64,000 nucleotides of DNA from a delta proteobacterium MLS_D (GTDB lineage Bacteria > Desulfobacterota > Syntrophia > Syntrophales > UBA2210). The stretch covers positions 1 to 64,000 of the forward strand of contig LQBH01000024.1 in NCBI GenBank assembly GCA_002030015.1. The letters run 5' to 3'. Every line of letters starts with the position of its first letter. Positions within the stretch are counted from its first letter, which is position 1. Below are positions 1 through 64,000 of this stretch, piece by piece. The notes under the pieces are model-generated. The model saw nothing but the letters and a program-made list of their open reading frames with translations, had not been told where the DNA came from and searched no databases. Made by a program: the position numbers and the translations under genes.

Positions 1-2127
1 CCGGTAATGCTGTTCGGCCAGGATCGTGGTCGGAACCAGGACGGCCACCTGTGTTCCGTCCATGGCCGCCCTGAAGGCGGCCCGCAACGCCACTTCGGTC
101 TTGCCGAACCCGGCGTCTCCGCAGACGAGCCTGTCCATGGGTCGGGGATCAGTCATATCGCTGTTGACCTCGTCAATTGCGCGGGCCTGGTCCGGCGTCT
201 CCTCGTACGCGAACGAGGCGGCAAACTCCTCGTAATCACGCTCATTTATCGAGAAGCCGTGCCCTTCCAGCACCTCCCGCGAGGCGTACAGTGCCACCAA
301 ATCTTCGGCGATTTTACGGATCGATTCCCTGACCCGCTTTTTCACCGCCTCCCAGGATGTTCCGCCCAGGCGATCGACGGGAGGCGTGAAACCATCAGGC
401 CCGATGTAACGCTGAACCTGATCGAGACGGTCAACGGGCAGATACAGCCTGTCGCCGCCGGCGTATTCCAGCAGGAGAAAATCGTTGTCGATGCCCGCCG
501 CCGACAATCGTTTTAATCCCCGGTACCGGCCGATTCCGTGATCCATGTGGACCACGAAATCCCCCTCCTTCAACTCACCGAAGGATTTCAGGAAATAGCC
601 TTCACGCGGGGCGATTCTTCGGCGCCGCCGGATTTTTTTACCGAAGAGGTCCTCCCCGCAGACCAGGGCCAGTCTCAGCGAATCGGAGAAAAACCCCTCC
701 GACACGCTTCCCTCCATCAGCAGCAGCCGGCCTCCCGCGGCGGCATGTTCCAGTTCGAGGAAAAAGGACCGGGCCGTCTGCTCAGCCGGAAGCGAATAGG
801 CCTGGAACAACCGGCTGACGTGCCGGAGCTCGTCGCCGGTCGCGAGAAAAACCACGAGAATGCCCGCCTCCGTCCACGTCCTGACACGCTCAACGAACGG
901 GGCCAGCAGGCCGTCGCCTTCCTCCCGCGCATGTGGGACGGCCGACTTTAATCCCACCTGGGGTTCCGTGGAAAAATAAAAAGACCGCCTGTCGCGGTCC
1001 TCGCTGAATTCGTCAAAGAAAAGGCGCCGGCCTTCTCTGCAGATTCGCATGACATGCTCAAGCGAAACGAAGAGCGACGACGGGTCCACGAAAAACCGTT
1101 CTTCCTCGCGCGCCCGCCCAATGAAACCGTCGATGCGCTCCCGCATATCCCTGTCGGCGGACTCAATGCCTGGCGGATCCAGAAACGCGGTGATGCCGCC
1201 GACCGGCATGTAATCAAGCAGCGTGTCCGGAACGCCTGTCGAGTCTCCCCCTTCGGGTCCGGGGTCGCCGTAATAGAGCGGAAGAAACTGCATCGCCGCG
1301 GCGGGGACAACACCGCTCTCGATAAAATCGGCCAGGGCGTCCCGTCGTTGTTTCGGCACGCCGAGTTCCGCCGCCCGTTCGCGAAGGCGCTGCAGAGCAT
1401 TACGCTGCGACGCTTCCGTTACCACGATCTCGCCGGCGGGGGCCGTCACAAAGGCGGAGGCCTCCTTGCGCGAGCGCTGCGTTCCCGGATCGAACCACCG
1501 GATTGATTCCACGTCATCTCCGAAGAATTCGATACGCACCGGTCCGTCCTCGGCGGGAGAAAAAATATCGAGGATGTATCCCCGAACACTGAATTCACCG
1601 GGTTCTTCCACGAGGGATACACGCTGATAGCCGCCGGCCAGGAGCTTCCGAACGAAATTGTCACGATCCAGCAGGCTGCCGGGGGTAATTGTTTCAAGAT
1701 ATTCGCCGAGAACCGAAAGCGGCATGACACGCTGCAGAAGTGACTCCACGGGCGCGACCACCACCAGGGGACCGCCGGTGAGAAGCCGGGTTAACACACG
1801 GGTCCGCGCCCCGATAGTTTCCTGCTGCAATGAAAGGATCTCGTCGGATGAAAGCAGCCGGACATCCCAGGGGGCGTGGAGCAGAACCTCACCTGAATCA
1901 AGAAAAAAGGAAATGTCTCTGGTGAGTTCTTCCGCCTCCCGGACCGAAGGCGTCACCGCGAGCATCGTCCGTTTTAGCCGCCGGAAAAGACCGGCAATCA
2001 CCAGTGCCCGCGACGATCCGTGAAGTCCCGCCACGCGCACCGCGTCCCTGCCTTCCGCGACGGCGCCGTAAAGGTCGTCCAGCGGTGAATTCCCGCCGAG
2101 CCGTTTCTGTTCAATCTTCTTTCTCAT
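1..2127 (-). CDS. mfd: Transcription-repair coupling factor Mfd, N-terminal part (runs off the left edge)
   Basis: Minus-strand reading from ATG at 2127 gives MRKKIEQKRLGGNSPLDDLYGAVAEGRDAVRVAGLHGSSRALVIAGLF...; near the edge it reads QVAVLVPTTILAEQHYR, the Mfd helicase motif. The ORF is open at the window edge, so it is absent from the ORF track. Confidence 0.93.
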   Translation of the reverse strand, partial: MRKKIEQKRLGGNSPLDDLYGAVAEGRDAVRVAGLHGSSRALVIAGLFRRLKRTMLAVTPSVREAEELTRDISFFLDSGEVLLHAPWDVRLLSSDEILSLQQETIGARTRVLTRLLTGGPLVVVAPVESLLQRVMPLSVLGEYLETITPGSLLDRDNFVRKLLAGGYQRVSLVEEPGEFSVRGYILDIFSPAEDGPVRIEFFGDDVESIRWFDPGTQRSRKEASAFVTAPAGEIVVTEASQRNALQRLRERAAELGVPKQRRDALADFIESGVVPAAAMQFLPLYYGDPGPEGGDSTGVPDTLLDYMPVGGITAFLDPPGIESADRDMRERIDGFIGRAREEERFFVDPSSLFVSLEHVMRICREGRRLFFDEFSEDRDRRSFYFSTEPQVGLKSAVPHAREEGDGLLAPFVERVRTWTEAGILVVFLATGDELRHVSRLFQAYSLPAEQTARSFFLELEHAAAGGRLLLMEGSVSEGFFSDSLRLALVCGEDLFGKKIRRRRRIAPREGYFLKSFGELKEGDFVVHMDHGIGRYRGLKRLSAAGIDNDFLLLEYAGGDRLYLPVDRLDQVQRYIGPDGFTPPVDRLGGTSWEAVKKRVRESIRKIAEDLVALYASREVLEGHGFSINERDYEEFAASFAYEETPDQARAIDEVNSDMTDPRPMDRLVCGDAGFGKTEVALRAAFRAAMDGTQVAVLVPTTILAEQHYR

Positions 2128-2142
2128 GGACAGACCGAAAGG

Positions 2143-3051
2143 CTACGATACTTCCAACATCCGTTGCAGGGCATTGCGAGCGGGAACCCGTATGCGTTCG
2201 GGAACCGTGACGACGTACTTCATCTCCCTGAGCGCCGCCAGAATATCGATGAGTGTTATTTTTTTCATGTCGCGGCAGATCAGCGTCGGGGAAGCCGAAA
2301 CGAATGTTTTACCGGGATATTGCTTGCGGAGCTGGTGCATGATCCCCTGTTCCGTCCCGATAATAACCGTTGGGGCGTCGGTTCTTCCGCAGAATTCTAT
2401 AATTCCCGACGTACTTCCCGCGTAGTCGGCGCGGTCGATCACCGCCAGCGTACACTCCGGGTGAACCGCCAGGGCCGCTTCCGGATTCTCCCGCCGCGTT
2501 CTTTCGACATCCTCGACTGTCAGGTGGTTGTGGACATAACAGTTCCCGTCCCAGGGAATGACCGGCGTGTCGGTAAAACGGGCCGTGTACCGGGCAAGGT
2601 TTCCGTCGGGAACCATTACTATCTCGGGCGCTTTTACGCTCCGCACCACCTTGACGGCGTTGCTCGATGTACAACATATGTCGCTCAACGCCTTCGTCTC
2701 GGCGGAAGAATTCACATAGGTCACCACGGACGCCCGCGGGTGGCGCTGTTTTGCCTGTTCGAGTTGCTCCGCGGTGATAGTGTCGGCAAGTGGACACCCG
2801 GCATCGGGAACGGGTAGAAGAACCGTTTTGTCCGGCGAAAGAATCGCCGCGCTTTCGGCCATGAAGCGCACACCGGCGAAGACGATAATATCGGCATCCG
2901 TTTTGGACGCCTCGATGCTGAGGCCGAGCGAATCTCCAAGAAAATCAGCTATATCCTGGATCTCCCCGTTTTGATAGTAGTGGGCCAGCAGCACGGCGTT
3001 TTTTTCTTTCAGAAGGTGACGAATACTGTTTTGTAGTTCACGTGTATCCAT
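2143..3051 (-). CDS. nadA: Quinolinate synthase A
   Basis: LLKEKNAVLLAHYYQNGEIQDIADFLGDSLGLSIEA..., VFAGVRFMAESAAILSPDKTVLLP, CCTSSNAVKVV are NadA signatures; start may be 3090. Confidence 0.95.
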   Translation of the reverse strand: MDTRELQNSIRHLLKEKNAVLLAHYYQNGEIQDIADFLGDSLGLSIEASKTDADIIVFAGVRFMAESAAILSPDKTVLLPVPDAGCPLADTITAEQLEQAKQRHPRASVVTYVNSSAETKALSDICCTSSNAVKVVRSVKAPEIVMVPDGNLARYTARFTDTPVIPWDGNCYVHNHLTVEDVERTRRENPEAALAVHPECTLAVIDRADYAGSTSGIIEFCGRTDAPTVIIGTEQGIMHQLRKQYPGKTFVSASPTLICRDMKKITLIDILAALREMKYVVTVPERIRVPARNALQRMLEVS

Positions 3052-3298
3052 AAGCAGTGGTTCCTCCCGGCGCGAGCCCCGAAGGCTCATCGCCCGCTCG
3101 ATTCACATAAAATCCCTTTCAGCCGCCGACTTTATTTGTCGGTGAAGGCGGTAAAAACTAAGATGTTACTATATCATACGCCGTCATTATTCAAGCCCTC
3201 GAATATCCCTAAGCCCCGGTAACGCGGCGGGTTTCTCCGTATTGACAAGGCCGGAGCCTTCCTATATGAAATATGAACTGCGACAAGAAGGGAACACT

Positions 3299-4573
3299 AT
3301 GAAAACAGTTGAAGAAAGCCTGGAACTGATACTCGATTTCGTCGCCCCCCGGGGCGTGGAAAAAATACCGCTTACCGAGTGTCTGAACCGTGTTCTCGCC
3401 GAAGACGCCTATTCGAACCGGAATATTCCGCCGCGGGACAATTCCGCCATGGACGGATACGCCGTGAAATGCCGGGATCTGGGAAACGCGTCGCCCGAGC
3501 AACCCGCGGTTCTGCGTTCGGTTGAAGAAATTCCGGCGGGCACTTCGCCGGAGAAACGGATCGGCGAGGGTGAAGCATCCCGGATCATGACCGGCGCGCC
3601 GATTCCCGACGGGGCAGACGCGGTGATAAAAATCGAGGACGTTGCAGTGGAAGACGACATCGTCCGCTGTTTCACGCCCGTCGAAGAGGGAGAAAACATC
3701 AGAAAGCGGGGTGAAGACGTCATCGAAGGCGAAGCCGTCATCGCCGCGGGCACTCATATACAACCCGCCCACATGGGCATGCTGGCGGCGACCGGTCACG
3801 CTCTCGTTCCCGTTTACAGGCGGCCGCTTGTGGCCATAATCGCAACCGGTGATGAAATCATTGATCTTGACGGCGATCTCTCGTCGGAAAAAATCATAAG
3901 CAGTAACAGCTACTCCCTCTATGGACAAATCATCGAGGCCGGCGGCATTCCGTTGCCGCTGGGAATCGCCCGCGACACGAAACAAGATCTGCTGTCACAC
4001 TTCACCATGGCAAAAGACCGGGCGCAAGTCGTCATTTCATCGGGCGGTGTCTCCATGGGCGATTATGACCTGGTACAGGAGGTTCTGACGGAACTGGGCG
4101 CCCGCGTGGAATTCGAAACCGTGGCACAGCGGCCGGGCAAACCCTTTACCTTCGCCACCATGGGAACGATCCCCTTTTTCGGACTGCCGGGCAATCCCGT
4201 ATCGACCATGATATCCTTTGAACAGTATGTGCGGCCGGCACTGAGAAAAATGACGGGGCAGAAAAAACTTTTCCGGAGAACCGCCAGAGCCGTCCTCGAT
4301 GAAAACATCACCAAGAAAAACAACCTGACGTACTTCATCAGGGGAAAAGCGACCTGGCGGGACGGAAATTTCACCGTCGTCACGACGGGCGAGCAGGGTT
4401 CCGGCATTCTCAAATCAATGGTCCTGGCAAATGTTATCATCGTGCTGCCCCGTGGTATCACGCACGCGAGAAGAGGAGACGAAGTCACGATACAACTGAT
4501 CGACACCTCGATCCTCTCGGCGGCGACGCCCGGGTACCTGGACGCCTTGTCGTGGAAGGACCCGTCATCCTGA
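3299..4573 (+). CDS. moeA: Molybdopterin molybdenumtransferase MoeA
   Basis: NIPPRDNSAMDGYAVK, ISSGGVSMGDYD, FFGLPGNPVSTMISFEQYVRPALRKM; ATG at 3299 after a GAAGGG-like RBS. Confidence 0.93.
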   Translation: MKTVEESLELILDFVAPRGVEKIPLTECLNRVLAEDAYSNRNIPPRDNSAMDGYAVKCRDLGNASPEQPAVLRSVEEIPAGTSPEKRIGEGEASRIMTGAPIPDGADAVIKIEDVAVEDDIVRCFTPVEEGENIRKRGEDVIEGEAVIAAGTHIQPAHMGMLAATGHALVPVYRRPLVAIIATGDEIIDLDGDLSSEKIISSNSYSLYGQIIEAGGIPLPLGIARDTKQDLLSHFTMAKDRAQVVISSGGVSMGDYDLVQEVLTELGARVEFETVAQRPGKPFTFATMGTIPFFGLPGNPVSTMISFEQYVRPALRKMTGQKKLFRRTARAVLDENITKKNNLTYFIRGKATWRDGNFTVVTTGEQGSGILKSMVLANVIIVLPRGITHARRGDEVTIQLIDTSILSAATPGYLDALSWKDPSS

Positions 4574-4612
4574 TTGACAGCCGGGTCCGTTTCCGATATG
4601 CATACGCTTCGC

Positions 4613-4706
4613 GGAAGTGCCAAGGTCTCTGGTGGGCCTCCTGGACTTCAAATCCAGTGTGAGGGGCTAGTAACCTCTCAGGTGGGTTCGATTCCCATGC
4701 ACTTCC
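4613..4706 (+). tRNA. selC: tRNA-Sec (anticodon TCA)
   Basis: 8-bp acceptor GGAAGTGC/GCACTTCC, anticodon arm CTGGA-CTTCAAA-TCCAG, long variable arm TGAGGGG-CTAGTAA-CCTCTCA, T-arm GTGGG-TTCGATT-CCCAT. Confidence 0.93.
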
Positions 4707-5266
4707 CTCGTCGCATGGCCCCGCCAAACGGATGCTGGTTACCCTTCGAAAGTATGCAAGTCTGGAGCGGGCGGCAATTATTGAATACCGGAAGGCTTCA
4801 GCAAGAAACGTCTGGTTCCGTATTTCTCCGATTGTCTCAATAACCGGAAATACTGACTACACTGCTGCTGCGCAGAGATGTGCATTTATTGCAAGTGAGG
4901 CCACGAACTGAAAGATGGCAATTCAATGTCTCTATTCAGAAAAAACCGTTCGCAGGAAGCCGATCTAGGCAGTCTGGATACCTATGATTTTTTAATTGAC
5001 AACCGAGAAAGATGCCTTTCTAACGGCAGAAAAAGACGGGAGCCGCCTGTGCCGTGCTGTCTTTTACTGAAGAAGCTCATCATATAACACCCGATCTATA
5101 GGGTGACAATAACAGTCACCACAAAGGACCTATGAATCGCTTTTTGTTAACATCCAGTATAATAGACTTAATACGCGCATAGCAGCATCCCGTCGATTAG
5201 CAGATAATGGTGCCCATCATCACCATCAAGGAGTCTGTCACAAATCAACGTCCCTGAAATAAGGGG

Positions 5267-5467
5267 CTACAACTTATGAACATTCTCCGCAGCCGGGCCT
5301 TTGGGGCCAGCACTAACATCAAAGCTGACACGATCACCTTCTGCCAGTGACTTGAATCCTTCTCCTTGGATCGCGGAATGATGCACGAAAAGATCCTTGG
5401 CCCCTTCCTGTTCGATAAAACCAAATCCCCTTGAATCATTAAACCACTTTACCGTTCCTTCTGACAT
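5267..5467 (-). CDS. Cold-shock protein, CspA family
   Basis: [66 protein letters not shown]1/RNP2 motifs present. Confidence 0.95.
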
Positions 5468-5586
5468 TTCTAATCCTCCATTGTATCGTGGGTTTCTTCC
5501 GGGACACACCAATCCTCTCGCTGAACGACTCGACTGATCATCTGTGCTCGCAAGAAACGTTCTTCCATTCCGATTTTAACCTTGTC

Positions 5587-5961
5587 TTAATTCTGGATCC
5601 AATCTTCAATCCCCGTAGCACATAACCGGCACACACTATAGCTGGCTTCCTCCTGTCCGGGCATTTTACCCCAGCCACCCTTTTTAATGAGATCTGGTCT
5701 TTTCCAGCCATCCATTTCCTTGAATTCTTTTACTTTTTCTTGATAGATCGGGTCCTTTATAAATTGGGCCACGCATATGGCCGCGTGACTCGCCAGGACC
5801 GCCTCATTGTTCATCTCCTCCGAGGTGGCGGAAGTTACCCAGCCGCCCCATGCAAACCCGACGATCATGGCGATGACCGCCCCGCTGATGAACCACCAGG
5901 ATCCAGCTATAACCTTATCTTTTATTTTTTCCACCGTGTTTTTCATTTTCCCTTGCATCAC
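5587..5961 (-). CDS. Small membrane protein with C-terminal CxxC, unknown function
   Basis: 124 aa; one clear TM segment WWFISGAVIAMIVGFAWGGWV and C-terminal SVCRLCATGIEDW. Confidence 0.6.
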   Translation of the reverse strand: MMQGKMKNTVEKIKDKVIAGSWWFISGAVIAMIVGFAWGGWVTSATSEEMNNEAVLASHAAICVAQFIKDPIYQEKVKEFKEMDGWKRPDLIKKGGWGKMPGQEEASYSVCRLCATGIEDWIQN

Positions 5962-6137
5962 CAGTACCTCCCTCAGACTCGGTCTCGTTGGGACTCGAAG
6001 TCGTATGTGCCTCTTTTGACAATCTCGGAGCCCGCGTTTTTAAAATGTTGCCTAAAATCATCACTACCTTTCATGCCGCTCAGCCGTTTACTGAAAATCT
6101 TATCAATGTCTAAGATCGTGTCTTGTACCACCTAAAA

Positions 6138-6173
6138 ACAAAAAAACCCCGTCACTCTACAAGGTGACAGGGC
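6138..6173 (-). terminator. Intrinsic terminator-like hairpin (minus strand)
   Basis: Minus strand reads CCCTGTCACC..TTGTAGA..GTGACGGGG followed by TTTTTTTGTTTTT. Confidence 0.65.
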
Positions 6174-6401
6174 TAAGAACTCAATTTTTCGCTTCCCTCT
6201 ATGGAAAGTGAACACTATACAATTTTTCTTCGTCAATCACTCTGCGTATAACTATGTTATCTACAGGCTACGCTCATTATCGGGAAAGTCAAAGTTTATT
6301 ATTATAGGATGCCTTATACTCCGGTAATGTATCAGATAGTGTGTCATCCATAAGGAAGGGCTCCCTCCAGGTAAGCAAACCCAACAAAAGGAGGTACCAT
6401 C

Positions 6402-6770
6402 ATGACCAGAACATCGGGCGTAAAGAGTCTCCCGCAGGCGTATGAAGTAATTAAGGAAATTGATTTTTCGGCGGACTGGGAATCCGATTATCGTACTGCC
6501 GTTCGTCAAGCGCTGGTTGCGATTCCAGGAGACGGCATGAATGACCGTACCCATCGCTACCTTGCATAGACAGGTCGTTCCGATGCTGATCATAGCAACG
6601 GATCCTTTTCACGTCATTTATTGAAAATAGGACCAACGGCTATCGGAAGCACGGTCGGCCCCGCCCGGAGATTCGCAACGCGTGTGGTCGCAAGGGGACG
6701 ATATACCCCGGCAGCATTACCGGGTCGATCGTCGGACGCGTCAGCAGCGTACGATCATGATTCGAATAAC
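6402..6770 (+). pseudogene. Decayed IS256/mutator-type transposase N-terminal remnant
   Basis: AAAGGAGG then ATG: MTRTSGVKSLPQAYEVIKEIDFSADWESDYRTAVRQALVAIPGDGMNDRTHRYLA*; translation continues past the TAG in frame as TGRSDADHSNGSFSRHLLKIGPTAIGSTVGPARRFATRVV, resembling the 'DRRNGSFSRHLLTEIGDIEL.VPRTRRF' section of IS256-like transposases. Confidence 0.65.
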
Positions 6771-6803
6771 GTCGTTTCTTTATCATGGTTCATCATATAT
6801 GAA

Positions 6804-7265
6804 TCACAAACGCAGCTTTTCCGGCAGCCTCTCGATGAATGCGCGTATTTCATCCCGCACGCGTCGGTAATGGCCCAGGGCTTCTTCCCCGGTGGACGCC
6901 TCTTTCGCCAGGGTCGGCGGATCATCAAATCCCGCGTGCATTTTCTGTGTCCCGCCCGGAAAAAACGGGCAGCTTTCATTGGCGTGGTCGCACAGGGTGA
7001 TCACCCAGTCAAAATTCTGTTTCGGCAGATCATCGATTATCTTGGATTGTTGACTGCTGATATTTACGCCCGCCTCGGCCATCACCTTTACCGCCAGGGG
7101 ATCAAGACCGCGCTTTTCAATCCCCGCCGAGTATGCTTCGATCTCGTTCGGCTTCAGATGCCGGGCCCACCCCTCCGCCATCTGGCTGCGACAGGAATTA
7201 CCGGTGCAGAGAAAAAGAATTTCTGTCTTCCGGTCGACATTCGACATACGCTTTGCCGCCCTCAA
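6804..7265 (-). CDS. arsC: Arsenate reductase, low-MW phosphatase type (ArsC)
   Basis: ILFLCTGNSCRSQMAEGWARHL...YSAGIEKRGLDPLAVKVMAEAGVNIS...DWVITLCDHANESCPFFPG; possible start at 7247. Confidence 0.93.
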   Translation of the reverse strand: MRAAKRMSNVDRKTEILFLCTGNSCRSQMAEGWARHLKPNEIEAYSAGIEKRGLDPLAVKVMAEAGVNISSQQSKIIDDLPKQNFDWVITLCDHANESCPFFPGGTQKMHAGFDDPPTLAKEASTGEEALGHYRRVRDEIRAFIERLPEKLRL

Positions 7266-7792
7266 TGATCATCCTCGTCAGATCGCCGGGCCGCCTCTTC
7301 CATCCATCGGCGGATCCTATACTTTTCCGGCGTCGTTCCCGCCGAGACGACCTTTTCATTGATAATCAGCCCCGGCATGCCCATGACGCCGTATTTACCG
7401 ATCTCACTGAGATCAGTGACATGGATTATTTCGCCCGGCATCTTCATTTCCGACATGACATCACGAACGTCCATTTCGAGACGACCGCACCGGGCGCAGC
7501 CGGGCCCCAGCACGAGAACTCTGATCCCCGAAAGGGGTTCTTCCTCTACCGGCTCTCCGAGAAATCTCCTGAATTCACGGACTAACGCCACGACATAGCG
7601 ATCTTCGGCGCTGCGGGGAATATAATTCTTCGCCGCGAGCCGCCGGATCATTTCTCTGCCGATTGCCTCGTCGGACTGCCCGGCATACTCGAATACCATC
7701 GCTCCCATAACCCGGTTCAAACCCACAATCCCGATCAGATTGCCCCTGATCCTGATTTGCGTCACATCGCATTCAGACATGATCTGTCTCAC
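7262..7792 (-). CDS. Thioredoxin-like redox-active disulfide protein with an extra N-terminal domain
   Basis: C-terminal half IRVLVLGPGCARCGRLEMDVRDVM...VMGMPGLIINEKVVSAGTTPE matches small redox-active disulfide (MTH895-like) proteins; ~85-aa N-terminal extension. Overlaps arsC start by an ATGA. Confidence 0.75.
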   Translation of the reverse strand: MRQIMSECDVTQIRIRGNLIGIVGLNRVMGAMVFEYAGQSDEAIGREMIRRLAAKNYIPRSAEDRYVVALVREFRRFLGEPVEEEPLSGIRVLVLGPGCARCGRLEMDVRDVMSEMKMPGEIIHVTDLSEIGKYGVMGMPGLIINEKVVSAGTTPEKYRIRRWMEEAARRSDEDDH

Positions 7793-7851
7793 CTCTTTAT
7801 ATTCAACCGCTCCTCCGCGTTCTCACCATACAGCGCCGGGCCATACCGCCG

Positions 7852-8666
7852 TCAGATGGGAAGACCCAGATACGCGAACAGGCCGGTCATTTTCAGGCCC
7901 ATGTAAAACATAACGATAATGAAGATATATTTGAGCTGCTTCGCCGGCAGGAGGTGGGCCGTCTTCGCTCCCACCACGGCCATGGGGATACTGCACCCGG
8001 CCAGCAGGATCCACTGGAACCAGTTCAGGTATCCCGTTGAGTAGGCTGGAAGGCCTGCGACACCCAGACCGTTGATCAGGTACGAAAGCGATCCCCCGGC
8101 GGCCGTAAAGATCATCAGGGCCGTTGATGTCCCCACCGCCTGGTGCATCTTGAACCGCACGGGATCATCAAAACGCCGCCGCCGATACCGATGATGCCGG
8201 AGACAATCCCCAGGGGAATGCCCCAGAGGATAAACGAGGTAAGGCTGTCCGACGGTTCCTCCGTAATCTGAGAGGGCTTCGCGGTGAGCATCCGGAGGGC
8301 GCCGAGGATGACGGCGATACCGAAGGCCATGGTCAGCACCCTGCCGGGCAGATGGGAGGCGATAAAAGCGCCGGAAAAGGCGCCCAGGGCTCCGGCGATA
8401 CCGAAGGTGATACCCGCCTTCCACAGCACCGCCCCTTTCCTGTGATGGGTCATGGCGCCGCTGAAGGCCGTGGGAAGCACCACCAGCAGGTTGGTGCCGA
8501 AGGCGATTCGTATGGCTATGGTCGGGTCAACCCCGACGGATGTCAGTGCCCAGTATTGCACGGGGACCATGATAAAACAGCCGCCCACGCCGAGAAGTCC
8601 CGAGGCGAAACCGACGGCGATACCCGTAATCAATAACACCGTAATTTGTGCCGCCTGCATTTCCAT
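7852..8666 (-). pseudogene. TauE/SafE family permease, apparent frameshift near 8160
   Basis: N-terminal half in frame 8666->8115 (GIAVGFASGLLGVGGCFIMVPVQYWAL...SGIIGIGGGVLMIP) continues in another frame as VRFKMHQAVGTSTALMIFTAAGGSLSYLINGLGV...FYMGLKMTGLF. Confidence 0.8.
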
Positions 8667-8788
8667 TGTCCGCTCCCTCCTCCCGACAAAATGTTCTTTG
8701 GTTCATACGCCGCACCGCCGCACACGGCGGGGCATCACCCATACCGCGCGCAGAGGGCGCTCCGCACGATTGCGCCCGTGCGTGTCCG

Positions 8789-9022
8789 TCAGGATTTCAG
8801 CCACCCTTTCACTTCGTCCCTGCCGGGGACCTTGCCGACGCTCTTCACCTCGCCGTCGATCACCACGGCGGGCGTTCCAAAGACTCCATACCCGGCGATT
8901 TTCATTGAGTCGGTTATCTTCTCGATCTCCGCATCAACGCCGGTCTCCGCCACTGCCTCTCTTACTATCTTTTCCGTTTGACCGCATTTAGGACACCCCG
9001 CCCCAAGTATCTTGATCTCCAT
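8789..9022 (-). CDS. Small redox-active disulfide (thioredoxin-fold) protein
   Basis: MEIKILGAGCPKCGQTEKIVREAVAETGVDAEIEKITDSMKIAGYGVFGTPAVVIDGEVKSVGKVP. Confidence 0.88.
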   Translation of the reverse strand: MEIKILGAGCPKCGQTEKIVREAVAETGVDAEIEKITDSMKIAGYGVFGTPAVVIDGEVKSVGKVPGRDEVKGWLKS

Positions 9023-9049
9023 TATTTGTCTCCTTTCCACAAAAAATAC

Positions 9050-10222
9050 TCATCCCGCGAAGCTTCCGTATATGAGCCCCGCGATGGTCGACATCACAAT
9101 AATAATGCCGCAGAAAACGGCCGTTTTTTTCACTCCCATGACGCTCCCGATCACCAGCATGTTCGGCAGCGACAGGGCCGGTCCCGCCAGGAGCAGGGCC
9201 AGCGCGGGCCCTTTCCCCATCCCGGCGCCCAGGAGCCCCTGGAGGATCGGGATCTCCGTCAGGGTCGCGAAATACATGAGCGCCCCCGCCACCGAGGCGA
9301 AGAGGTTCGCCCACAGCGAGTTTCCGCCGAGGAGCGCCTGCACATACTGCTCCGGGATCAGGGCCGGATGCCCCGGCCTCCCCAGGAGGAACCCGGCGAC
9401 CAGAACGCCCCCGATCAGGAGGGGAACTATCTGCTTCATGAACCCCCAGGTCGAATCCACCCAGGCGAGGCGCTCGTCCTTTCGAAACCAGTCCGTGACC
9501 ATCCAGGCCAGGACGGCCAGGAGGACCAAGGTCATGTACCATTTGTACGCGAAGATCGCCGCCCACAGCCCCGTCGAGCCCGCAGCGGGGCGCGCGAAGG
9601 AGGCGAAGACCAGGATCAGGACCATCGTCAAAAGGTACAGGGTATCCTGCAGGAGCGTGCGCCCCCCACCGTCGCTCTCCGGGACGTAGATCCGACCCGT
9701 GGCCCGTTCGGCGTCGTCCTTCCGAAAGATCAGCGCCATCAGGAGACCCGTGATAATGGCGAAAATGATCGCGCCGATCGCGCGGGCCAATCCCATCTGC
9801 CATCCCAGGACCTTCGCCGTGAGGGTGATGGCCAGGACGTTGATCGCCGGCCCCGAATAGAGAAAGGCCGTGGCAGGGCCGATCCCGGCGCCGCGGGTGT
9901 AAATGCCCGCGAAGAGCGGCAGGACCGTGCACGAACAGACAGCCAGGATCGAGCCGGAAACCGAGGCCACCGAATAGGAAAGAATCTTGCCGGCCTGGGC
10001 GCCGAAATACTTCAGTACCGACGCCTGCGAGACAAAGACCGCGATCGCCCCCGCGATGAAAAAGGCGGGAATGAGACAGGTCAGGACGTGTTCGCGGGCG
10101 TACTCCCGGAGCATCATGAATGCCTCCAGTCCCGACTGCCGGATCAGCGCGTGGTCCCAGGGAATGTAATAGGCCGCCAGAAAGACGGCGGCGATTATAA
10201 TAAGCTTGGTTCGTTCCCTCAT
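9050..10222 (-). CDS. Permease of the DUF318/ArsP-like family
   Basis: Multi-TM; SVASVSGSILAVCSCTVLPLFAGIYTRGAGIGPATAFLYSGPAINVLAI...; ars cluster context. Confidence 0.88.
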   Translation of the reverse strand: MRERTKLIIIAAVFLAAYYIPWDHALIRQSGLEAFMMLREYAREHVLTCLIPAFFIAGAIAVFVSQASVLKYFGAQAGKILSYSVASVSGSILAVCSCTVLPLFAGIYTRGAGIGPATAFLYSGPAINVLAITLTAKVLGWQMGLARAIGAIIFAIITGLLMALIFRKDDAERATGRIYVPESDGGGRTLLQDTLYLLTMVLILVFASFARPAAGSTGLWAAIFAYKWYMTLVLLAVLAWMVTDWFRKDERLAWVDSTWGFMKQIVPLLIGGVLVAGFLLGRPGHPALIPEQYVQALLGGNSLWANLFASVAGALMYFATLTEIPILQGLLGAGMGKGPALALLLAGPALSLPNMLVIGSVMGVKKTAVFCGIIIVMSTIAGLIYGSFAG

Positions 10223-10253
10223 TGCTACAGGCTCGTGCCGTTCATTAATTTAT

Positions 10254-10265
10254 ATATCGCGATAT
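10254..10265. promoter_or_regulatory. Palindrome ATATCGCGATAT between arsR and permease (candidate ArsR operator)
   Basis: Perfect 12-bp palindrome upstream of the permease start; similar to a site upstream of arsR. Confidence 0.45.
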
Positions 10266-10289
10266 GTCGATACACAAGGATAAAAAATT

Positions 10290-10634
10290 TTACCGGCAGC
10301 AAATCTCCTCTCTGCGGATACGGGGGAGTCTGATCTCCAGTTCGGTCATCGCGGGATCGTCCTCCAGCCAGTGCTTCAGATTACCGATCAGAGAAGCCGC
10401 GTAAGGACTCGCCCCGCCGTCTGCGAGGACGTAATTGACCCACAATCCTTCTTTGAAGGAAGTAATCAGACCGGCATCCTCAAGGATTTTCAAGTGCTTG
10501 CTGGCGGTTGACTGGGCCACGCCGAGGGCCGCCGTTATCTCGCAGACGCACATGACCCGTTTCTGCAGCATCTTCACAATCCTGACCCGATTCGAATCGG
10601 AAAGCGCCTTCATGACCCTGATAAATTCTTTCAT
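10290..10634 (-). CDS. arsR: ArsR family transcriptional regulator
   Basis: MKALSDSNRVRIVKMLQKRVMCVCEITAALGVAQSTASKHLKILEDAGLITSFKEGLWVNYVL; ELCVC-like metal site (VMCVCEI). Confidence 0.93.
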   Translation of the reverse strand: MKEFIRVMKALSDSNRVRIVKMLQKRVMCVCEITAALGVAQSTASKHLKILEDAGLITSFKEGLWVNYVLADGGASPYAASLIGNLKHWLEDDPAMTELEIRLPRIRREEICCR

Positions 10635-10643
10635 AATACCTCC

Positions 10644-10655
10644 ATATCGCTATAT
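10644..10655. promoter_or_regulatory. ATATCGCTATAT near-palindrome upstream of arsR (candidate ArsR operator)
   Basis: Located about 10 bp upstream of the arsR start; near-identical to 10254-10265. Confidence 0.45.
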
Positions 10656-11212
10656 GGTAATATAGCCGCTCTGCGTGCCCTGTCAAGAAATTTTTATTTC
10701 CTTATGCGCACGAAACGATTTCACTATACTTTTCAACAGGATCACACCCCTGATGCCGCCGTCCCGGCGAGAATGTCGGGGTTGTTTGACTGAACGGGCG
10801 TTCATAACAGAAAATCACGTCGAACAGCGTTCTTCATGTAACGCGGGCTCCCGTATCGACGCTGAATCCGACTCGGCGAAAACCGATCGCATGCTGCGCA
10901 CATCCGCATCCAGGGGGCATGGCTTCATCTGATCCCACCCATAGAAAGGGGATATGTTCCAGGGCGAGCACAACTGAAATTACGCAGTCAACGTTCACTC
11001 CCTGTCGTCATTCCGACGACAGCCGGCCGGGGTGCCTAACCGGCTTATCCGACCTGGGCTTACACTTCTGAATGCCGGATCATGTCCTGCATGATACTGG
11101 CGGCAGTATATCGGGCCCTTGAAAAAATGAGCCGATTGTGAGGTTTACTCATACGGAGCGGCGTAGCCGGCCCCCGTGACCCCGCACGTGAGGCAGGGGA
11201 TCCCCTGTCGAT

Positions 11213-11761
11213 CTAAAAGGCAATTGAACCAAGAAGATAGAGGGAATCCATTCCGTCGTTTTCCTTATAAATACCTGCGTTGGATATGTGCCGGCAACGG
11301 ACGCCCAGCGAACAATTTCTGCCTCCGAGGGAAAATCCGTATCCCGCGCCCGCCATGGGACTGAAGATGAAGGAACCGCCCAAGTCTCGGTGGTCGATCG
11401 CCTGGCGGCTGACGTAGTTGGCGCCCACGCCTCCCTCGATGTAGGGACCGAGCCTTCCGCCGGCAAAAACAAACAGTCGCGCCATGGCGCCGATCCCCGC
11501 CACAACGGTTTCTTTCCCGTCGTGATGAATTACCTCCAGGTCCCCTTCGAGGCGTAGTTGCAGGTTCTTCGCCGCAGCGGGAAGCATGCACAGGGCGGGA
11601 ATTACAAGCACCTGTTTTGTTGCGGGGCTGGGATTAATAGAAGAACCGCAACCGACGGCCATCTCGCCGAACCAGCCCCCCGCAACCGACGGTCCATAAA
11701 AACAGAATACGGCGACAAGCACCGCCACAAGACAGATACAACAGAAACGAGCATGCTTCAC
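11213..11761 (-). CDS. Acyloxyacyl hydrolase / lipid A 3-O-deacylase (PagL-like)
   Basis: Signal-like N-terminus; PYIEGGVGANYVSRQAIDHRDLGGSFIFSPMAGAGYGFSLGGRNCSLGVRCRHISNAGIYKENDGMDS (H-S pair as in PagL). GTG start chosen after GGAGGGTTCTT. Confidence 0.75.
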   Translation of the reverse strand: MKHARFCCICLVAVLVAVFCFYGPSVAGGWFGEMAVGCGSSINPSPATKQVLVIPALCMLPAAAKNLQLRLEGDLEVIHHDGKETVVAGIGAMARLFVFAGGRLGPYIEGGVGANYVSRQAIDHRDLGGSFIFSPMAGAGYGFSLGGRNCSLGVRCRHISNAGIYKENDGMDSLYLLGSIAF

Positions 11762-11965
11762 AAGAACCCTCCTTCTCCGCTGGAGTGCCGGCTGCAAAAC
11801 CCCGGCCCGCCATGATATAAGTGAAAGAGACGATTTTTTCAAGGTTCTGATCCATGTACGGCGGGCACAATACGCCTTTTCTCTCCCAATTATGTCCTGT
11901 TTGCTGTATAATCGCCGCCGTTTTTGAATTATCGTACCGAAAAACCGAGAAAGGAGGTTTCCCGC

Positions 11966-13327
11966 ATGGGTAACACTATGAACAACAGGGAGAGCTGGGC
12001 GAGCCGGGTCGGTTTTGTTCTCGCCGCCGCCGGGTCGGCCGTCGGTCTCGGAAATATCTGGCGATTCCCTTACATGGCCGGTGAACACGGCGGCGCCGCT
12101 TTTATTATAATTTATCTTATCGCCATCGTCCTGATCGGCTATCCCCTCATGATAAATGAAATGATACTGGGGCGCGTCTCACATCGTGACCCCGTGGGGG
12201 CTTTCAAGAGTCTCGCTCCCGGCAGTCCCTGGTGGCTGGTGGGCGCCCTGGGTGTTTTCACCGGTTTTATTATTCTTTCATATTACGCCGTCGTGGCCGG
12301 CTGGTCCGTCGCGTATATATACAAGGTCATCATCGCCGTACGAACGCCGGGGATCGATCACGCGGATGCCTTCGTGAGCCATATCACCAGCCTCTGGGAA
12401 CCTATCGGCTGGCAGGCCTTTTTCATGATTCTCACCATCGGCATCATCGCGGCCGGCGTTGTAAAAGGCATCCAGCGGTGGGTCACCATCTTGATGCCCG
12501 TTCTGTTTGTCATTCTCATACTCCTCATACTGCGCGCCGTCACGCTTCCCGGCGCGGGTGAAGGAATCGCCTATTACCTGAAGCCCGATTTCAGCCAGGT
12601 AACGGGACGCACACTGCTCGGCGCTCTGTCCCAGGCGTTTTTCTCGTTGAGCCTGGGTATGGGAGTGTTCATAACCTACGGCAGTTATCTCAGTGACAAG
12701 GACGAATTTACGGGCAACGCGGCATCCGTTATAGGACTCGACACGGGGGTCGCCCTGCTGGCGGGTTTGGCCATATTCCCCGCTCTCTTCGCGCTGGGAT
12801 TCGAACCCGGCGCCGGTCCCGGTCTCGTGTTCATAACGCTGCCCGCGGTGTTCGCCCAGATGCCCCTGGGAACGCTATTCGGCGTTCTTTTTTTCCTGCT
12901 TCTGACAATCGCGGCGCTCACATCGGCCATCTCGCTGCTGGAAGTAGTAACGGCCTGGCTGATGGACGAAAAAGGCTGGCAGCGAAAAAAAGCGGCCCTG
13001 TGGATGGGTATAATCATCTTTGTCGTCGGTCTTCCGGCCACCCTCGGGTACAGCGCCTTGAGCGGTTTCTCCTTTCCGGGGCTGGGAACGGACGTCCTCG
13101 ACACGTATGACTGGTTCGCCAACAGCATTTTCCTGCCCCTGGGCGGGTTGCTGGCGGCCATATTCACGGGCTACGTCTGGGGAACCAGGAAGGCCAGGGA
13201 TGAAGCCGCGAAAAACCGCAACTGGCTATCGCTCGGCGCCTGGTGGAGTTTCATGGTGCGTTACCTGGCGCCCGTGCTGATTGCGGCCATTATGATAATG
13301 GGCCTTTATGATTCATTCGTTAAGTAG
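11966..13327 (+). CDS. Sodium-dependent transporter, NSS/SNF family
   Basis: WASRVGFVLAAAGSAVGLGNIWRFPYMAGEHGGAAFIIIYL is the NSS TM1 signature; AAAGGAGG RBS. Confidence 0.94.
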   Translation: MGNTMNNRESWASRVGFVLAAAGSAVGLGNIWRFPYMAGEHGGAAFIIIYLIAIVLIGYPLMINEMILGRVSHRDPVGAFKSLAPGSPWWLVGALGVFTGFIILSYYAVVAGWSVAYIYKVIIAVRTPGIDHADAFVSHITSLWEPIGWQAFFMILTIGIIAAGVVKGIQRWVTILMPVLFVILILLILRAVTLPGAGEGIAYYLKPDFSQVTGRTLLGALSQAFFSLSLGMGVFITYGSYLSDKDEFTGNAASVIGLDTGVALLAGLAIFPALFALGFEPGAGPGLVFITLPAVFAQMPLGTLFGVLFFLLLTIAALTSAISLLEVVTAWLMDEKGWQRKKAALWMGIIIFVVGLPATLGYSALSGFSFPGLGTDVLDTYDWFANSIFLPLGGLLAAIFTGYVWGTRKARDEAAKNRNWLSLGAWWSFMVRYLAPVLIAAIMIMGLYDSFVK

Positions 13328-13371
13328 GCAACGGTGCCGCTTCACGACCGCCCCGTTCGCGTGTTTCGATT

Positions 13372-13414
13372 CCGGAGCGGCGGGACGCGACGCGTCGCCG
13401 CTCCTCCGCTCCGG
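13372..13414. terminator. GC-rich hairpin downstream of the NSS transporter
   Basis: CCGGAGCGG ... CCGCTCCGG with inner GACGCGACGCGTC, followed by a weakly T-rich stretch. Confidence 0.4.
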
Positions 13415-13438
13415 ATACTTTTATTTCATGAGGTATTT

Positions 13439-13795
13439 ATGACACACCTCCGGACCACCCTTTTTCTGTTTGTTTCGATGGTTATAATATCCTGCACGCC
13501 CGCATCGGCAGCGGATTCAGAACTGCTCGGCGACATTATAAAGGAATACGAATGTTCCGTCCCCGTGGAAAACCGGGGTGACGCCGCCCGGTGTTTCAAC
13601 AGGTATTTCGAGAAAAAAATGGCGCTTCTCGAAAAACAGCGCGGGACAATGCCCAACCGCATAAGAGAAATGATGCAGCCGGTTTCGGAAGACGAGATTG
13701 TAACCGAGGACAGGCGTTATCGCATCAAGAGAAGAGACGGCGGCGGGTCGCCCTATTTCATGAAAGACGGTGTTATCTATCTGGATTTCAATTGA
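13439..13795 (+). CDS. Small exported protein of unknown function
   Basis: MTHLRTTLFLFVSMVIISCTPASAADSELLGDI... signal/lipobox-like N-terminus, 118 aa. Confidence 0.6.
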   Translation: MTHLRTTLFLFVSMVIISCTPASAADSELLGDIIKEYECSVPVENRGDAARCFNRYFEKKMALLEKQRGTMPNRIREMMQPVSEDEIVTEDRRYRIKRRDGGGSPYFMKDGVIYLDFN

Positions 13796-13888
13796 GAATG
13801 GCCGGGTGCCGGCCTGTTGCGTTCCGCGATGGGCGTACTGATATCGAACGATTTAATATTTGTTTTTGACGATTGAGGAGTGCCTTTC

Positions 13889-14620
13889 TCATGACCTTTT
13901 TCTGAAGATAAAATTGTTGCAGTAATCCTTCCTGTCCCAGAAACGCTCACCGATCTCCCTCTGGTGCACGGAGGGATCGAATTCCGCCAGCGGCCGGAGC
14001 CTCCTGCCGCATACGAAATCGCCTTCGTATCCCAAGTCGAGAAGGATGCGAAACACGTCGAACACATCGCCCGATTCGAGGTGCCGATTCTCGCATTCAA
14101 ATACCAGCAGGGGCGACCGTTCTTTCAATATCCGCCGGGCGCCTTCAAAAACACGGGGTTCCGCTCCCTCCACATCGATTTTCAGGACAGTCACCCGACA
14201 CCCGGGATCAAAATAATCGTCCAGCGCCACCACGGGAACCGTTGTTGCACGGCAGTTTTCCCGCTCCGACAGGCGGGCGTTTAACGACGCCCCCGGCGAG
14301 TTACCCGACGAACCAGGCACATACAGCGTTCGGGTTCCCGACACGGCATCGACGGCCTTCGCCTCCACGGTTATGTTTGAAAGTGACAGTTTTCGACAGA
14401 CCCGCCGCAGGTAATCGGCAAGCTCTTCCTGGGGTTCGAAAGCCGCAACGCGGCCCCGGTCTCCCACCCATCGCGACATCCACCAGACAAAGGCGCCTTT
14501 GTTCGCGCCGATATCGCATACCGTGTCGCCCGGGCGGACATAGTCCCTGATCGCCGAAAGTTCCGCCTTTTCATCCCGGTATCTCGCCCTGAAGGCGCGC
14601 CACAGGAATCGTGCTTCCAT
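13889..14620 (-). CDS. FkbM family methyltransferase
   Basis: VRPGDTVCDIGANKGAFVWWMSRWVGDRGRVAAFEPQEEL...VVALDDYF...VTVLKIDVEGAEPRVFEGARRIL. Confidence 0.9.
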   Translation of the reverse strand: MEARFLWRAFRARYRDEKAELSAIRDYVRPGDTVCDIGANKGAFVWWMSRWVGDRGRVAAFEPQEELADYLRRVCRKLSLSNITVEAKAVDAVSGTRTLYVPGSSGNSPGASLNARLSERENCRATTVPVVALDDYFDPGCRVTVLKIDVEGAEPRVFEGARRILKERSPLLVFECENRHLESGDVFDVFRILLDLGYEGDFVCGRRLRPLAEFDPSVHQREIGERFWDRKDYCNNFIFRKRS

Positions 14621-14643
14621 TCAATCCCTCCCCACTCCACCGG

Positions 14644-15147
14644 TCAGAAAAGCTCTTTCACCAGGAACCGCGTGCCGCCGGTCCCGCCATTGTACCGGGG
14701 TTTCCCGAATCCGGCGGCTTCATACACCCTTCTCGCATGGGTGTTATATTCCAGGACTTCGAGCGTGAGCTTGCAGCAGCCGATACGGCGGGACTTTTCT
14801 TCCACGGCTTCAAGAAGCCGCCGGGCGATACCTTCTCCGCGGTATTCAGGCAGCACCGCCAGGTCGTGTATGTTGACGAGCGGCCGTGCCGTGAACGTGG
14901 AAAACCCTTTGAAACACAGGGCGATTCCCACGGCCCTGGAATCCCTGAAGGCGATGAAGATCATCGTGGTGGGATGCTTACGCAACCCCGGAACGAGGGC
15001 CTCCCGTACATCCGGCGACAGTGGCTCCCCGTTGCCCATGGGATCCCTTGCGTAGGAATCGATGAGCTCGACTATTGCTTCCTGGTGTTCGCGAAGCGAA
15101 AGATCCGCCTCTACTATTACTGTCTGTACCATTCCTGTCTGTGCCAT
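14644..15147 (-). CDS. GNAT family N-acetyltransferase
   Basis: VNIHDLAVLPEYRGEGIARRLLEAVEEKSRRIGCCKLTLEVLEYNTHARRVYEAAGF. Confidence 0.92.
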   Translation of the reverse strand: MAQTGMVQTVIVEADLSLREHQEAIVELIDSYARDPMGNGEPLSPDVREALVPGLRKHPTTMIFIAFRDSRAVGIALCFKGFSTFTARPLVNIHDLAVLPEYRGEGIARRLLEAVEEKSRRIGCCKLTLEVLEYNTHARRVYEAAGFGKPRYNGGTGGTRFLVKELF

Positions 15148-15502
15148 TCATCCTCCCGACGGACATGTTTGTCGAAGAACCCTGCGATATGCGTCCCCGG
15201 AACAAGACCGGCGATGCTAGCATATTATGCTCTCTTTCGCCACGTCGGCGGCAATCTGACCCGGCGCGGCCGAAAACCGGGACAGCCGGGTAACAGCGGT
15301 GTCGCAAGACTTTCGATTATCATTATCATGAACACTATTTTTTCTCTCTGAAAATAAAAAATAACGTCGCGTTCTCACCGGGCCGCGGCATTCAGCGACA
15401 ATTTACGGCGGACGATTATTAATTCTAATATTAGTCCTTGACTTCCCGATCAAAAGGGTGCTAGAAGAGCGGCAACGTTGGATAAAGACATTTTGAAGCG
15501 TA

Positions 15503-15543
15503 GTAACGGCCGCCCTTTGATTGTCTGGCGGTCGTTTTTTTAC
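15503..15543 (+). terminator. Intrinsic terminator-like hairpin in the leader of cspA
   Basis: AACGGCCGCC-CTTTGATTGTCT-GGCGGTCGTT then TTTTT, ~55 nt before the cspA ATG. Confidence 0.6.
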
Positions 15544-15597
15544 TCTGTCATCGTTTTGATCCGGCTGTAGCAAAATTCATGAAAGGAGGAGCAAGCG

Positions 15598-15801
15598 ATG
15601 TCAGAAGGAACAGTAAAATGGTTCAATGAGAGCAAGGGCTTCGGATTTATCGAGCAAAGTAACGGCGGCGGCGATGTATTCGTACATTACAGCGCCATTC
15701 AGGCCGGTGGATTCAAGACCCTGACCGAAGGCCAGTCCGTAACGTTCGATGTTGTACAGGGTGCAAAAGGCCCGTCGGCCGAGAACGTTCAAATCGCCTA
15801 G
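15598..15801 (+). CDS. Cold-shock protein, CspA family
   Basis: [76 protein letters not shown]. Confidence 0.96.
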
Positions 15802-15822
15802 GTTTTACCTCGAGCATGCAGA

Positions 15823-15860
15823 GAGGCGCCCCGGCACGGAACACCGTGCCGGGGTGCCTC
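15823..15860 (+). terminator. Strong intrinsic terminator after cspA
   Basis: GAGGCGCCCCGGCACGG-AACA-CCGTGCCGGGGTGCCTC followed by TTTCCATTTTTT. Confidence 0.75.
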
Positions 15861-15886
15861 TTTCCATTTTTTCTTCAGGAGTTTTC

Positions 15887-16081
15887 ATGGGCCGCAAGTC
15901 AGTATATAATTTCAACAAGCGAAACAAGGAAAAGGCACGGCAAGAGAAACAGATGGAAAAGGCCGCGAAGCGCTTGCTTGCCAAGCAGAACAAAACCCGG
16001 CAGGAAACGCTGACACTGGACGGAGAACCGGGCGCCATCGACCCGGCCACGCCGGAAGAAACCGGTAAGGTCGAGGACTGA
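15887..16081 (+). CDS. Small highly basic/charged protein, unknown function
   Basis: ATG after CAGGAG: MGRKSVYNFNKRNKEKARQEKQMEKAAKRLLAKQNKTRQETLTLDGEPGAIDPATPEETGKVED. Confidence 0.6.
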   Translation: MGRKSVYNFNKRNKEKARQEKQMEKAAKRLLAKQNKTRQETLTLDGEPGAIDPATPEETGKVED

Positions 16082-16136
16082 AAACCGGCGGACACTCGCG
16101 GCAGGTACGTCATGAACGTGAGGGCGACCGACCCGG

Positions 16137-16982
16137 TCAGACCATGCCGGCAAACAGCCTGTCGACGCCCGGCGTGTTCGGCAGTTCGTTGCGGATTCGA
16201 CCCGGTATGTTCCGTTCCACGACCAGCCGCTTCGCAGGCTCGAAGCGAAAATCGTGGAACCAGACAGTCAGCATGACAAGAAAATCTCCCAGGGTCGCCA
16301 GATTCCCGATCTTCACGGCTTTCGTTTCAAGCGCTTCCTTCAGCACCGCCCCGCTGATCTCCCGGTTCAGGCGGATCTGCGGCAGCATCGTCGGAAGTTC
16401 GCTGAATCCGTCATCAGCAACGGAACGAAGCACCAGCTCCATAATATCCAGTTTGTCTGCGTCCTGAACAATGTCCAGCGTGCACCGCTGTTCCGGCTCG
16501 AGATCGGCGGGAATATCGGACACCAGGCGATTGTGATATTCCACGGCGCACAACAGAATTTTCCAATCCGCGACAGAAAAACGCCCGCCTATATCTTCCG
16601 TCTCCAGGACTTTTCGGCCGTACACTCCGTGGTCAACCGTGTCGGCATCGCGGAATGAACCAAAGTCGACGAACTGGGGAAAGCGCCCCACGTCGTGGAT
16701 GAGTCCCGCCCCTTCCGCCAGGCACTGGTCACGTTCCGGCAGGCCGAGAGCAACTGCGATCAGGCGCGCATTATCGGCGACCCGCAGGCTGTGGAGCCGC
16801 TTCAGTTCCAGCGGGGGCGACAACGTGCCGTTGTCGTCGCGAAAACGATCGACATAGGATCGGAACCACTCGTCCAACAGTTGTTTCAACCTCCCGTATT
16901 CCGCCTTTTCGTTCATTGCTTTCAGATCTTTCAGCACCGATGTCCCCACCGGACAAACAGCGACATGATACAACTTCTTCAC
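16137..16982 (-). CDS. HD domain phosphohydrolase
   Basis: HSLRVADNARLIAVALGL...GAGLIHDVGRFPQF...HGVYGRKVLE...VEYHNR...DIVQDADKLDIMEL; likely start 16916 or 16982. Confidence 0.85.
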   Translation of the reverse strand: MKKLYHVAVCPVGTSVLKDLKAMNEKAEYGRLKQLLDEWFRSYVDRFRDDNGTLSPPLELKRLHSLRVADNARLIAVALGLPERDQCLAEGAGLIHDVGRFPQFVDFGSFRDADTVDHGVYGRKVLETEDIGGRFSVADWKILLCAVEYHNRLVSDIPADLEPEQRCTLDIVQDADKLDIMELVLRSVADDGFSELPTMLPQIRLNREISGAVLKEALETKAVKIGNLATLGDFLVMLTVWFHDFRFEPAKRLVVERNIPGRIRNELPNTPGVDRLFAGMV

Positions 16983-17007
16983 GCTGTGTAAAAAAGGCGC
17001 CCCGCGG

Positions 17008-17637
17008 TCAGTCAGCCCTTTTGATACCCTTGATGACGATGAAGGCGCCCCTGCCGGCGCCGTCCAGGACTGTCAACTGTTCCTCGCCGGGTATGAGCGT
17101 CTGCCTGATTGTCTCGATATGGAAATCCGCTTTTTTCAAATACGTTTCCACTTCACGGGCGGAAAAAAACGTGGCTTCGCTGTAAAATTTACTTTTTTCT
17201 TTATTGCGGGCGTACCCCCGGCCCAGTTCGCTTTCACTGTCAACGAATCCCACGACGATACATCCGCCCGGCTTCAGTACTCTGAAAGACTCGTTGAACG
17301 TCTGAAGAATATCGTCGACAAAACAGATCGTCGTCACCAGAAGCACGACATCAAAGCGGCCGTCTTTAAAGGGCAACGCTTCGGCTATTCCCGGATATAC
17401 CTCGACACCCTGTTCCCTCGCCCTGGCCGCCATCTTTTCCGAAGGCTCCACACCGATTTTTATTCCCAGCGGCACGGCGAACTTTCCGGTCCCGACGCCT
17501 ACTTCCATCCCCTCGGCGGGTGGTGAAGGCATGACGCCGCGAACGGCTTTCAGCTCGGCCCGGTAAAGATCAGCATGTTGTTCGAACCAATTGTCATAGG
17601 CCCCGGTGTGTTTTTCGAAGGCATCTGTTCTTGGCAT
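17008..17637 (-). CDS. Class I SAM-dependent methyltransferase
   Basis: MPRTDAFEKHTGAYDNWFEQH...GMEVGVGTGKFAVPLGIKIGVEPSEKMAARAREQG...LPFKDGRFDVVLLVTTICFVDD. Confidence 0.9.
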   Translation of the reverse strand: MPRTDAFEKHTGAYDNWFEQHADLYRAELKAVRGVMPSPPAEGMEVGVGTGKFAVPLGIKIGVEPSEKMAARAREQGVEVYPGIAEALPFKDGRFDVVLLVTTICFVDDILQTFNESFRVLKPGGCIVVGFVDSESELGRGYARNKEKSKFYSEATFFSAREVETYLKKADFHIETIRQTLIPGEEQLTVLDGAGRGAFIVIKGIKRAD

Positions 17638-17785
17638 ACAAACCCTCCCTGGTGATTTCATCCCCCGGAATCAACCTCGACTCCGGGGGTTGGTTACCAT
17701 ATTTCTTGCGCCACGTGAACCGCTTTCACGCCGCGTCAGCGGAGAAACGGAAAATATATTTCTTCAATCGGTTCTTCCCGCGACA

Positions 17786-18784
17786 TCACATGACGGCGGG
17801 AGGACGAACAAGCGCGGCCCTGATGAACCTGTCGGGCACAGCGGAGACAAATTTCGTGAGAAGCCAGATGACGACAATGGTAAACAGTACCCGGGCCCAG
17901 AGAATACCCAGCAGGTCGGCGCCCAGCAGGAACATCAGCATGGTGTCTTCCACCAGGCTGTGTGTCAGGCCCATGAATGACAGGGCGAAGAATATATCCC
18001 TGGCGGGTATTCCGCCGGAGCGCGCCTCGTTGATGATCAACCCGCCGCCGTAGGACAATCCCAGTGTCATGCCGATGATAGTGATCGTACCGGCTTCACG
18101 ACCCACACCCAGTATGTTGAACAGCGGCGCGAGCGCACGGACAAGCAGATCCGTGACACCCGTCGCCTTGAGCGTGTTCAGAAGCATAATCAGTACCAAT
18201 ATGATAAACGCCATGACGGCGAGATTCCTGGTTTCGCTGATCATCCAGGGGATCCATCCCTCCGGCACGCCCTCGGGAATCCAGGCGGGATGAACGGGAG
18301 CTGTTCCCATATTCAACAGCGCATATACCAGGGCGAGAAGCCAGCCGCAGAGCAACGCGCCTCCCACCCGCAGGATCAGCTGTGTGCGCAGGCGGGCGCC
18401 GGAACGTCTCGCTATTCCCAGCTCCACGGGCAGGGCGTGTGCGATGAGCATCATGGTCGCGAGAACCGTGACCTGGGCTACCGTGAGCGGTGTTCCCGGC
18501 AACATGGAGATCAGTACCGCGGCGGCTGCGTAGAGATTGGTCAGCATGGCCGTCGCCCAGACAAGCGCCATGGACCCGGGCAGATCGAAAAGCCGCATTA
18601 CCGGAGACATGACATCCCCGAGCAGAACAACCATCCCGGCTTCCTGAAGCAGCTTGACGATGATAACGGCGGGAATCATTATTTTAAAGAGCGCCGTGCA
18701 CACGTGCAGGGCGTCACTGACGCTCCCTCGAAGAAAAAGCAGTGCCTGGACCGGCAGGGCGGAGGCGCGGTTATATGGTTTCAT
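17786..18784 (-). CDS. Nucleoside-recognition (Gate) domain membrane protein
   Basis: Multi-TM; LQEAGMVVLLGDVMSPVMRLFDLPGSMALVWATAMLTNLYAAAAVL and a second Gate-like half. Confidence 0.75.
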   Translation of the reverse strand: MKPYNRASALPVQALLFLRGSVSDALHVCTALFKIMIPAVIIVKLLQEAGMVVLLGDVMSPVMRLFDLPGSMALVWATAMLTNLYAAAAVLISMLPGTPLTVAQVTVLATMMLIAHALPVELGIARRSGARLRTQLILRVGGALLCGWLLALVYALLNMGTAPVHPAWIPEGVPEGWIPWMISETRNLAVMAFIILVLIMLLNTLKATGVTDLLVRALAPLFNILGVGREAGTITIIGMTLGLSYGGGLIINEARSGGIPARDIFFALSFMGLTHSLVEDTMLMFLLGADLLGILWARVLFTIVVIWLLTKFVSAVPDRFIRAALVRPPAVM

Positions 18785-18978
18785 GGAAGTCCACTCGTCG
18801 GGGTTGCTGTGTGATCATGCTGGCGTGACGTTCTTTCAGAGCGCCGGACCTCGTAGAAAGAATACCGCCCCCCGCATTTTCAGAACATAAAACCCGGCTT
18901 AAAAAGAAATATGCCCGCCGTATGGACATCAGATTAGAAAATTCGCGTGTCATCAGCAACAATAAGTTAATAAGTTAA

Positions 18979-20805
18979 CTACGTCCCCTTCTTCACAACT
19001 TCCGCCAGCACGGGACCGATACCCCGTACCTCGGCCAGCTGTTCTGTCGCAGCTTGTCGTATGGCGGAAACGGTTTTGAAATGTGCCAGGAGGGCCCTTT
19101 TCTTCGCGGGACCGATGCCGGGAAGTTTGTCCAGTTCGGAGGTGATATCCTCTTTCTGTTTCAATGTCCGGTGGTACGTAATGGCGAAGCGATGGGCCTC
19201 GTCGCGGACAGCTTGAAGAATCCTGAGCAGTTCGGGTGAACGCGACAGGTAGAGAGGATTCTTTCTACCCGGCAGGTAGACCCGGTCTGTATCGGTCCGA
19301 AGACCTCCGGAAATTGTTTTTTCACGGCGGGTCTCCTTGGCGAGGCCCAGAACGTCAACAGTGTCGATACCCGATTCTTTAAGAACGCGCAGGGCGACGG
19401 CGAGTTGTCCCCGTCCGCCGTCCACGACAACGAGGTCGGGATGCTCAGAGTCGCCTGCAAAGCGCCGCTTCAGTACTTCGTACATCATGGCGTAGTCGTC
19501 GGCGCCTTTCACGGTACGGATTTTATACCGGCGGTAGCGGTTCTTATCGGGAACGCCGTCGGTGAAAACCACCTGCGATCCCACGGCGTTTCGTCCCTGT
19601 ATGTTCGATATGTCGAAGCACTCGATACGGTGCGGCACGGCGCGGAGTCCCAGTTTCGCCGCAAGTTCCTCAAGCAGCGCCGCCCGCTTTTCTCCCTGCT
19701 CCCGGTCGACACGCAACGCCGCGACGGCGTTCTGTTCGGCCATACGCAACAGGTCGCGTCGCACGCCCCGTTGTGGAACCACCAGGCGTACTCTGCCGCT
19801 CCGCCTGTCTGAAAGCCACTCCTCGATGACCCGCCCGTCATCTGGGCGGACAGGAATAACAACTTCCCGGGGAATAAAGGGGCTGTCATCGTAGTGCTGC
19901 TTCAGAAGCGACGCCACGACTTCTTCCGTTGTCGCCCTGGCGGCGGGCAGACGAAGAACCCGCTGGTCGGCCACGGTTCCCGCGCGGACGCTGATCATGT
20001 AGGCCGACAGGCGGCCGTCTTCCCCGGCAAGTCCGAACACGTCCCGGTCCCGGAATGACGGGTCGACGATTCGCTGTTTCTCGAAGGTCTGTTCCATCGC
20101 GCCCAGCAGGTCACGCAGGCGGGCGGCTTCTTCGAAATTGAGTGAATCCGCGGATTCACGCATCTTTTGACGGATCAGCGAGGCCAGTCGTTTCTGCCTT
20201 CCTTCCATAAACAGGACAGCCTCCCGAAGAATACCGGCATAGTCGTCTTTGCCGACATATCCCACGCAGGGAGCCGAGCAGCGTCCGATCTGGTATTCCA
20301 CGCAGGGACGCCGACGACTCGCGAACTCGCGATCCCGGCAGGTCCTGAGCGGGAAGAACCGGTTCAGCAGGTGGAGGGTTTCCTTAACGGCGGTACTCGA
20401 GGCATAGGGACCGAAATAGCGGGCCCCGTCTTTTTTCATGCGCCGCACCAGTTCAAAGCGGGGAAAATCCGCCCGCGTGTCGAGACGGATGCTGAAATAA
20501 TTTTTGTCGTCCCGAAGCATGACGTTGTAACGGGGTCGGTGTTTCTTGATGAGGGCGTTTTCAAGAATCAGGGCCTCCTTTTCGGTGGCCGTCAGCACGT
20601 AGTCGAAATCGTCTATTCGGGCGCGCAGAAAGGGAATCACCGGACGGTCGGCGCCGTCGCCGAAGTAGGACCGTACACGGCTCCGCAGATTTTTTGCCTT
20701 GCCCACGTAAATAATCCGCCCCTGGTGGTCTTTCATGAGGTAGACGCCGGTCGCGGCCGGCAGCGAGGAAAATTTTTCGGCGAGGGCTTCAGGAACGCGC
20801 GCCAT
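18979..20805 (-). CDS. uvrC: Excinuclease ABC subunit C
   Basis: [29 protein letters not shown] (GIY-YIG), C-terminal [25 protein letters not shown]. Confidence 0.97.
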
Positions 20806-22816
20806 GAGTGCCTCCCCATTCCCAGATGCCCAGTTCGGTATGCAGGTTTTTCAGTTCCCTGATCCGGTCCCGGAGCTTCGCGGCCCGTTCGAATTCGAGT
20901 TTCTTCGACGCCTCTTTCATTTCTCGAGAAAGTTCTTCAATTGACTGAAGAATTTCTTCTTCGGACAGGGGCGCTTCCACGGCCTCGGCCACGGAAACGG
21001 TGACGTAATCAGCTTCGTAGACGGACGTGAGAATGTCGCTGATGGCCTTCGTGATGGTCTCGGGCGTTATACCGTGGGCCTCGTTATAACGCTCCTGGAT
21101 TGATCGGCGTCTCTTCGTTTCATCCAGGCATCGCTGAATCGATTTGGTCATGACATCAGCGTACATGATGACATGGCCGTTCACATTGCGCGCGGCACGT
21201 CCGCTGGTCTGAATAAGTGAACGTTCCGAGCGCAGAAATCCCTCTTTGTCGGCGTCGAGAATAGCAACCAGGGAAACCTCGGGAATATCAAGGCCTTCCC
21301 GAAGCAGATTGACTCCCACCAGGACATCGTAGATTCCCCGGCGGAGATCGCGTATAAGAGCCACCCGTTCCAGTGTTTTCACGTCCGAATGAAGATAGGC
21401 CGCCCTGACACCCAGGTTACCGAGATATTCCGTGAGATTCTCTGCCATACGTTTAGTCAGGGCCGTCACCAGAACCCGATCACCCGCCCCGGCACGGGCG
21501 TTGATTTCGTCCAGCAGATCATCCACCTGGCTGGCTGCCGGTTTAACGGTGATTTCCGGGTCCATGAGCCCCGTGGGCCGAATGATCTGTTCCACCACTC
21601 TGCCGCCGGCCTTTGCGAGTTCATAATCGGCGGGCGTCGCGGACACGCAGATCCACTGCCGTTGAATACGTTCGAATTCCTCGAACATGAGTGGCCTGTT
21701 GTCCAGGGCCGAGGGAAGCCGGAAACCGTATTCCACGAGGGTTTCCTTGCGCGATCGGTCACCCCGATACATGCCCCTGAGCTGGGGAATGGTGGCGTGG
21801 CTTTCGTCGATAACGACGAGGGCGTCGCCGGGCAGGTAGTCCATGAGAGTCGGCGGCGGCTCGCCGGGATTACGCCCCGTCAGGTGCCGTGAATAATTTT
21901 CGATGCCCTGACAGTAGCCCATTTCTTCCAGCATCTCCAGATCGAAGCGGGTCCGCTGTTCCAGACGCTGGGCCTCGAGGAGTTTGTTGTTCGCCCGGAG
22001 TTCGGCCAGGCGCTCGAAAAGTTCCTCCCGAATGGTCACTACCGCCCGTTTCAGGTCCTCGGCCGGCATGACGTAGTGGCTTCCGGGAAAGATGGCGATG
22101 TGCTCGAGCCGTTCCAGGACGTTGCCTCGCAGGGGATCGACAACCGAAATGGCGTCCACCGTGTCGCCGAAAAATTCCAGGCGGATGATCCGGTCTTCCG
22201 TGGAAGGTGGAAATATTTCCACCACATCGCCCCGGACCCGAAAGGTCCCTCGGTGAAAATCAACGTCGTTACGGTCGTACTGGATTTCCACGAGACGTCT
22301 CAACAGGTGATTGCGATCCATATCCTCGCCCAGATGCAGATTCACCTGCATGTCACGGTAGCTTTCGGGAGAACCGATACCGTAGATGCATGACACGCTG
22401 GCCACGATGATAACGTCCCGCCGCTCGAGAAGGGACCGCGTGGCCGAGTGACGGAGCTTGTCGATCTCGTCATTGATGGAGGCGTCCTTTTCGATATAGG
22501 TATCCGTTCCCGGCAGGTAGGCCTCCGGCTGGTAGTAGTCGTAATAACTGACGAAATATTCCACGGCGTTGTCCGGAAAAAGGGTCTTGAATTCGCTGTA
22601 AAGCTGGGCCGCCAGCGTTTTGTTATGGGCGATGACCAGGGTGGGACGCTGAAGACGTTCTATCACGTTGGCTATGGTGAATGTTTTGCCTGATCCCGTT
22701 ACACCCAGCAGGACCTGACAGGGAAGGTCCGATTGCGCACCGCGAACCAGCTCGTCAACGGCATGCTCCTGGTCGCCTGCGGGCTTGAATTCACTGACCA
22801 ATGTAAATGTTTCCAT
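20789..22816 (-). CDS. uvrB: Excinuclease ABC subunit B
   Basis: [59 protein letters not shown]; overlaps uvrC by 17 nt. Start at [10 protein letters not shown] after GGAGATAAAA. Confidence 0.97.
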
Positions 22817-22982
22817 GGTATTTTTATCTCCGCCATAATCATCAAGGAACCTATCACGTCGCCGCACCGGCCGCAACATGGGAATATCTTTCATTTCTTG
22901 ACAGTGGAGACGGGCGGGTGCTACTAAGGAAAGTCGCCGTATTCGCGGTTGCGGACGGTGTTACTTTTCGCAGGAGAATTGT

Positions 22983-24581
22983 ATGAAACGATGGAACGGA
23001 TGGGGTGACCCCTCGGTCACCATGGATCTTCCCGAACAGGGAGAATCGCTGCTGAAAGACAGTCTCGGCGAGGGAACGCCGCAGGTTGACTACGAACGGG
23101 AAAAATTCCTGGAGCGTATGCCGAAAAGTCGCCTTCCACAGCATCCTCTCATAACGACCGATCCCGAAGCGCGGCTCGATCACGCCCACGGCCAGAGTCT
23201 TCCCGACTGGATAGGTCTTCGCACGGGCATGCTGAATCGTTTTCCCGACGGCGTCGCTTTCCCTTCCAACGCTGGCGAGGTGAGGTCGCTGGTCGATTTC
23301 GCGGAAAAACAGAAAATCGCCTTCATTCCTTACGGGGGCGGGACGAGCGTCCTCGGACACCTGACGGTGCCGGACGAGAAACAGCCCGTGCTGAGCCTGT
23401 CGCTCAAGCGCCTGAACCGCATGGTCGACCTCGATGAAAAAAGCCTGCTGGCCACCTTCGAGGCCGGCATTATGGGACCTGACCTGGAAGCCCATCTCCA
23501 GGCGAGAGGATTCACCCTGGGACACTATCCACAATCTTTTGAATACTCCTCCCTGGGCGGCTGGATCGCCACCCGTTCCTCCGGCCAGTACTCAACCAGG
23601 TACGGCAGGATTGATCAGCAATTCCAGGGCGGCACGGTGATCGCACCCCGGGGTGAACTGGTCATGCACCCCTATCCCGCTTCAGCCGCCGGACCGGATC
23701 TTCGACATCTCGTCCTGGGTTCCGAAGGACGTCTCGGCGTCATTACCGAAGCAACCATGAAAATATCGCCCCTGGCGTCCGGCGAGGAGGATCATATTTT
23801 CGGTCTTTTCTTCCCCTCGTGGGAGCAGGGCGTCGAGGGCGTGAGACGTCTTTTCGCCGCCGGCATTCCCCTGCTCACGGTACGCCTGAGCAACGCACGG
23901 GAAACATCGATCAACCTGGTTTTTTCGGGCCACGAGCGCGCCACGGCCTTTCTCAAACGCTACCTCCCCCTGCGGGGCGTTCCAGCCGACGAGGGCTGCA
24001 TGTGCCTCCTTGGATTCCGCGGACCGCACCGACTGGTATCGGCGGCGCGGAAGGAAGTGGGAACGATCCTGAAGGAAAAAAATGCCGTTCCCCTGGGGAA
24101 GGCCATGGGCGAAGCCTGGAAGAAACATCGGTTTCTGATGCCTTACCTGAGAAACACGCTCTGGAACATGGGATACGCCGTGGAAACGGTGGAAACAGCA
24201 GTAACCTGGAACCGGGTCGTTCAGACTGTTGACGCCATGGAACGGGCCATGGCGGAAAGCCTGGCCGATATGGGAGAGCCGGCGCTTACCTTCTCGCATC
24301 TTTCCAGTCCCTATCCGACGGGAACCAATCTTTACACCACCGCCCTTTTCCGCATAGCATCCGACCCGGAAGAAACGCTGGAACGATGGAAGCGCCTCAA
24401 GGAGGCGGTGTCCTCGGCTATTGTCGCGTGCGGCGGCACCATCAGCCACCAGCACGGCGTGGGAATCGATCACAAGCCCTGGATCGCAGCCGAAAAAGGA
24501 CGTGCCGGTATGGATATCCTTGCGGCGGCCTGCGCCTCCCTCGATCCCGGCAGGAGAATGAACCCGGGGAAACTTCTGTGA
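22983..24581 (+). CDS. FAD-linked oxidase, alkyl-dihydroxyacetonephosphate synthase (AGPS)-like
   Basis: MKRWNGWGDPSV..., PYGGGTSVLGH, GHYPQSFEYSSLGGWIATRSSGQYSTRYGRI, LVLGSEGRLGVITEATMKI, GGTISHQHGVGIDHKPW all align by eye with AGPS motifs. Confidence 0.85.
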   Translation: MKRWNGWGDPSVTMDLPEQGESLLKDSLGEGTPQVDYEREKFLERMPKSRLPQHPLITTDPEARLDHAHGQSLPDWIGLRTGMLNRFPDGVAFPSNAGEVRSLVDFAEKQKIAFIPYGGGTSVLGHLTVPDEKQPVLSLSLKRLNRMVDLDEKSLLATFEAGIMGPDLEAHLQARGFTLGHYPQSFEYSSLGGWIATRSSGQYSTRYGRIDQQFQGGTVIAPRGELVMHPYPASAAGPDLRHLVLGSEGRLGVITEATMKISPLASGEEDHIFGLFFPSWEQGVEGVRRLFAAGIPLLTVRLSNARETSINLVFSGHERATAFLKRYLPLRGVPADEGCMCLLGFRGPHRLVSAARKEVGTILKEKNAVPLGKAMGEAWKKHRFLMPYLRNTLWNMGYAVETVETAVTWNRVVQTVDAMERAMAESLADMGEPALTFSHLSSPYPTGTNLYTTALFRIASDPEETLERWKRLKEAVSSAIVACGGTISHQHGVGIDHKPWIAAEKGRAGMDILAAACASLDPGRRMNPGKLL

Positions 24582-24585
24582 CATT

Positions 24586-26256
24586 ATGGACGAACAAACA
24601 CATCCGGTCTTTCCGGGTCGACTGAATCCGCCCTGCGGCGATATTCCGCCCGACTGGGATATCATTGTCATCGGAGGCGGCGTGACAGGTGCGGGTATTC
24701 TACGGGAAGCGGTCCGGCTGGGATTCCGGACCATTCTCCTGGAGCAGGCCGATTTCGCCTGGGGTACGTCGAGCCGTTCCTCGAAACTTGTCCACGGCGG
24801 CCTCCGTTATCTCAGGGAGGGCAGAATTTTTCTTACCAAGGCGTCAGTGGAAGAACGACAGCGCCTGTTGCTGGAGGCGCCGGGACTTGTCGAACCCCTG
24901 GGTTTCCTGCTGCCCCTTTACCGGGGACGGAATCCCGGCAAAACGATCCTGTCCACGGGTCTCACCTTTTACGACCTGATGGGCTCGGGAAGCCGGCATC
25001 GGTTTCTTGAAGAATCGGATTTCGTCGCCCGCATGCCCCACCTGCGCCGGGAGGGACTGAACGGGGGGTTCAGTTTTTACGACGCCCAGGTGGACGACGC
25101 CCGTCTCGTATTGAGGCTTGTCACTGAAGCTGTCGACGGCGGCGGCTGGGCCGTGAGTTACGCGCCCGTCAGAACCCTTCTCCGCGACGACCGTAACCGC
25201 GTTACGGGAATCGCCTTTGAAAGCCTCTGCGAGGAGGCGACCGGCGAGCTTCATGCAAAGGCGGTCATCAATGCCACGGGATGCTGGGCTGAACATCTTC
25301 ATCCCGCTCCGGAATCGAAGCGTCACCTCCGCCCTCTGCGAGGGAGTCATCTCGTACTTCCCGCCTGGGCGCTTCCCGCCGCGCAGGCGGTGACCTTCAT
25401 GCACCCCGAAGACGGGCGGCCCATCTTTGTCATTCCCTGGGAGGGAACCGTCCTCGTGGGAACCACCGACCTGGATCACCGGGGAAACCTCGACGACGAA
25501 CCGTCCATGACACCGGAGGAAGCGGGCTACCTGATGGAAGGTCTCTCGGATTGTTTCCCGGCGCTCGCTCTCGGCCTCGACCAGGCACTGTGTTCGTTCG
25601 CCGGGCTCCGCCCAGTCGTCAGTGAAGGAGACCGGTCCCCTTCAGAGGAAAACCGTGACCACGTGATCCGACGGGACGGCTCGCTGATTACCATTACGGG
25701 CGGAAAGCTTACCACATTTCGACGAATGGCCTGGGACACGCTTGAAGAAGTGCTCAAAATCATACCCGGGAAAGGTTCCATCGACCGGGAGCTTCCCGTT
25801 TTTGAACCGGCAGGAACGATCGTTGAACGGAAGGACCTTTCGGACAGGGCGATCCGGCGGCTGGCCGGACGTTACGGAAGGGAAACGACCGCCATATTAC
25901 GGGAAGCCGATCCGGAAGATCTTCTGCCCGTGCCGGGAACCGGCACATACTGGATCGAAATCCTGCGTGGCGCCCGCGAAGGAGTCCGCCACCTGGACGA
26001 CCTGCTCCTGCGCCGGGTCAGAATCGGGCTTCTGCGAGCAGACGGGGGCATTGAACTTCTCGATGAAATCGAAAAACGATGCGGCCCGTTGCTTGACTGG
26101 TCAAATCAGCGCTGGCGAGAAGAAAGAATAAGATACCGCAACATTCTTGAAAGGTCCTACGGGCTGCCGGGCAGGCCGCCCCTGCCGGAAGCGGTCAGGG
26201 AAGGAGTACTGAGAAAGGGGTTGAGGCTGGTTCAACGGGCTCTCGGCTCCGGATAG
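24586..26256 (+). CDS. glpD: Glycerol-3-phosphate dehydrogenase/oxidase (GlpD family)
   Basis: [52 protein letters not shown]. Confidence 0.92.
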   Translation: MDEQTHPVFPGRLNPPCGDIPPDWDIIVIGGGVTGAGILREAVRLGFRTILLEQADFAWGTSSRSSKLVHGGLRYLREGRIFLTKASVEERQRLLLEAPGLVEPLGFLLPLYRGRNPGKTILSTGLTFYDLMGSGSRHRFLEESDFVARMPHLRREGLNGGFSFYDAQVDDARLVLRLVTEAVDGGGWAVSYAPVRTLLRDDRNRVTGIAFESLCEEATGELHAKAVINATGCWAEHLHPAPESKRHLRPLRGSHLVLPAWALPAAQAVTFMHPEDGRPIFVIPWEGTVLVGTTDLDHRGNLDDEPSMTPEEAGYLMEGLSDCFPALALGLDQALCSFAGLRPVVSEGDRSPSEENRDHVIRRDGSLITITGGKLTTFRRMAWDTLEEVLKIIPGKGSIDRELPVFEPAGTIVERKDLSDRAIRRLAGRYGRETTAILREADPEDLLPVPGTGTYWIEILRGAREGVRHLDDLLLRRVRIGLLRADGGIELLDEIEKRCGPLLDWSNQRWREERIRYRNILERSYGLPGRPPLPEAVREGVLRKGLRLVQRALGSG

Positions 26257-26270
26257 CGAGAGAGTTATAC

Positions 26271-27836
26271 ATGAAAGCTGAAAAAGACCTGATTCTTGCC
26301 ATTGACAACGGCACGCAGAGCCTGAAGGCCATTCTTTTCGATCCTGCCGGGACACCCGTGGCGATTGAAACAGTTGCCTTCGATCCTCCCTATGTATCGC
26401 CGCAACCCGCCTGGGCCGAGCAGGACCCCGACGTGTACTGGAACGCCCTCTGCCTCGCCTGCACGCGTCTCCTTGCGCGGGACGACGTGGACGGGGATCG
26501 CCTGGCCGCCGTGGCGCTTACCACTCAGCGGGGGACGGTCATACCGGTGGACCGGCAGGGAACACCACTCCGCCCTTTCATACACTGGCTCGATCAGCGC
26601 ACCACGGAAAGCCTCAAGCCCGTGGGAGGACTCTGGGGGCTGGCCTTTTCTCTTATCGGCATGCGGGAAACCATCGCTTACTTTCAAAGCCAGGCCGAGG
26701 CGAACTGGATCAAGACCTATCAGCCCGATATCTGGCGCCGGACCCATAAGTACCTGCTTCTGTCAGGATACCTTACGTTCCGTCTTACCGGGGCCTTCGT
26801 TGATTCCATCGGCTGCCAGGTGGGCTATATCCCTTTTGATTACAAGAAGCTGCGGTGGGCCGCTTCATGGGATTGGAAATGGCGGGTGATCCCCATGGAC
26901 CCGTCGCTGATGCCGGACCTGGTTCCCCAGAGCACTATTCTGGGAACCATTACGGGCCCCGCCGCCGAGGCAACAGGCATTCCCGAGGGACTTCCACTGG
27001 TAGCGGCCGCCGCAGACAAGGCATGCGAAGTGATCGGGTGCGGCAGTCTTGATTCAAATATCGGATGTCTGAGCTACGGAACAACGGCCACCATCAACGT
27101 GACGCACCCTAAATACATCGAAGCCGTACGCTTTCTACCTCCCTATCCTTCGGCCATACCCGGGTACCATACCATGGAAATCCAGATATACCGGGGCTTC
27201 TGGATGGTAAGCTGGTTTAAGAAAGAATTCGGGCATCCGGAACTGATGGCAGCGGCCAACGGAGAAGAGGAGGCGGAAGTCCTGCTCGACCGGCTTGTTG
27301 ACACGATCCCCCCCGGCTCCATGGGACTCGTGTTGCAGCCTTACTGGTCACCGGGGGTAAAACTGCCGGGACCGGAGGCCAAGGGCGCCGTCATCGGTTT
27401 CGGTGATGTCCACACCCGGGGTCATCTGTACCGGGCCATTCTGGAAGGGCTGGGGTACGCCCTGCGCGAAGGTAAGGAACGGATCGAGAAAAGGACAGGG
27501 ATTCCCATCATCAGCTTGCGGGTGTCCGGCGGCGGATCACGCAGCAGGAACGCCATGCAGACCACCGCCGACATTTTCGGGCTTCCGACAGCCAAACCAC
27601 ATATCTACGAAACCTCTGCGCTGGGGGCCGCCATAAACGCCGCCGTCGGAACAGGCATTCACCCCGATTTCAAAACGGCGATCCACGAAATGACGCACAC
27701 AGGCGAAGTTTACGAGCCGAATATGAAGAATCATGCTCTCTATGACCAACTGTACCGGGATGTCTACAAGAAAATGTACCGGCGGTTGAGACCATTCTAC
27801 CGCAGGATACGCGACATAACCGGCTATCCCAGATAA
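26271..27836 (+). CDS. FGGY-family carbohydrate kinase (glycerol kinase-like)
   Basis: LILAIDNGTQSLKAILFDPAGTPV..., TQRGTVIPVDRQGTPLRPFIHWLDQRT, RVSGGGSRSRNAMQTTADIFGLP. Confidence 0.9.
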   Translation: MKAEKDLILAIDNGTQSLKAILFDPAGTPVAIETVAFDPPYVSPQPAWAEQDPDVYWNALCLACTRLLARDDVDGDRLAAVALTTQRGTVIPVDRQGTPLRPFIHWLDQRTTESLKPVGGLWGLAFSLIGMRETIAYFQSQAEANWIKTYQPDIWRRTHKYLLLSGYLTFRLTGAFVDSIGCQVGYIPFDYKKLRWAASWDWKWRVIPMDPSLMPDLVPQSTILGTITGPAAEATGIPEGLPLVAAAADKACEVIGCGSLDSNIGCLSYGTTATINVTHPKYIEAVRFLPPYPSAIPGYHTMEIQIYRGFWMVSWFKKEFGHPELMAAANGEEEAEVLLDRLVDTIPPGSMGLVLQPYWSPGVKLPGPEAKGAVIGFGDVHTRGHLYRAILEGLGYALREGKERIEKRTGIPIISLRVSGGGSRSRNAMQTTADIFGLPTAKPHIYETSALGAAINAAVGTGIHPDFKTAIHEMTHTGEVYEPNMKNHALYDQLYRDVYKKMYRRLRPFYRRIRDITGYPR

Positions 27837-28051
27837 CCCCGATTCTACAGTTATTCAAGGTAGTTTTCTTGCCCGTGGCAACCGCCGATTTGACAGCACG
27901 TCTGTTTCTTGGTAGTAATGGATAATTAATTGTTCTTGAAGACGATTTCGCCATCGTTCCTTCATTCTGCCCGGCGGCCGGGCAAAATTAACACAACAAC
28001 AGATACAGGCTTGTAAAACCGGTGTGTACGGAGAAAGTTATACCTGAGTCT

Positions 28052-29260
28052 ATGAATACAAAAAAAATTAGAATCGAAAACCTGACGAAAATTTTCGGGT
28101 CCCGAAGGAAAGAAGCGCTCGAACTGCTCAAGCGGGGCGCTTCCAAAGACGACATCCTCGAAAAAACCGGCTGCGGCGTGGGCGTTAATAATGCCTCGTT
28201 CGAGGTAGCCGAGGGAGAAATCGTGGTGGTCATGGGGCTTTCGGGAAGCGGGAAATCAACGCTTATCCGTTGCGTGAACCGCCTGATAAAACCGACGGCG
28301 GGTAAAGTTTACATCGATGACGTGGAAGTAACGGGCCTCAACGACCAGGAACTGAGGAAACTTCGCCTGACGAAGCTGGCCATGGTGTTTCAAAACTTTG
28401 CACTGTTTCCCCATCGCACGGTATGCCGGAACGTGGAATACGGCCTGGAGATTCAGGGCGTCGAAGCGGAAACCCGCCGCGAGCGCGCCATGAAAGCCAT
28501 CGAGCAGGTCGGTCTGAAGGGCTGGGAGGATTACCGCCCGGAAAATCTTTCCGGCGGTATGCAACAGCGGGTGGGCCTGGCGCGCGCCCTTGCGCTGGAT
28601 CCCGATATTCTCCTCATGGACGAAGCCTTCAGCGCCCTGGATCCTCTTATTCGAAGCGACATGCAGGACGAACTGATTTCACTTCAGGAAAGCATGCATA
28701 AAACAATTCTTTTTGTCAGTCACGACCTGGACGAAGCGCTGAAGATCGGCGACCGCATCGTTCTCATGAAAGACGGCGCCATCGTCCAGATGGGAACGGC
28801 GGAGGAAATTCTCACCCATCCGGCTGACGATTACGTGGAGCGTTTCGTGGAAAACGTCGACATTACCAAGGTTCTCACCGCGGAGAGTGTTATGATCAAG
28901 GCCAAGGCCGTGGCCTACCTCGACTTGCACGGCCCCAAGACGGTTCTAAAAATGATGAAGAAAGAGCGGTTGTCCCAGCTGTTCGTGGTGAACGGACGTC
29001 ATGAAGTTGTTGGGCTGGTCACCGCTGACGACGCTTCCGAGGCAATTAATCAGGGCGAAACAAACCTGGGCGCATTCATGAAAAAAGAGTTTCTTTCCGT
29101 TTCGCCCGAAACGCCGGCAACGGAACTGATTCAAATTATGGCGGATACGCCCTACCCACTTCCCGTGGTAAACGACGAAGGCAGGCTCAAGGGTGTCATC
29201 ATCAGGGGCGCCCTTCTTGCCGCCCTTGCCGAACGAGGAAAAAACAATGCAGATTCCTAG
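28052..29260 (+). CDS. Glycine betaine/proline ABC transporter ATP-binding protein with CBS domains
   Basis: NASFEVAEGEIVVVMGLSGSGKSTLIRCVNRLIKPTAG, ENLSGGMQQRVGLARALALDPDILLMDEAFSALDPLIR, C-terminal CBS pair. Confidence 0.95.
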   Translation: MNTKKIRIENLTKIFGSRRKEALELLKRGASKDDILEKTGCGVGVNNASFEVAEGEIVVVMGLSGSGKSTLIRCVNRLIKPTAGKVYIDDVEVTGLNDQELRKLRLTKLAMVFQNFALFPHRTVCRNVEYGLEIQGVEAETRRERAMKAIEQVGLKGWEDYRPENLSGGMQQRVGLARALALDPDILLMDEAFSALDPLIRSDMQDELISLQESMHKTILFVSHDLDEALKIGDRIVLMKDGAIVQMGTAEEILTHPADDYVERFVENVDITKVLTAESVMIKAKAVAYLDLHGPKTVLKMMKKERLSQLFVVNGRHEVVGLVTADDASEAINQGETNLGAFMKKEFLSVSPETPATELIQIMADTPYPLPVVNDEGRLKGVIIRGALLAALAERGKNNADS

Positions 29261-30086
29261 GATACCAATTGGAAACACCATAGAACAATTTCTCGACTTT
29301 CTGGTGGATAAGTTCGCCTTTGCCACCATCGCCTTTACGGAGGTCATGGAATCATTTATCCGTATTCTTGAAGACGGAATGCTGTTCCTGCCGCCCTGGC
29401 TGTTTATTCTCCTGGCTTCGGCACTGGTTTTCTGGCTGACCAGAAACAGAAATATCGTCATTCTCACTTTTCTCGGACTCCTCCTGATCTGGAACATGGA
29501 CCTCTGGCCGGCCACGATCAGCACCATCGCCCTGGTGATCCTGGCCACACTGACGGCGATTATTCTCGCCATTCCCCTTGGTATTGTCGCTGCCCTGAGC
29601 CAGACGGTCTACCGGATCGTCTGGCCGATTCTGGACGTGATGCAGACGATGCCAGCGTTCGTTTATCTCATTCCGGCGATTCCTTTTTTCGGACTCGGTA
29701 AGGTGGCGGCCATTTTCGCCACAGTTATTTTTTCCATGCCCCCGGCGATACGCCTTACCTGCCTCGGCATTCGACAGGTTCCCCTCGAACTGATCGAATG
29801 CGCCGATTCCTTTGGATCGGATCGGTGGCAGAAACTTGTAAAGCTGCAGATTCCCCTGGCGACACCGACAATCATGGCGGGCGTGAACCAGACGGTCATG
29901 CTGGCGCTTTCCATGGTGGTTATCGCATCAATGATCGGCGCGCGGGGACTGGGCGGCGAGGTATGGCGCGCCATTCAACGGCTTCAGATGGGTAATGGGT
30001 TCGAGGCGGGTATTGCCATCGTTATCGTGGCCATTATTCTTGACCGGGTCCTGCAGCGCGTGGGATCAGGAACATCCGGCAAGTGA
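29247..30086 (+). CDS. Glycine betaine ABC transporter permease
   Basis: MQTMPAFVYLIPAIPFFGLGKVAAIFATVIFSMPPAIRLTCLGIRQVP; overlaps the ATPase gene end. Confidence 0.95.
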   Translation: MQIPRIPIGNTIEQFLDFLVDKFAFATIAFTEVMESFIRILEDGMLFLPPWLFILLASALVFWLTRNRNIVILTFLGLLLIWNMDLWPATISTIALVILATLTAIILAIPLGIVAALSQTVYRIVWPILDVMQTMPAFVYLIPAIPFFGLGKVAAIFATVIFSMPPAIRLTCLGIRQVPLELIECADSFGSDRWQKLVKLQIPLATPTIMAGVNQTVMLALSMVVIASMIGARGLGGEVWRAIQRLQMGNGFEAGIAIVIVAIILDRVLQRVGSGTSGK

Positions 30087-30134
30087 ACATGTTGTTCAAT
30101 TTATAACCAGATACACTCGAAGGAGGTACCAATC

Positions 30135-30995
30135 ATGAAAGGAACATTTGTCAAGATTTGTATAGCCGTAGTGGCAGTGCTGCTACTCGCGGTCGGTCCG
30201 GCCTGCGCCCAGGACAAGCGGGTGCGCATCGCTTACGTTGAGTGGGACTGCGCCGCCTCTAGTACAACAGTGGTACAGGCCGTTCTGCAGGAAGAAATGG
30301 GCTATGAAGTGGAGGTTCTTCCCGTAGCCGCCGCGGCCATGTGGCAGGCGGTTGGCACGGGGAACGTTGATGCCATGGTCACGGCCTGGCTTCCCGTGAC
30401 ACACGCGGATTATTATGAAAAGGTTAAAGATAATGTGGAAAACCTTGGACCAATTGCCCATGGCGCCCGACTAGGATGGGCCGTACCGACATACGTCACC
30501 ATCGATTCCATAGAGGAAGTCAATGACAACGCGGAAAAATTCAATGGAGAAGTAATCGGTATCGATCCGGGGGCGGGCCTCATGCGACTGTCCGAAAAGG
30601 CACTCACAGAGTATAACCTTGACAAAATTGAACTCGTGGAAGGAAGCGACTCCATGATGACGGCGGCGCTGGCCAATGCAATCAAAGACGAGAAATGGGT
30701 AATCGTCACCGCCTGGTCTCCTCACTGGATGTTCGGCAAATGGGATCTCAAGTACCTCGAAGACCCCAAGGGAGTTCTCGGAGAGGAAGAACATATCGAC
30801 ACGATCGTGCGGAAGGGGCTGAAGGAAGATATGCCCGAAGTGTACAATTTTCTGAAGAATTTCAAGTGGAAAGACGCCAACCAACTCCAGAAGGTCATGG
30901 CCTGGAATTCTGAACCTCGTTCAGACCGCTATGAAAACGCACTGCGGTTTATCGAGGAAAACCGCGAACAGGTCGACGGATGGCTGGGACGGTAA
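30135..30995 (+). CDS. Glycine betaine ABC transporter substrate-binding protein
   Basis: Signal peptide; VRIAYVEWDCAASSTTVVQAVLQEEMGYEVEVLPVAAAAMWQAVGTGNVDAMVTAWLPVTHADYY; AAGGAGG RBS. Confidence 0.95.
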   Translation: MKGTFVKICIAVVAVLLLAVGPACAQDKRVRIAYVEWDCAASSTTVVQAVLQEEMGYEVEVLPVAAAAMWQAVGTGNVDAMVTAWLPVTHADYYEKVKDNVENLGPIAHGARLGWAVPTYVTIDSIEEVNDNAEKFNGEVIGIDPGAGLMRLSEKALTEYNLDKIELVEGSDSMMTAALANAIKDEKWVIVTAWSPHWMFGKWDLKYLEDPKGVLGEEEHIDTIVRKGLKEDMPEVYNFLKNFKWKDANQLQKVMAWNSEPRSDRYENALRFIEENREQVDGWLGR

Positions 30996-31042
30996 ACAGA
31001 AATCGCCCGGTCGAAACATGACAGATAATACTGAAATCGATC

Positions 31043-31075
31043 CCGGCGCCGCGAAAGCGGCGCCGGATATTTTTT
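31043..31075 (+). terminator. Intrinsic terminator of the betaine transporter operon
   Basis: CCGGCGCCGC-GAAA-GCGGCGCCGG then ATATTTTTT. Confidence 0.8.
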
Positions 31076-31181
31076 ACCTTTCCTGTTTCCCGTCCTCGCT
31101 CGTTGACTTTCTTCGTTAATAAAGCTATCTTTCAGAATAATGTGTGATTTTTTGCAGTTCCGGAGGAGCTTCGTCGAATAA

Positions 31182-32465
31182 TTGGACTACCCGATAACGC
31201 TCAATCTGGTAATATTAGTGGTTCTGCTTGCTTCGTCCGCATTTCTGTCGGGATCGGAAGCTTCGTTCTTTTCGCTGACCCACCTGCACGTTCACAAAAT
31301 GAGGGAAGACGGTCTCCCTTTTGTGTCGTTCGTACAGCGAATTCTTGAACGTCCCCGCCGGCTCCTGGTGACCATCATGGTCTGCAACGAATCGGTCAAC
31401 ATCATCATCGCTTCCCTCGCAACATCGCTCATGGTCTTTCTCCTGGGATCGTCGGGAACGTGGATCGCCATCATCGTGACTACGGCGGTCGTAATGGTGT
31501 TCTGCGAAGCCATCCCCAAAACCTTCGCCGTGACGTATCCAAGGAGATATGCCGTCACCGCCGCGCTTCCCCTGACGCTGATCTCGAAAATAGTTCTGCC
31601 TGTCGTCTGGTTTCTGGAAAAGCTTTCCGACTTTTTTGTCAGGGCCTCGGCGGGGAAATCCTTCGACACCGCCCCGCCGGTGATGGAGGAGGATTTCAAG
31701 GCACTTATCGACGCCGGCCACCGTGAAGGCACCATCGAAGAAACGGAAAAAGAGCTGATTCACCGTGTTTTCGAACTGGGGGAAACGAAAGTCGCCGATA
31801 TCATGACGCCCCGGGTGGACATGTTCTGTCTTCCCGTTTCAATGACACCGGAAGACGTGGAGCGGGCCATTCTCGACCGCCGTCACACCCGCATTCCGGT
31901 TTACGGAACCGACAAGGACGATATTCTCGGCATTCTGCACACAAAGCACTTCCTGGCCGAACGAATGAAGAGGAAACAGGTCAACATCAAAACCCTGGCG
32001 AAGAAACCCTATTTCATACCCGAGGAACGTCCCGCTCACGGGCTGCTTTCTGATTTTAAAATCAAGGGAATTCAGATGGCCGTTGTCGTCGACGAATATG
32101 GCGGCGTGTCGGGACTCGTCACATTGACTGATCTGCTCAACAGTCTGTTCCGGAATATCGACCGCGAACGGGACCAGCGGGACACCATGATCCGTCGGAT
32201 CGGGGACAACACCTTCGCCGTCTCCGGGATGCTTTCCGTCGAGGATTTCAATGACGTAATGAATGCCTCGCTTCCCACGGATGATTTCGATACCATCGGC
32301 GGTTTTGTTTTGCACCTTTTCGGGCAGCTTCCATCGGCGGGAGAAACCGCCTCCTTCGGTCCTTTCATCTTCACGGCCGACAAAATCAGCAAAACACGCG
32401 TCTCCTGGCTGACCGTCAAAACCGTCGCCGGGGATCAGCAGGAAGGAGTTCTTCATGACTCCTGA
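31182..32465 (+). CDS. Hemolysin C/CorC (CNNM + CBS) family protein
   Basis: CNNM TM domain, [34 protein letters not shown], CorC_HlyC C-terminus (DDFDTIGGFVLHLFGQLPSAGE); TTG start. Confidence 0.92.
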   Translation: MDYPITLNLVILVVLLASSAFLSGSEASFFSLTHLHVHKMREDGLPFVSFVQRILERPRRLLVTIMVCNESVNIIIASLATSLMVFLLGSSGTWIAIIVTTAVVMVFCEAIPKTFAVTYPRRYAVTAALPLTLISKIVLPVVWFLEKLSDFFVRASAGKSFDTAPPVMEEDFKALIDAGHREGTIEETEKELIHRVFELGETKVADIMTPRVDMFCLPVSMTPEDVERAILDRRHTRIPVYGTDKDDILGILHTKHFLAERMKRKQVNIKTLAKKPYFIPEERPAHGLLSDFKIKGIQMAVVVDEYGGVSGLVTLTDLLNSLFRNIDRERDQRDTMIRRIGDNTFAVSGMLSVEDFNDVMNASLPTDDFDTIGGFVLHLFGQLPSAGETASFGPFIFTADKISKTRVSWLTVKTVAGDQQEGVLHDS

Positions 32466-33786
32466 AATCGTCGACGCCTTGCCGTTCCTGACAATCGTCG
32501 TCCTGCTGATATTGTTGCTGGAGGGCCTTTTCTCGGGTGGAGAAATCGCGTTTGTCTCCTGCGACATCAACCACGTGCGACAGAAGGCCGCAGCGGGATC
32601 ACATTCGGCGCGAATCGCCCTGGATCTGCTCGAACAGCCTGAACGATTCCTGTCGACAACGCTGACAGGAACCAATCTCTGCCAGATCAGTAACACGGCC
32701 CTCGTGACCAGTACCTTTATTTTGATCTGGGGGCCGGAAAAAGGCGCTCTGGCGGCAAGCGTGGTCATGGTGCCTCTTCTGCTGATACTGGGCGAAATTA
32801 TTCCCAAAAGTCTCTTTCAGCATCATGCCGACTGGGCGACTCTCCGTATCGCCTGGTTCATCCGCGCGGCGGCCTGGATATTTTCTCCCGTTGTGACCGT
32901 ACTGTCCAGCATATCGCGAAGCGCCATCTATGTCTTCTCCAAACAGGCAGGCCTCTTCTACACCCCCTACATTACTCGGTCGGGCCTGGAATCACTGTTG
33001 CGGGGCGAGGGAGGCACCACGGACATCACGCAGATGGAAAAGGAAATGATCAAAAAGGTGCTTGACTTTTCAGAGTATACCGTTGAGGAAATCATGGTTC
33101 CACTCTCCAACGTGGCGGTGATTTCACTTCATGCCACCCTGGGCGAGGCAGCCGCCGTCGTGAAAGAACGGAACTACTCGCGTATACCCGTCTATGACCG
33201 TGAAGTACTCAATATCGTTGGCATTATCGACTCTTTCGATCTCATGGACGATCTGGCCCGGCGGGGCAAAGACGCGCCGCTTGTCCCTGAAGGAAACGGG
33301 GACGGCCGCATCCGTCGGCACATCCTGTTTGTTCCGGAAACAAAACGGGCAAGCGATCTCTTTCTCGAACTCCAGCGCCACGGGGAACACATGGCCGTCG
33401 TGGTCGACGAATACGGGGGCGCTGTGGGAATTATTACCATGGAGGATATCCAGGAAGAAATCGTCGGCGATATCAATGACGAGGACCACGACAGCGCCGC
33501 CACACTTATCCGGCCGAGCGGACGGGGCCGCTATATTGTCGACGGGCAGGTAAAAACGGATTACCTTCAGACGACACTCGGTGTCACGGTCCCTGAAGGC
33601 GATTACGAAACGGTGGGAGGATTTCTGCTTGCCGCCATGGGCAAGATACCCAAACCACGTGAATCATACAGACTGGGAAATATCGTTTTTGTCGTCGAGG
33701 AAGCCGATCTCCGTTCCATAAAAAAAATCCTTCTGCTGATGCCGCCTGAGGTGAGCGCCATGAAACGGAGCGAACCCGTACCATGA
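32455..33786 (+). CDS. Hemolysin C/CorC (CNNM + CBS) family protein
   Basis: [72 protein letters not shown]; overlaps the preceding gene. Confidence 0.92.
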
Positions 33787-34547
33787 ATCCGAACAGGAAA
33801 GAAGCCCCGGTCGCCGCCGTTATTCTCGCGGCAGGCAAGGGAACGCGCATGCGTTCCGAAAGCGCGAAGGTCTTGCATTGTCTCGGTGGAAGGCCGATGG
33901 TGCTTCTTCCCGTTGAAGCGGCGCGCGCGGTCGGCGCCGAAACAATCGTCCTCGTGGTCGGTCACCAGGCCGACAAGGTCAGGGAAACAGTTGAAAAACA
34001 GACCGGAGACGTACTCTTCGTTCTTCAGCGGCGCCAGCTCGGCACGGGGCACGCCGTCCTCCAGGCAAGACGGGCGCTGAAAGAATTCAGCGGTACGGTT
34101 ATGATTCTCTGCGGCGATGTCCCCCTGCTCACGAAAGAAACGTTAAAGGCTTTCCTGGACAATCACCGCCGTGGCGGAGCACCCGTCACCGTGCTCACCT
34201 CCCACCCGCCCGATCCTTCAGGATATGGAAGGGTGGTCAGAGACGCCGAAGGTCATGTTACCGGTATCGTCGAGGAAGCGGACACCGGCGATGCCGAAAA
34301 GAAAATCGGTGAAATAAACACGGGTATCTATTGTGTTGAGAGCGCCTTCCTGTTCGACGCACTCGGCTCGGTCGGAGTGGATAATGCTCAAAAGGAATAC
34401 TACCTCACGGACATTGTCGGCGAGGCCGCCCGGAGGGGCCTTGCCGTCCGCGCGTATGAACTGGCGGACCACCGGGAAGCGATGGGTATCAATACCCCCG
34501 AGCAGCTCGACGAGGCCCACAACATTATGCGGGAACGTCTGCCGTGA
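33783..34547 (+). CDS. UDP-N-acetylglucosamine pyrophosphorylase-like nucleotidyltransferase (GlmU uridylyltransferase domain only)
   Basis: VAAVILAAGKGTRMRSESAKVLHCLGGRPM, LQRRQLGTGHAVLQA, ILCGDVPLLTKETL; ends at REAMGINTPEQLDEAHNIMRERLP without a left-handed beta-helix domain. Confidence 0.88.
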   Translation: MNPNRKEAPVAAVILAAGKGTRMRSESAKVLHCLGGRPMVLLPVEAARAVGAETIVLVVGHQADKVRETVEKQTGDVLFVLQRRQLGTGHAVLQARRALKEFSGTVMILCGDVPLLTKETLKAFLDNHRRGGAPVTVLTSHPPDPSGYGRVVRDAEGHVTGIVEEADTGDAEKKIGEINTGIYCVESAFLFDALGSVGVDNAQKEYYLTDIVGEAARRGLAVRAYELADHREAMGINTPEQLDEAHNIMRERLP

Positions 34548-34697
34548 ATCCCGGGTTCCGTCACGTGGAACAAATCGCCGTTTTTGCCTGTTATTCGTGT
34601 TTTCAGCACAGCACGGCGGGCTTTCAAGTTGACTTATAGGGGTAATGCTGATAGGTATTTTCTCCTCATAAAAAGAACCCCCACAGGAGGTTTTTCC

Positions 34698-37100
34698 ATG
34701 GATGATACCCGGTTAATCATATGGTTCGACAATTTGAGGCTTGGAGACATTCCCCAGGTCGGCGGTAAGAATGCATCACTGGGCGAGATGAGACGCGAAC
34801 TGGCTCCCAAGGGGGTGAGCATCCCCGACGGCTTCGCAATAACCGCCCATGCATATCGGTATCTGCTCGAGTCGGCCGGCATCAGGGCCGAAATCGAAAA
34901 ACTTCTATCGGATCTGGACACTCACGATCTGCAAGGTCTGGCGACCAAGGGTGAAAAAATCCGCTCGCTCATTTACAAGGCGTCGCTCCCCGACGACCTG
35001 GAGCGGGAGATAAAGACGGCCTACGCCGAGCTGTGCAAAGAATACGGAAAGAATACCGACGTAGCAGTCCGCAGTTCCGCCACGGCGGAGGACCTTCCTG
35101 ACGCCAGTTTCGCCGGTCAGCAGGAAACCTTCCTCAACATCCGCGGACCTGAGGCGCTCATCGACGCCTGCAGAAAATGTTTCGCCTCACTTTTCACGAA
35201 CAGGGCCATTTCGTATCGGTTTGACAAGAATTTCGACCACATGGAGGTCGCCTTGTCCATTGGCGTCCAGAAAATGGTCCGTTCCGATATTGCCTCATCC
35301 GGCGTTATTTTTTCCATCGATACGGAATCGGGATTCCAAGACGCCGTTCTTATTACCGGTTCATACGGCCTGGGCGAAACCGTCGTGCAGGGAACAGTCA
35401 ATCCCGACGAGTTTTATGTCTTCAAGCCTGCGCTTCGCAAGGGATTCCGGCCCATCGTCCAGAAAAAGCTGGGAGCCAAGGAAGTGAAGATGGTTTACGC
35501 ACGCAACAAGGAAGAATCGACGAAGACCATCCCCGTTTCCAAAAAAGATCGACAGAAATTCTGCATCACAGAGGACGAAATCATCAAGCTTGCTGAATGG
35601 ACCATGATTATAGAAGATCATTATTCACAGCAGGCCGGCTACTTCAAACCCATGGACATCGAATGGGGCAAGGACGGTGTCACGGGCGACCTGTTCATTC
35701 TTCAGGCGCGGCCGGAAACGGTCCAGTCGCAGCGTGACATGAACATCCTGGAAAGCTATGAACTGCTCGAGCAGAAAACTCCGGTGGTAACGGGTACGGC
35801 CGTGGGATCGAAAATCGGCGCGGGCCCGGTCAATGTCATTCACAAGGTCACTGAAATCAGGGATTTCAAGGCCGGCGAGGTGCTGGTCACCGACATGACC
35901 GATCCCGACTGGGAACCGATCATGAAAATCGCGGCCGCTATTGTCACCAACAAGGGAGGCAGAACCTGCCACGCGGCGATCGTCAGTCGTGAACTGGGTG
36001 TACCCTGTATCGTGGGAACATCGAACGGAACGGAGGCACTTGAAAAGGTAAAAGACGTGACCGTTTCCTGCGCCGAAGGCGAGGAAGGCCGCGTCTACGA
36101 GGGCATACTCAAGTTCAACGTCGACCGGATCAGCCTCGACGAAATGAAGCGTCCGAAAACGAACATCATGCTCAACGTCGGCAATCCCGACATGGCTTTC
36201 AATTACGCCTCGATTCCCAACGACGGCGTCGGTCTCGCCCGCCTGGAATTCATTATCAGCAACATCCAGATACATCCCATGGCACTGATCAATTTCGAGA
36301 CGGTGACAAATAAAAAGGTGCGGCGGCAAATCGAGCTCCTGACCCGCGGCTACGAGACGAAAGGAGATTTCTTCGTCGACAGGCTGGCCCAGGGTGTTGC
36401 CAAAATCGCGGCGGCGTTCTATCCGAACGATGTCATCGTCAGGATGAGCGATTTCAAGAGTAATGAGTATGCCAACCTGCTCGGCGGTTCCTTTTTCGAA
36501 GCCGAGGAGGAAAACCCCATGATCGGGTTCCGCGGCGCCTCGCGTTACTACAACGACCGTTACCGGGAAGGATTCGCGCTTGAATGCAAGGCCATGAAAA
36601 AAGTGCGTGATGAGATGGGGCTTTCCAACGTGAAACTCATGGTTCCCTTCTGCCGAACCGTCGACGAGGGCAAGGAAGTTGTCCGGGTCATGGGAGAAAA
36701 CGGTCTCAAGCAGGGAGAAAACGGCCTGGAATTTTACATGATGGTAGAGATCCCCAGCAATGTCATTCTCATCGAGAAATTCGGCGAGATATTCGACGGA
36801 TTCTCTATCGGATCGAACGACCTGACCCAGCTTTCCCTGGGACTGGACCGTGATTCCTCCCTGGTCGCACATATCTTCGATGAACGAAACGAAGCGGTGC
36901 TGGAACTGATCAGGACCGCAATTTCGAAGGCAAAAACCATAGGGAAGAAAATAGGCATCTGCGGCCAGGCTCCGAGCGACTATCCGGAATTCGCCCGTTT
37001 CCTCGTGGAATGCGGCATCAACAGCATGTCGCTCAATGCCGACACGGTCATCAAAACCACGCTGGATATTCTGGAAACAGAGAAAAAACAGGGCCTGTAA
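34698..37100 (+). CDS. ppsA: Phosphoenolpyruvate synthase
   Basis: VGGKNASLGEM, AVRSSATAEDLPDASFAGQQETFLN, TNKGGRTCHAAIVSRELGVPCIVG, ICGQAPSDYPEFARFLVECGINSMSLNADTV; AGGAGG RBS. Confidence 0.96.
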   Translation: MDDTRLIIWFDNLRLGDIPQVGGKNASLGEMRRELAPKGVSIPDGFAITAHAYRYLLESAGIRAEIEKLLSDLDTHDLQGLATKGEKIRSLIYKASLPDDLEREIKTAYAELCKEYGKNTDVAVRSSATAEDLPDASFAGQQETFLNIRGPEALIDACRKCFASLFTNRAISYRFDKNFDHMEVALSIGVQKMVRSDIASSGVIFSIDTESGFQDAVLITGSYGLGETVVQGTVNPDEFYVFKPALRKGFRPIVQKKLGAKEVKMVYARNKEESTKTIPVSKKDRQKFCITEDEIIKLAEWTMIIEDHYSQQAGYFKPMDIEWGKDGVTGDLFILQARPETVQSQRDMNILESYELLEQKTPVVTGTAVGSKIGAGPVNVIHKVTEIRDFKAGEVLVTDMTDPDWEPIMKIAAAIVTNKGGRTCHAAIVSRELGVPCIVGTSNGTEALEKVKDVTVSCAEGEEGRVYEGILKFNVDRISLDEMKRPKTNIMLNVGNPDMAFNYASIPNDGVGLARLEFIISNIQIHPMALINFETVTNKKVRRQIELLTRGYETKGDFFVDRLAQGVAKIAAAFYPNDVIVRMSDFKSNEYANLLGGSFFEAEEENPMIGFRGASRYYNDRYREGFALECKAMKKVRDEMGLSNVKLMVPFCRTVDEGKEVVRVMGENGLKQGENGLEFYMMVEIPSNVILIEKFGEIFDGFSIGSNDLTQLSLGLDRDSSLVAHIFDERNEAVLELIRTAISKAKTIGKKIGICGQAPSDYPEFARFLVECGINSMSLNADTVIKTTLDILETEKKQGL

Positions 37101-37132
37101 CAAACCGCTCAATCAACTCATCAGGCGAATAA

Positions 37133-37165
37133 ACGAAGGGGGGATCGATTCGATCCCCCCTTCGT
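37133..37165. terminator. Bidirectional-type terminator hairpin between convergent genes
   Basis: ACGAAGGGGGGATCG-ATT-CGATCCCCCCTTCGT between ppsA (+) and the minus-strand gene. Confidence 0.65.
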
Positions 37166-37175
37166 GCAACCGGCC

Positions 37176-38882
37176 TTACTTTTCCGGTTCCTCGATGAGT
37201 ATCAGCCTGGAGTACCGCGCCTTCAGATCGTCGCCGGCCACCATTTCATATTCTTCCTGAAACTCGCGCCAGACCGACGCAAGAACATTCCCGAGCATTT
37301 CCTTCCGTCGCGGGGTCTCGTTTTCCATGAATGGCGTGAATGCCGTCGCAAACTCTCCGCTCAAGCGGGACATACGGTAAGGAGGTCCCGATTCCCCTCG
37401 GCGGGCGAGTTCAAGAAATTGCCTCGCAGATGAAGGAGAAAGTCCGAAATATCCCGGTTCTGCTCCCGTCATCATGCGCGCGAAAAAGGTAAGAAGAAGC
37501 TGCCGGAAGGTGATGCCCGGAGAAACCGCCAGATTGCGATCCAACGGATACGCCCTGTCCAGTTGTGCAAAGAGCCTGTCCAGAACGAGCAGATCATCCA
37601 ACGCGGCACGACAGGATTCCAGATCACGGGTATACTCGAATTCACGGTACCCGGCATGATCGGACGACATATCGTAAAATTTCGGACGCCCCGCCAGCAA
37701 TCCGGACAGCATCGAGTCTTCCGGCTCCCCCCAGAATGACGTGGCTATGCCGGCTTCCCTGAACCAGCCTTCACCAACGAATCGCCGTGCTTCCCGTGCG
37801 ATATCCGCCACAAAACCGTATCCTACGCGGAACAGGGACGAAAGCGGATGAAGACGCAGAGCTTTTTCCGCCTCCATCTCATCTCCACCGTAAAGTTCTT
37901 CCAGTGCAAGACTCACATACGCTGCGGCCTTGCCGCCCGCCGTTGTCAGCTCCTCAAGTTCCCGGCCCGTCAATCCGTCGGCCACAACAATCCTGTTGCC
38001 GAGACCGGCGAACTCGAAACAGAGCCGGTCAAAGGTGGCTGTATCGGAGATCCGTTCCATGGCCCGCCCGAGCAGGTTCAGCGAACCGGCATGGGCGAGC
38101 GGAAGCCGGGGCACGGCGTACTTATCATCTTCCTCCATATCGGGTCGTGAATCGATAAACCGGTGATCACGATCCGTTCCGAGATCGGCGGGATCAAGCG
38201 GCGCGTATATCTCGAGTGCCTCGTTAAAAGGGAGGAACCCGTCATCTGCCAGCCGGGCCTTCCTGAAATGATACATTTCTTCTTCCATCTCGGCCGGGAT
38301 TATGCCTCCGAGCGTCATCAGTACCCACTCGTAACGCCGTTGATCGAAATCGGCCATCGTCTCCAGAAGACTTCTGACGGCGGGGTACAGTTCCTCGTCG
38401 CGTGGACGAACAAAAATCACGCTGTCAATTGAAAAAAACCCCTCCGGCACTTCGACGCCGTCATCGTCGGCGGGATCGATCGTTATGACTTCGACAGCTC
38501 CGTACAGGTAACGGTAAGCCAGAAATAAACCATCCGTCAGAAACCACGGGACGAATCGTTCGGGATCGGACTCCATGAATTGTTCCACCCATCCTTCAAG
38601 CCGTACGCCGTCGATCCGGTCGCCGTTCCACACATCCATATCAAGAAGATGTTGCCACTGCTGTTCCGACCCGAGAACAAGCAGCAGGGGCCGCTGGTCA
38701 TCCATTTTTTTCACCAGCCAATAATAATCCTGCCGGGACAAATGCCGCACGGCCTCCCGGGGATCGGGCAGTTCCATGATCCGTTGCCACAGGTCTCCTT
38801 CAGCCACATTAAAAGGCGTGAAAGAAACGGGCGCTCTTTTCTCATCCGACTGCCGTTTCGATACCGATCGTTTTTCTGTCAC
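37176..38882 (-). CDS. Large conserved-looking cytoplasmic protein, unknown function (possibly DUF6178 family)
   Basis: 568 aa acidic ORF; FNVAEGDLWQRIMELPDPREAVRHLSRQDYYWLVKKM...; family name from memory only. Confidence 0.7.
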   Translation of the reverse strand: MTEKRSVSKRQSDEKRAPVSFTPFNVAEGDLWQRIMELPDPREAVRHLSRQDYYWLVKKMDDQRPLLLVLGSEQQWQHLLDMDVWNGDRIDGVRLEGWVEQFMESDPERFVPWFLTDGLFLAYRYLYGAVEVITIDPADDDGVEVPEGFFSIDSVIFVRPRDEELYPAVRSLLETMADFDQRRYEWVLMTLGGIIPAEMEEEMYHFRKARLADDGFLPFNEALEIYAPLDPADLGTDRDHRFIDSRPDMEEDDKYAVPRLPLAHAGSLNLLGRAMERISDTATFDRLCFEFAGLGNRIVVADGLTGRELEELTTAGGKAAAYVSLALEELYGGDEMEAEKALRLHPLSSLFRVGYGFVADIAREARRFVGEGWFREAGIATSFWGEPEDSMLSGLLAGRPKFYDMSSDHAGYREFEYTRDLESCRAALDDLLVLDRLFAQLDRAYPLDRNLAVSPGITFRQLLLTFFARMMTGAEPGYFGLSPSSARQFLELARRGESGPPYRMSRLSGEFATAFTPFMENETPRRKEMLGNVLASVWREFQEEYEMVAGDDLKARYSRLILIEEPEK

Positions 38883-39106
38883 CCTTGTCGTCCTTTTCGT
38901 ATCGCCCTCAAAACGGGGCGTTCATTTCAGCGCCGCTTTCGAAGAACTCCCGCGAACAGCGCTGTTCATTCGATGCATGTTAAATCACGACGGCATATTC
39001 CGCAAGGTCCATGGACCTGCGGGAAATGAAAAAAGGCTTGATTTTCCGAATTCTTTTCGCCACCGCGTTCAGGTAGTTCCGAAGCGAAACGGATAATAAC
39101 AAAAAT

Positions 39107-39135
39107 ATCCCGAAGGTCCGTTCGACCTTCGGGAT
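39107..39135 (-). terminator. Intrinsic terminator downstream of hsp20
   Basis: ATCCCGAAGGTC-CGTTC-GACCTTCGGGAT; minus strand continues ATTTTTGTTATT. Confidence 0.7.
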
Positions 39136-39208
39136 GCCTGTTGGGTTACCGCTTTCCCGGTCCCCCACCGGTGGGCACGGAACCGTGAATCAAAGAACCA
39201 ATAATGTC

Positions 39209-39715
39209 TTACTCGGTTTTAATGTCAATTTTTTTGCCGGCTGACGCAGCTTCAGCCGTTTTGGGAACGCTGATTTTCAGCACACCCTTCTTGAAGGATG
39301 CCTCCGCCTTTTCATCGTCGATTCCCTCGGGCATGGGTATCATGCGCTGGAACGAACCGTACCGGCGTTCCATATGCCAGTATCCCTTGTCTTTTTCTTC
39401 TTTCTCGTCCTTTTTTTCTCCTTTAAGCACAAGGGCGTCCTTCGTCAGCGAAACATCGATGTCATTTTCATCCATGCCTGGAAGTTCCGCCGTAATCTCG
39501 ATCTCGGAATCATTCTCTCTCACGTCGATGCTCGGCGCGAAACTTCCCTGCCATTCTTCCATGTCATAGAAGGGAAATCTCCCGAAATCACTGAAAAAAG
39601 AATCAAAAACATCATTGATGTTGCGCTGCAGGCTGACGAAAGGATGCTCTTCTTCCCGACGAACGGGAAGTCTGCTCCTGCTCCTGTTGCCTGGAATGAG
39701 ATCTCTGATTGCCAC
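39209..39715 (-). CDS. Hsp20/alpha-crystallin small heat-shock protein
   Basis: FAPSIDVRENDSEIEITAELPGMDENDIDVSLTKDALVLKGEKK...YGSFQRMIPMPEGIDDEKAEASFKKGVLKISVPK. Confidence 0.95.
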   Translation of the reverse strand: MAIRDLIPGNRSRSRLPVRREEEHPFVSLQRNINDVFDSFFSDFGRFPFYDMEEWQGSFAPSIDVRENDSEIEITAELPGMDENDIDVSLTKDALVLKGEKKDEKEEKDKGYWHMERRYGSFQRMIPMPEGIDDEKAEASFKKGVLKISVPKTAEAASAGKKIDIKTE

Positions 39716-40027
39716 GGTGATCCCTCCTCTCTGTCATTGATTTTTCTGTTCGCGTCGGATCGCCTTTTCAACATCAGCGATTCCGCCGTCTCGTCTTTAA
39801 CTTTCCGGTATCACTACCGTATTCCGGTTTCACTTGTAAATTAATCACGGTTTGATGTTTGTCAAGATGAAAGCTTCATCAGGACACTGCAGAACCGATC
39901 ATAGAGTCCTTTCTGAAAAATCCGTTATTCAGATCGGTGGTCGGCGCTCACGCTCTTTCGCAACAAGAACGGTAACAAAAAGAAGACGGCAGACTTTACA
40001 ATACTGAAGGAATACCCGGCTTAAAAA

Positions 40028-40052
40028 AAGCTGCAGCGAAGTGCTGCAGCTT
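40028..40052 (-). terminator. Intrinsic terminator closing the six-gene exported-protein operon
   Basis: Minus strand AAGCTGCAGC-ACTTC-GCTGCAGCTT followed by TTTTT. Confidence 0.75.
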
Positions 40053-40147
40053 CCGGAAGTTCATCCCGACGGCACATAATCAGGCGTCTGTATTCGCTTC
40101 AACGTCCCCCGAATGATACTGCGAGAGTTTCCTCTCACCTCATCTTT

Positions 40148-42139
40148 TCATGAGTTCAGTAACTCGCGCACCTTGTTGATGAGCAGTTCCGTTGGAGCAC
40201 AATAAATATAGGCGCCGCGCACGGGCTGCCATTTTTTATCCACAATCCGTCCCAGCTTTTTGTGAAAGTAAACGAGCCGGTATTCCACTTCGTCGCTGTC
40301 CGAGTCGTGGTAAATGACATGGTCCACGACGGGTTCGCCGACCCCCGGGGACAGTGACAGTCCTCTCTGGTCGACAAAGGATTTCCCGAACCTGTTATAA
40401 CGCAGTTCAACACTCACCCGCGCCACGTCCATCTCTTCAAGCTCCACGAGATCAGCTTCCGCCTCAATCACCATGGGACTGACCGGAGCGGCGAGGGTTA
40501 CGGCCATCATGTCGCCCTTCCGCCATTGCGGCTCTGCGGGATACAAGTATCCACCCCGCAGGCTCCACTGCGTTGCATATTCAAAGGTCTGGGCATCGTC
40601 GCCCATGCGGGCGTACGTCAAGGTCGCGGTCTGGCCATTCGTTTCGAGATACTTGCGATCAATGGTCCTTTCATCGATGAAGGGGCGCCCGCCCTTTCGC
40701 GGCACCCGAATCTGAATCGTGGCGTAGTTTACCATTTCCTTGAATATATCATAGGCCTCGTTGTCGATGACAAAGCGCATTTCTCGCCGCTGAAAAAAGG
40801 GGTCGTCAAGGTTGACTTCGGCAACAACCTTGGGGTTGTCCTTGTACTTCTCGTACCAGGCGCCCACGTTGCCGGTCATGGTGTGCTGTTCGTAGCGGGA
40901 AGTAATGCCCGAAAGTGTAATTGAGTATTTAGACTTTCGAGAAATTTCTTTCCGCTGGAACACGGTATAGCGATAATGGCTCACCTTGGCCGCTTCCTTA
41001 CGCATTGCCTCCATGGCTTCCTGATCCGACTCATCGGGATCCGCACCTGTAATCTCCTCTTCCGATGGTTGGCCGAGACGGCTCTGCATGTCGAAAAAAG
41101 ACTCCAGAACCATCTTGCGGAGTGCGCTGTCAACGATTTCCTGATCCCGGTCCGGTATATGGTCTATCTCTTCGAAGGTGACCGTTCCGGTTTCCGTCAG
41201 GAAATCCATCATCTGTTTTTGCTCATCTTCCGTTACGGTCGTTACTTTCCGGGTACTTATGTTGAACAGATTATACCACTTGGGGTTCCAGTATCGTTTC
41301 CGTTTTTTTGTCTTGTCTCGCGCGTACGTATACTCGCTTTCCATCTCGTGATATTTCTCATAATCAAATACAATTCGCACATCGTAAGAGGGAAGCTTAA
41401 CCACGTATTTCAGATCAAAGACAACGGAAATATCAGTGGTGGGCTGTTCCAGGCTCTTGGCGAGCAGTTGGGCGCCGTACTGATCCAGCCGCGCCGCTAC
41501 GGCAACTGCCTGACCTTCCATTACCGGGGCCTTGCCGCTGGTGATCAACGTGGAGGCAAAGCCTTCATCCGTCAGGGTTGCTGAAACCACATGAAAGCTG
41601 TTGCCCTCAGCGCCTCCTTCCAGGGGCACGGCGCCCTTGAGATGTGCCCCTTTAACCTTTTTACCGAGCAACGACTGGGTTTCTTTCTGCTGTTCCTCCG
41701 TTAGACCGTATTCAACAAGGAAATGGAGAATGGCGCCCTCGGCGCCGCCTTCTTCCAGGCTTTTGTCTGTTACAAACCGGACCAGGGAGAACTTCGGGGT
41801 GCCGTCGGGATGAACGCTGACACGTGGATTGGCCGGCAAGTGATAATAATTTTTTGAAGTCACGGCCGAATCGCTGGTGGCCGCGGGGAAACAGCGCACA
41901 GTAGTACCGTCTCCCAGTTTGACGTCAATGTGTCGGCCGTACTGTACCCCACCCACCTCCTTGACTGCCTTTGCAGGCGGCACGGTCAGGGAAGGCCGAA
42001 GCGTGGGAGATTTCAGCTTCATTTCATGTATCTTTTTGTCGCCCGGTGTCCCGAATAATTCGGGTTTGGCTGCGGCACTCTGTATCCACAAGCCCACAAC
42101 AGCTACGCTGATTATTATCATCGGGATTTTTTTCAGCAT
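40148..42139 (-). CDS. Exported protein of unknown function, paralog A of the 40-50.6 kb cluster
   Basis: Signal peptide (MLKKIPMIIISVAVVGLWIQSAAA); KNYYHLPANPRVSVHPDGTPKFSLVRFV; TSGKAPVMEGQAVAVAARLDQYGAQLLAKSLEQPTTDISVVFD. Confidence 0.85.
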   Translation of the reverse strand: MLKKIPMIIISVAVVGLWIQSAAAKPELFGTPGDKKIHEMKLKSPTLRPSLTVPPAKAVKEVGGVQYGRHIDVKLGDGTTVRCFPAATSDSAVTSKNYYHLPANPRVSVHPDGTPKFSLVRFVTDKSLEEGGAEGAILHFLVEYGLTEEQQKETQSLLGKKVKGAHLKGAVPLEGGAEGNSFHVVSATLTDEGFASTLITSGKAPVMEGQAVAVAARLDQYGAQLLAKSLEQPTTDISVVFDLKYVVKLPSYDVRIVFDYEKYHEMESEYTYARDKTKKRKRYWNPKWYNLFNISTRKVTTVTEDEQKQMMDFLTETGTVTFEEIDHIPDRDQEIVDSALRKMVLESFFDMQSRLGQPSEEEITGADPDESDQEAMEAMRKEAAKVSHYRYTVFQRKEISRKSKYSITLSGITSRYEQHTMTGNVGAWYEKYKDNPKVVAEVNLDDPFFQRREMRFVIDNEAYDIFKEMVNYATIQIRVPRKGGRPFIDERTIDRKYLETNGQTATLTYARMGDDAQTFEYATQWSLRGGYLYPAEPQWRKGDMMAVTLAAPVSPMVIEAEADLVELEEMDVARVSVELRYNRFGKSFVDQRGLSLSPGVGEPVVDHVIYHDSDSDEVEYRLVYFHKKLGRIVDKKWQPVRGAYIYCAPTELLINKVRELLNS

Positions 42140-42244
42140 GGTTACACCCCCACGTATGTTAATCTTTATTTTTTATCGACAGGTCGAGCGCCCACATTGT
42201 GAACACCCATAAAGCCGCCCACCCGAACGGCTTTCCATTCGAGA

Positions 42245-44008
42245 CTATAATTCCGGCGGTACCAGGACGAGGTATGAACTTTCCAGTGGGATCCACTCCC
42301 CCTCGATACTTTTGCCGGTCCGTGAATACCAGTTTACCCGGTATTCCACCGGGTCTTCCGGGTCATGAAAAACTACAGCCGTGCTGAAAGAATCAGCGTC
42401 AGTGGCCCGCATCACGGCCAGGCGCTTTGTTTTTACCTGTCCGAAAATGTGATAACGCACCTCTACCATGGCACTGCGTATGTCCGCGTCTTCGAAGAGA
42501 AAGCGGTCAGCGTCTATTTCCAGGTCAAGTCTTCTCAGCGGCGGGGCAATGGTGACCATGGGGTTGCTGCTGACATTCCATGAATCGGTATCAGCGGGGT
42601 CGCTGACGGTATGCCTGCCCTGGATGCTCCAGTTGGTACGATACCGGTAATCAAGCCAATCCGCTCCCGACTGCCCGAGACGGGCATAGGTCCAGGATTT
42701 GCTGAGATGACCTTCGCGGATGTCCTCCCTGGTGAATATCACTTCACCCGTGGCGTCATCGTGGTCACTGTAAGCTTTTCGCACCGCCACACCGGCAAAG
42801 TTGATCATGTCCTCAAAAGCCCCGCTGAAATCTCCATCGATACAAAAATAAATATCCCGCTTTTGAAAGGCCGGGTCAGCCAGATTCACCACCCGAAACA
42901 GCCGTGGATTATCCTTAAATTCCTGATAGAGTCCTGAAATATTGCCCGCGGTGTAAACCGGGACCTTGACCACGGACCGGCGGGTCAGGTTAATGTTGAA
43001 GACAGCCCGGTTTATATCTTCACGCTGTTTCAAAACATATTGATCATCGGTATAATATTTCTGATTACCTGTACCGGTAAAAAGTTTCGCCAGCCATCCC
43101 TTTTTCTGGCGACCCTTGATCTGGCCTTCTTCGACGGCTGTTTCCTTTTCAGGAACAGCGGTAAATCCGGCTGTCGTGTCAAATATGATTTCCGTCAGCT
43201 TGGTGCTCACCATGTCCACCAGGGCCTGCATGGCCTGGCTGGCCGTATCTTCCGGAAGGCGATCGAGAACATCGATTTCGACGGTGCCGGTGCGAACCAG
43301 TTCGTCAACAATATCACGGATCTGCCGTTTGGTGTATCGTTTCTGCACGCTCTGTACCTTTGAAAAGTGCGTGTAGACGGTGCTCACGTCCGCGTGGATA
43401 CGTGCATTGAAAGAGGGAAGTATGGCTTCGTAATAGGCGCTCAGGGCTATCGAAACGTCGGAGGTCGGTCGGTTCAGTGAATCCCAGAGCAGGGTGGCGC
43501 CATGGGGGGTCAGGGTCGCGGCTACGGCCGCTTTCGAACCGGGTGTTACCGGGGCCTTGCCGCTGCTTATCAGGTTTTCCGTGAAGCCTTCATCTGAAAG
43601 GGTCCCCGAGATGATGGCAAAGCTCCCTTCCTGGTCCTGTTGCAGAGGAACCGGACCCAGAAGTTTTGCATCAGGCTGCTCAGCCTTTAATTCCTCGCGA
43701 AGGGCTTCCAGTTCATCAGGCGGCAGGCTGAAAGTGACCAGTATGTGAAAAAGCCCTCCGCTTGTTTCTCCGTCGGGATCTATAAACTTCACTACTGACA
43801 GCTCAAGCGAACCATCCGGTTTTGTGGAAACCCGCGGTGCCGGAGGCAGATAATAATAGGCGTTCGGGTCACCGGCATCCTGAAGAAGGAGGACGCCGTC
43901 GATCTCCAACTGCCCTGACTCGTAATTTACCAGGGCACCGGCGGGACAGGCCGAAATCATGAATCCGGCCATAATAAGCAGTGACATCAGGCAATATTTT
44001 CTGATCAT
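42245..44008 (-). CDS. Exported protein of unknown function, paralog B of the cluster
   Basis: Signal peptide; NAYYYLPPAPRVSTKPDGSLELSVVKFI; SSGKAPVTPGSKAAVAATLTPHGATLLWDSLNRPTSDVSIALS. Confidence 0.85.
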   Translation of the reverse strand: MIRKYCLMSLLIMAGFMISACPAGALVNYESGQLEIDGVLLLQDAGDPNAYYYLPPAPRVSTKPDGSLELSVVKFIDPDGETSGGLFHILVTFSLPPDELEALREELKAEQPDAKLLGPVPLQQDQEGSFAIISGTLSDEGFTENLISSGKAPVTPGSKAAVAATLTPHGATLLWDSLNRPTSDVSIALSAYYEAILPSFNARIHADVSTVYTHFSKVQSVQKRYTKRQIRDIVDELVRTGTVEIDVLDRLPEDTASQAMQALVDMVSTKLTEIIFDTTAGFTAVPEKETAVEEGQIKGRQKKGWLAKLFTGTGNQKYYTDDQYVLKQREDINRAVFNINLTRRSVVKVPVYTAGNISGLYQEFKDNPRLFRVVNLADPAFQKRDIYFCIDGDFSGAFEDMINFAGVAVRKAYSDHDDATGEVIFTREDIREGHLSKSWTYARLGQSGADWLDYRYRTNWSIQGRHTVSDPADTDSWNVSSNPMVTIAPPLRRLDLEIDADRFLFEDADIRSAMVEVRYHIFGQVKTKRLAVMRATDADSFSTAVVFHDPEDPVEYRVNWYSRTGKSIEGEWIPLESSYLVLVPPEL

Positions 44009-44010
44009 GA

Positions 44011-46716
44011 TTACACCCCTCTGTCCGGGAGTTCATCCCAGTAAATGAGGTTTCCTTCAAGCTCGCGGGGAGGCGCCGTGACAACCCTGCCGCCCTGAAG
44101 ATACCAGGTAATGCTGACGGAAGGCGGCGGTGCATCCCGGTCTTCGGGTATATCCAGCATCATTGATGAGGCCGGCCCTTTGTTGCGTATCGTTGCCTCG
44201 GTCGTTACCGGTTCTCCGGCGACACAGCTCGTAAATGTTATCACTGCATGGCGAACACCGGCGGCATTCAACTCTTCTCCTTCGCCCTCCACTGTCACGG
44301 TACGGTACCGGTGCGGTGGCTGAAGGGCCACCATGGCACTGTCATACGTCGTCGGGGGAATCCTGATCTCCATTCCCCCGTAAAAAGACCAGAGGGTTTC
44401 TATGGTATAGTTCAACCAGTCTTCCCGATCGTTGTCCCCTTTCCAGCCATAGAGCAGGTTGAACGCGTTCCCGCTCTGGTTGAATCGTTCAGGGGTGATT
44501 ATCACCTCGTCCGTGGTCACATCGTCCGACTGGTGGCGCTTTTTCATCTGCACCGTTACAAAATTCATGTGCTTTCCGAATGTTTTCGAATCCTGGCCGT
44601 CAAGAGTCACATGGATTTCCCGCTGTTTGAATACCGGATCGTCGATATTCACGGCCCGGAATATCCGGGGGTCCTTTCCATACCGCCGATAAAGATCCCC
44701 TATGTTTTCGGTCATGGCAAAAGCCTGGGTTTCGGTGCGATAGTGGTTCATGTGGTAGACCATCTTTCCGCTCCGCTTGACATGCTTCATCTGGTAGGAG
44801 GCGACCAGGGAAAACCCGGGAGTATCCTTTTTTTGTGATGCTTTTTCTTCGGCTTTTTTCTTGTCATCCGGTTTTTTCTTTGACGCGGCTTTTTTGCCAT
44901 CATCCGGAGTCTCCACGGATTTCACCAGCTTGTCGGTCAGTGCTTTCACCACCTGTTCCTTTGGATCTTTTTCCGTCTCTGTCTTATCCGGCGAGGCAGA
45001 GCCTTCTTCGGCGCCTGATTCATCAGCCTGCGCGGCGGCCTGCGCGGTGGAGGAAACAGCTGCCTCCTCGGTCCCGCCCGTTTTCTTTTCTATCTGGCTC
45101 GTCAGAAACTTGATTCGTCCTTCCACTTCGTTCGATCGCTGAACCGCGGGTTTCGCATGCTCCAGGTATGCCTGATAGGCGCTCACCGCTTCTTTGCTTT
45201 TTCCGGATTCGTATCCGCTGGATCGGGCTTCGTCATCAAGCCGACGCGCCGTGTTGTATAATTTCGATGAAAGCACTTCAATCCTTCTCAAAGTTTCCTT
45301 TCCCTTTTCACTGCTTTCTCCCAGAAAAGGCAGTGCGTTTCGGAACGCGGCAAGCGCTTCCTCGCTTTCTGCTGTTGCTTCAAGACAATGTCCAATATAG
45401 AAATAGATGAGTCCCTGTCCCTGGTCGGTCGTCCAAAGATTAAAAGCTTCTCTGTATTTCGGAAGGGCTTCATTACAGCGTCCGAGGTGGCGCAGACACT
45501 GTCCGATACCGAAAATCAACTGCCCGCGGTATTCGTCGTCGGAATTATCATCCAGTTGAATGCACTTCTTCAGCCATTCCATGGCCTCCTGGTAGTTCTT
45601 TTTTTGATAAAGCTCGTCCGCCTTTTGATATGCTTCGCCGGCAGTTTGCTGGTCTGCTGCATGGGCGATTGATGTACCGGGCGCCAGTCGTGACAGGGCG
45701 AGCAACATCTGATTTACACCATGACCTGGTAGCGGAGGGAAGGTCAGTTCACTTTTCTTTTTCGGCGTGGAGGTTTTCTTTTCCGCCGGCGCGGTCCTGT
45801 CTTTCAGCATCTTGACGGCCTGGTTCAGGTTGTCATAAGTTCCCTTTTGTTCCGCCATCCGGGTCAATTCATCCGGCGCCGCATCGAACATGACGCTCAG
45901 GAGCTTGGCATTGGCACTTTCGATAATCCTGTCCATCATGGCATGTTCGCCCTTGGTGGTAATCTTGATGGCGCCTGTCTGGCGCAGCTCCTGAAAGAGC
46001 AAGTCTATGTCGATACCGAACCACTTGTACTGACCTCCGGCCTGCACCCGGTGGTGTTGTGATACGCGTTGCCAATCGGCTTCGAGAGTCGCCTCGTAGG
46101 GTTCGCGCACACCGGCGAACTCCATGTCGAAGACGATAGAAATATCCGGGGTGGAACTCTGAAAACTTTCCCAGAGCAGCTCGGCGCCCTCGCGGGTCAG
46201 CGCTATGGAGACAGCGGCTTTCTGGCCTTCCATCAAAGGCGCCCTGCCTGCCGCCACAGTCCTGGTCAGCGTTTCGGCTCCTTCGGTAAAAGAGGTAACC
46301 AGGGCAAAACTGCCCGTGCGATAGACTATCGGTCCGGCAATTCTGCCATTTTCATGGGTTTGCTGAAGCGCCGCCTCCGCGGCCCGGACGCGACTTTCAT
46401 CCGCTCCGTATGTAACGAGAAAATGGACAATGCCGCCGCCTTCGGCACGGCCGGTCCCCGCCTCTCCCGTCTCCTGAACGCGGGCGTACTTAAGAAAGGA
46501 AAACTGCGGTCTGCCGTTCTTCATGGACAGACGGGGGCGATCGGGAAGATAATAAAAAACATCGGCTTCCTTTAATGACTGATAACAGACCAGATCTCCG
46601 CACCGCTCCATTTTATCCAGGTTGATTTCCTGTGAGCAGGCAGGGGGAGCCCAGAAAACTACGAGCAGGATGACAACTCCGGCCACTGCTTGCAGGCCGA
46701 CACACAGCTTTTTCAT
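44011..46716 (-). CDS. Exported TPR-containing protein of unknown function, paralog C of the cluster
   Basis: Signal peptide; DVFYYLPDRPRLSMKNGRPQFSFLKYA; AAGRAPLMEGQKAAVSIALTREGAELLWESFQSSTPDISIVFD; central TPR-like repeats YQKADELYQKKNYQEAMEWLKKCIQLDDN. Confidence 0.85.
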   Translation of the reverse strand: MKKLCVGLQAVAGVVILLVVFWAPPACSQEINLDKMERCGDLVCYQSLKEADVFYYLPDRPRLSMKNGRPQFSFLKYARVQETGEAGTGRAEGGGIVHFLVTYGADESRVRAAEAALQQTHENGRIAGPIVYRTGSFALVTSFTEGAETLTRTVAAGRAPLMEGQKAAVSIALTREGAELLWESFQSSTPDISIVFDMEFAGVREPYEATLEADWQRVSQHHRVQAGGQYKWFGIDIDLLFQELRQTGAIKITTKGEHAMMDRIIESANAKLLSVMFDAAPDELTRMAEQKGTYDNLNQAVKMLKDRTAPAEKKTSTPKKKSELTFPPLPGHGVNQMLLALSRLAPGTSIAHAADQQTAGEAYQKADELYQKKNYQEAMEWLKKCIQLDDNSDDEYRGQLIFGIGQCLRHLGRCNEALPKYREAFNLWTTDQGQGLIYFYIGHCLEATAESEEALAAFRNALPFLGESSEKGKETLRRIEVLSSKLYNTARRLDDEARSSGYESGKSKEAVSAYQAYLEHAKPAVQRSNEVEGRIKFLTSQIEKKTGGTEEAAVSSTAQAAAQADESGAEEGSASPDKTETEKDPKEQVVKALTDKLVKSVETPDDGKKAASKKKPDDKKKAEEKASQKKDTPGFSLVASYQMKHVKRSGKMVYHMNHYRTETQAFAMTENIGDLYRRYGKDPRIFRAVNIDDPVFKQREIHVTLDGQDSKTFGKHMNFVTVQMKKRHQSDDVTTDEVIITPERFNQSGNAFNLLYGWKGDNDREDWLNYTIETLWSFYGGMEIRIPPTTYDSAMVALQPPHRYRTVTVEGEGEELNAAGVRHAVITFTSCVAGEPVTTEATIRNKGPASSMMLDIPEDRDAPPPSVSITWYLQGGRVVTAPPRELEGNLIYWDELPDRGV

Positions 46717-46730
46717 GGTTCATCCCTCCT

Positions 46731-48026
46731 TCATCTCTTCTGGATTACTCCCTTGAAACCCTTTATTCCCCCGGCTTTTTCTTTCGTGTCTACCTGTTCG
46801 AGCCGCGGCTTAACCCAGACCGTCCAGTCATGAGTGGCAGTCTCGCCTGCAGCGATACCAAGAATAATGGACACTTCCTTGCCGGCCCAGGGGCTGAGGT
46901 CGACATCGATGCTGACCGGTTCCTCCGGCGACACGTGTTTACTGAATAACGTTACATATTCCCCGCCCTCACGGGCCCAAACTTTGAACGTCGCCCCGTC
47001 GGAATCGTCGGCGCCCCTGATGAACGCTGCCGTTGCCCTGAAATGAACCGATTCATCCAGAATCATTTTCGGGTACGCTCCTCTTATCCACCCCCCCTGC
47101 CTCTTTCTGGGATGGGTCCGCAGAAGAGATTCGACGCCTATGTCCGGATTTACTTTTGCGCTTGCAGCGGTCATCACATAGCCCTGTTTATCACTCACCC
47201 TGCCGGGATACGACAGACGAAGCGTTTTCCCGTCCGGCGATCCGCTCTTCCATTGTGCCGCGCCCACATTTTTAAAAAAATCGTAACTGTTGGCAACCGG
47301 TACAGATTCTTCATCTGTTTCGGAAGAATCATCCGATTGTTCCGCTTTTCCTTCTATTTTTCCTCTCGCCTGCAGCACGGTACCTGCGGGTATAAACACA
47401 CCGGGCAACGGCGTTGTTTCCCGCTCTTCATCATCGGCCAGGGCTACCGCTTCTTCTTCATCCATGGCGGGCGGCTGGTCCGGAGCATCGCTGTCGTTCC
47501 ATGTCTTTACCAGGTCATAGACCAGTTTTCCGAATGGTCGGTCTTCGTGACCTTCCCGAACCAGGAAAAGTTCCACCTGATCGGATTCCACTACTTCTTC
47601 AGAATCATCCCAGTCGCTTCCCCATTCGCTTTTTTTCTTGCGGATGGTCAGCCGAGCTTTCCCAGACGCCCCCTGAATCGGATTCAAAGAGGTTTCAAAG
47701 CTGTCCAGCGGGATCCCCCACTCGAGAATTCTTCCGTCCACATAGACACCGTCGGCCCGCTTAACATTTTCATATGTCACGTCGAGCACCAGCGCGTTGC
47801 CTCTTCGTTCGGCCACTTCAACCCTGCCGATATGACCCTTGTATGTCCCCAGCCATTCATCCATGGCCTGTTCGAGGCCTTCTTCCGCGGCCTTTCCCAA
47901 AACATCGGTCAGGGTCTGCAGAAAACCTCCTTTCTCCGTATCTTTATTTTCTGCTTCCTGCGCTGCCGCAGGAAGACCTGCGAACAACATTAACGCGGCA
48001 ATACAACCAGCCAATATTGTTTTCAT
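46731..48026 (-). CDS. Exported protein of unknown function with a C-terminal carbohydrate-binding-like beta-sandwich
   Basis: Signal peptide MKTILAGCIAALMLFAGLPAAAQ; C-terminal region VHFRATAAFIRGADDSDGATFKVWAREGGEYVTLFSKHVSPEEPVSIDVDLSPWAGKEVSIILGI resembles galactose-binding/NPCBM-like folds. Confidence 0.8.
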   Translation of the reverse strand: MKTILAGCIAALMLFAGLPAAAQEAENKDTEKGGFLQTLTDVLGKAAEEGLEQAMDEWLGTYKGHIGRVEVAERRGNALVLDVTYENVKRADGVYVDGRILEWGIPLDSFETSLNPIQGASGKARLTIRKKKSEWGSDWDDSEEVVESDQVELFLVREGHEDRPFGKLVYDLVKTWNDSDAPDQPPAMDEEEAVALADDEERETTPLPGVFIPAGTVLQARGKIEGKAEQSDDSSETDEESVPVANSYDFFKNVGAAQWKSGSPDGKTLRLSYPGRVSDKQGYVMTAASAKVNPDIGVESLLRTHPRKRQGGWIRGAYPKMILDESVHFRATAAFIRGADDSDGATFKVWAREGGEYVTLFSKHVSPEEPVSIDVDLSPWAGKEVSIILGIAAGETATHDWTVWVKPRLEQVDTKEKAGGIKGFKGVIQKR

Positions 48027-48080
48027 TTCACGCCTCCTTTGTTCGTAGGGATTTTCGAAGTTCTTTTTCGTTTTGCCTTT

Positions 48081-49091
48081 TCAATCCAGCGTCTTCCCCT
48101 TTATGTCACCCGGTTCGTTCAGGTCGCGATAATCGGTCACATCCAGCAGGGTTTCCCCTTTTTTCGCGGTCCAGGACCCAACGTCGCGACTTCCATCATT
48201 AAAAATACGGGTAACGCGGAAGCGATAGGGTTCATCCAGATTCCGGGACAGCTTGAAATCAATACGGGTACGGTATTCGCTATCCGGTCTGAAGGTTACT
48301 TCTTCCACCAGGTCCCGTCCCGGCGTAGGGATGGCCACCTCTACTATTTTCGCGTACAGATCCGGATCCAGTTCTTCCAGAAAATCAAAACAAAAAACAT
48401 CCATCCCGGTATACCCGCGAACCATGCGCCCTCCCAGATCGGTGCGTCTGAACTTATAGGGAAACGCCTCCATATCCAGGTCAATGGGGAGGGTGGATAC
48501 GACAATAGTTTCCGACTCGTTCCACTCGTCTCCTTCCCGCCGCAGTCCCGAGAGATGCTCTTCAAGAGTAATGCTCACCTGGGTTTGACCTGCATTTACA
48601 GATTCCCAGAGGATTTCTGCGAGATATCTATCCAGAAGAAGAACCAGCTGTTCGCCGGCCCAACGGCTCCCCTGTTTCCATTCCCTGCTTTGATCGGCAA
48701 AAAGAAGTTTCACAATTGTTTCAGCCACCGGCATGCTTCTCAACCGGGGATCGGCAACGCCATGGTCGCGCAGAGCGCTTCGAATCAGGGCCGGGGTCCC
48801 GCCGTCACGGCCCCGCTCGATTCCCATGTTGAGAATGCCCTTGACCCAGAACAACTCCCTGTCCCCGGTGCCTGAACGTCCGCCGTATCGATAAATATCG
48901 AACCCATAGTCCGGTTCATGGTCGGTAATTGATCCCAGGGCGGGACGGGCCGGCGCGAGATACCAGGTATTCGTATCCTGATGATCCTGAAACACCCTGA
49001 CTCCATTGATGTCCCGATAAGTTCCAAGGTCCGGAGCCGCCTGGACGGACAGCGGAAACAACAGAACAATCAGCAGAACCATCAGTCTCAC
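48081..49091 (-). CDS. Exported protein of unknown function, shorter paralog D of the cluster
   Basis: Signal peptide; GVRVFQDHQDTNTWYLAPARPALGS; AEILWESVNAGQTQVSITLE resembles the core motif of paralogs A-C. Confidence 0.75.
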   Translation of the reverse strand: MRLMVLLIVLLFPLSVQAAPDLGTYRDINGVRVFQDHQDTNTWYLAPARPALGSITDHEPDYGFDIYRYGGRSGTGDRELFWVKGILNMGIERGRDGGTPALIRSALRDHGVADPRLRSMPVAETIVKLLFADQSREWKQGSRWAGEQLVLLLDRYLAEILWESVNAGQTQVSITLEEHLSGLRREGDEWNESETIVVSTLPIDLDMEAFPYKFRRTDLGGRMVRGYTGMDVFCFDFLEELDPDLYAKIVEVAIPTPGRDLVEEVTFRPDSEYRTRIDFKLSRNLDEPYRFRVTRIFNDGSRDVGSWTAKKGETLLDVTDYRDLNEPGDIKGKTLD

Positions 49092-49096
49092 GTTTA

Positions 49097-50629
49097 CTAC
49101 TCCTTTTCCGACTCAGCCAGGAGCGACTCTATGCGGGAAGACCCGATGAAAAGGTTCAGGCTGCGGCCATCGTTCCATTCAATTTCTTCAATGGTTTCTC
49201 CGGACTCTTTTACGAGCAGCAACCGATACTGGTAAATCAATGGATCAGCCCCCCGATCACTCGGAATATACAGGACAAGACCGGATGATGTGTTTTCGCT
49301 TTCCGTCAATGCCAGTTCGCGTTCCATGACGCCTGACTTTCCCGCCGTAAAGTAAGGAGAGCGGAGGCGGATCACCAGCTTGTATATGCCGAATTCAGAA
49401 AAAATAGCGGGTATGGCCTCCAGGTTGACGGGACTTGCAGGCGCCAGGGCGACACCCCTTCGCACTTCCTGATCAATGGCTTTCAGCCCTGCTTCGTACG
49501 TCGTATCCAGCGACGTGCCCAGCCATGCCACGAGAACGTCATGACCCAGCACGGCACCCACTTCCGGAAGCCTGAAGATTCGTTCAGCTTTTGGCGGAAT
49601 AGGCTTGCTTTCCTTGAGTTCCCTGGTAATACGTTCTAATTTGCTTCCCCGCATTCGATAGGCGTTGATTTCTTCAGGGATTAAGGGAAAGCTGGTCAGA
49701 TTCACAAGCTTACCTGAAGGTTTTCCTCTGCTCCAATCGTCGAATCCCTTCACCTGGTTGCCACTGAAGCTGTCGTACCGGATTCGAATGGGTACCGGTA
49801 CCGACTCTGAATCTACCTGGACCCAGAGTCGGCCACTCAATCCTTCCCGGGCAATCTGAGCGAGCACTTCTTCCACTTCATCCTGTGTCAGGGAAAGCGT
49901 AAGCCTGAATGGTTGCCTGAGACTCGCCGGCGGGTAAACATGAATACAATCGGGCGACAGCGAAAGTCCTGCTGCGACTGCTTCGAAATCGACCGTTGCT
50001 CCCAGGCCCTTTATAGATCGCAGATCAAGAAGGTCGGAAGGTCCGAGCCCCAAAGCTTCCCTTAAAATGGCCCTGAGGAGCATGACGTCTCCTTCACGAT
50101 GGGGAGCCGCAAGTTCGGCAGTGACCATCACCGAGGGCTGTCCAGGTTCGGCAAGGTGGTTATACTGGACACTGAGACCATACCCGGCTTCACTATGTAC
50201 CAGAAGAATCTCCCGGGGAAGATAATAAAATACATGGCCGGCGGCCTTATCCTGGAAAATCAGGTGACTTTCCCATCCACAGGCCTGGCTCAAATCATAA
50301 AGCAATGCCGGATCTTCAATGATGTCGGCAAGGTCAAGGGCTGTCCCGGGATCCGGTCCTTCCGGTTCGGGTGGATCCGCAACGGTGACCGGTCTCAGTT
50401 GCGGCAGAAGTTTCTTTTGGATCACGGAAGTGGGTATCCTTACCCGGGTAACAGGTTTCAGTCGCCTGTCAGACACTTCTTTTGTCCCGGAAAGACCCTG
50501 CAAAACGGGGGGTTGCTGCAGATCTTTTTCCTGTGCCTGTACCTCAGAAAGAAAAAAACCGTAAAACGCTGTCGGCAACAGGAGCATGATCAGCAGAAAC
50601 AATGTGCTCATTGAAATGGTTTTTTTCAT
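49097..50629 (-). CDS. Exported protein of unknown function, divergent paralog E of the cluster
   Basis: Signal-like N-terminus MKKTISMSTLFLLIMLLLPTAFYGFFLSEVQAQ; HLIFQDKAAGHVFYYLPREILLVHSEAGYGLSVQY; C-terminal FGIYKLVIRLRSPYF...YQYRLLLVKESGETIEEIEW. Confidence 0.75.
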   Translation of the reverse strand: MKKTISMSTLFLLIMLLLPTAFYGFFLSEVQAQEKDLQQPPVLQGLSGTKEVSDRRLKPVTRVRIPTSVIQKKLLPQLRPVTVADPPEPEGPDPGTALDLADIIEDPALLYDLSQACGWESHLIFQDKAAGHVFYYLPREILLVHSEAGYGLSVQYNHLAEPGQPSVMVTAELAAPHREGDVMLLRAILREALGLGPSDLLDLRSIKGLGATVDFEAVAAGLSLSPDCIHVYPPASLRQPFRLTLSLTQDEVEEVLAQIAREGLSGRLWVQVDSESVPVPIRIRYDSFSGNQVKGFDDWSRGKPSGKLVNLTSFPLIPEEINAYRMRGSKLERITRELKESKPIPPKAERIFRLPEVGAVLGHDVLVAWLGTSLDTTYEAGLKAIDQEVRRGVALAPASPVNLEAIPAIFSEFGIYKLVIRLRSPYFTAGKSGVMERELALTESENTSSGLVLYIPSDRGADPLIYQYRLLLVKESGETIEEIEWNDGRSLNLFIGSSRIESLLAESEKE

Positions 50630-51572
50630 TATCACAAAGCACCTCACGTGATATTTCATTTTTTCTTATCCAGAGAACCGCAACCCCCGAAAAAATCACC
50701 TGGCCCGGCAATCACTGCAATGAAAGGCACAGGAATGCTTTTCGGTCCTTTCGGAACATCGGGTCCGACTTTCTTCATTGAGGCCCTTCGTTGGTTATTG
50801 ATCGAACAGCCAGGAGCCTTTCACCGGCGGTACGACCGAATACAATCCAGCATCTTGAAAAAATAAACCCATGTTTTTCAACGAGCCCGACCACCAGTAA
50901 TTCTTACTATACGTTATGCCTGGTTCTTTGAAAATCATTCATTGTGAGATTCTCTTCACATCACGGACACTGTATGCTTCTTCACACTGGTGAGCAGCAA
51001 CAGCATCCGTTCAGCCGACGGATTCCTGACACATGGGCCGTCGCTGACCCGCGGCATATTCTGCAAAAAATGCACGTCGCCCTCACCAGTCTTTTGAACA
51101 AACCTCGGGTCCTGGTAAAAAACGTTTTGCCCTTTCCCGACGGTAAACAGGCTACAGTAAAATTTGACTATTCCCGCCATGTGTTCACGATATCGTCATC
51201 ACTCAAGATATCATTTTCGATTGCATTGTGACCGTGAAAGAAGCCCGGTAGAGAAATGAGTTAGTGAAGAGGCTCGACAACATGAGCTTGGAGGAAAGGG
51301 CTTCTTGGGTTGTGTGCTGATTTACCAGCGTCCCCTGGCGCCCGGAATCAATGAACAACGTGAATCTCTCGATTCGGCGGAGTGCAGGCACTAATACCTA
51401 TAAGACTTATTATCGGCAATATGCCCGTCGTGTCAAGTTTTTTGGAGATTCAGATGGGCTTATTCCAAATCCTGTTGAAGGGCCTCCGGACGTTGGCCGT
51501 CCATCGCATCCGCTCCCGGAACAGACTTCCGGCGGGAGGAAATCGGGCGATACAATGTGGACGGAGCAGGGG

Positions 51573-52535
51573 TTACATCGAGCGGATCTCCTGCCGCATG
51601 AATACCGCGTAAGAAATGCCGAAACAGATGAGTGTTATGGCGATCAATGAAATAATATGGGGAAGAACAACCTGGAAACTCTGCGTGAGCGTCAGGGGAC
51701 GCTGGAACCGTTCCACCAGGTGTCGTTCCGTGGGTCCCATCATGACAAAAGCCTGGGTTGTTTTTCTCGTGGGATCGATGATGATTGACGTGGCATCGTT
51801 GTAGAGCTTCATGGGCGACGCCAGTGAAATATTTTCACGAATTTTCACGTGTTTGACAATAATGTCGGGATTCTTTTTCGCCTGTGTGTCCATGGGGGCC
51901 ACGGTACCGGCGACAACGGAAGCGCCGATGGAAATGAAGAATGAAAAAAATATCCAGGCGGCAAGCGTCGCCAGTGCCGATGTGGCCACTCCCCGGAAAA
52001 GAATGGAGAAGAGAATACTCATGGCAAGCCAGAACGAAATGTAGAAAATACTGATGACCAGGTACAGGGCGATCCGCCACACTTCCTCCACGCCGGGAAC
52101 GACGCCGATCAGCTTCAGGCCAAGTCCCGAAACCACCAGCACGATGGAGACCAGCATGATGCTGATGGTGGCGACGCCTCCGAGAAACTTCCCGTTGATG
52201 ATGGCATCACGATAGATAGGCTGGGAAACAAGCATGCTCAGCGTACCGCTGCTTCGCTCGCGGTTGACGGCGTCGAAACCGAGAAACAGACCGATCAGGG
52301 GACCGAAAAACGCCACAAACTGCACCAGCGAGAAAAGAGGCCCCGTCGATGTAAAAAGCATCAGGAAAACGAAACTTGGTTTTGCCACGCCGCTGAGCTC
52401 TTCACGAAGGCTGATGCCCACCATGTAGGTGGTGATCAGGCTTGTCATGGCAATGAGGGCGAACAGGATGGTAAACCGGTAGCTGCTGAAATGATCGGAC
52501 AGCTCTTTTCTGAAAATGGTTCCGATACCTGTCAT
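51573..52535 (-). CDS. ABC-2 type transporter permease
   Basis: GTIFRKELSDHFSSYRFTILFALIAMTSLITTYMVG, GLFLGFDAVNRERSSGTLSMLVSQPIYRDAIINGKFLGG (NosY-like). Confidence 0.9.
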   Translation of the reverse strand: MTGIGTIFRKELSDHFSSYRFTILFALIAMTSLITTYMVGISLREELSGVAKPSFVFLMLFTSTGPLFSLVQFVAFFGPLIGLFLGFDAVNRERSSGTLSMLVSQPIYRDAIINGKFLGGVATISIMLVSIVLVVSGLGLKLIGVVPGVEEVWRIALYLVISIFYISFWLAMSILFSILFRGVATSALATLAAWIFFSFFISIGASVVAGTVAPMDTQAKKNPDIIVKHVKIRENISLASPMKLYNDATSIIIDPTRKTTQAFVMMGPTERHLVERFQRPLTLTQSFQVVLPHIISLIAITLICFGISYAVFMRQEIRSM

Positions 52536-53290
52536 AGTTCAATCTCCCGAAAATATTTCATGTAAAGATCATCCAGCGATATTGTGTTGTCTCCCACGCC
52601 GAATTGTTCCTCGGCCAGCTGGTCCATCGTGCCCGTAGCTATCATGCGCCCGCCCAGCATTATACCGATTCGATCGGCGATTTTCTGGACCTGTTTGAGA
52701 TCGTGTGAAGAAATAATAACGGTCATGTTCTTGTCGCGGCTGAGCGATTGAATGTAACCGACGATGCGCATGGTACCCTCGGGGTCGAGGCCGAGTGTCG
52801 GTTCATCGAGAAACGCTATCTTCGGCTCCCTGACGAGAATCTGGGCGATGCCCAGCCGCTGCCGCATGCCCCGGGAATAGGCGGCGATTTTTTTTTGCGC
52901 CTCCTCCCCGAGACCCACGCTTTCAATGGCTTCGTCGATTCGCTTTTTGCTGACCGAATCGGGCATCCCGTTGAGTTGCGCGATAAAATGAAGGTTTTCT
53001 GGTCCGGTCATGTCGTCATAAAAGCCGACACGTTCAGGAATATATCCGACAGCGCGCTTGACCTTGATTGATTCCCTGCGAGGATCGAACCCGGCAACCC
53101 GGGCCTTGCCGCCGGACGGCTCGGTCAGGCCGAGAAGCATCAGGAGTGTTGTTGTTTTCCCCGATCCATTTGGTCCCAGAAACCCGAAAATTTCTCCGGC
53201 CTGCACCGTGAGATAAAGATCCTGCACGGCCGCCTGTTTGCCGTATACCTTCGTCAGCCCCTGGGTTTCGATGATCGCTTCACCGCCCAT
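52532..53290 (-). CDS. ABC transporter ATP-binding protein
   Basis: GFLGPNGSGKTTTLLMLLGLTEPSGG, YSRGMRQRLGIAQILVREPKIAFLDEPTLGLDPEG. Confidence 0.95.
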   Translation of the reverse strand: MGGEAIIETQGLTKVYGKQAAVQDLYLTVQAGEIFGFLGPNGSGKTTTLLMLLGLTEPSGGKARVAGFDPRRESIKVKRAVGYIPERVGFYDDMTGPENLHFIAQLNGMPDSVSKKRIDEAIESVGLGEEAQKKIAAYSRGMRQRLGIAQILVREPKIAFLDEPTLGLDPEGTMRIVGYIQSLSRDKNMTVIISSHDLKQVQKIADRIGIMLGGRMIATGTMDQLAEEQFGVGDNTISLDDLYMKYFREIEL

Positions 53291-53291
53291 G

Positions 53292-54497
53292 CTACCTCCT
53301 TCCCAGGGTCATGAACAGTCCCAGGAGACCGATGATAACGAACATTATGATAGCGATACCGATCCAGCCCCACGCCGCCGACGCTTTCACGGTAACCCGC
53401 AGTTCAATGTCATCGCTGCTTTTTTTACTGTCCGCGCTGACGCCAAGGGCGTAATCGCCGACGAGGGCCTCCTCGGCGGGAATAATTGTCATTTCAACCT
53501 GTTTCGTGCTTCCATGATCCAGAGAATCGATTGTTTCCGGTTCGAATTTCACTTCCCAGTTTTCAGGTTTCATGGAAAGGAATCCGATGTCCTGAATGGT
53601 CGCCGAGCCGGTATTTCTCACGTATATGGAAAATTTGACCGGTTTGCCCTTTTCCACTTCCAGTGACAGGAGATCCGACTGTGTTCCCAGGTTCAGACTG
53701 TATGTCCCGGTGATAATAACCTTCAGGTTCGTTTCCGCCGTTATATCACCGGCCGCCACCTTGACGGGAATGTTATATTCACCGGCCTCGGCGAAACGGT
53801 TGGGAACCACTTCCACGTTGACGCTCTGGTTTTCATCGGCTTTCATGATGATGCTTGAGACAAACTTTTCCTTGAAGGGCGGCTTGAAGTTCACCTGCCA
53901 GTCGCGGGGTGGATCAGCCAGAAGATTGAATGCCTGCTCCTTGCGGGTGCGGTTGGTAATGTTCAGGGCAAATTCAAAACTCACGTCGGTAGAACCCTGA
54001 AGAACCGGGTAGGACGAAACCAGCTCGACGGTACCTTTTACCTCTTCCTTCGCGCGCACAGTTACCTGAAGCGTTTCAGATTTTTTAAAGGCTCCGTCCC
54101 CGGTTTGTGCCGTTACACCGACCTTGTAAACGCCCGGTTTCGCATCGGCATCGGGCTCCAGCGTCAGCGTTGTGAGCCGTTCTTCCTCCGGGGGGATACG
54201 CGTTGCCGTGACATCGAAAGCGTAGGACTTGATCCGCGCCTTCCATCCCTCGGGAACATCACTCAAATCCAGCACGACCGTCTCGCCCCGTTTTCCGGTA
54301 TTTTTGAAAGACAGTTCGGCATCAACCGAGGTCGTTCCCTCGGGAATAATAATCTGGGGGTAGGTAAAGTACATATCGAGACCGCGGTCGGAACCCGATG
54401 CTCCCCGGGCGGACGCGGGATGGCTCATTATAACGGCGAGACCGCAAATAATGAGCACTCCCAGTAATGGTAGGACTTTTTTGCCAGCACATCTCAT
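53292..54497 (-). CDS. NEW3-type (alpha-galactosidase NPCBM-associated) domain exported membrane protein
   Basis: Signal peptide, repeated Ig-like segments (KNTGKRGETVVLDLSDVPEGWKARI; NTGSATIQDIGFLSMKPENWEVKFEP), C-terminal TM helix. Confidence 0.8.
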   Translation of the reverse strand: MRCAGKKVLPLLGVLIICGLAVIMSHPASARGASGSDRGLDMYFTYPQIIIPEGTTSVDAELSFKNTGKRGETVVLDLSDVPEGWKARIKSYAFDVTATRIPPEEERLTTLTLEPDADAKPGVYKVGVTAQTGDGAFKKSETLQVTVRAKEEVKGTVELVSSYPVLQGSTDVSFEFALNITNRTRKEQAFNLLADPPRDWQVNFKPPFKEKFVSSIIMKADENQSVNVEVVPNRFAEAGEYNIPVKVAAGDITAETNLKVIITGTYSLNLGTQSDLLSLEVEKGKPVKFSIYVRNTGSATIQDIGFLSMKPENWEVKFEPETIDSLDHGSTKQVEMTIIPAEEALVGDYALGVSADSKKSSDDIELRVTVKASAAWGWIGIAIIMFVIIGLLGLFMTLGRR

Positions 54498-54800
54498 GTC
54501 ATTTTCCTCCCTTATTTCAGCCGGCGCTCACGAGTCGCGCGGGACCGCCGGATCTTTCCAGTCCGTAAACGATGGTACCGAATCACTATGTGTCTTCGGA
54601 ATCCCCCCATCGCGTCACCATCCCCGATGGTGAAGGACTCTACATAAAGAGCCTTCCTGTTGTCAAGGCTGATTCGAATAGAACAGGGACTTTCCCGTCA
54701 GGGACGAGAATGAAGTGTGTCACGCGATCAGGAAAGAATTTTTTGAGCCGACCTCCAGGCAACCATAAAAATAGTTTCCGGCACACGAGTCGAAAAAGTA

Positions 54801-55173
54801 TCAGAGTGGATCTGTAAGCCGAGTTCTGTTTCTTCCGGAATATTCCGGAAGACGGTGATCATTCATCTGGAACAACGGTTACCCGCCGTCTCAAGCGACA
54901 CTACCCGAGAGCTTCGGACGGGCCGCCCTCAAACGCTCTCCTATTCGGTCTTGCTCCGGATGGGGTTTACCATGCCTTTCCCGTCGCCGGGAAAGCGGTG
55001 AGCTCTTACCTCGCCTTTTCACCCTTACCCCGTCCTGCGACGGGGCGGTATATTTTCTGTGGCACTTTCCTTAGGGTCGCCCCCAGTCGCCGTTAGCGAC
55101 CATCCTGCCCTGTGGAGCTCGGACTTTCCTCCGGCCCGATTGCACGAACCGGCGACCACCCGATCCACTCTGA
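54801..55173 (-). ncRNA. rnpB: RNase P RNA (bacterial type A)
   Basis: Forward text starts TCAGAGTGGATCTGTAAGCCGAGTTCTG and ends ...CACCCGATCCACTCTGAC; contains GGAACAACGGTTACCCG..., CTTCCTTAGGGTCGCCCC, hallmark P RNA segments on the minus strand. Confidence 0.93.
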
Positions 55174-55311
55174 CACATTTATTATTATAACAACAGGGAA
55201 CTCAGGAAGCAACGTGAAGCGACCGGATCCGCCGCGTGCCGGAGAAAATATTCGCTTGTCGCAACCGGTGAATTCCCTCCGGCCGTTTCCCCGGGTATCG
55301 CCGCGGCATTT

Positions 55312-56028
55312 TTACTGTTTCTGATCATCCTCGCAATAGATAATCCTGTTGCAGTGCGGACACAGTATCAGTTCTTCCGAACGAAGGAGTTCATTGTACA
55401 GCTGGGGCGGTATGTTCATGTGACATCCGCTGCACACTTCGTTTTCGACTTTGACCACCGCCTGACCGTTCCGCCGTCCCCGTATCAAATCGAATTTTTT
55501 TATGAGGTTCTCATCAATCTGCAATCTCAATTCGTTCTGTTCGCGAACTTTTTCTTCCAGGCTGTCGTCGATGGACCCGAGTTCTCCTTCAATACCTGCC
55601 GTTTCTTTCTCATACTGTCTTCGATATTCTTCAATTTCAGATGAACTGGCGGCCACGATACCCCGGGTGCGATCTATGTCGTCGAGGAGCGTTATAATTC
55701 CGTCCTCTATTATACCGTTCGCATCGACAATCGAATCGATCTCCTTCAGAGTCGCTTCGTATTCCTTGTTCGTTTTCACGTCCAGGAGCCGGTTCTTCGC
55801 TTTTTTGATTCGTTCCGCCCCGTCGGTAAGCTCCGCTTCTTTCCGCCGATGATCTTCCCGTAACGATTCAAGACGGTCTTTTTCAGCCTGAAGCTCCTGC
55901 TCCCGGCCCGCCATGTCGGCGGCAAGCATTTCCTGCCTTCGCGGAAGTTCCTCTTTTTTCGCCCTCAGGGCCGCTACTTCCGTTTCTGTCTTTTGAAGTT
56001 TCACCAGTAGTTGGAGTTGTTCTTTCAA
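55312..56028 (-). CDS. Coiled-coil zinc-ribbon protein (COG1579-like)
   Basis: LKEQLQLLVKLQKTETEVAALRAKKEELP...NEVCSGCHMNIPPQLYNELLRSEELILCPHCNRIIYCED; TTG start likely. Confidence 0.85.
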   Translation of the reverse strand: MKEQLQLLVKLQKTETEVAALRAKKEELPRRQEMLAADMAGREQELQAEKDRLESLREDHRRKEAELTDGAERIKKAKNRLLDVKTNKEYEATLKEIDSIVDANGIIEDGIITLLDDIDRTRGIVAASSSEIEEYRRQYEKETAGIEGELGSIDDSLEEKVREQNELRLQIDENLIKKFDLIRGRRNGQAVVKVENEVCSGCHMNIPPQLYNELLRSEELILCPHCNRIIYCEDDQKQ

Positions 56029-56070
56029 AAATCTCCCCCTTCTCTGTTTTCTCCGCCGGACGCACCATAA

Positions 56071-56099
56071 AAAAATGCACCAGAAACTGGTGCATTTTT
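56071..56099. terminator. Bidirectional terminator AAAAATGCACCAG-AAA-CTGGTGCATTTTT
   Basis: 13-bp perfect stem flanked by A- and T-runs; downstream of the minus-strand tRNA. Confidence 0.75.
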
Positions 56100-56187
56100 C
56101 AGCAGTGAATGGTACGACAGCCGCTCCGTGTATCCGGTACCTTTTGTTCTCGCCTTCCCATATATATGACTTCCTAGGACTTCCGAG

Positions 56188-56263
56188 TGGTGGGCCCACC
56201 TGGGATCGAACCAGGGACCTACCGGTTATGAGCCGGTGGCTCTGCCAATTGAGCTATGGGCCC
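56188..56263 (-). tRNA. tRNA with CAT anticodon (Met or Ile2), encoded CCA
   Basis: Reverse complement GGGCCCATAGCTCAATTGGCAGAGCCACCGGCTCATAACCGGTAGGTCCCTGGTTCGATCCCAGGTGGGCCCACCA folds as a cloverleaf. Confidence 0.95.
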
Positions 56264-56359
56264 CCTCTGACTTGCCCAGCTTTCGCTACGACAAATCAAG
56301 TACATATACCCGGTACTGTTACCTGTCAAGATGTTTATTGCCGGAAGGGAAATATTTTT

Positions 56360-57721
56360 TCAGAACAGCCGCTCGATCAATTCCCCGATCGTTGACACGC
56401 CGACAATGGTCACCCCGTCGATGAACGCGGCACTTTCCACCGCGCTTTCCGGTGTCATGCACCGGTTGAAACCCATTCTGCCCGCTTCCCGTACCCGCGC
56501 GTGAACCTGCCCCACGCCGCGTACTTCGCCGGTCAGGCCTACTTCACCGAAAACAAGGGTCCCCGAATCCACGGGGCGTTTGAGAAAACTGGAAGCAAGG
56601 GACGACACGACGGCAAGGTCGACTGCCGGCTCTCCAAGGCGTACGCCTCCCGCCACGTTGACGAAAATATCAAACCCCGAAAGATTGAACCCGCACACGC
56701 GATCAAGAACAGCAGCCAGAAGAGACACCCTGTTGTGCTCGACTCCGATGGTCGTTCTTCTGGGAATGCCGAAGTTCGTCTCGCTGACCAACGACTGCAC
56801 CTCGACAAGGATCGGCCGTGTTCCTTCCATGCTTGCCGTTACTACCGAACCGGCCGCGCCCCCGGGCCGTTCCGACAGGAACAGGGCCGAGGGATTCTCA
56901 ACCTCGGCCAGTCCCTGTTCGCCCATTTCAAAAACGCCGATCTCATTGGTGGGGCCGAAACGGTTTTTAACGGCCCTGATAATGCGGAAATCGTGACCCG
57001 AATCGCCTTCGAAATAAAGAACGGTGTCGACCATGTGTTCCAGTACCCGCGGACCCGCTATGGACCCATCCTTGGTAACGTGGCCGATCAGGAACAAGGG
57101 CACACCGGTCTTCTTCGCCAGAACGATCAATTTCTCGGAGGCCTCCCTCACCTGGGTGACGCTTCCGGGCGCCGATGTATAAACATCGGAATACATAGTC
57201 TGTATCGAATCAACAACGACAACGGCTGGTTTCAGTTCGTCGATGCGTTTGATAATCGCATCAAGCGAAACTTCCACAAGAACGATGAGGTTGGGAGACA
57301 ACGCCCCGATGCGGGTTCCCCTGATCTTGATCTGCCGTGACGATTCCTCGCCGGATATATACAATGTTTTCAGGCCTGCATCAGCGATACGCTGGAGCAC
57401 CTGCATGAGAAGCGTCGATTTCCCGATTCCGGGATCACCACCGATCAGTATGGTCGCCCCCGCCACCAGCCCGCCGCCCACTACGCGGTCGAATTCACCG
57501 ATTCCTGTTTTGAACCGGTCCGCCTCCACGGCGTCGATAGCATCGATGGAAACAGGTTCTGATCCGTATCCGCGCTCTCCTGCTGAATCCGACGACTCCC
57601 GGCCTCCTGCTTCTTCTTCGACGAAACAGTTCCACGAACCGCAAGCAGGACAGCGTCCCAGCCATTTCGGTGACCGGTAACCACATTCCTGGCAGAAAAA
57701 TACTGTCTTAACGTTTTTCAT
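56360..57721 (-). CDS. radA: DNA repair protein RadA
   Basis: FFCQECGYRSPKWLGRCPACGSWN zinc finger, LIGGDPGIGKSTLLMQVLQ Walker A, KNRFGPTNEIGVFEM. Confidence 0.96.
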   Translation of the reverse strand: MKNVKTVFFCQECGYRSPKWLGRCPACGSWNCFVEEEAGGRESSDSAGERGYGSEPVSIDAIDAVEADRFKTGIGEFDRVVGGGLVAGATILIGGDPGIGKSTLLMQVLQRIADAGLKTLYISGEESSRQIKIRGTRIGALSPNLIVLVEVSLDAIIKRIDELKPAVVVVDSIQTMYSDVYTSAPGSVTQVREASEKLIVLAKKTGVPLFLIGHVTKDGSIAGPRVLEHMVDTVLYFEGDSGHDFRIIRAVKNRFGPTNEIGVFEMGEQGLAEVENPSALFLSERPGGAAGSVVTASMEGTRPILVEVQSLVSETNFGIPRRTTIGVEHNRVSLLAAVLDRVCGFNLSGFDIFVNVAGGVRLGEPAVDLAVVSSLASSFLKRPVDSGTLVFGEVGLTGEVRGVGQVHARVREAGRMGFNRCMTPESAVESAAFIDGVTIVGVSTIGELIERLF

Positions 57722-57981
57722 GGCGATAACCTCGAACGATACGAGCCGGACGTACCATACCCGGCAACAGGTGTCCGTTACTATAGGTCCATTCCCCCCG
57801 CATCGTCAATGCGAAAGACCGAATAACGCCCCTGCCGTGAAACAGCCCCCGGAAACCGGGCGGTTTTCTCACCTGATAAGTCCTGTCGCCCATCGGCGCG
57901 GAATCGTCAAATATCTTGAGTAAGAAATCCGATTCTGGTAAGAATTCATGTTTCGCGATTTTACCGTGGGAAGGAGTTCAT

Positions 57982-59136
57982 ATGGATCACAACCCTAATT
58001 TCAGCTCCGGCCCCTGCAGCAAGCGTCCCGGATGGTCATTGTCATCTTTGAACGACGCGGCTGTCGGGCGGTCGCACCGCAGCGTCCTGGGGAAGAAAAA
58101 ACTGGCTCTCGCGATAACCGAAAGCAAGCGTCTTCTGGGAATACCAGACGATTATCTTCTCGGTATTTTTCCGGGGTCCGACACGGGTGCATTCGAAGCC
58201 GCGCTGTGGTCCCTGCTGGGTCCCCGGCAGGTCACCGTGCTGGTCTGGGAAAGTTTCAGCGAAGGATGGGCCACGGATGTTTCGAAACAGTTGAAGCTGG
58301 ATCCCGTTGTCTTGAGAGCGGACTACGGGGATATACCCGATCTGAACGCCGTCAACTGGTCGACAGACGTTGTTTTCGCGGCCAACGGAACGACAAGCGG
58401 CGTCAAGATCCCCGACTGGGACTGGATCCCCGACGACCGGGCGGGGCTGTCGATCTGTGACGCCACCAGCGCCGTCTTTGCCATGCCCGTGGACTGGTCG
58501 AAGGTGGACGTGCTCACCTATTCCTGGCAGAAGTGTCTCGGCGGCGAAGCGGCCCACGGGGTTCTCGTTCTGTCACCCCGCGCTGTGGAGCGAATCGAAT
58601 CCTACGACCCGCCCTGGCCGCTGCCGAAAATATTCAGAATGAAAAAAAAGGGATCCCTGGATCAGAGTATCTTTGAGGGAAATACTATAAATACCCCGTC
58701 GATGATCTGTGTTGAAGATTACCTTGACGCGCTGGCATGGGCTTCCGGAATAGGCCTTGACGGTCTCTTCGAGCGAAGCAGAAAAAACCTCGAGGTCGTG
58801 CAAGAGTGGGCCGCCGGCATCGACTGGATCGATTTTCTGGCCCGGTCGAAGGATACCCGTTCCTGCACGTCGGTCTGCCTCATGATCGTTCACCCGCGGT
58901 TTCGGGAACTGCAGGAAGACGAACAGCGTTCATACATCAAGGAGATCACCGGAAGTCTCGGTGACGCGTCCCTTGCTCATGACATTGCATCCTATAAGGA
59001 TGCACCTCCGGGATTCCGATTCTGGTGCGGACCAACCATCGAGATGCGCGACCTGCGACGGGCTCTCGACGAACTGGAAAAAACCTGTCTGAAAAAGATC
59101 ACGTTTCTCAGCGATCAGGAAGGATATACTATATGA
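57982..59136 (+). CDS. serC: Phosphoserine aminotransferase
   Basis: FSSGPCSKRPGWSL, FAANGTTSGVKIPD, SICDATSAVFAMPVDWSKVDVLTYSWQKCLGGEAAHGVLVLS; directly precedes serA. Confidence 0.9.
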   Translation: MDHNPNFSSGPCSKRPGWSLSSLNDAAVGRSHRSVLGKKKLALAITESKRLLGIPDDYLLGIFPGSDTGAFEAALWSLLGPRQVTVLVWESFSEGWATDVSKQLKLDPVVLRADYGDIPDLNAVNWSTDVVFAANGTTSGVKIPDWDWIPDDRAGLSICDATSAVFAMPVDWSKVDVLTYSWQKCLGGEAAHGVLVLSPRAVERIESYDPPWPLPKIFRMKKKGSLDQSIFEGNTINTPSMICVEDYLDALAWASGIGLDGLFERSRKNLEVVQEWAAGIDWIDFLARSKDTRSCTSVCLMIVHPRFRELQEDEQRSYIKEITGSLGDASLAHDIASYKDAPPGFRFWCGPTIEMRDLRRALDELEKTCLKKITFLSDQEGYTI

Positions 59137-60716
59137 AAAAAGTTCTCGTGAGCGACAAGCTGGCCCCGGAAGGAATTGCAATATTTACCGATGCTCCCGA
59201 TATTGAAGTTGACGTCATGACGAACCTGACGCCGGAGGAACTGAAGGGAGTCATTAAAAATTACGACGGTCTCGCGGTTCGGAGCGCTTCGAAAATAACC
59301 GCGGACATCATCGAAAATGCGGAAAATCTGAAGGTGATCGGCAGGGCCGGTATCGGGCTGGACAACATCGACGCCGAGGCAGCAAGCAAACGAGGTATCG
59401 TTGTCATGAACACGCCGGGAGGCAACACCATTACCACAGCGGAACATGCCATCGCCATGATGCTTTCCCTGGCGCGAAAGATTCCTCAGGCGACTATCTC
59501 GATGAAGGCCAGAAAATGGGAAAAAACCAAGTTCATGGGATCGGAGGTTTACAACAAGACCCTGGGAATTATCGGCATCGGGCGTGTCGGTTCCATTGTG
59601 GCCAACAGGGCCCAGGGACTGAAAATGAACGTCATAGCCTATGATCCATTTATTTCCCGTGACGTCGCCGAAAAATCCGGCATCACACTGATGCCCTTCG
59701 ACGAACTGCTCGCCGCGTCGGATTTCATTTCCCTGCACACGCCGCTGACGGACGAAACCAGGGGAATTATCAACACCGAGGCGTTCAAAAAAATGAAGAC
59801 CGGCATCTATATCATCAACTGTGCCCGGGGCGGCATCATCGTGGAAGACGATCTCCACGACGCCCTGGTGTCCGGGAAAGTGGCGGGAGCGGCGCTGGAT
59901 GTTTTTGAAGAAGAACCCTCCGGGAACCACAAACTCATGAAGCTGGACAATGTCATTTGTACCCCCCACCTGGGGGCCTCAACGGACGAAGCCCAGCGGA
60001 ACGTGGCCGTCGCCGTCGCCCAGCAGATCGTCGATTATCTCACCAAGGGAGAAATCAGAAACGCCGTGAACTTCCCGTCGGTCAGCGCCGAAGTTCTCAA
60101 GCTGGTAAGACCGCACCTGACCCTCGCCGAAAAAATGGGGCATCTCCAGGCACAGATTCTTTCGGGCGGCACAGAAGAAATCGAAATAGAATACAGCGGC
60201 GAAATTCTCGATTACGACGTTGCTCCGGTGACCATAGCCTTCGTGAAGGGGTTTCTTACGCCGATCCTCCAGGAAAACGTAAATTTCATCAACGCGTCCA
60301 TCATCGCCCGCGAAAGGGGTATCCGGGTTATCGAGTCGCGGAGCACGGAAACAAAAGATTATACAACAATGATCTCGGCGCGGACAACAACGTCAGAAGG
60401 AACATCTGTCGTGGAGGGTACGATCTTCGGCAGGCAGGACCCCCGCATCGTTCGCATCAATGATTTCACACTCGACGTCATGCCCGAGGGGCACATGATT
60501 CTTCTTTACAATCAGGACAGGCCGGGTGTTATCGGCAATATCGGCGTTACCCTCGGCAACAACGGCATCAATATCGCACGGCTCCACCTGAGTCGTGAAC
60601 TGATTGACGGCAAGGCCCTGGTGGTCTTCAGCACAGACAGCGCGGCTCCTGATGATGTGTTGTCGCAGCTGAAGAACCTGCCCAACGTACTGTCGGCGAC
60701 CCGCATCGAAATGTGA
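59133..60716 (+). CDS. serA: D-3-phosphoglycerate dehydrogenase
   Basis: VRSASKITADIIENAENLKVIGRAGIGLDNIDAEAASKRGIVVMNTPGGN, TLGIIGIGRVGSIVANRAQG; ACT domain at C-terminus. Confidence 0.96.
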   Translation: MKKVLVSDKLAPEGIAIFTDAPDIEVDVMTNLTPEELKGVIKNYDGLAVRSASKITADIIENAENLKVIGRAGIGLDNIDAEAASKRGIVVMNTPGGNTITTAEHAIAMMLSLARKIPQATISMKARKWEKTKFMGSEVYNKTLGIIGIGRVGSIVANRAQGLKMNVIAYDPFISRDVAEKSGITLMPFDELLAASDFISLHTPLTDETRGIINTEAFKKMKTGIYIINCARGGIIVEDDLHDALVSGKVAGAALDVFEEEPSGNHKLMKLDNVICTPHLGASTDEAQRNVAVAVAQQIVDYLTKGEIRNAVNFPSVSAEVLKLVRPHLTLAEKMGHLQAQILSGGTEEIEIEYSGEILDYDVAPVTIAFVKGFLTPILQENVNFINASIIARERGIRVIESRSTETKDYTTMISARTTTSEGTSVVEGTIFGRQDPRIVRINDFTLDVMPEGHMILLYNQDRPGVIGNIGVTLGNNGINIARLHLSRELIDGKALVVFSTDSAAPDDVLSQLKNLPNVLSATRIEM

Positions 60717-60733
60717 CCATCGTGGAGACTGTC

Positions 60734-62029
60734 ATGGCAAACGTGATTATCATAGGAACCCAGTGGGGCGATGAAGGCAAAGGCAAGATTGTCGACCTCT
60801 ACGCTCAGGAAGCGGACGTTATCGTTCGATTTCAAGGAGGAAATAACGCCGGGCACACGCTCGTGGCCAACGGCAGACAGACGATTCTCCATCTCGTCCC
60901 GTCAGGTATTCTGCACGACAATAAATGCTGTATCCTGGCAAGCGGCATGGTCATCAACCCGAAGGTTCTGCTCGAGGAACTGGACGAACTGGCGGCAAAC
61001 GGCCTTCCCCGCCCCGGAACAACTCTTCACGTAAGCGAATCGGCCCATGTCATCATGCCGTATCATGCACGTTTGGACGACGCCCGCGAGGCCAGGATGG
61101 GAAACTGCAAGATCGGTACAACGGGAAGGGGCATCGGTCCCGCTTATGAAGACAGGGCATCCCGGGTCGGGATTCGAATCTGCGACCTCACGCACAGTGA
61201 TGTTTTTGCTCGAAAACTGCGATACAACGTAGATGAGAAAAACCACTACCTGACCACCTTTTTTGGTGAGAAACCGGTTGATTACGATGCTATATTCGAG
61301 GAATACCGGGTATACGCCGAACGCCTGCGTCCTTACTGCGACAATACGCCGCTCCGCATCGAACGGGCCATAAAGGCGGGGAGACATATTCTTTTCGAGG
61401 GAGCACAGGGAACCCACCTCGATATTGATCACGGAACCTATCCCTACGTCACCTCGTCAAGCACCGTGGCAGGCAACGCCTGTGCAAGCGCCGGCGTGGG
61501 ACCCACCGACATATCGGAAGTCATCGGAATCTGCAAAGCCTACACCACCCGGGTTGGGAGCGGACCTTTCGTGACGGAACTCTCAAACGATACCGGCGAA
61601 CGCCTCCAGAAACAGGGCGGTGAATTCGGAGCAACGACCGGCAGGAAACGCCGCTGTGGATGGCTTGACATGGTCATGGTCCGCCAGTCGGTGAGGCTCT
61701 CCGGCGTGACGGGCATCGCGTTGACGAAAGTCGACGTGCTGACGGGATTCGATACCATAAAAATCTGTACCGGGTACCGCATAAGGGAAAAGGAGATTAC
61801 CGATTATGTTCCCGGCGACCTGGAGGTTCTGCAGCAATGCACTCCCGTCTACGAGGAACTACCGGGCTGGTCGGAGAACATAACCACCGCCCGCAGTCTG
61901 GAGGACCTGCCCCGTGCGGCACGGCGGTTTATCGAACGCATCGAAGAAATCACCGACCGCCGGGTGGTTCTTGTCTCGGTCGGACCGGGCCGCAGTGAGA
62001 CAATCCTTGTCAGCAACCCATTTCGGTGA
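60734..62029 (+). CDS. purA: Adenylosuccinate synthetase
   Basis: NVIIIGTQWGDEGKGKIVDLYAQEADVIVRFQGGNNAGHT. Confidence 0.97.
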   Translation: MANVIIIGTQWGDEGKGKIVDLYAQEADVIVRFQGGNNAGHTLVANGRQTILHLVPSGILHDNKCCILASGMVINPKVLLEELDELAANGLPRPGTTLHVSESAHVIMPYHARLDDAREARMGNCKIGTTGRGIGPAYEDRASRVGIRICDLTHSDVFARKLRYNVDEKNHYLTTFFGEKPVDYDAIFEEYRVYAERLRPYCDNTPLRIERAIKAGRHILFEGAQGTHLDIDHGTYPYVTSSSTVAGNACASAGVGPTDISEVIGICKAYTTRVGSGPFVTELSNDTGERLQKQGGEFGATTGRKRRCGWLDMVMVRQSVRLSGVTGIALTKVDVLTGFDTIKICTGYRIREKEITDYVPGDLEVLQQCTPVYEELPGWSENITTARSLEDLPRAARRFIERIEEITDRRVVLVSVGPGRSETILVSNPFR

Positions 62030-62467
62030 ATGATGCAGCCCACGAAAGACAGGAGAAAAAACATCGAAACACAACACCATTCGGCGAAAACGACAAAAGA
62101 GCGGGTCCTGCTTTGCGTTAACGCGGCGCTGAAACGACAACCCCGGAAGCTTTGCATTCTAAGGGTGGCTGAACTTACGTCTTTCACCGACTATTTCGTG
62201 ATCTGCAGCGGTGGTTCCGACCGGCAGGTTCAGGCGATCGCCGAGGCTATTCGGGAAGGTCTCAAAAAAGAAAAAATTCTTCCCGTCGGCACCGAGGGCG
62301 AACGGGCGGGACAATGGATCCTGATGGATTACGGCGATCTGGTCGTCCATATTTTTTATGAACCGATCCGCGAATTCTACGACATAGAGGGGCTCTGGTC
62401 GGAGGCCCCGGTTATGGAAGTAGACGCATCCGTTCAAACACTGACCGCGCTCGATGATAAACTTTAA
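62030..62467 (+). CDS. rsfS: Ribosome silencing factor
   Basis: LTSFTDYFVICSGGSDRQVQAIAEAI...EGERAGQWILMDYGDLVVHIFYEPIREFYDIEGLW. Confidence 0.93.
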   Translation: MMQPTKDRRKNIETQHHSAKTTKERVLLCVNAALKRQPRKLCILRVAELTSFTDYFVICSGGSDRQVQAIAEAIREGLKKEKILPVGTEGERAGQWILMDYGDLVVHIFYEPIREFYDIEGLWSEAPVMEVDASVQTLTALDDKL

Positions 62468-63239
62468 AAAAACAAGTCTTCTCTCCGCCTTGGCGGCCCT
62501 GTGCTTTCCGCCGCTGTGCATCGCCTGCGGCGCACTTCTTAAGGAAGAACAGGAAGAGCCTTTCTGCCCCGCCTGCCTGTCCCAAATAAACAGGGTGGAG
62601 GGATCGTTCTGTTCCGTCTGCGGGAAACCTCTGGAAGCCCCATCTTCTGACGGCTGGCACGTATGTGGCGACTGTATTCTTCATCCCCCCCCTTTTTCCC
62701 GCGTCAGGACTCTCGGCATATATGAAGGGCCGCTTCTCGAGGCGATTCACAGTTTCAAGTACAGGAAGGACATAGCAGCAGGAGAACGCCTGGGAAACAT
62801 GATGGCGTGCCGCGATTACGATGTGCTGAATCCCGCCGATTACGACGTGGTTGTCCCCGTTCCCCTTCACCCTGCAAAGCTCAGAAAACGGGGATTCAAT
62901 CAGGCCCTTGTTCTGGCGGGGAAAATAGCCCGGCGGTTCGATCGTCCGCTTAATGTCACGTCCCTGAAAAAAATCGCCGAAGGCCCGCCGCAGGTTGGTC
63001 TCGGCAGAAAGCGTCGGGAACGCAACATCAGAGGAACCTTCGCTGTCGCGGGTGGAGGTCGATTACAAAAAATGCGGGTTCTTCTCGTGGACGATGTATA
63101 CACCACGGGAAGCACTGTACGCGAATGCGCCCGGGTTTTAAAACAAAGCGGCGCGGCCGACGTCGCCGTTGTCGCCCTCGCGCGAACGCGAAGCGATGGA
63201 CAGGGTCGACGGGCGGAGGGAGACGGTACGGATGAATAA
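62454..63239 (+). CDS. ComF family phosphoribosyltransferase-like protein
   Basis: CIACGALLKEEQEEPFCPACL zinc finger; LRKRGFNQALVLAGKIA; VLLVDDVYTTGSTVRECARVLK. Confidence 0.93.
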   Translation: MINFKKTSLLSALAALCFPPLCIACGALLKEEQEEPFCPACLSQINRVEGSFCSVCGKPLEAPSSDGWHVCGDCILHPPPFSRVRTLGIYEGPLLEAIHSFKYRKDIAAGERLGNMMACRDYDVLNPADYDVVVPVPLHPAKLRKRGFNQALVLAGKIARRFDRPLNVTSLKKIAEGPPQVGLGRKRRERNIRGTFAVAGGGRLQKMRVLLVDDVYTTGSTVRECARVLKQSGAADVAVVALARTRSDGQGRRAEGDGTDE

Positions 63240-63705
63240 AATTCTGTCACGCCGGGAACTGAAGGAAATCCTCGACCGGGAGCGATCGCGGGGAAAACGG
63301 ATCGTATTCACCAACGGCTGTTTCGACCTGCTTCACTTCGGTCATATCGTCTGCCTGCGAGAAGCGAAACGTCACGGCGATATACTGGTGGTGGGGCTCA
63401 ACAGCGACATCTCCGTTGCGTCGCTCAAGGGTCCCTCGAGACCGATTGTACCCGAAGCTGAACGGGCGGCAATCATGGCTGCTCTCGAACCGGTCGATTT
63501 CGTCACGCTCTTTGAAGAAAACACACCGCGGGACCTGATCGCTTACCTCAGACCCCACATCCTGGTGAAAGGGGGCGACTGGAAGAAGTCGGACGTAGCC
63601 GGCTCGGACATCGTCGAAAACGTCGTCATCGTGCCGTCGGTGGCCGGCGTTTCCACCACGGACATCATCGCCCGTATAGAGGAAAGGCTCAGAAGTAAAA
63701 GATAA
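63232..63705 (+). CDS. rfaE2: D-glycero-beta-D-manno-heptose 1-phosphate adenylyltransferase (RfaE2/HldE C-domain type)
   Basis: VFTNGCFDLLHFGHIVCLREAKRHGDILVVGLNSD...LVKGGDWKKSDVAGSDIVE. Confidence 0.93.
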   Translation: MNKILSRRELKEILDRERSRGKRIVFTNGCFDLLHFGHIVCLREAKRHGDILVVGLNSDISVASLKGPSRPIVPEAERAAIMAALEPVDFVTLFEENTPRDLIAYLRPHILVKGGDWKKSDVAGSDIVENVVIVPSVAGVSTTDIIARIEERLRSKR

Positions 63706-63737
63706 TTTTACTTTACAAACGATTTTCTATTGTATAT

Positions 63738-64000
63738 ATGGGACACACAATTTTTGAACTTGCTGAACAGGATGGGAATACCTCTGCCATGACGCCCGAG
63801 CAACTGGAATATTTCAGGACACTGTTCAATCAAAAAATTGATGAATTATTGCGGGAAGCCGGAAAGACGGTATCGGGTATGACCGGGACGACGGAAAGTT
63901 TCCCCGATCTCACCGATCGCGCCTCACAGGAATCGGACAGGAATTTCGAACTGAGGATTCGGGACCGCGAACGGAAGCTCATAAAAAAAATGCGGGAGGC
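63738..64000 (+). CDS. dksA: DksA/TraR family protein, N-terminal part (runs off the right edge)
   Basis: MTPEQLEYFRTLFNQKIDELLREAGKTVSGMTGTTESFPDLTDRASQESDRNFELRIRDRERKLIKKMREA. Confidence 0.9.
   Translation, partial: MGHTIFELAEQDGNTSAMTPEQLEYFRTLFNQKIDELLREAGKTVSGMTGTTESFPDLTDRASQESDRNFELRIRDRERKLIKKMRE

Follow-up and report, generated by a model that had tools for sequence, protein, structure and literature searches.

The locus studied here lies on contig LQBH01000024.1 of the delta proteobacterium MLS_D, in a stretch of 64,000 nucleotides that was analyzed as a whole and is called the window below. ORF calls placed six genes on its minus strand, in the order E-D-X-C-B-A, between positions 50659 and 40148, with intergenic gaps of 5, 54, 14, 2, and 105 nt in the order E to A. 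The paralogous members share an N-terminal domain of ~200 residues (the N-domain); their middle parts vary, and their C-terminal modules are beta-sandwich-like. The features of the cassette are, from its upstream to its downstream end:

51409..51436, minus strand: candidate sigma-70 promoter, TTGACA-16-GATAAT, 11/12 matches, ~750 nt upstream of E
49097..50659, minus strand: gene E, 520 aa, first gene, tentatively a very remote family member; N-domain-like part at ~49736-50272
48081..49091, minus strand: gene D, 336 aa, minimal paralog with the N-domain and a short C-terminal part
46731..48026, minus strand: gene X, 431 aa, non-paralog with a unique N-part and a mobile C-terminal domain at ~46797-47285
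44011..46716, minus strand: gene C, 901 aa, paralog; N-domain at ~46042-46635, TPR-containing insert at ~45322-45666, shared C-terminal module
42245..44008, minus strand: gene B, 587 aa, paralog and most conserved member; N-domain at ~43334-43921
40148..42139, minus strand: gene A, 663 aa, paralog and sister group of B; N-domain at ~41315-41887
~40021..40055, minus strand: intrinsic terminator closing the operon 3' of A, a GC-rich hairpin with a T-run

The initial annotation had described six consecutive minus-strand ORFs separated by 2-105 nt and closed by a terminator, a layout borne out by the ORF calls and a fold test. The terminator, which reads GGAAGCTGCAGC-ACTTC-GCTGCAGCTTTTTTT on the minus strand, gave a fold z of -3.6 with no shuffle equally stable; a simple consensus terminator scan did not list it at ~40055-40021. 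For gene E, a start at 50659 and an internal ATG at 50629 are equally plausible. The ~900 nt upstream of E are free of large ORFs, and the number of promoter-like sites (12 found vs 8.0 by chance, sd 3.4) is within chance. Rfam matches in the window were a selenocysteine tRNA (4613-4706), an RNase P RNA of class A (54799-55171), and a tRNA (56191-56263).

Judged by hydropathy only, all six proteins start with a hydrophobic signal-like N-terminus, as had been proposed, and none of the six shows a later transmembrane-like stretch (maximum KD19 past residue 70 ≤ 1.26). The six proteins would presumably be exported through the Sec route. B was also considered as a lipoprotein on account of an ISAC motif near its N-terminus, and this was rejected, as the motif is not kept in the B orthologs.

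The relationships among the six proteins were then analyzed by profile comparison. A, B, and C are mutually similar over both the N-domain and the C-terminal module (phmmer, E ≤ 6e-39), and their invariant columns hold mainly structural residues. The D family profile matches the C of the window at E = 1.9e-10, the hhalign score of C against D is 72 vs ≤ 24 in 40 column shuffles, and a broad N-domain profile built without any D retrieved the D of the window at 8.7e-11 in a whole-genome search; the N-domain profile match is present in A, B, C, and D. For E, the hhalign comparison with B was weak (score 42 over 27 columns, vs a null maximum of 21.8), and that with the broad N-domain profile reached a score of 163 over 157 columns (null mean 137, maximum 142, 30 shuffles), with no HMMER match at 1e-5. 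X scored 136 against the same profile, which is the null level, and shows no similarity to the family. For this broad profile, the hhalign probabilities (99%) were set aside because values nearly as high came from unrelated proteins and from shuffled columns, and scores were judged against the null instead.

As judged from these profile scores, the paralogy of A, B, and C is clear and that of D real but remote; E may tentatively be counted as a very remote member near the limit of detection. The similarity of A-C to D and E is therefore not at chance level, being far above it for D and modestly above the null for E, and the five divergent paralogs first proposed stand firmly for A-D and only tentatively for E. 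The shared motifs first described were recovered overall, except in B, which carries DVSIALS for DISxxFD and WSIQGR for WSxxGG.

To survey the neighborhood of these genes, other Desulfobacterota were searched, and all six recur contiguously in five further loci, one from a Desulfobacteraceae MAG (L007) and four from genomes of four other families of the same phylum (L028, L029, L030, and L031), making six loci in total. The order is X-E-D-C-B-A in all five, so the window differs only in the place of X. In a 396-genome sample of the phylum, full-length E and X were found in exactly the five genomes with a canonical A/B/C set; the sixth genome matched by the A/B/C profiles (G311) holds a divergent array, which neither the X nor the E profile matched. 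X travels with the paralog set, an observation that goes beyond the initial annotation, as do the block-wise gain or loss of the set and the family members without signal peptides described below. Identity to the window is highest for A and B (53-68%) and lowest for X (34-40%).

No member is missing from any of the six complete cassettes. In a tree of the N-domain, each of the paralogs A-D is monophyletic (support 98-100), A is sister to B, and the distant arrays described below fall outside the A/B/C clade. Hence, the paralogs arose before the cassettes separated, and according to this tree their divergence is ancient and precedes the spread of the cassette. The idea that the members are unequal and not redundant copies is upheld, as A-D keep their own clades across six genomes and complete cassettes lose none. 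Pairwise gene-distance correlations among the cassette genes are 0.92-0.98, values that shared inheritance alone would also give. In a genome from the same taxonomic order as the window (G145), a short contig of 2.7 kb (L014, G145:C119) carries a divergent D-like gene with a B-like gene immediately after it and no C in between, and the full six-gene set may be dispensable in some genomes.

Outside the six genes, no transporter or cofactor gene was found in common to the loci, and none of them showed an anchor, sortase, or secretion companion. Genes for a DUF6627 protein, a C39 peptidase, and a TPR protein lie downstream of the cassette in L007 only and were taken as coincidence; DUF6627 was sought in the genome of the window and not found, and control genomes were also without a match.

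The cassette is absent as a block from a genome of the same genus (G002), where the ABC permease and HSP20 genes that flank it in the window are only 218 nt apart. Adjoining the HSP20 gene in the window (37176-38882) is a gene for an uncharacterized protein of 568 aa that is kept in the family with 34-53% identity. Identity to the window ranks five other genomes differently for UvrB (G145 71%, G395 65%, G415 64%, G398 63%, G285 60%) and for B (G145 47%, G395 58%, G415 59%, G398 68%, G285 68%). These conflicting orders suggest horizontal transfer of the cassette, on the thin basis of a single marker gene; for G145, an old divergent copy could be the alternative. The cassette is one heritable unit that has probably moved horizontally, and it is gained or lost as a whole.

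The C-terminal 160 residues of X recur in other Desulfobacterota proteins, either alone or with other domains. The second half of the NPCBM/NEW2 model (PF08305) matches the C-part of two X orthologs and two stand-alone homologs with E values of 5e-4 to 0.08, all below the gathering score (best match, in a stand-alone homolog, 20.4 bits vs 23.9), and it does not match the X of the window itself. In another Desulfobacterota genome, a protein with an XendoU endoribonuclease domain and a lamin-tail domain (L084:2082-4602) is encoded directly upstream of a protein bearing the C-terminal domain of X.

The absence of a recognizable family, as stated from the beginning, was borne out, and profile searches placed the members in no characterized system. 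Searches of the six proteins and their relatives in Pfam, NCBIfam, PHROGs, PADLOC, and PDB sequences returned only the TPR in C and the NPCBM trace in X homologs. D, E, and X received no domain from Pfam or NCBIfam, these two libraries revealed no EAD, regulatory NTPase, peptidase, or other effector domain in any of the six, and no enzyme family was matched. Against the PADLOC defense models, C had only weak TPR matches and B a match at chance level. No link to phages or prophages was seen, with no PHROG matches and no relatives in phage records or viral contigs, and literature searches found nothing on the cassette. The TPR is present in the C of the window and of L007 and absent in L028, L029, L030, and L031; as it is lacking in four of six orthologs, it was rejected as a defining feature of C.

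An AlphaFold2 model of B, built from six alignment rows (pLDDT 68.6), shows an alpha/beta N-domain and a C-terminal half rich in beta structure, with a middle part of low confidence between them. The N-domain modeled alone reached a pLDDT of 67.1, with ten-residue blocks at 75-91 across residues 11-90 and lower values elsewhere, and Foldseek found no match for it in the PDB at E ≤ 0.001. With the full B model, Foldseek searches of the PDB and of viral folds gave only a generic resemblance to beta-sandwich or tandem Ig/FN3 proteins, pilins, and adhesins, which was rejected as an identification (rmsd mostly > 10 Å, TM ≤ 0.25 for the full model). At this model quality, the predicted N-domain fold is an unrecognized one, not a proven new fold.

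The N-domain is also found in multi-paralog arrays without signal peptides, in G311 (Desulfobacterota; L032/L039) and on two plasmids of Alphaproteobacteria, p2 of Pararhizobium qamdonense (NZ_CP119567, L036) and pNSM5TCa of Paracoccus sp. SMMA_5_TC (NZ_CP102356, L037/L038). The C profile matches L036:16958-19444 at 8e-25, and the B profile matches L037:9453-11690 at 4e-15 and L032:8469-10796 at 3e-15. G311 holds three clear N-domain members and two remote ones, and one of the clear members, of 1521 aa (L032:10851-15416), ends in a trypsin domain above the Pfam cut-off. Several N-domain paralogs lie on the Pararhizobium plasmid, where a protein of 588 aa in the array (L036:15179-16945) looks papain-like by eye (GTCVPTS...HAVLALR), with no Pfam match. 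The Paracoccus plasmid carries a run of at least five N-domain paralogs (record positions 119012-144864), which adjoins trypsin-EAD1, EAD1, and STAND-like NTPase genes; within or next to the run there are also PLD, tyrosinase, and a further trypsin. This array may represent a conflict locus of a new kind. Proposed conflict systems include EAD1, trypsin, and STAND among their components (Kaur et al. 2020 and 2021; PMC7159879, PMC8195603), and the arrays may belong to such systems, judging from gene adjacency in a single plasmid lineage and from one fusion.

The reading that we favor, as a plausible one somewhat short of probable, is that the cassette encodes one multi-protein structure outside the inner membrane, an exported hetero-oligomer assembled through the N-domain with X as a partner that binds glycan or anchors the complex. 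A-D, and probably E, would pack through the shared N-domain into a single complex; the beta-sandwich modules would lie exposed, for binding to a protein or a glycan; and X, with its mobile and weakly NPCBM-like domain, would dock the complex to polysaccharide or peptidoglycan. We infer the hetero-oligomer, its non-enzymatic nature, its binding role, and its location in the periplasm or at the surface from several lines of evidence: the six contiguous loci, the co-occurrence of E and X with A/B/C, the age of the paralogs and their gene-distance correlations, the absence of the whole block in G002, the short gaps with a single terminator, the beta-rich C-terminal half of the B model, and the NPCBM trace in X homologs. 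Against it, the gene-distance correlations would also be expected from shared descent alone, the models are of moderate confidence (pLDDT 68.6 and 67.1), the G145 pair lacks a C, and the TPR insert, which could be a contact surface, is missing from most orthologs. A multi-subunit assembly had already been suggested from the adjacency of unequal paralogs; their retention as an unequal set is supported, and the assembly itself stays the best interpretation.

The relatives in arrays raise the rather unlikely alternative that the cassette is an exported branch of a conflict-type scaffold, with the paralogs acting as carriers or sensors of a defense or antagonism apparatus moved to the periplasm or surface, and with relatives elsewhere acting unexported together with proteases, a phospholipase, and NTPase signaling. 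The company of trypsin (fused at L032:10851-15416, adjacent in Paracoccus), PLD, tyrosinase, EAD1, and a STAND-like NTPase would fit this, as would the patchy distribution and block movement of the cassette. However, effectors and NTPases are absent from the six genes, PADLOC gave no match to a defense system, the six-gene composition is stable and not polymorphic, and only a few distant loci supply the effector links. It is similarly improbable that the genes form a tandem array of independent exported adhesins or glycan binders, held together only by shared regulation and transfer. The generic pilin, adhesin, and FN3 resemblance of the beta-sandwich-like C-parts, the strong divergence between members, and the NPCBM-like trace in X relatives are all consistent with such binders, but six complete cassettes that lose no gene and in which each paralog is monophyletic would be unusual for interchangeable ones, and no anchor, sortase, or secretion companion accompanies them. 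Very unlikely, in our view, is an envelope pathway of an enzymatic or transport type, such as one for polymer modification, with the paralogs as non-equivalent enzymes or carriers. The unrecognized fold leaves room for a cryptic activity, as do D, E, and X without domain assignment, but the mainly structural invariant columns of A/B/C, the lack of any enzyme family match, and the lack of a transporter or cofactor gene shared by the loci outside the six speak against it.

A more general reading, which we regard as possible though doubtful, is that the N-domain is an undescribed building block for hetero-oligomeric scaffolds made of sets of at least four non-interchangeable paralogs, either unexported with effectors or exported. 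In some lineages, an unexported scaffold would carry effectors of the protease, lipase, or oxidase type, controlled by STAND/EAD; in Desulfobacterota, the same block would build an exported six-protein structure in the periplasm or at the surface. If the exported hetero-oligomer is real, the cassette would encode an undescribed multi-subunit envelope structure made from one protein family that is unnamed in the libraries searched, and its relatives with conflict-type effectors would link this structure to an intracellular scaffold of defense or antagonism. The cassette is compact and testable: it has six genes, a genome of the same genus offers a naturally empty site, and orthologous cassettes are known from five other loci.

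Finally, the cassette was compared with known systems; within the libraries searched, it matches no family, fold, or system. Tandem Ig/FN3-type surface proteins and pilins resemble it in their beta-sandwich-rich C-terminal part, through generic Foldseek matches, and differ from it in structure (TM ≤ 0.25) and sequence, with no similarity, and by its alpha/beta N-domain, which has no PDB match at E ≤ 0.001. The likeness to the NPCBM/NEW2 carbohydrate-binding module is sub-threshold and confined to X relatives, the X of the window being without a match. The arrays on the plasmids and in G311, whose members all carry the annotation hypothetical protein, share with the cassette the N-domain, several paralogs in a row, and, by eye, beta-rich C-terminal repeats, but they have no signal peptides, no X, and other member numbers, and enzymes such as trypsin, PLD, and tyrosinase are fused or adjacent to them. 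With the EAD/STAND-NTPase conflict systems, the likeness is indirect only, via the trypsin-EAD1, EAD1, and STAND-like genes that adjoin the Paracoccus array; in contrast to the components of these systems, the six window proteins are free of EAD, NTPase, peptidase, and effector domains and look exported.
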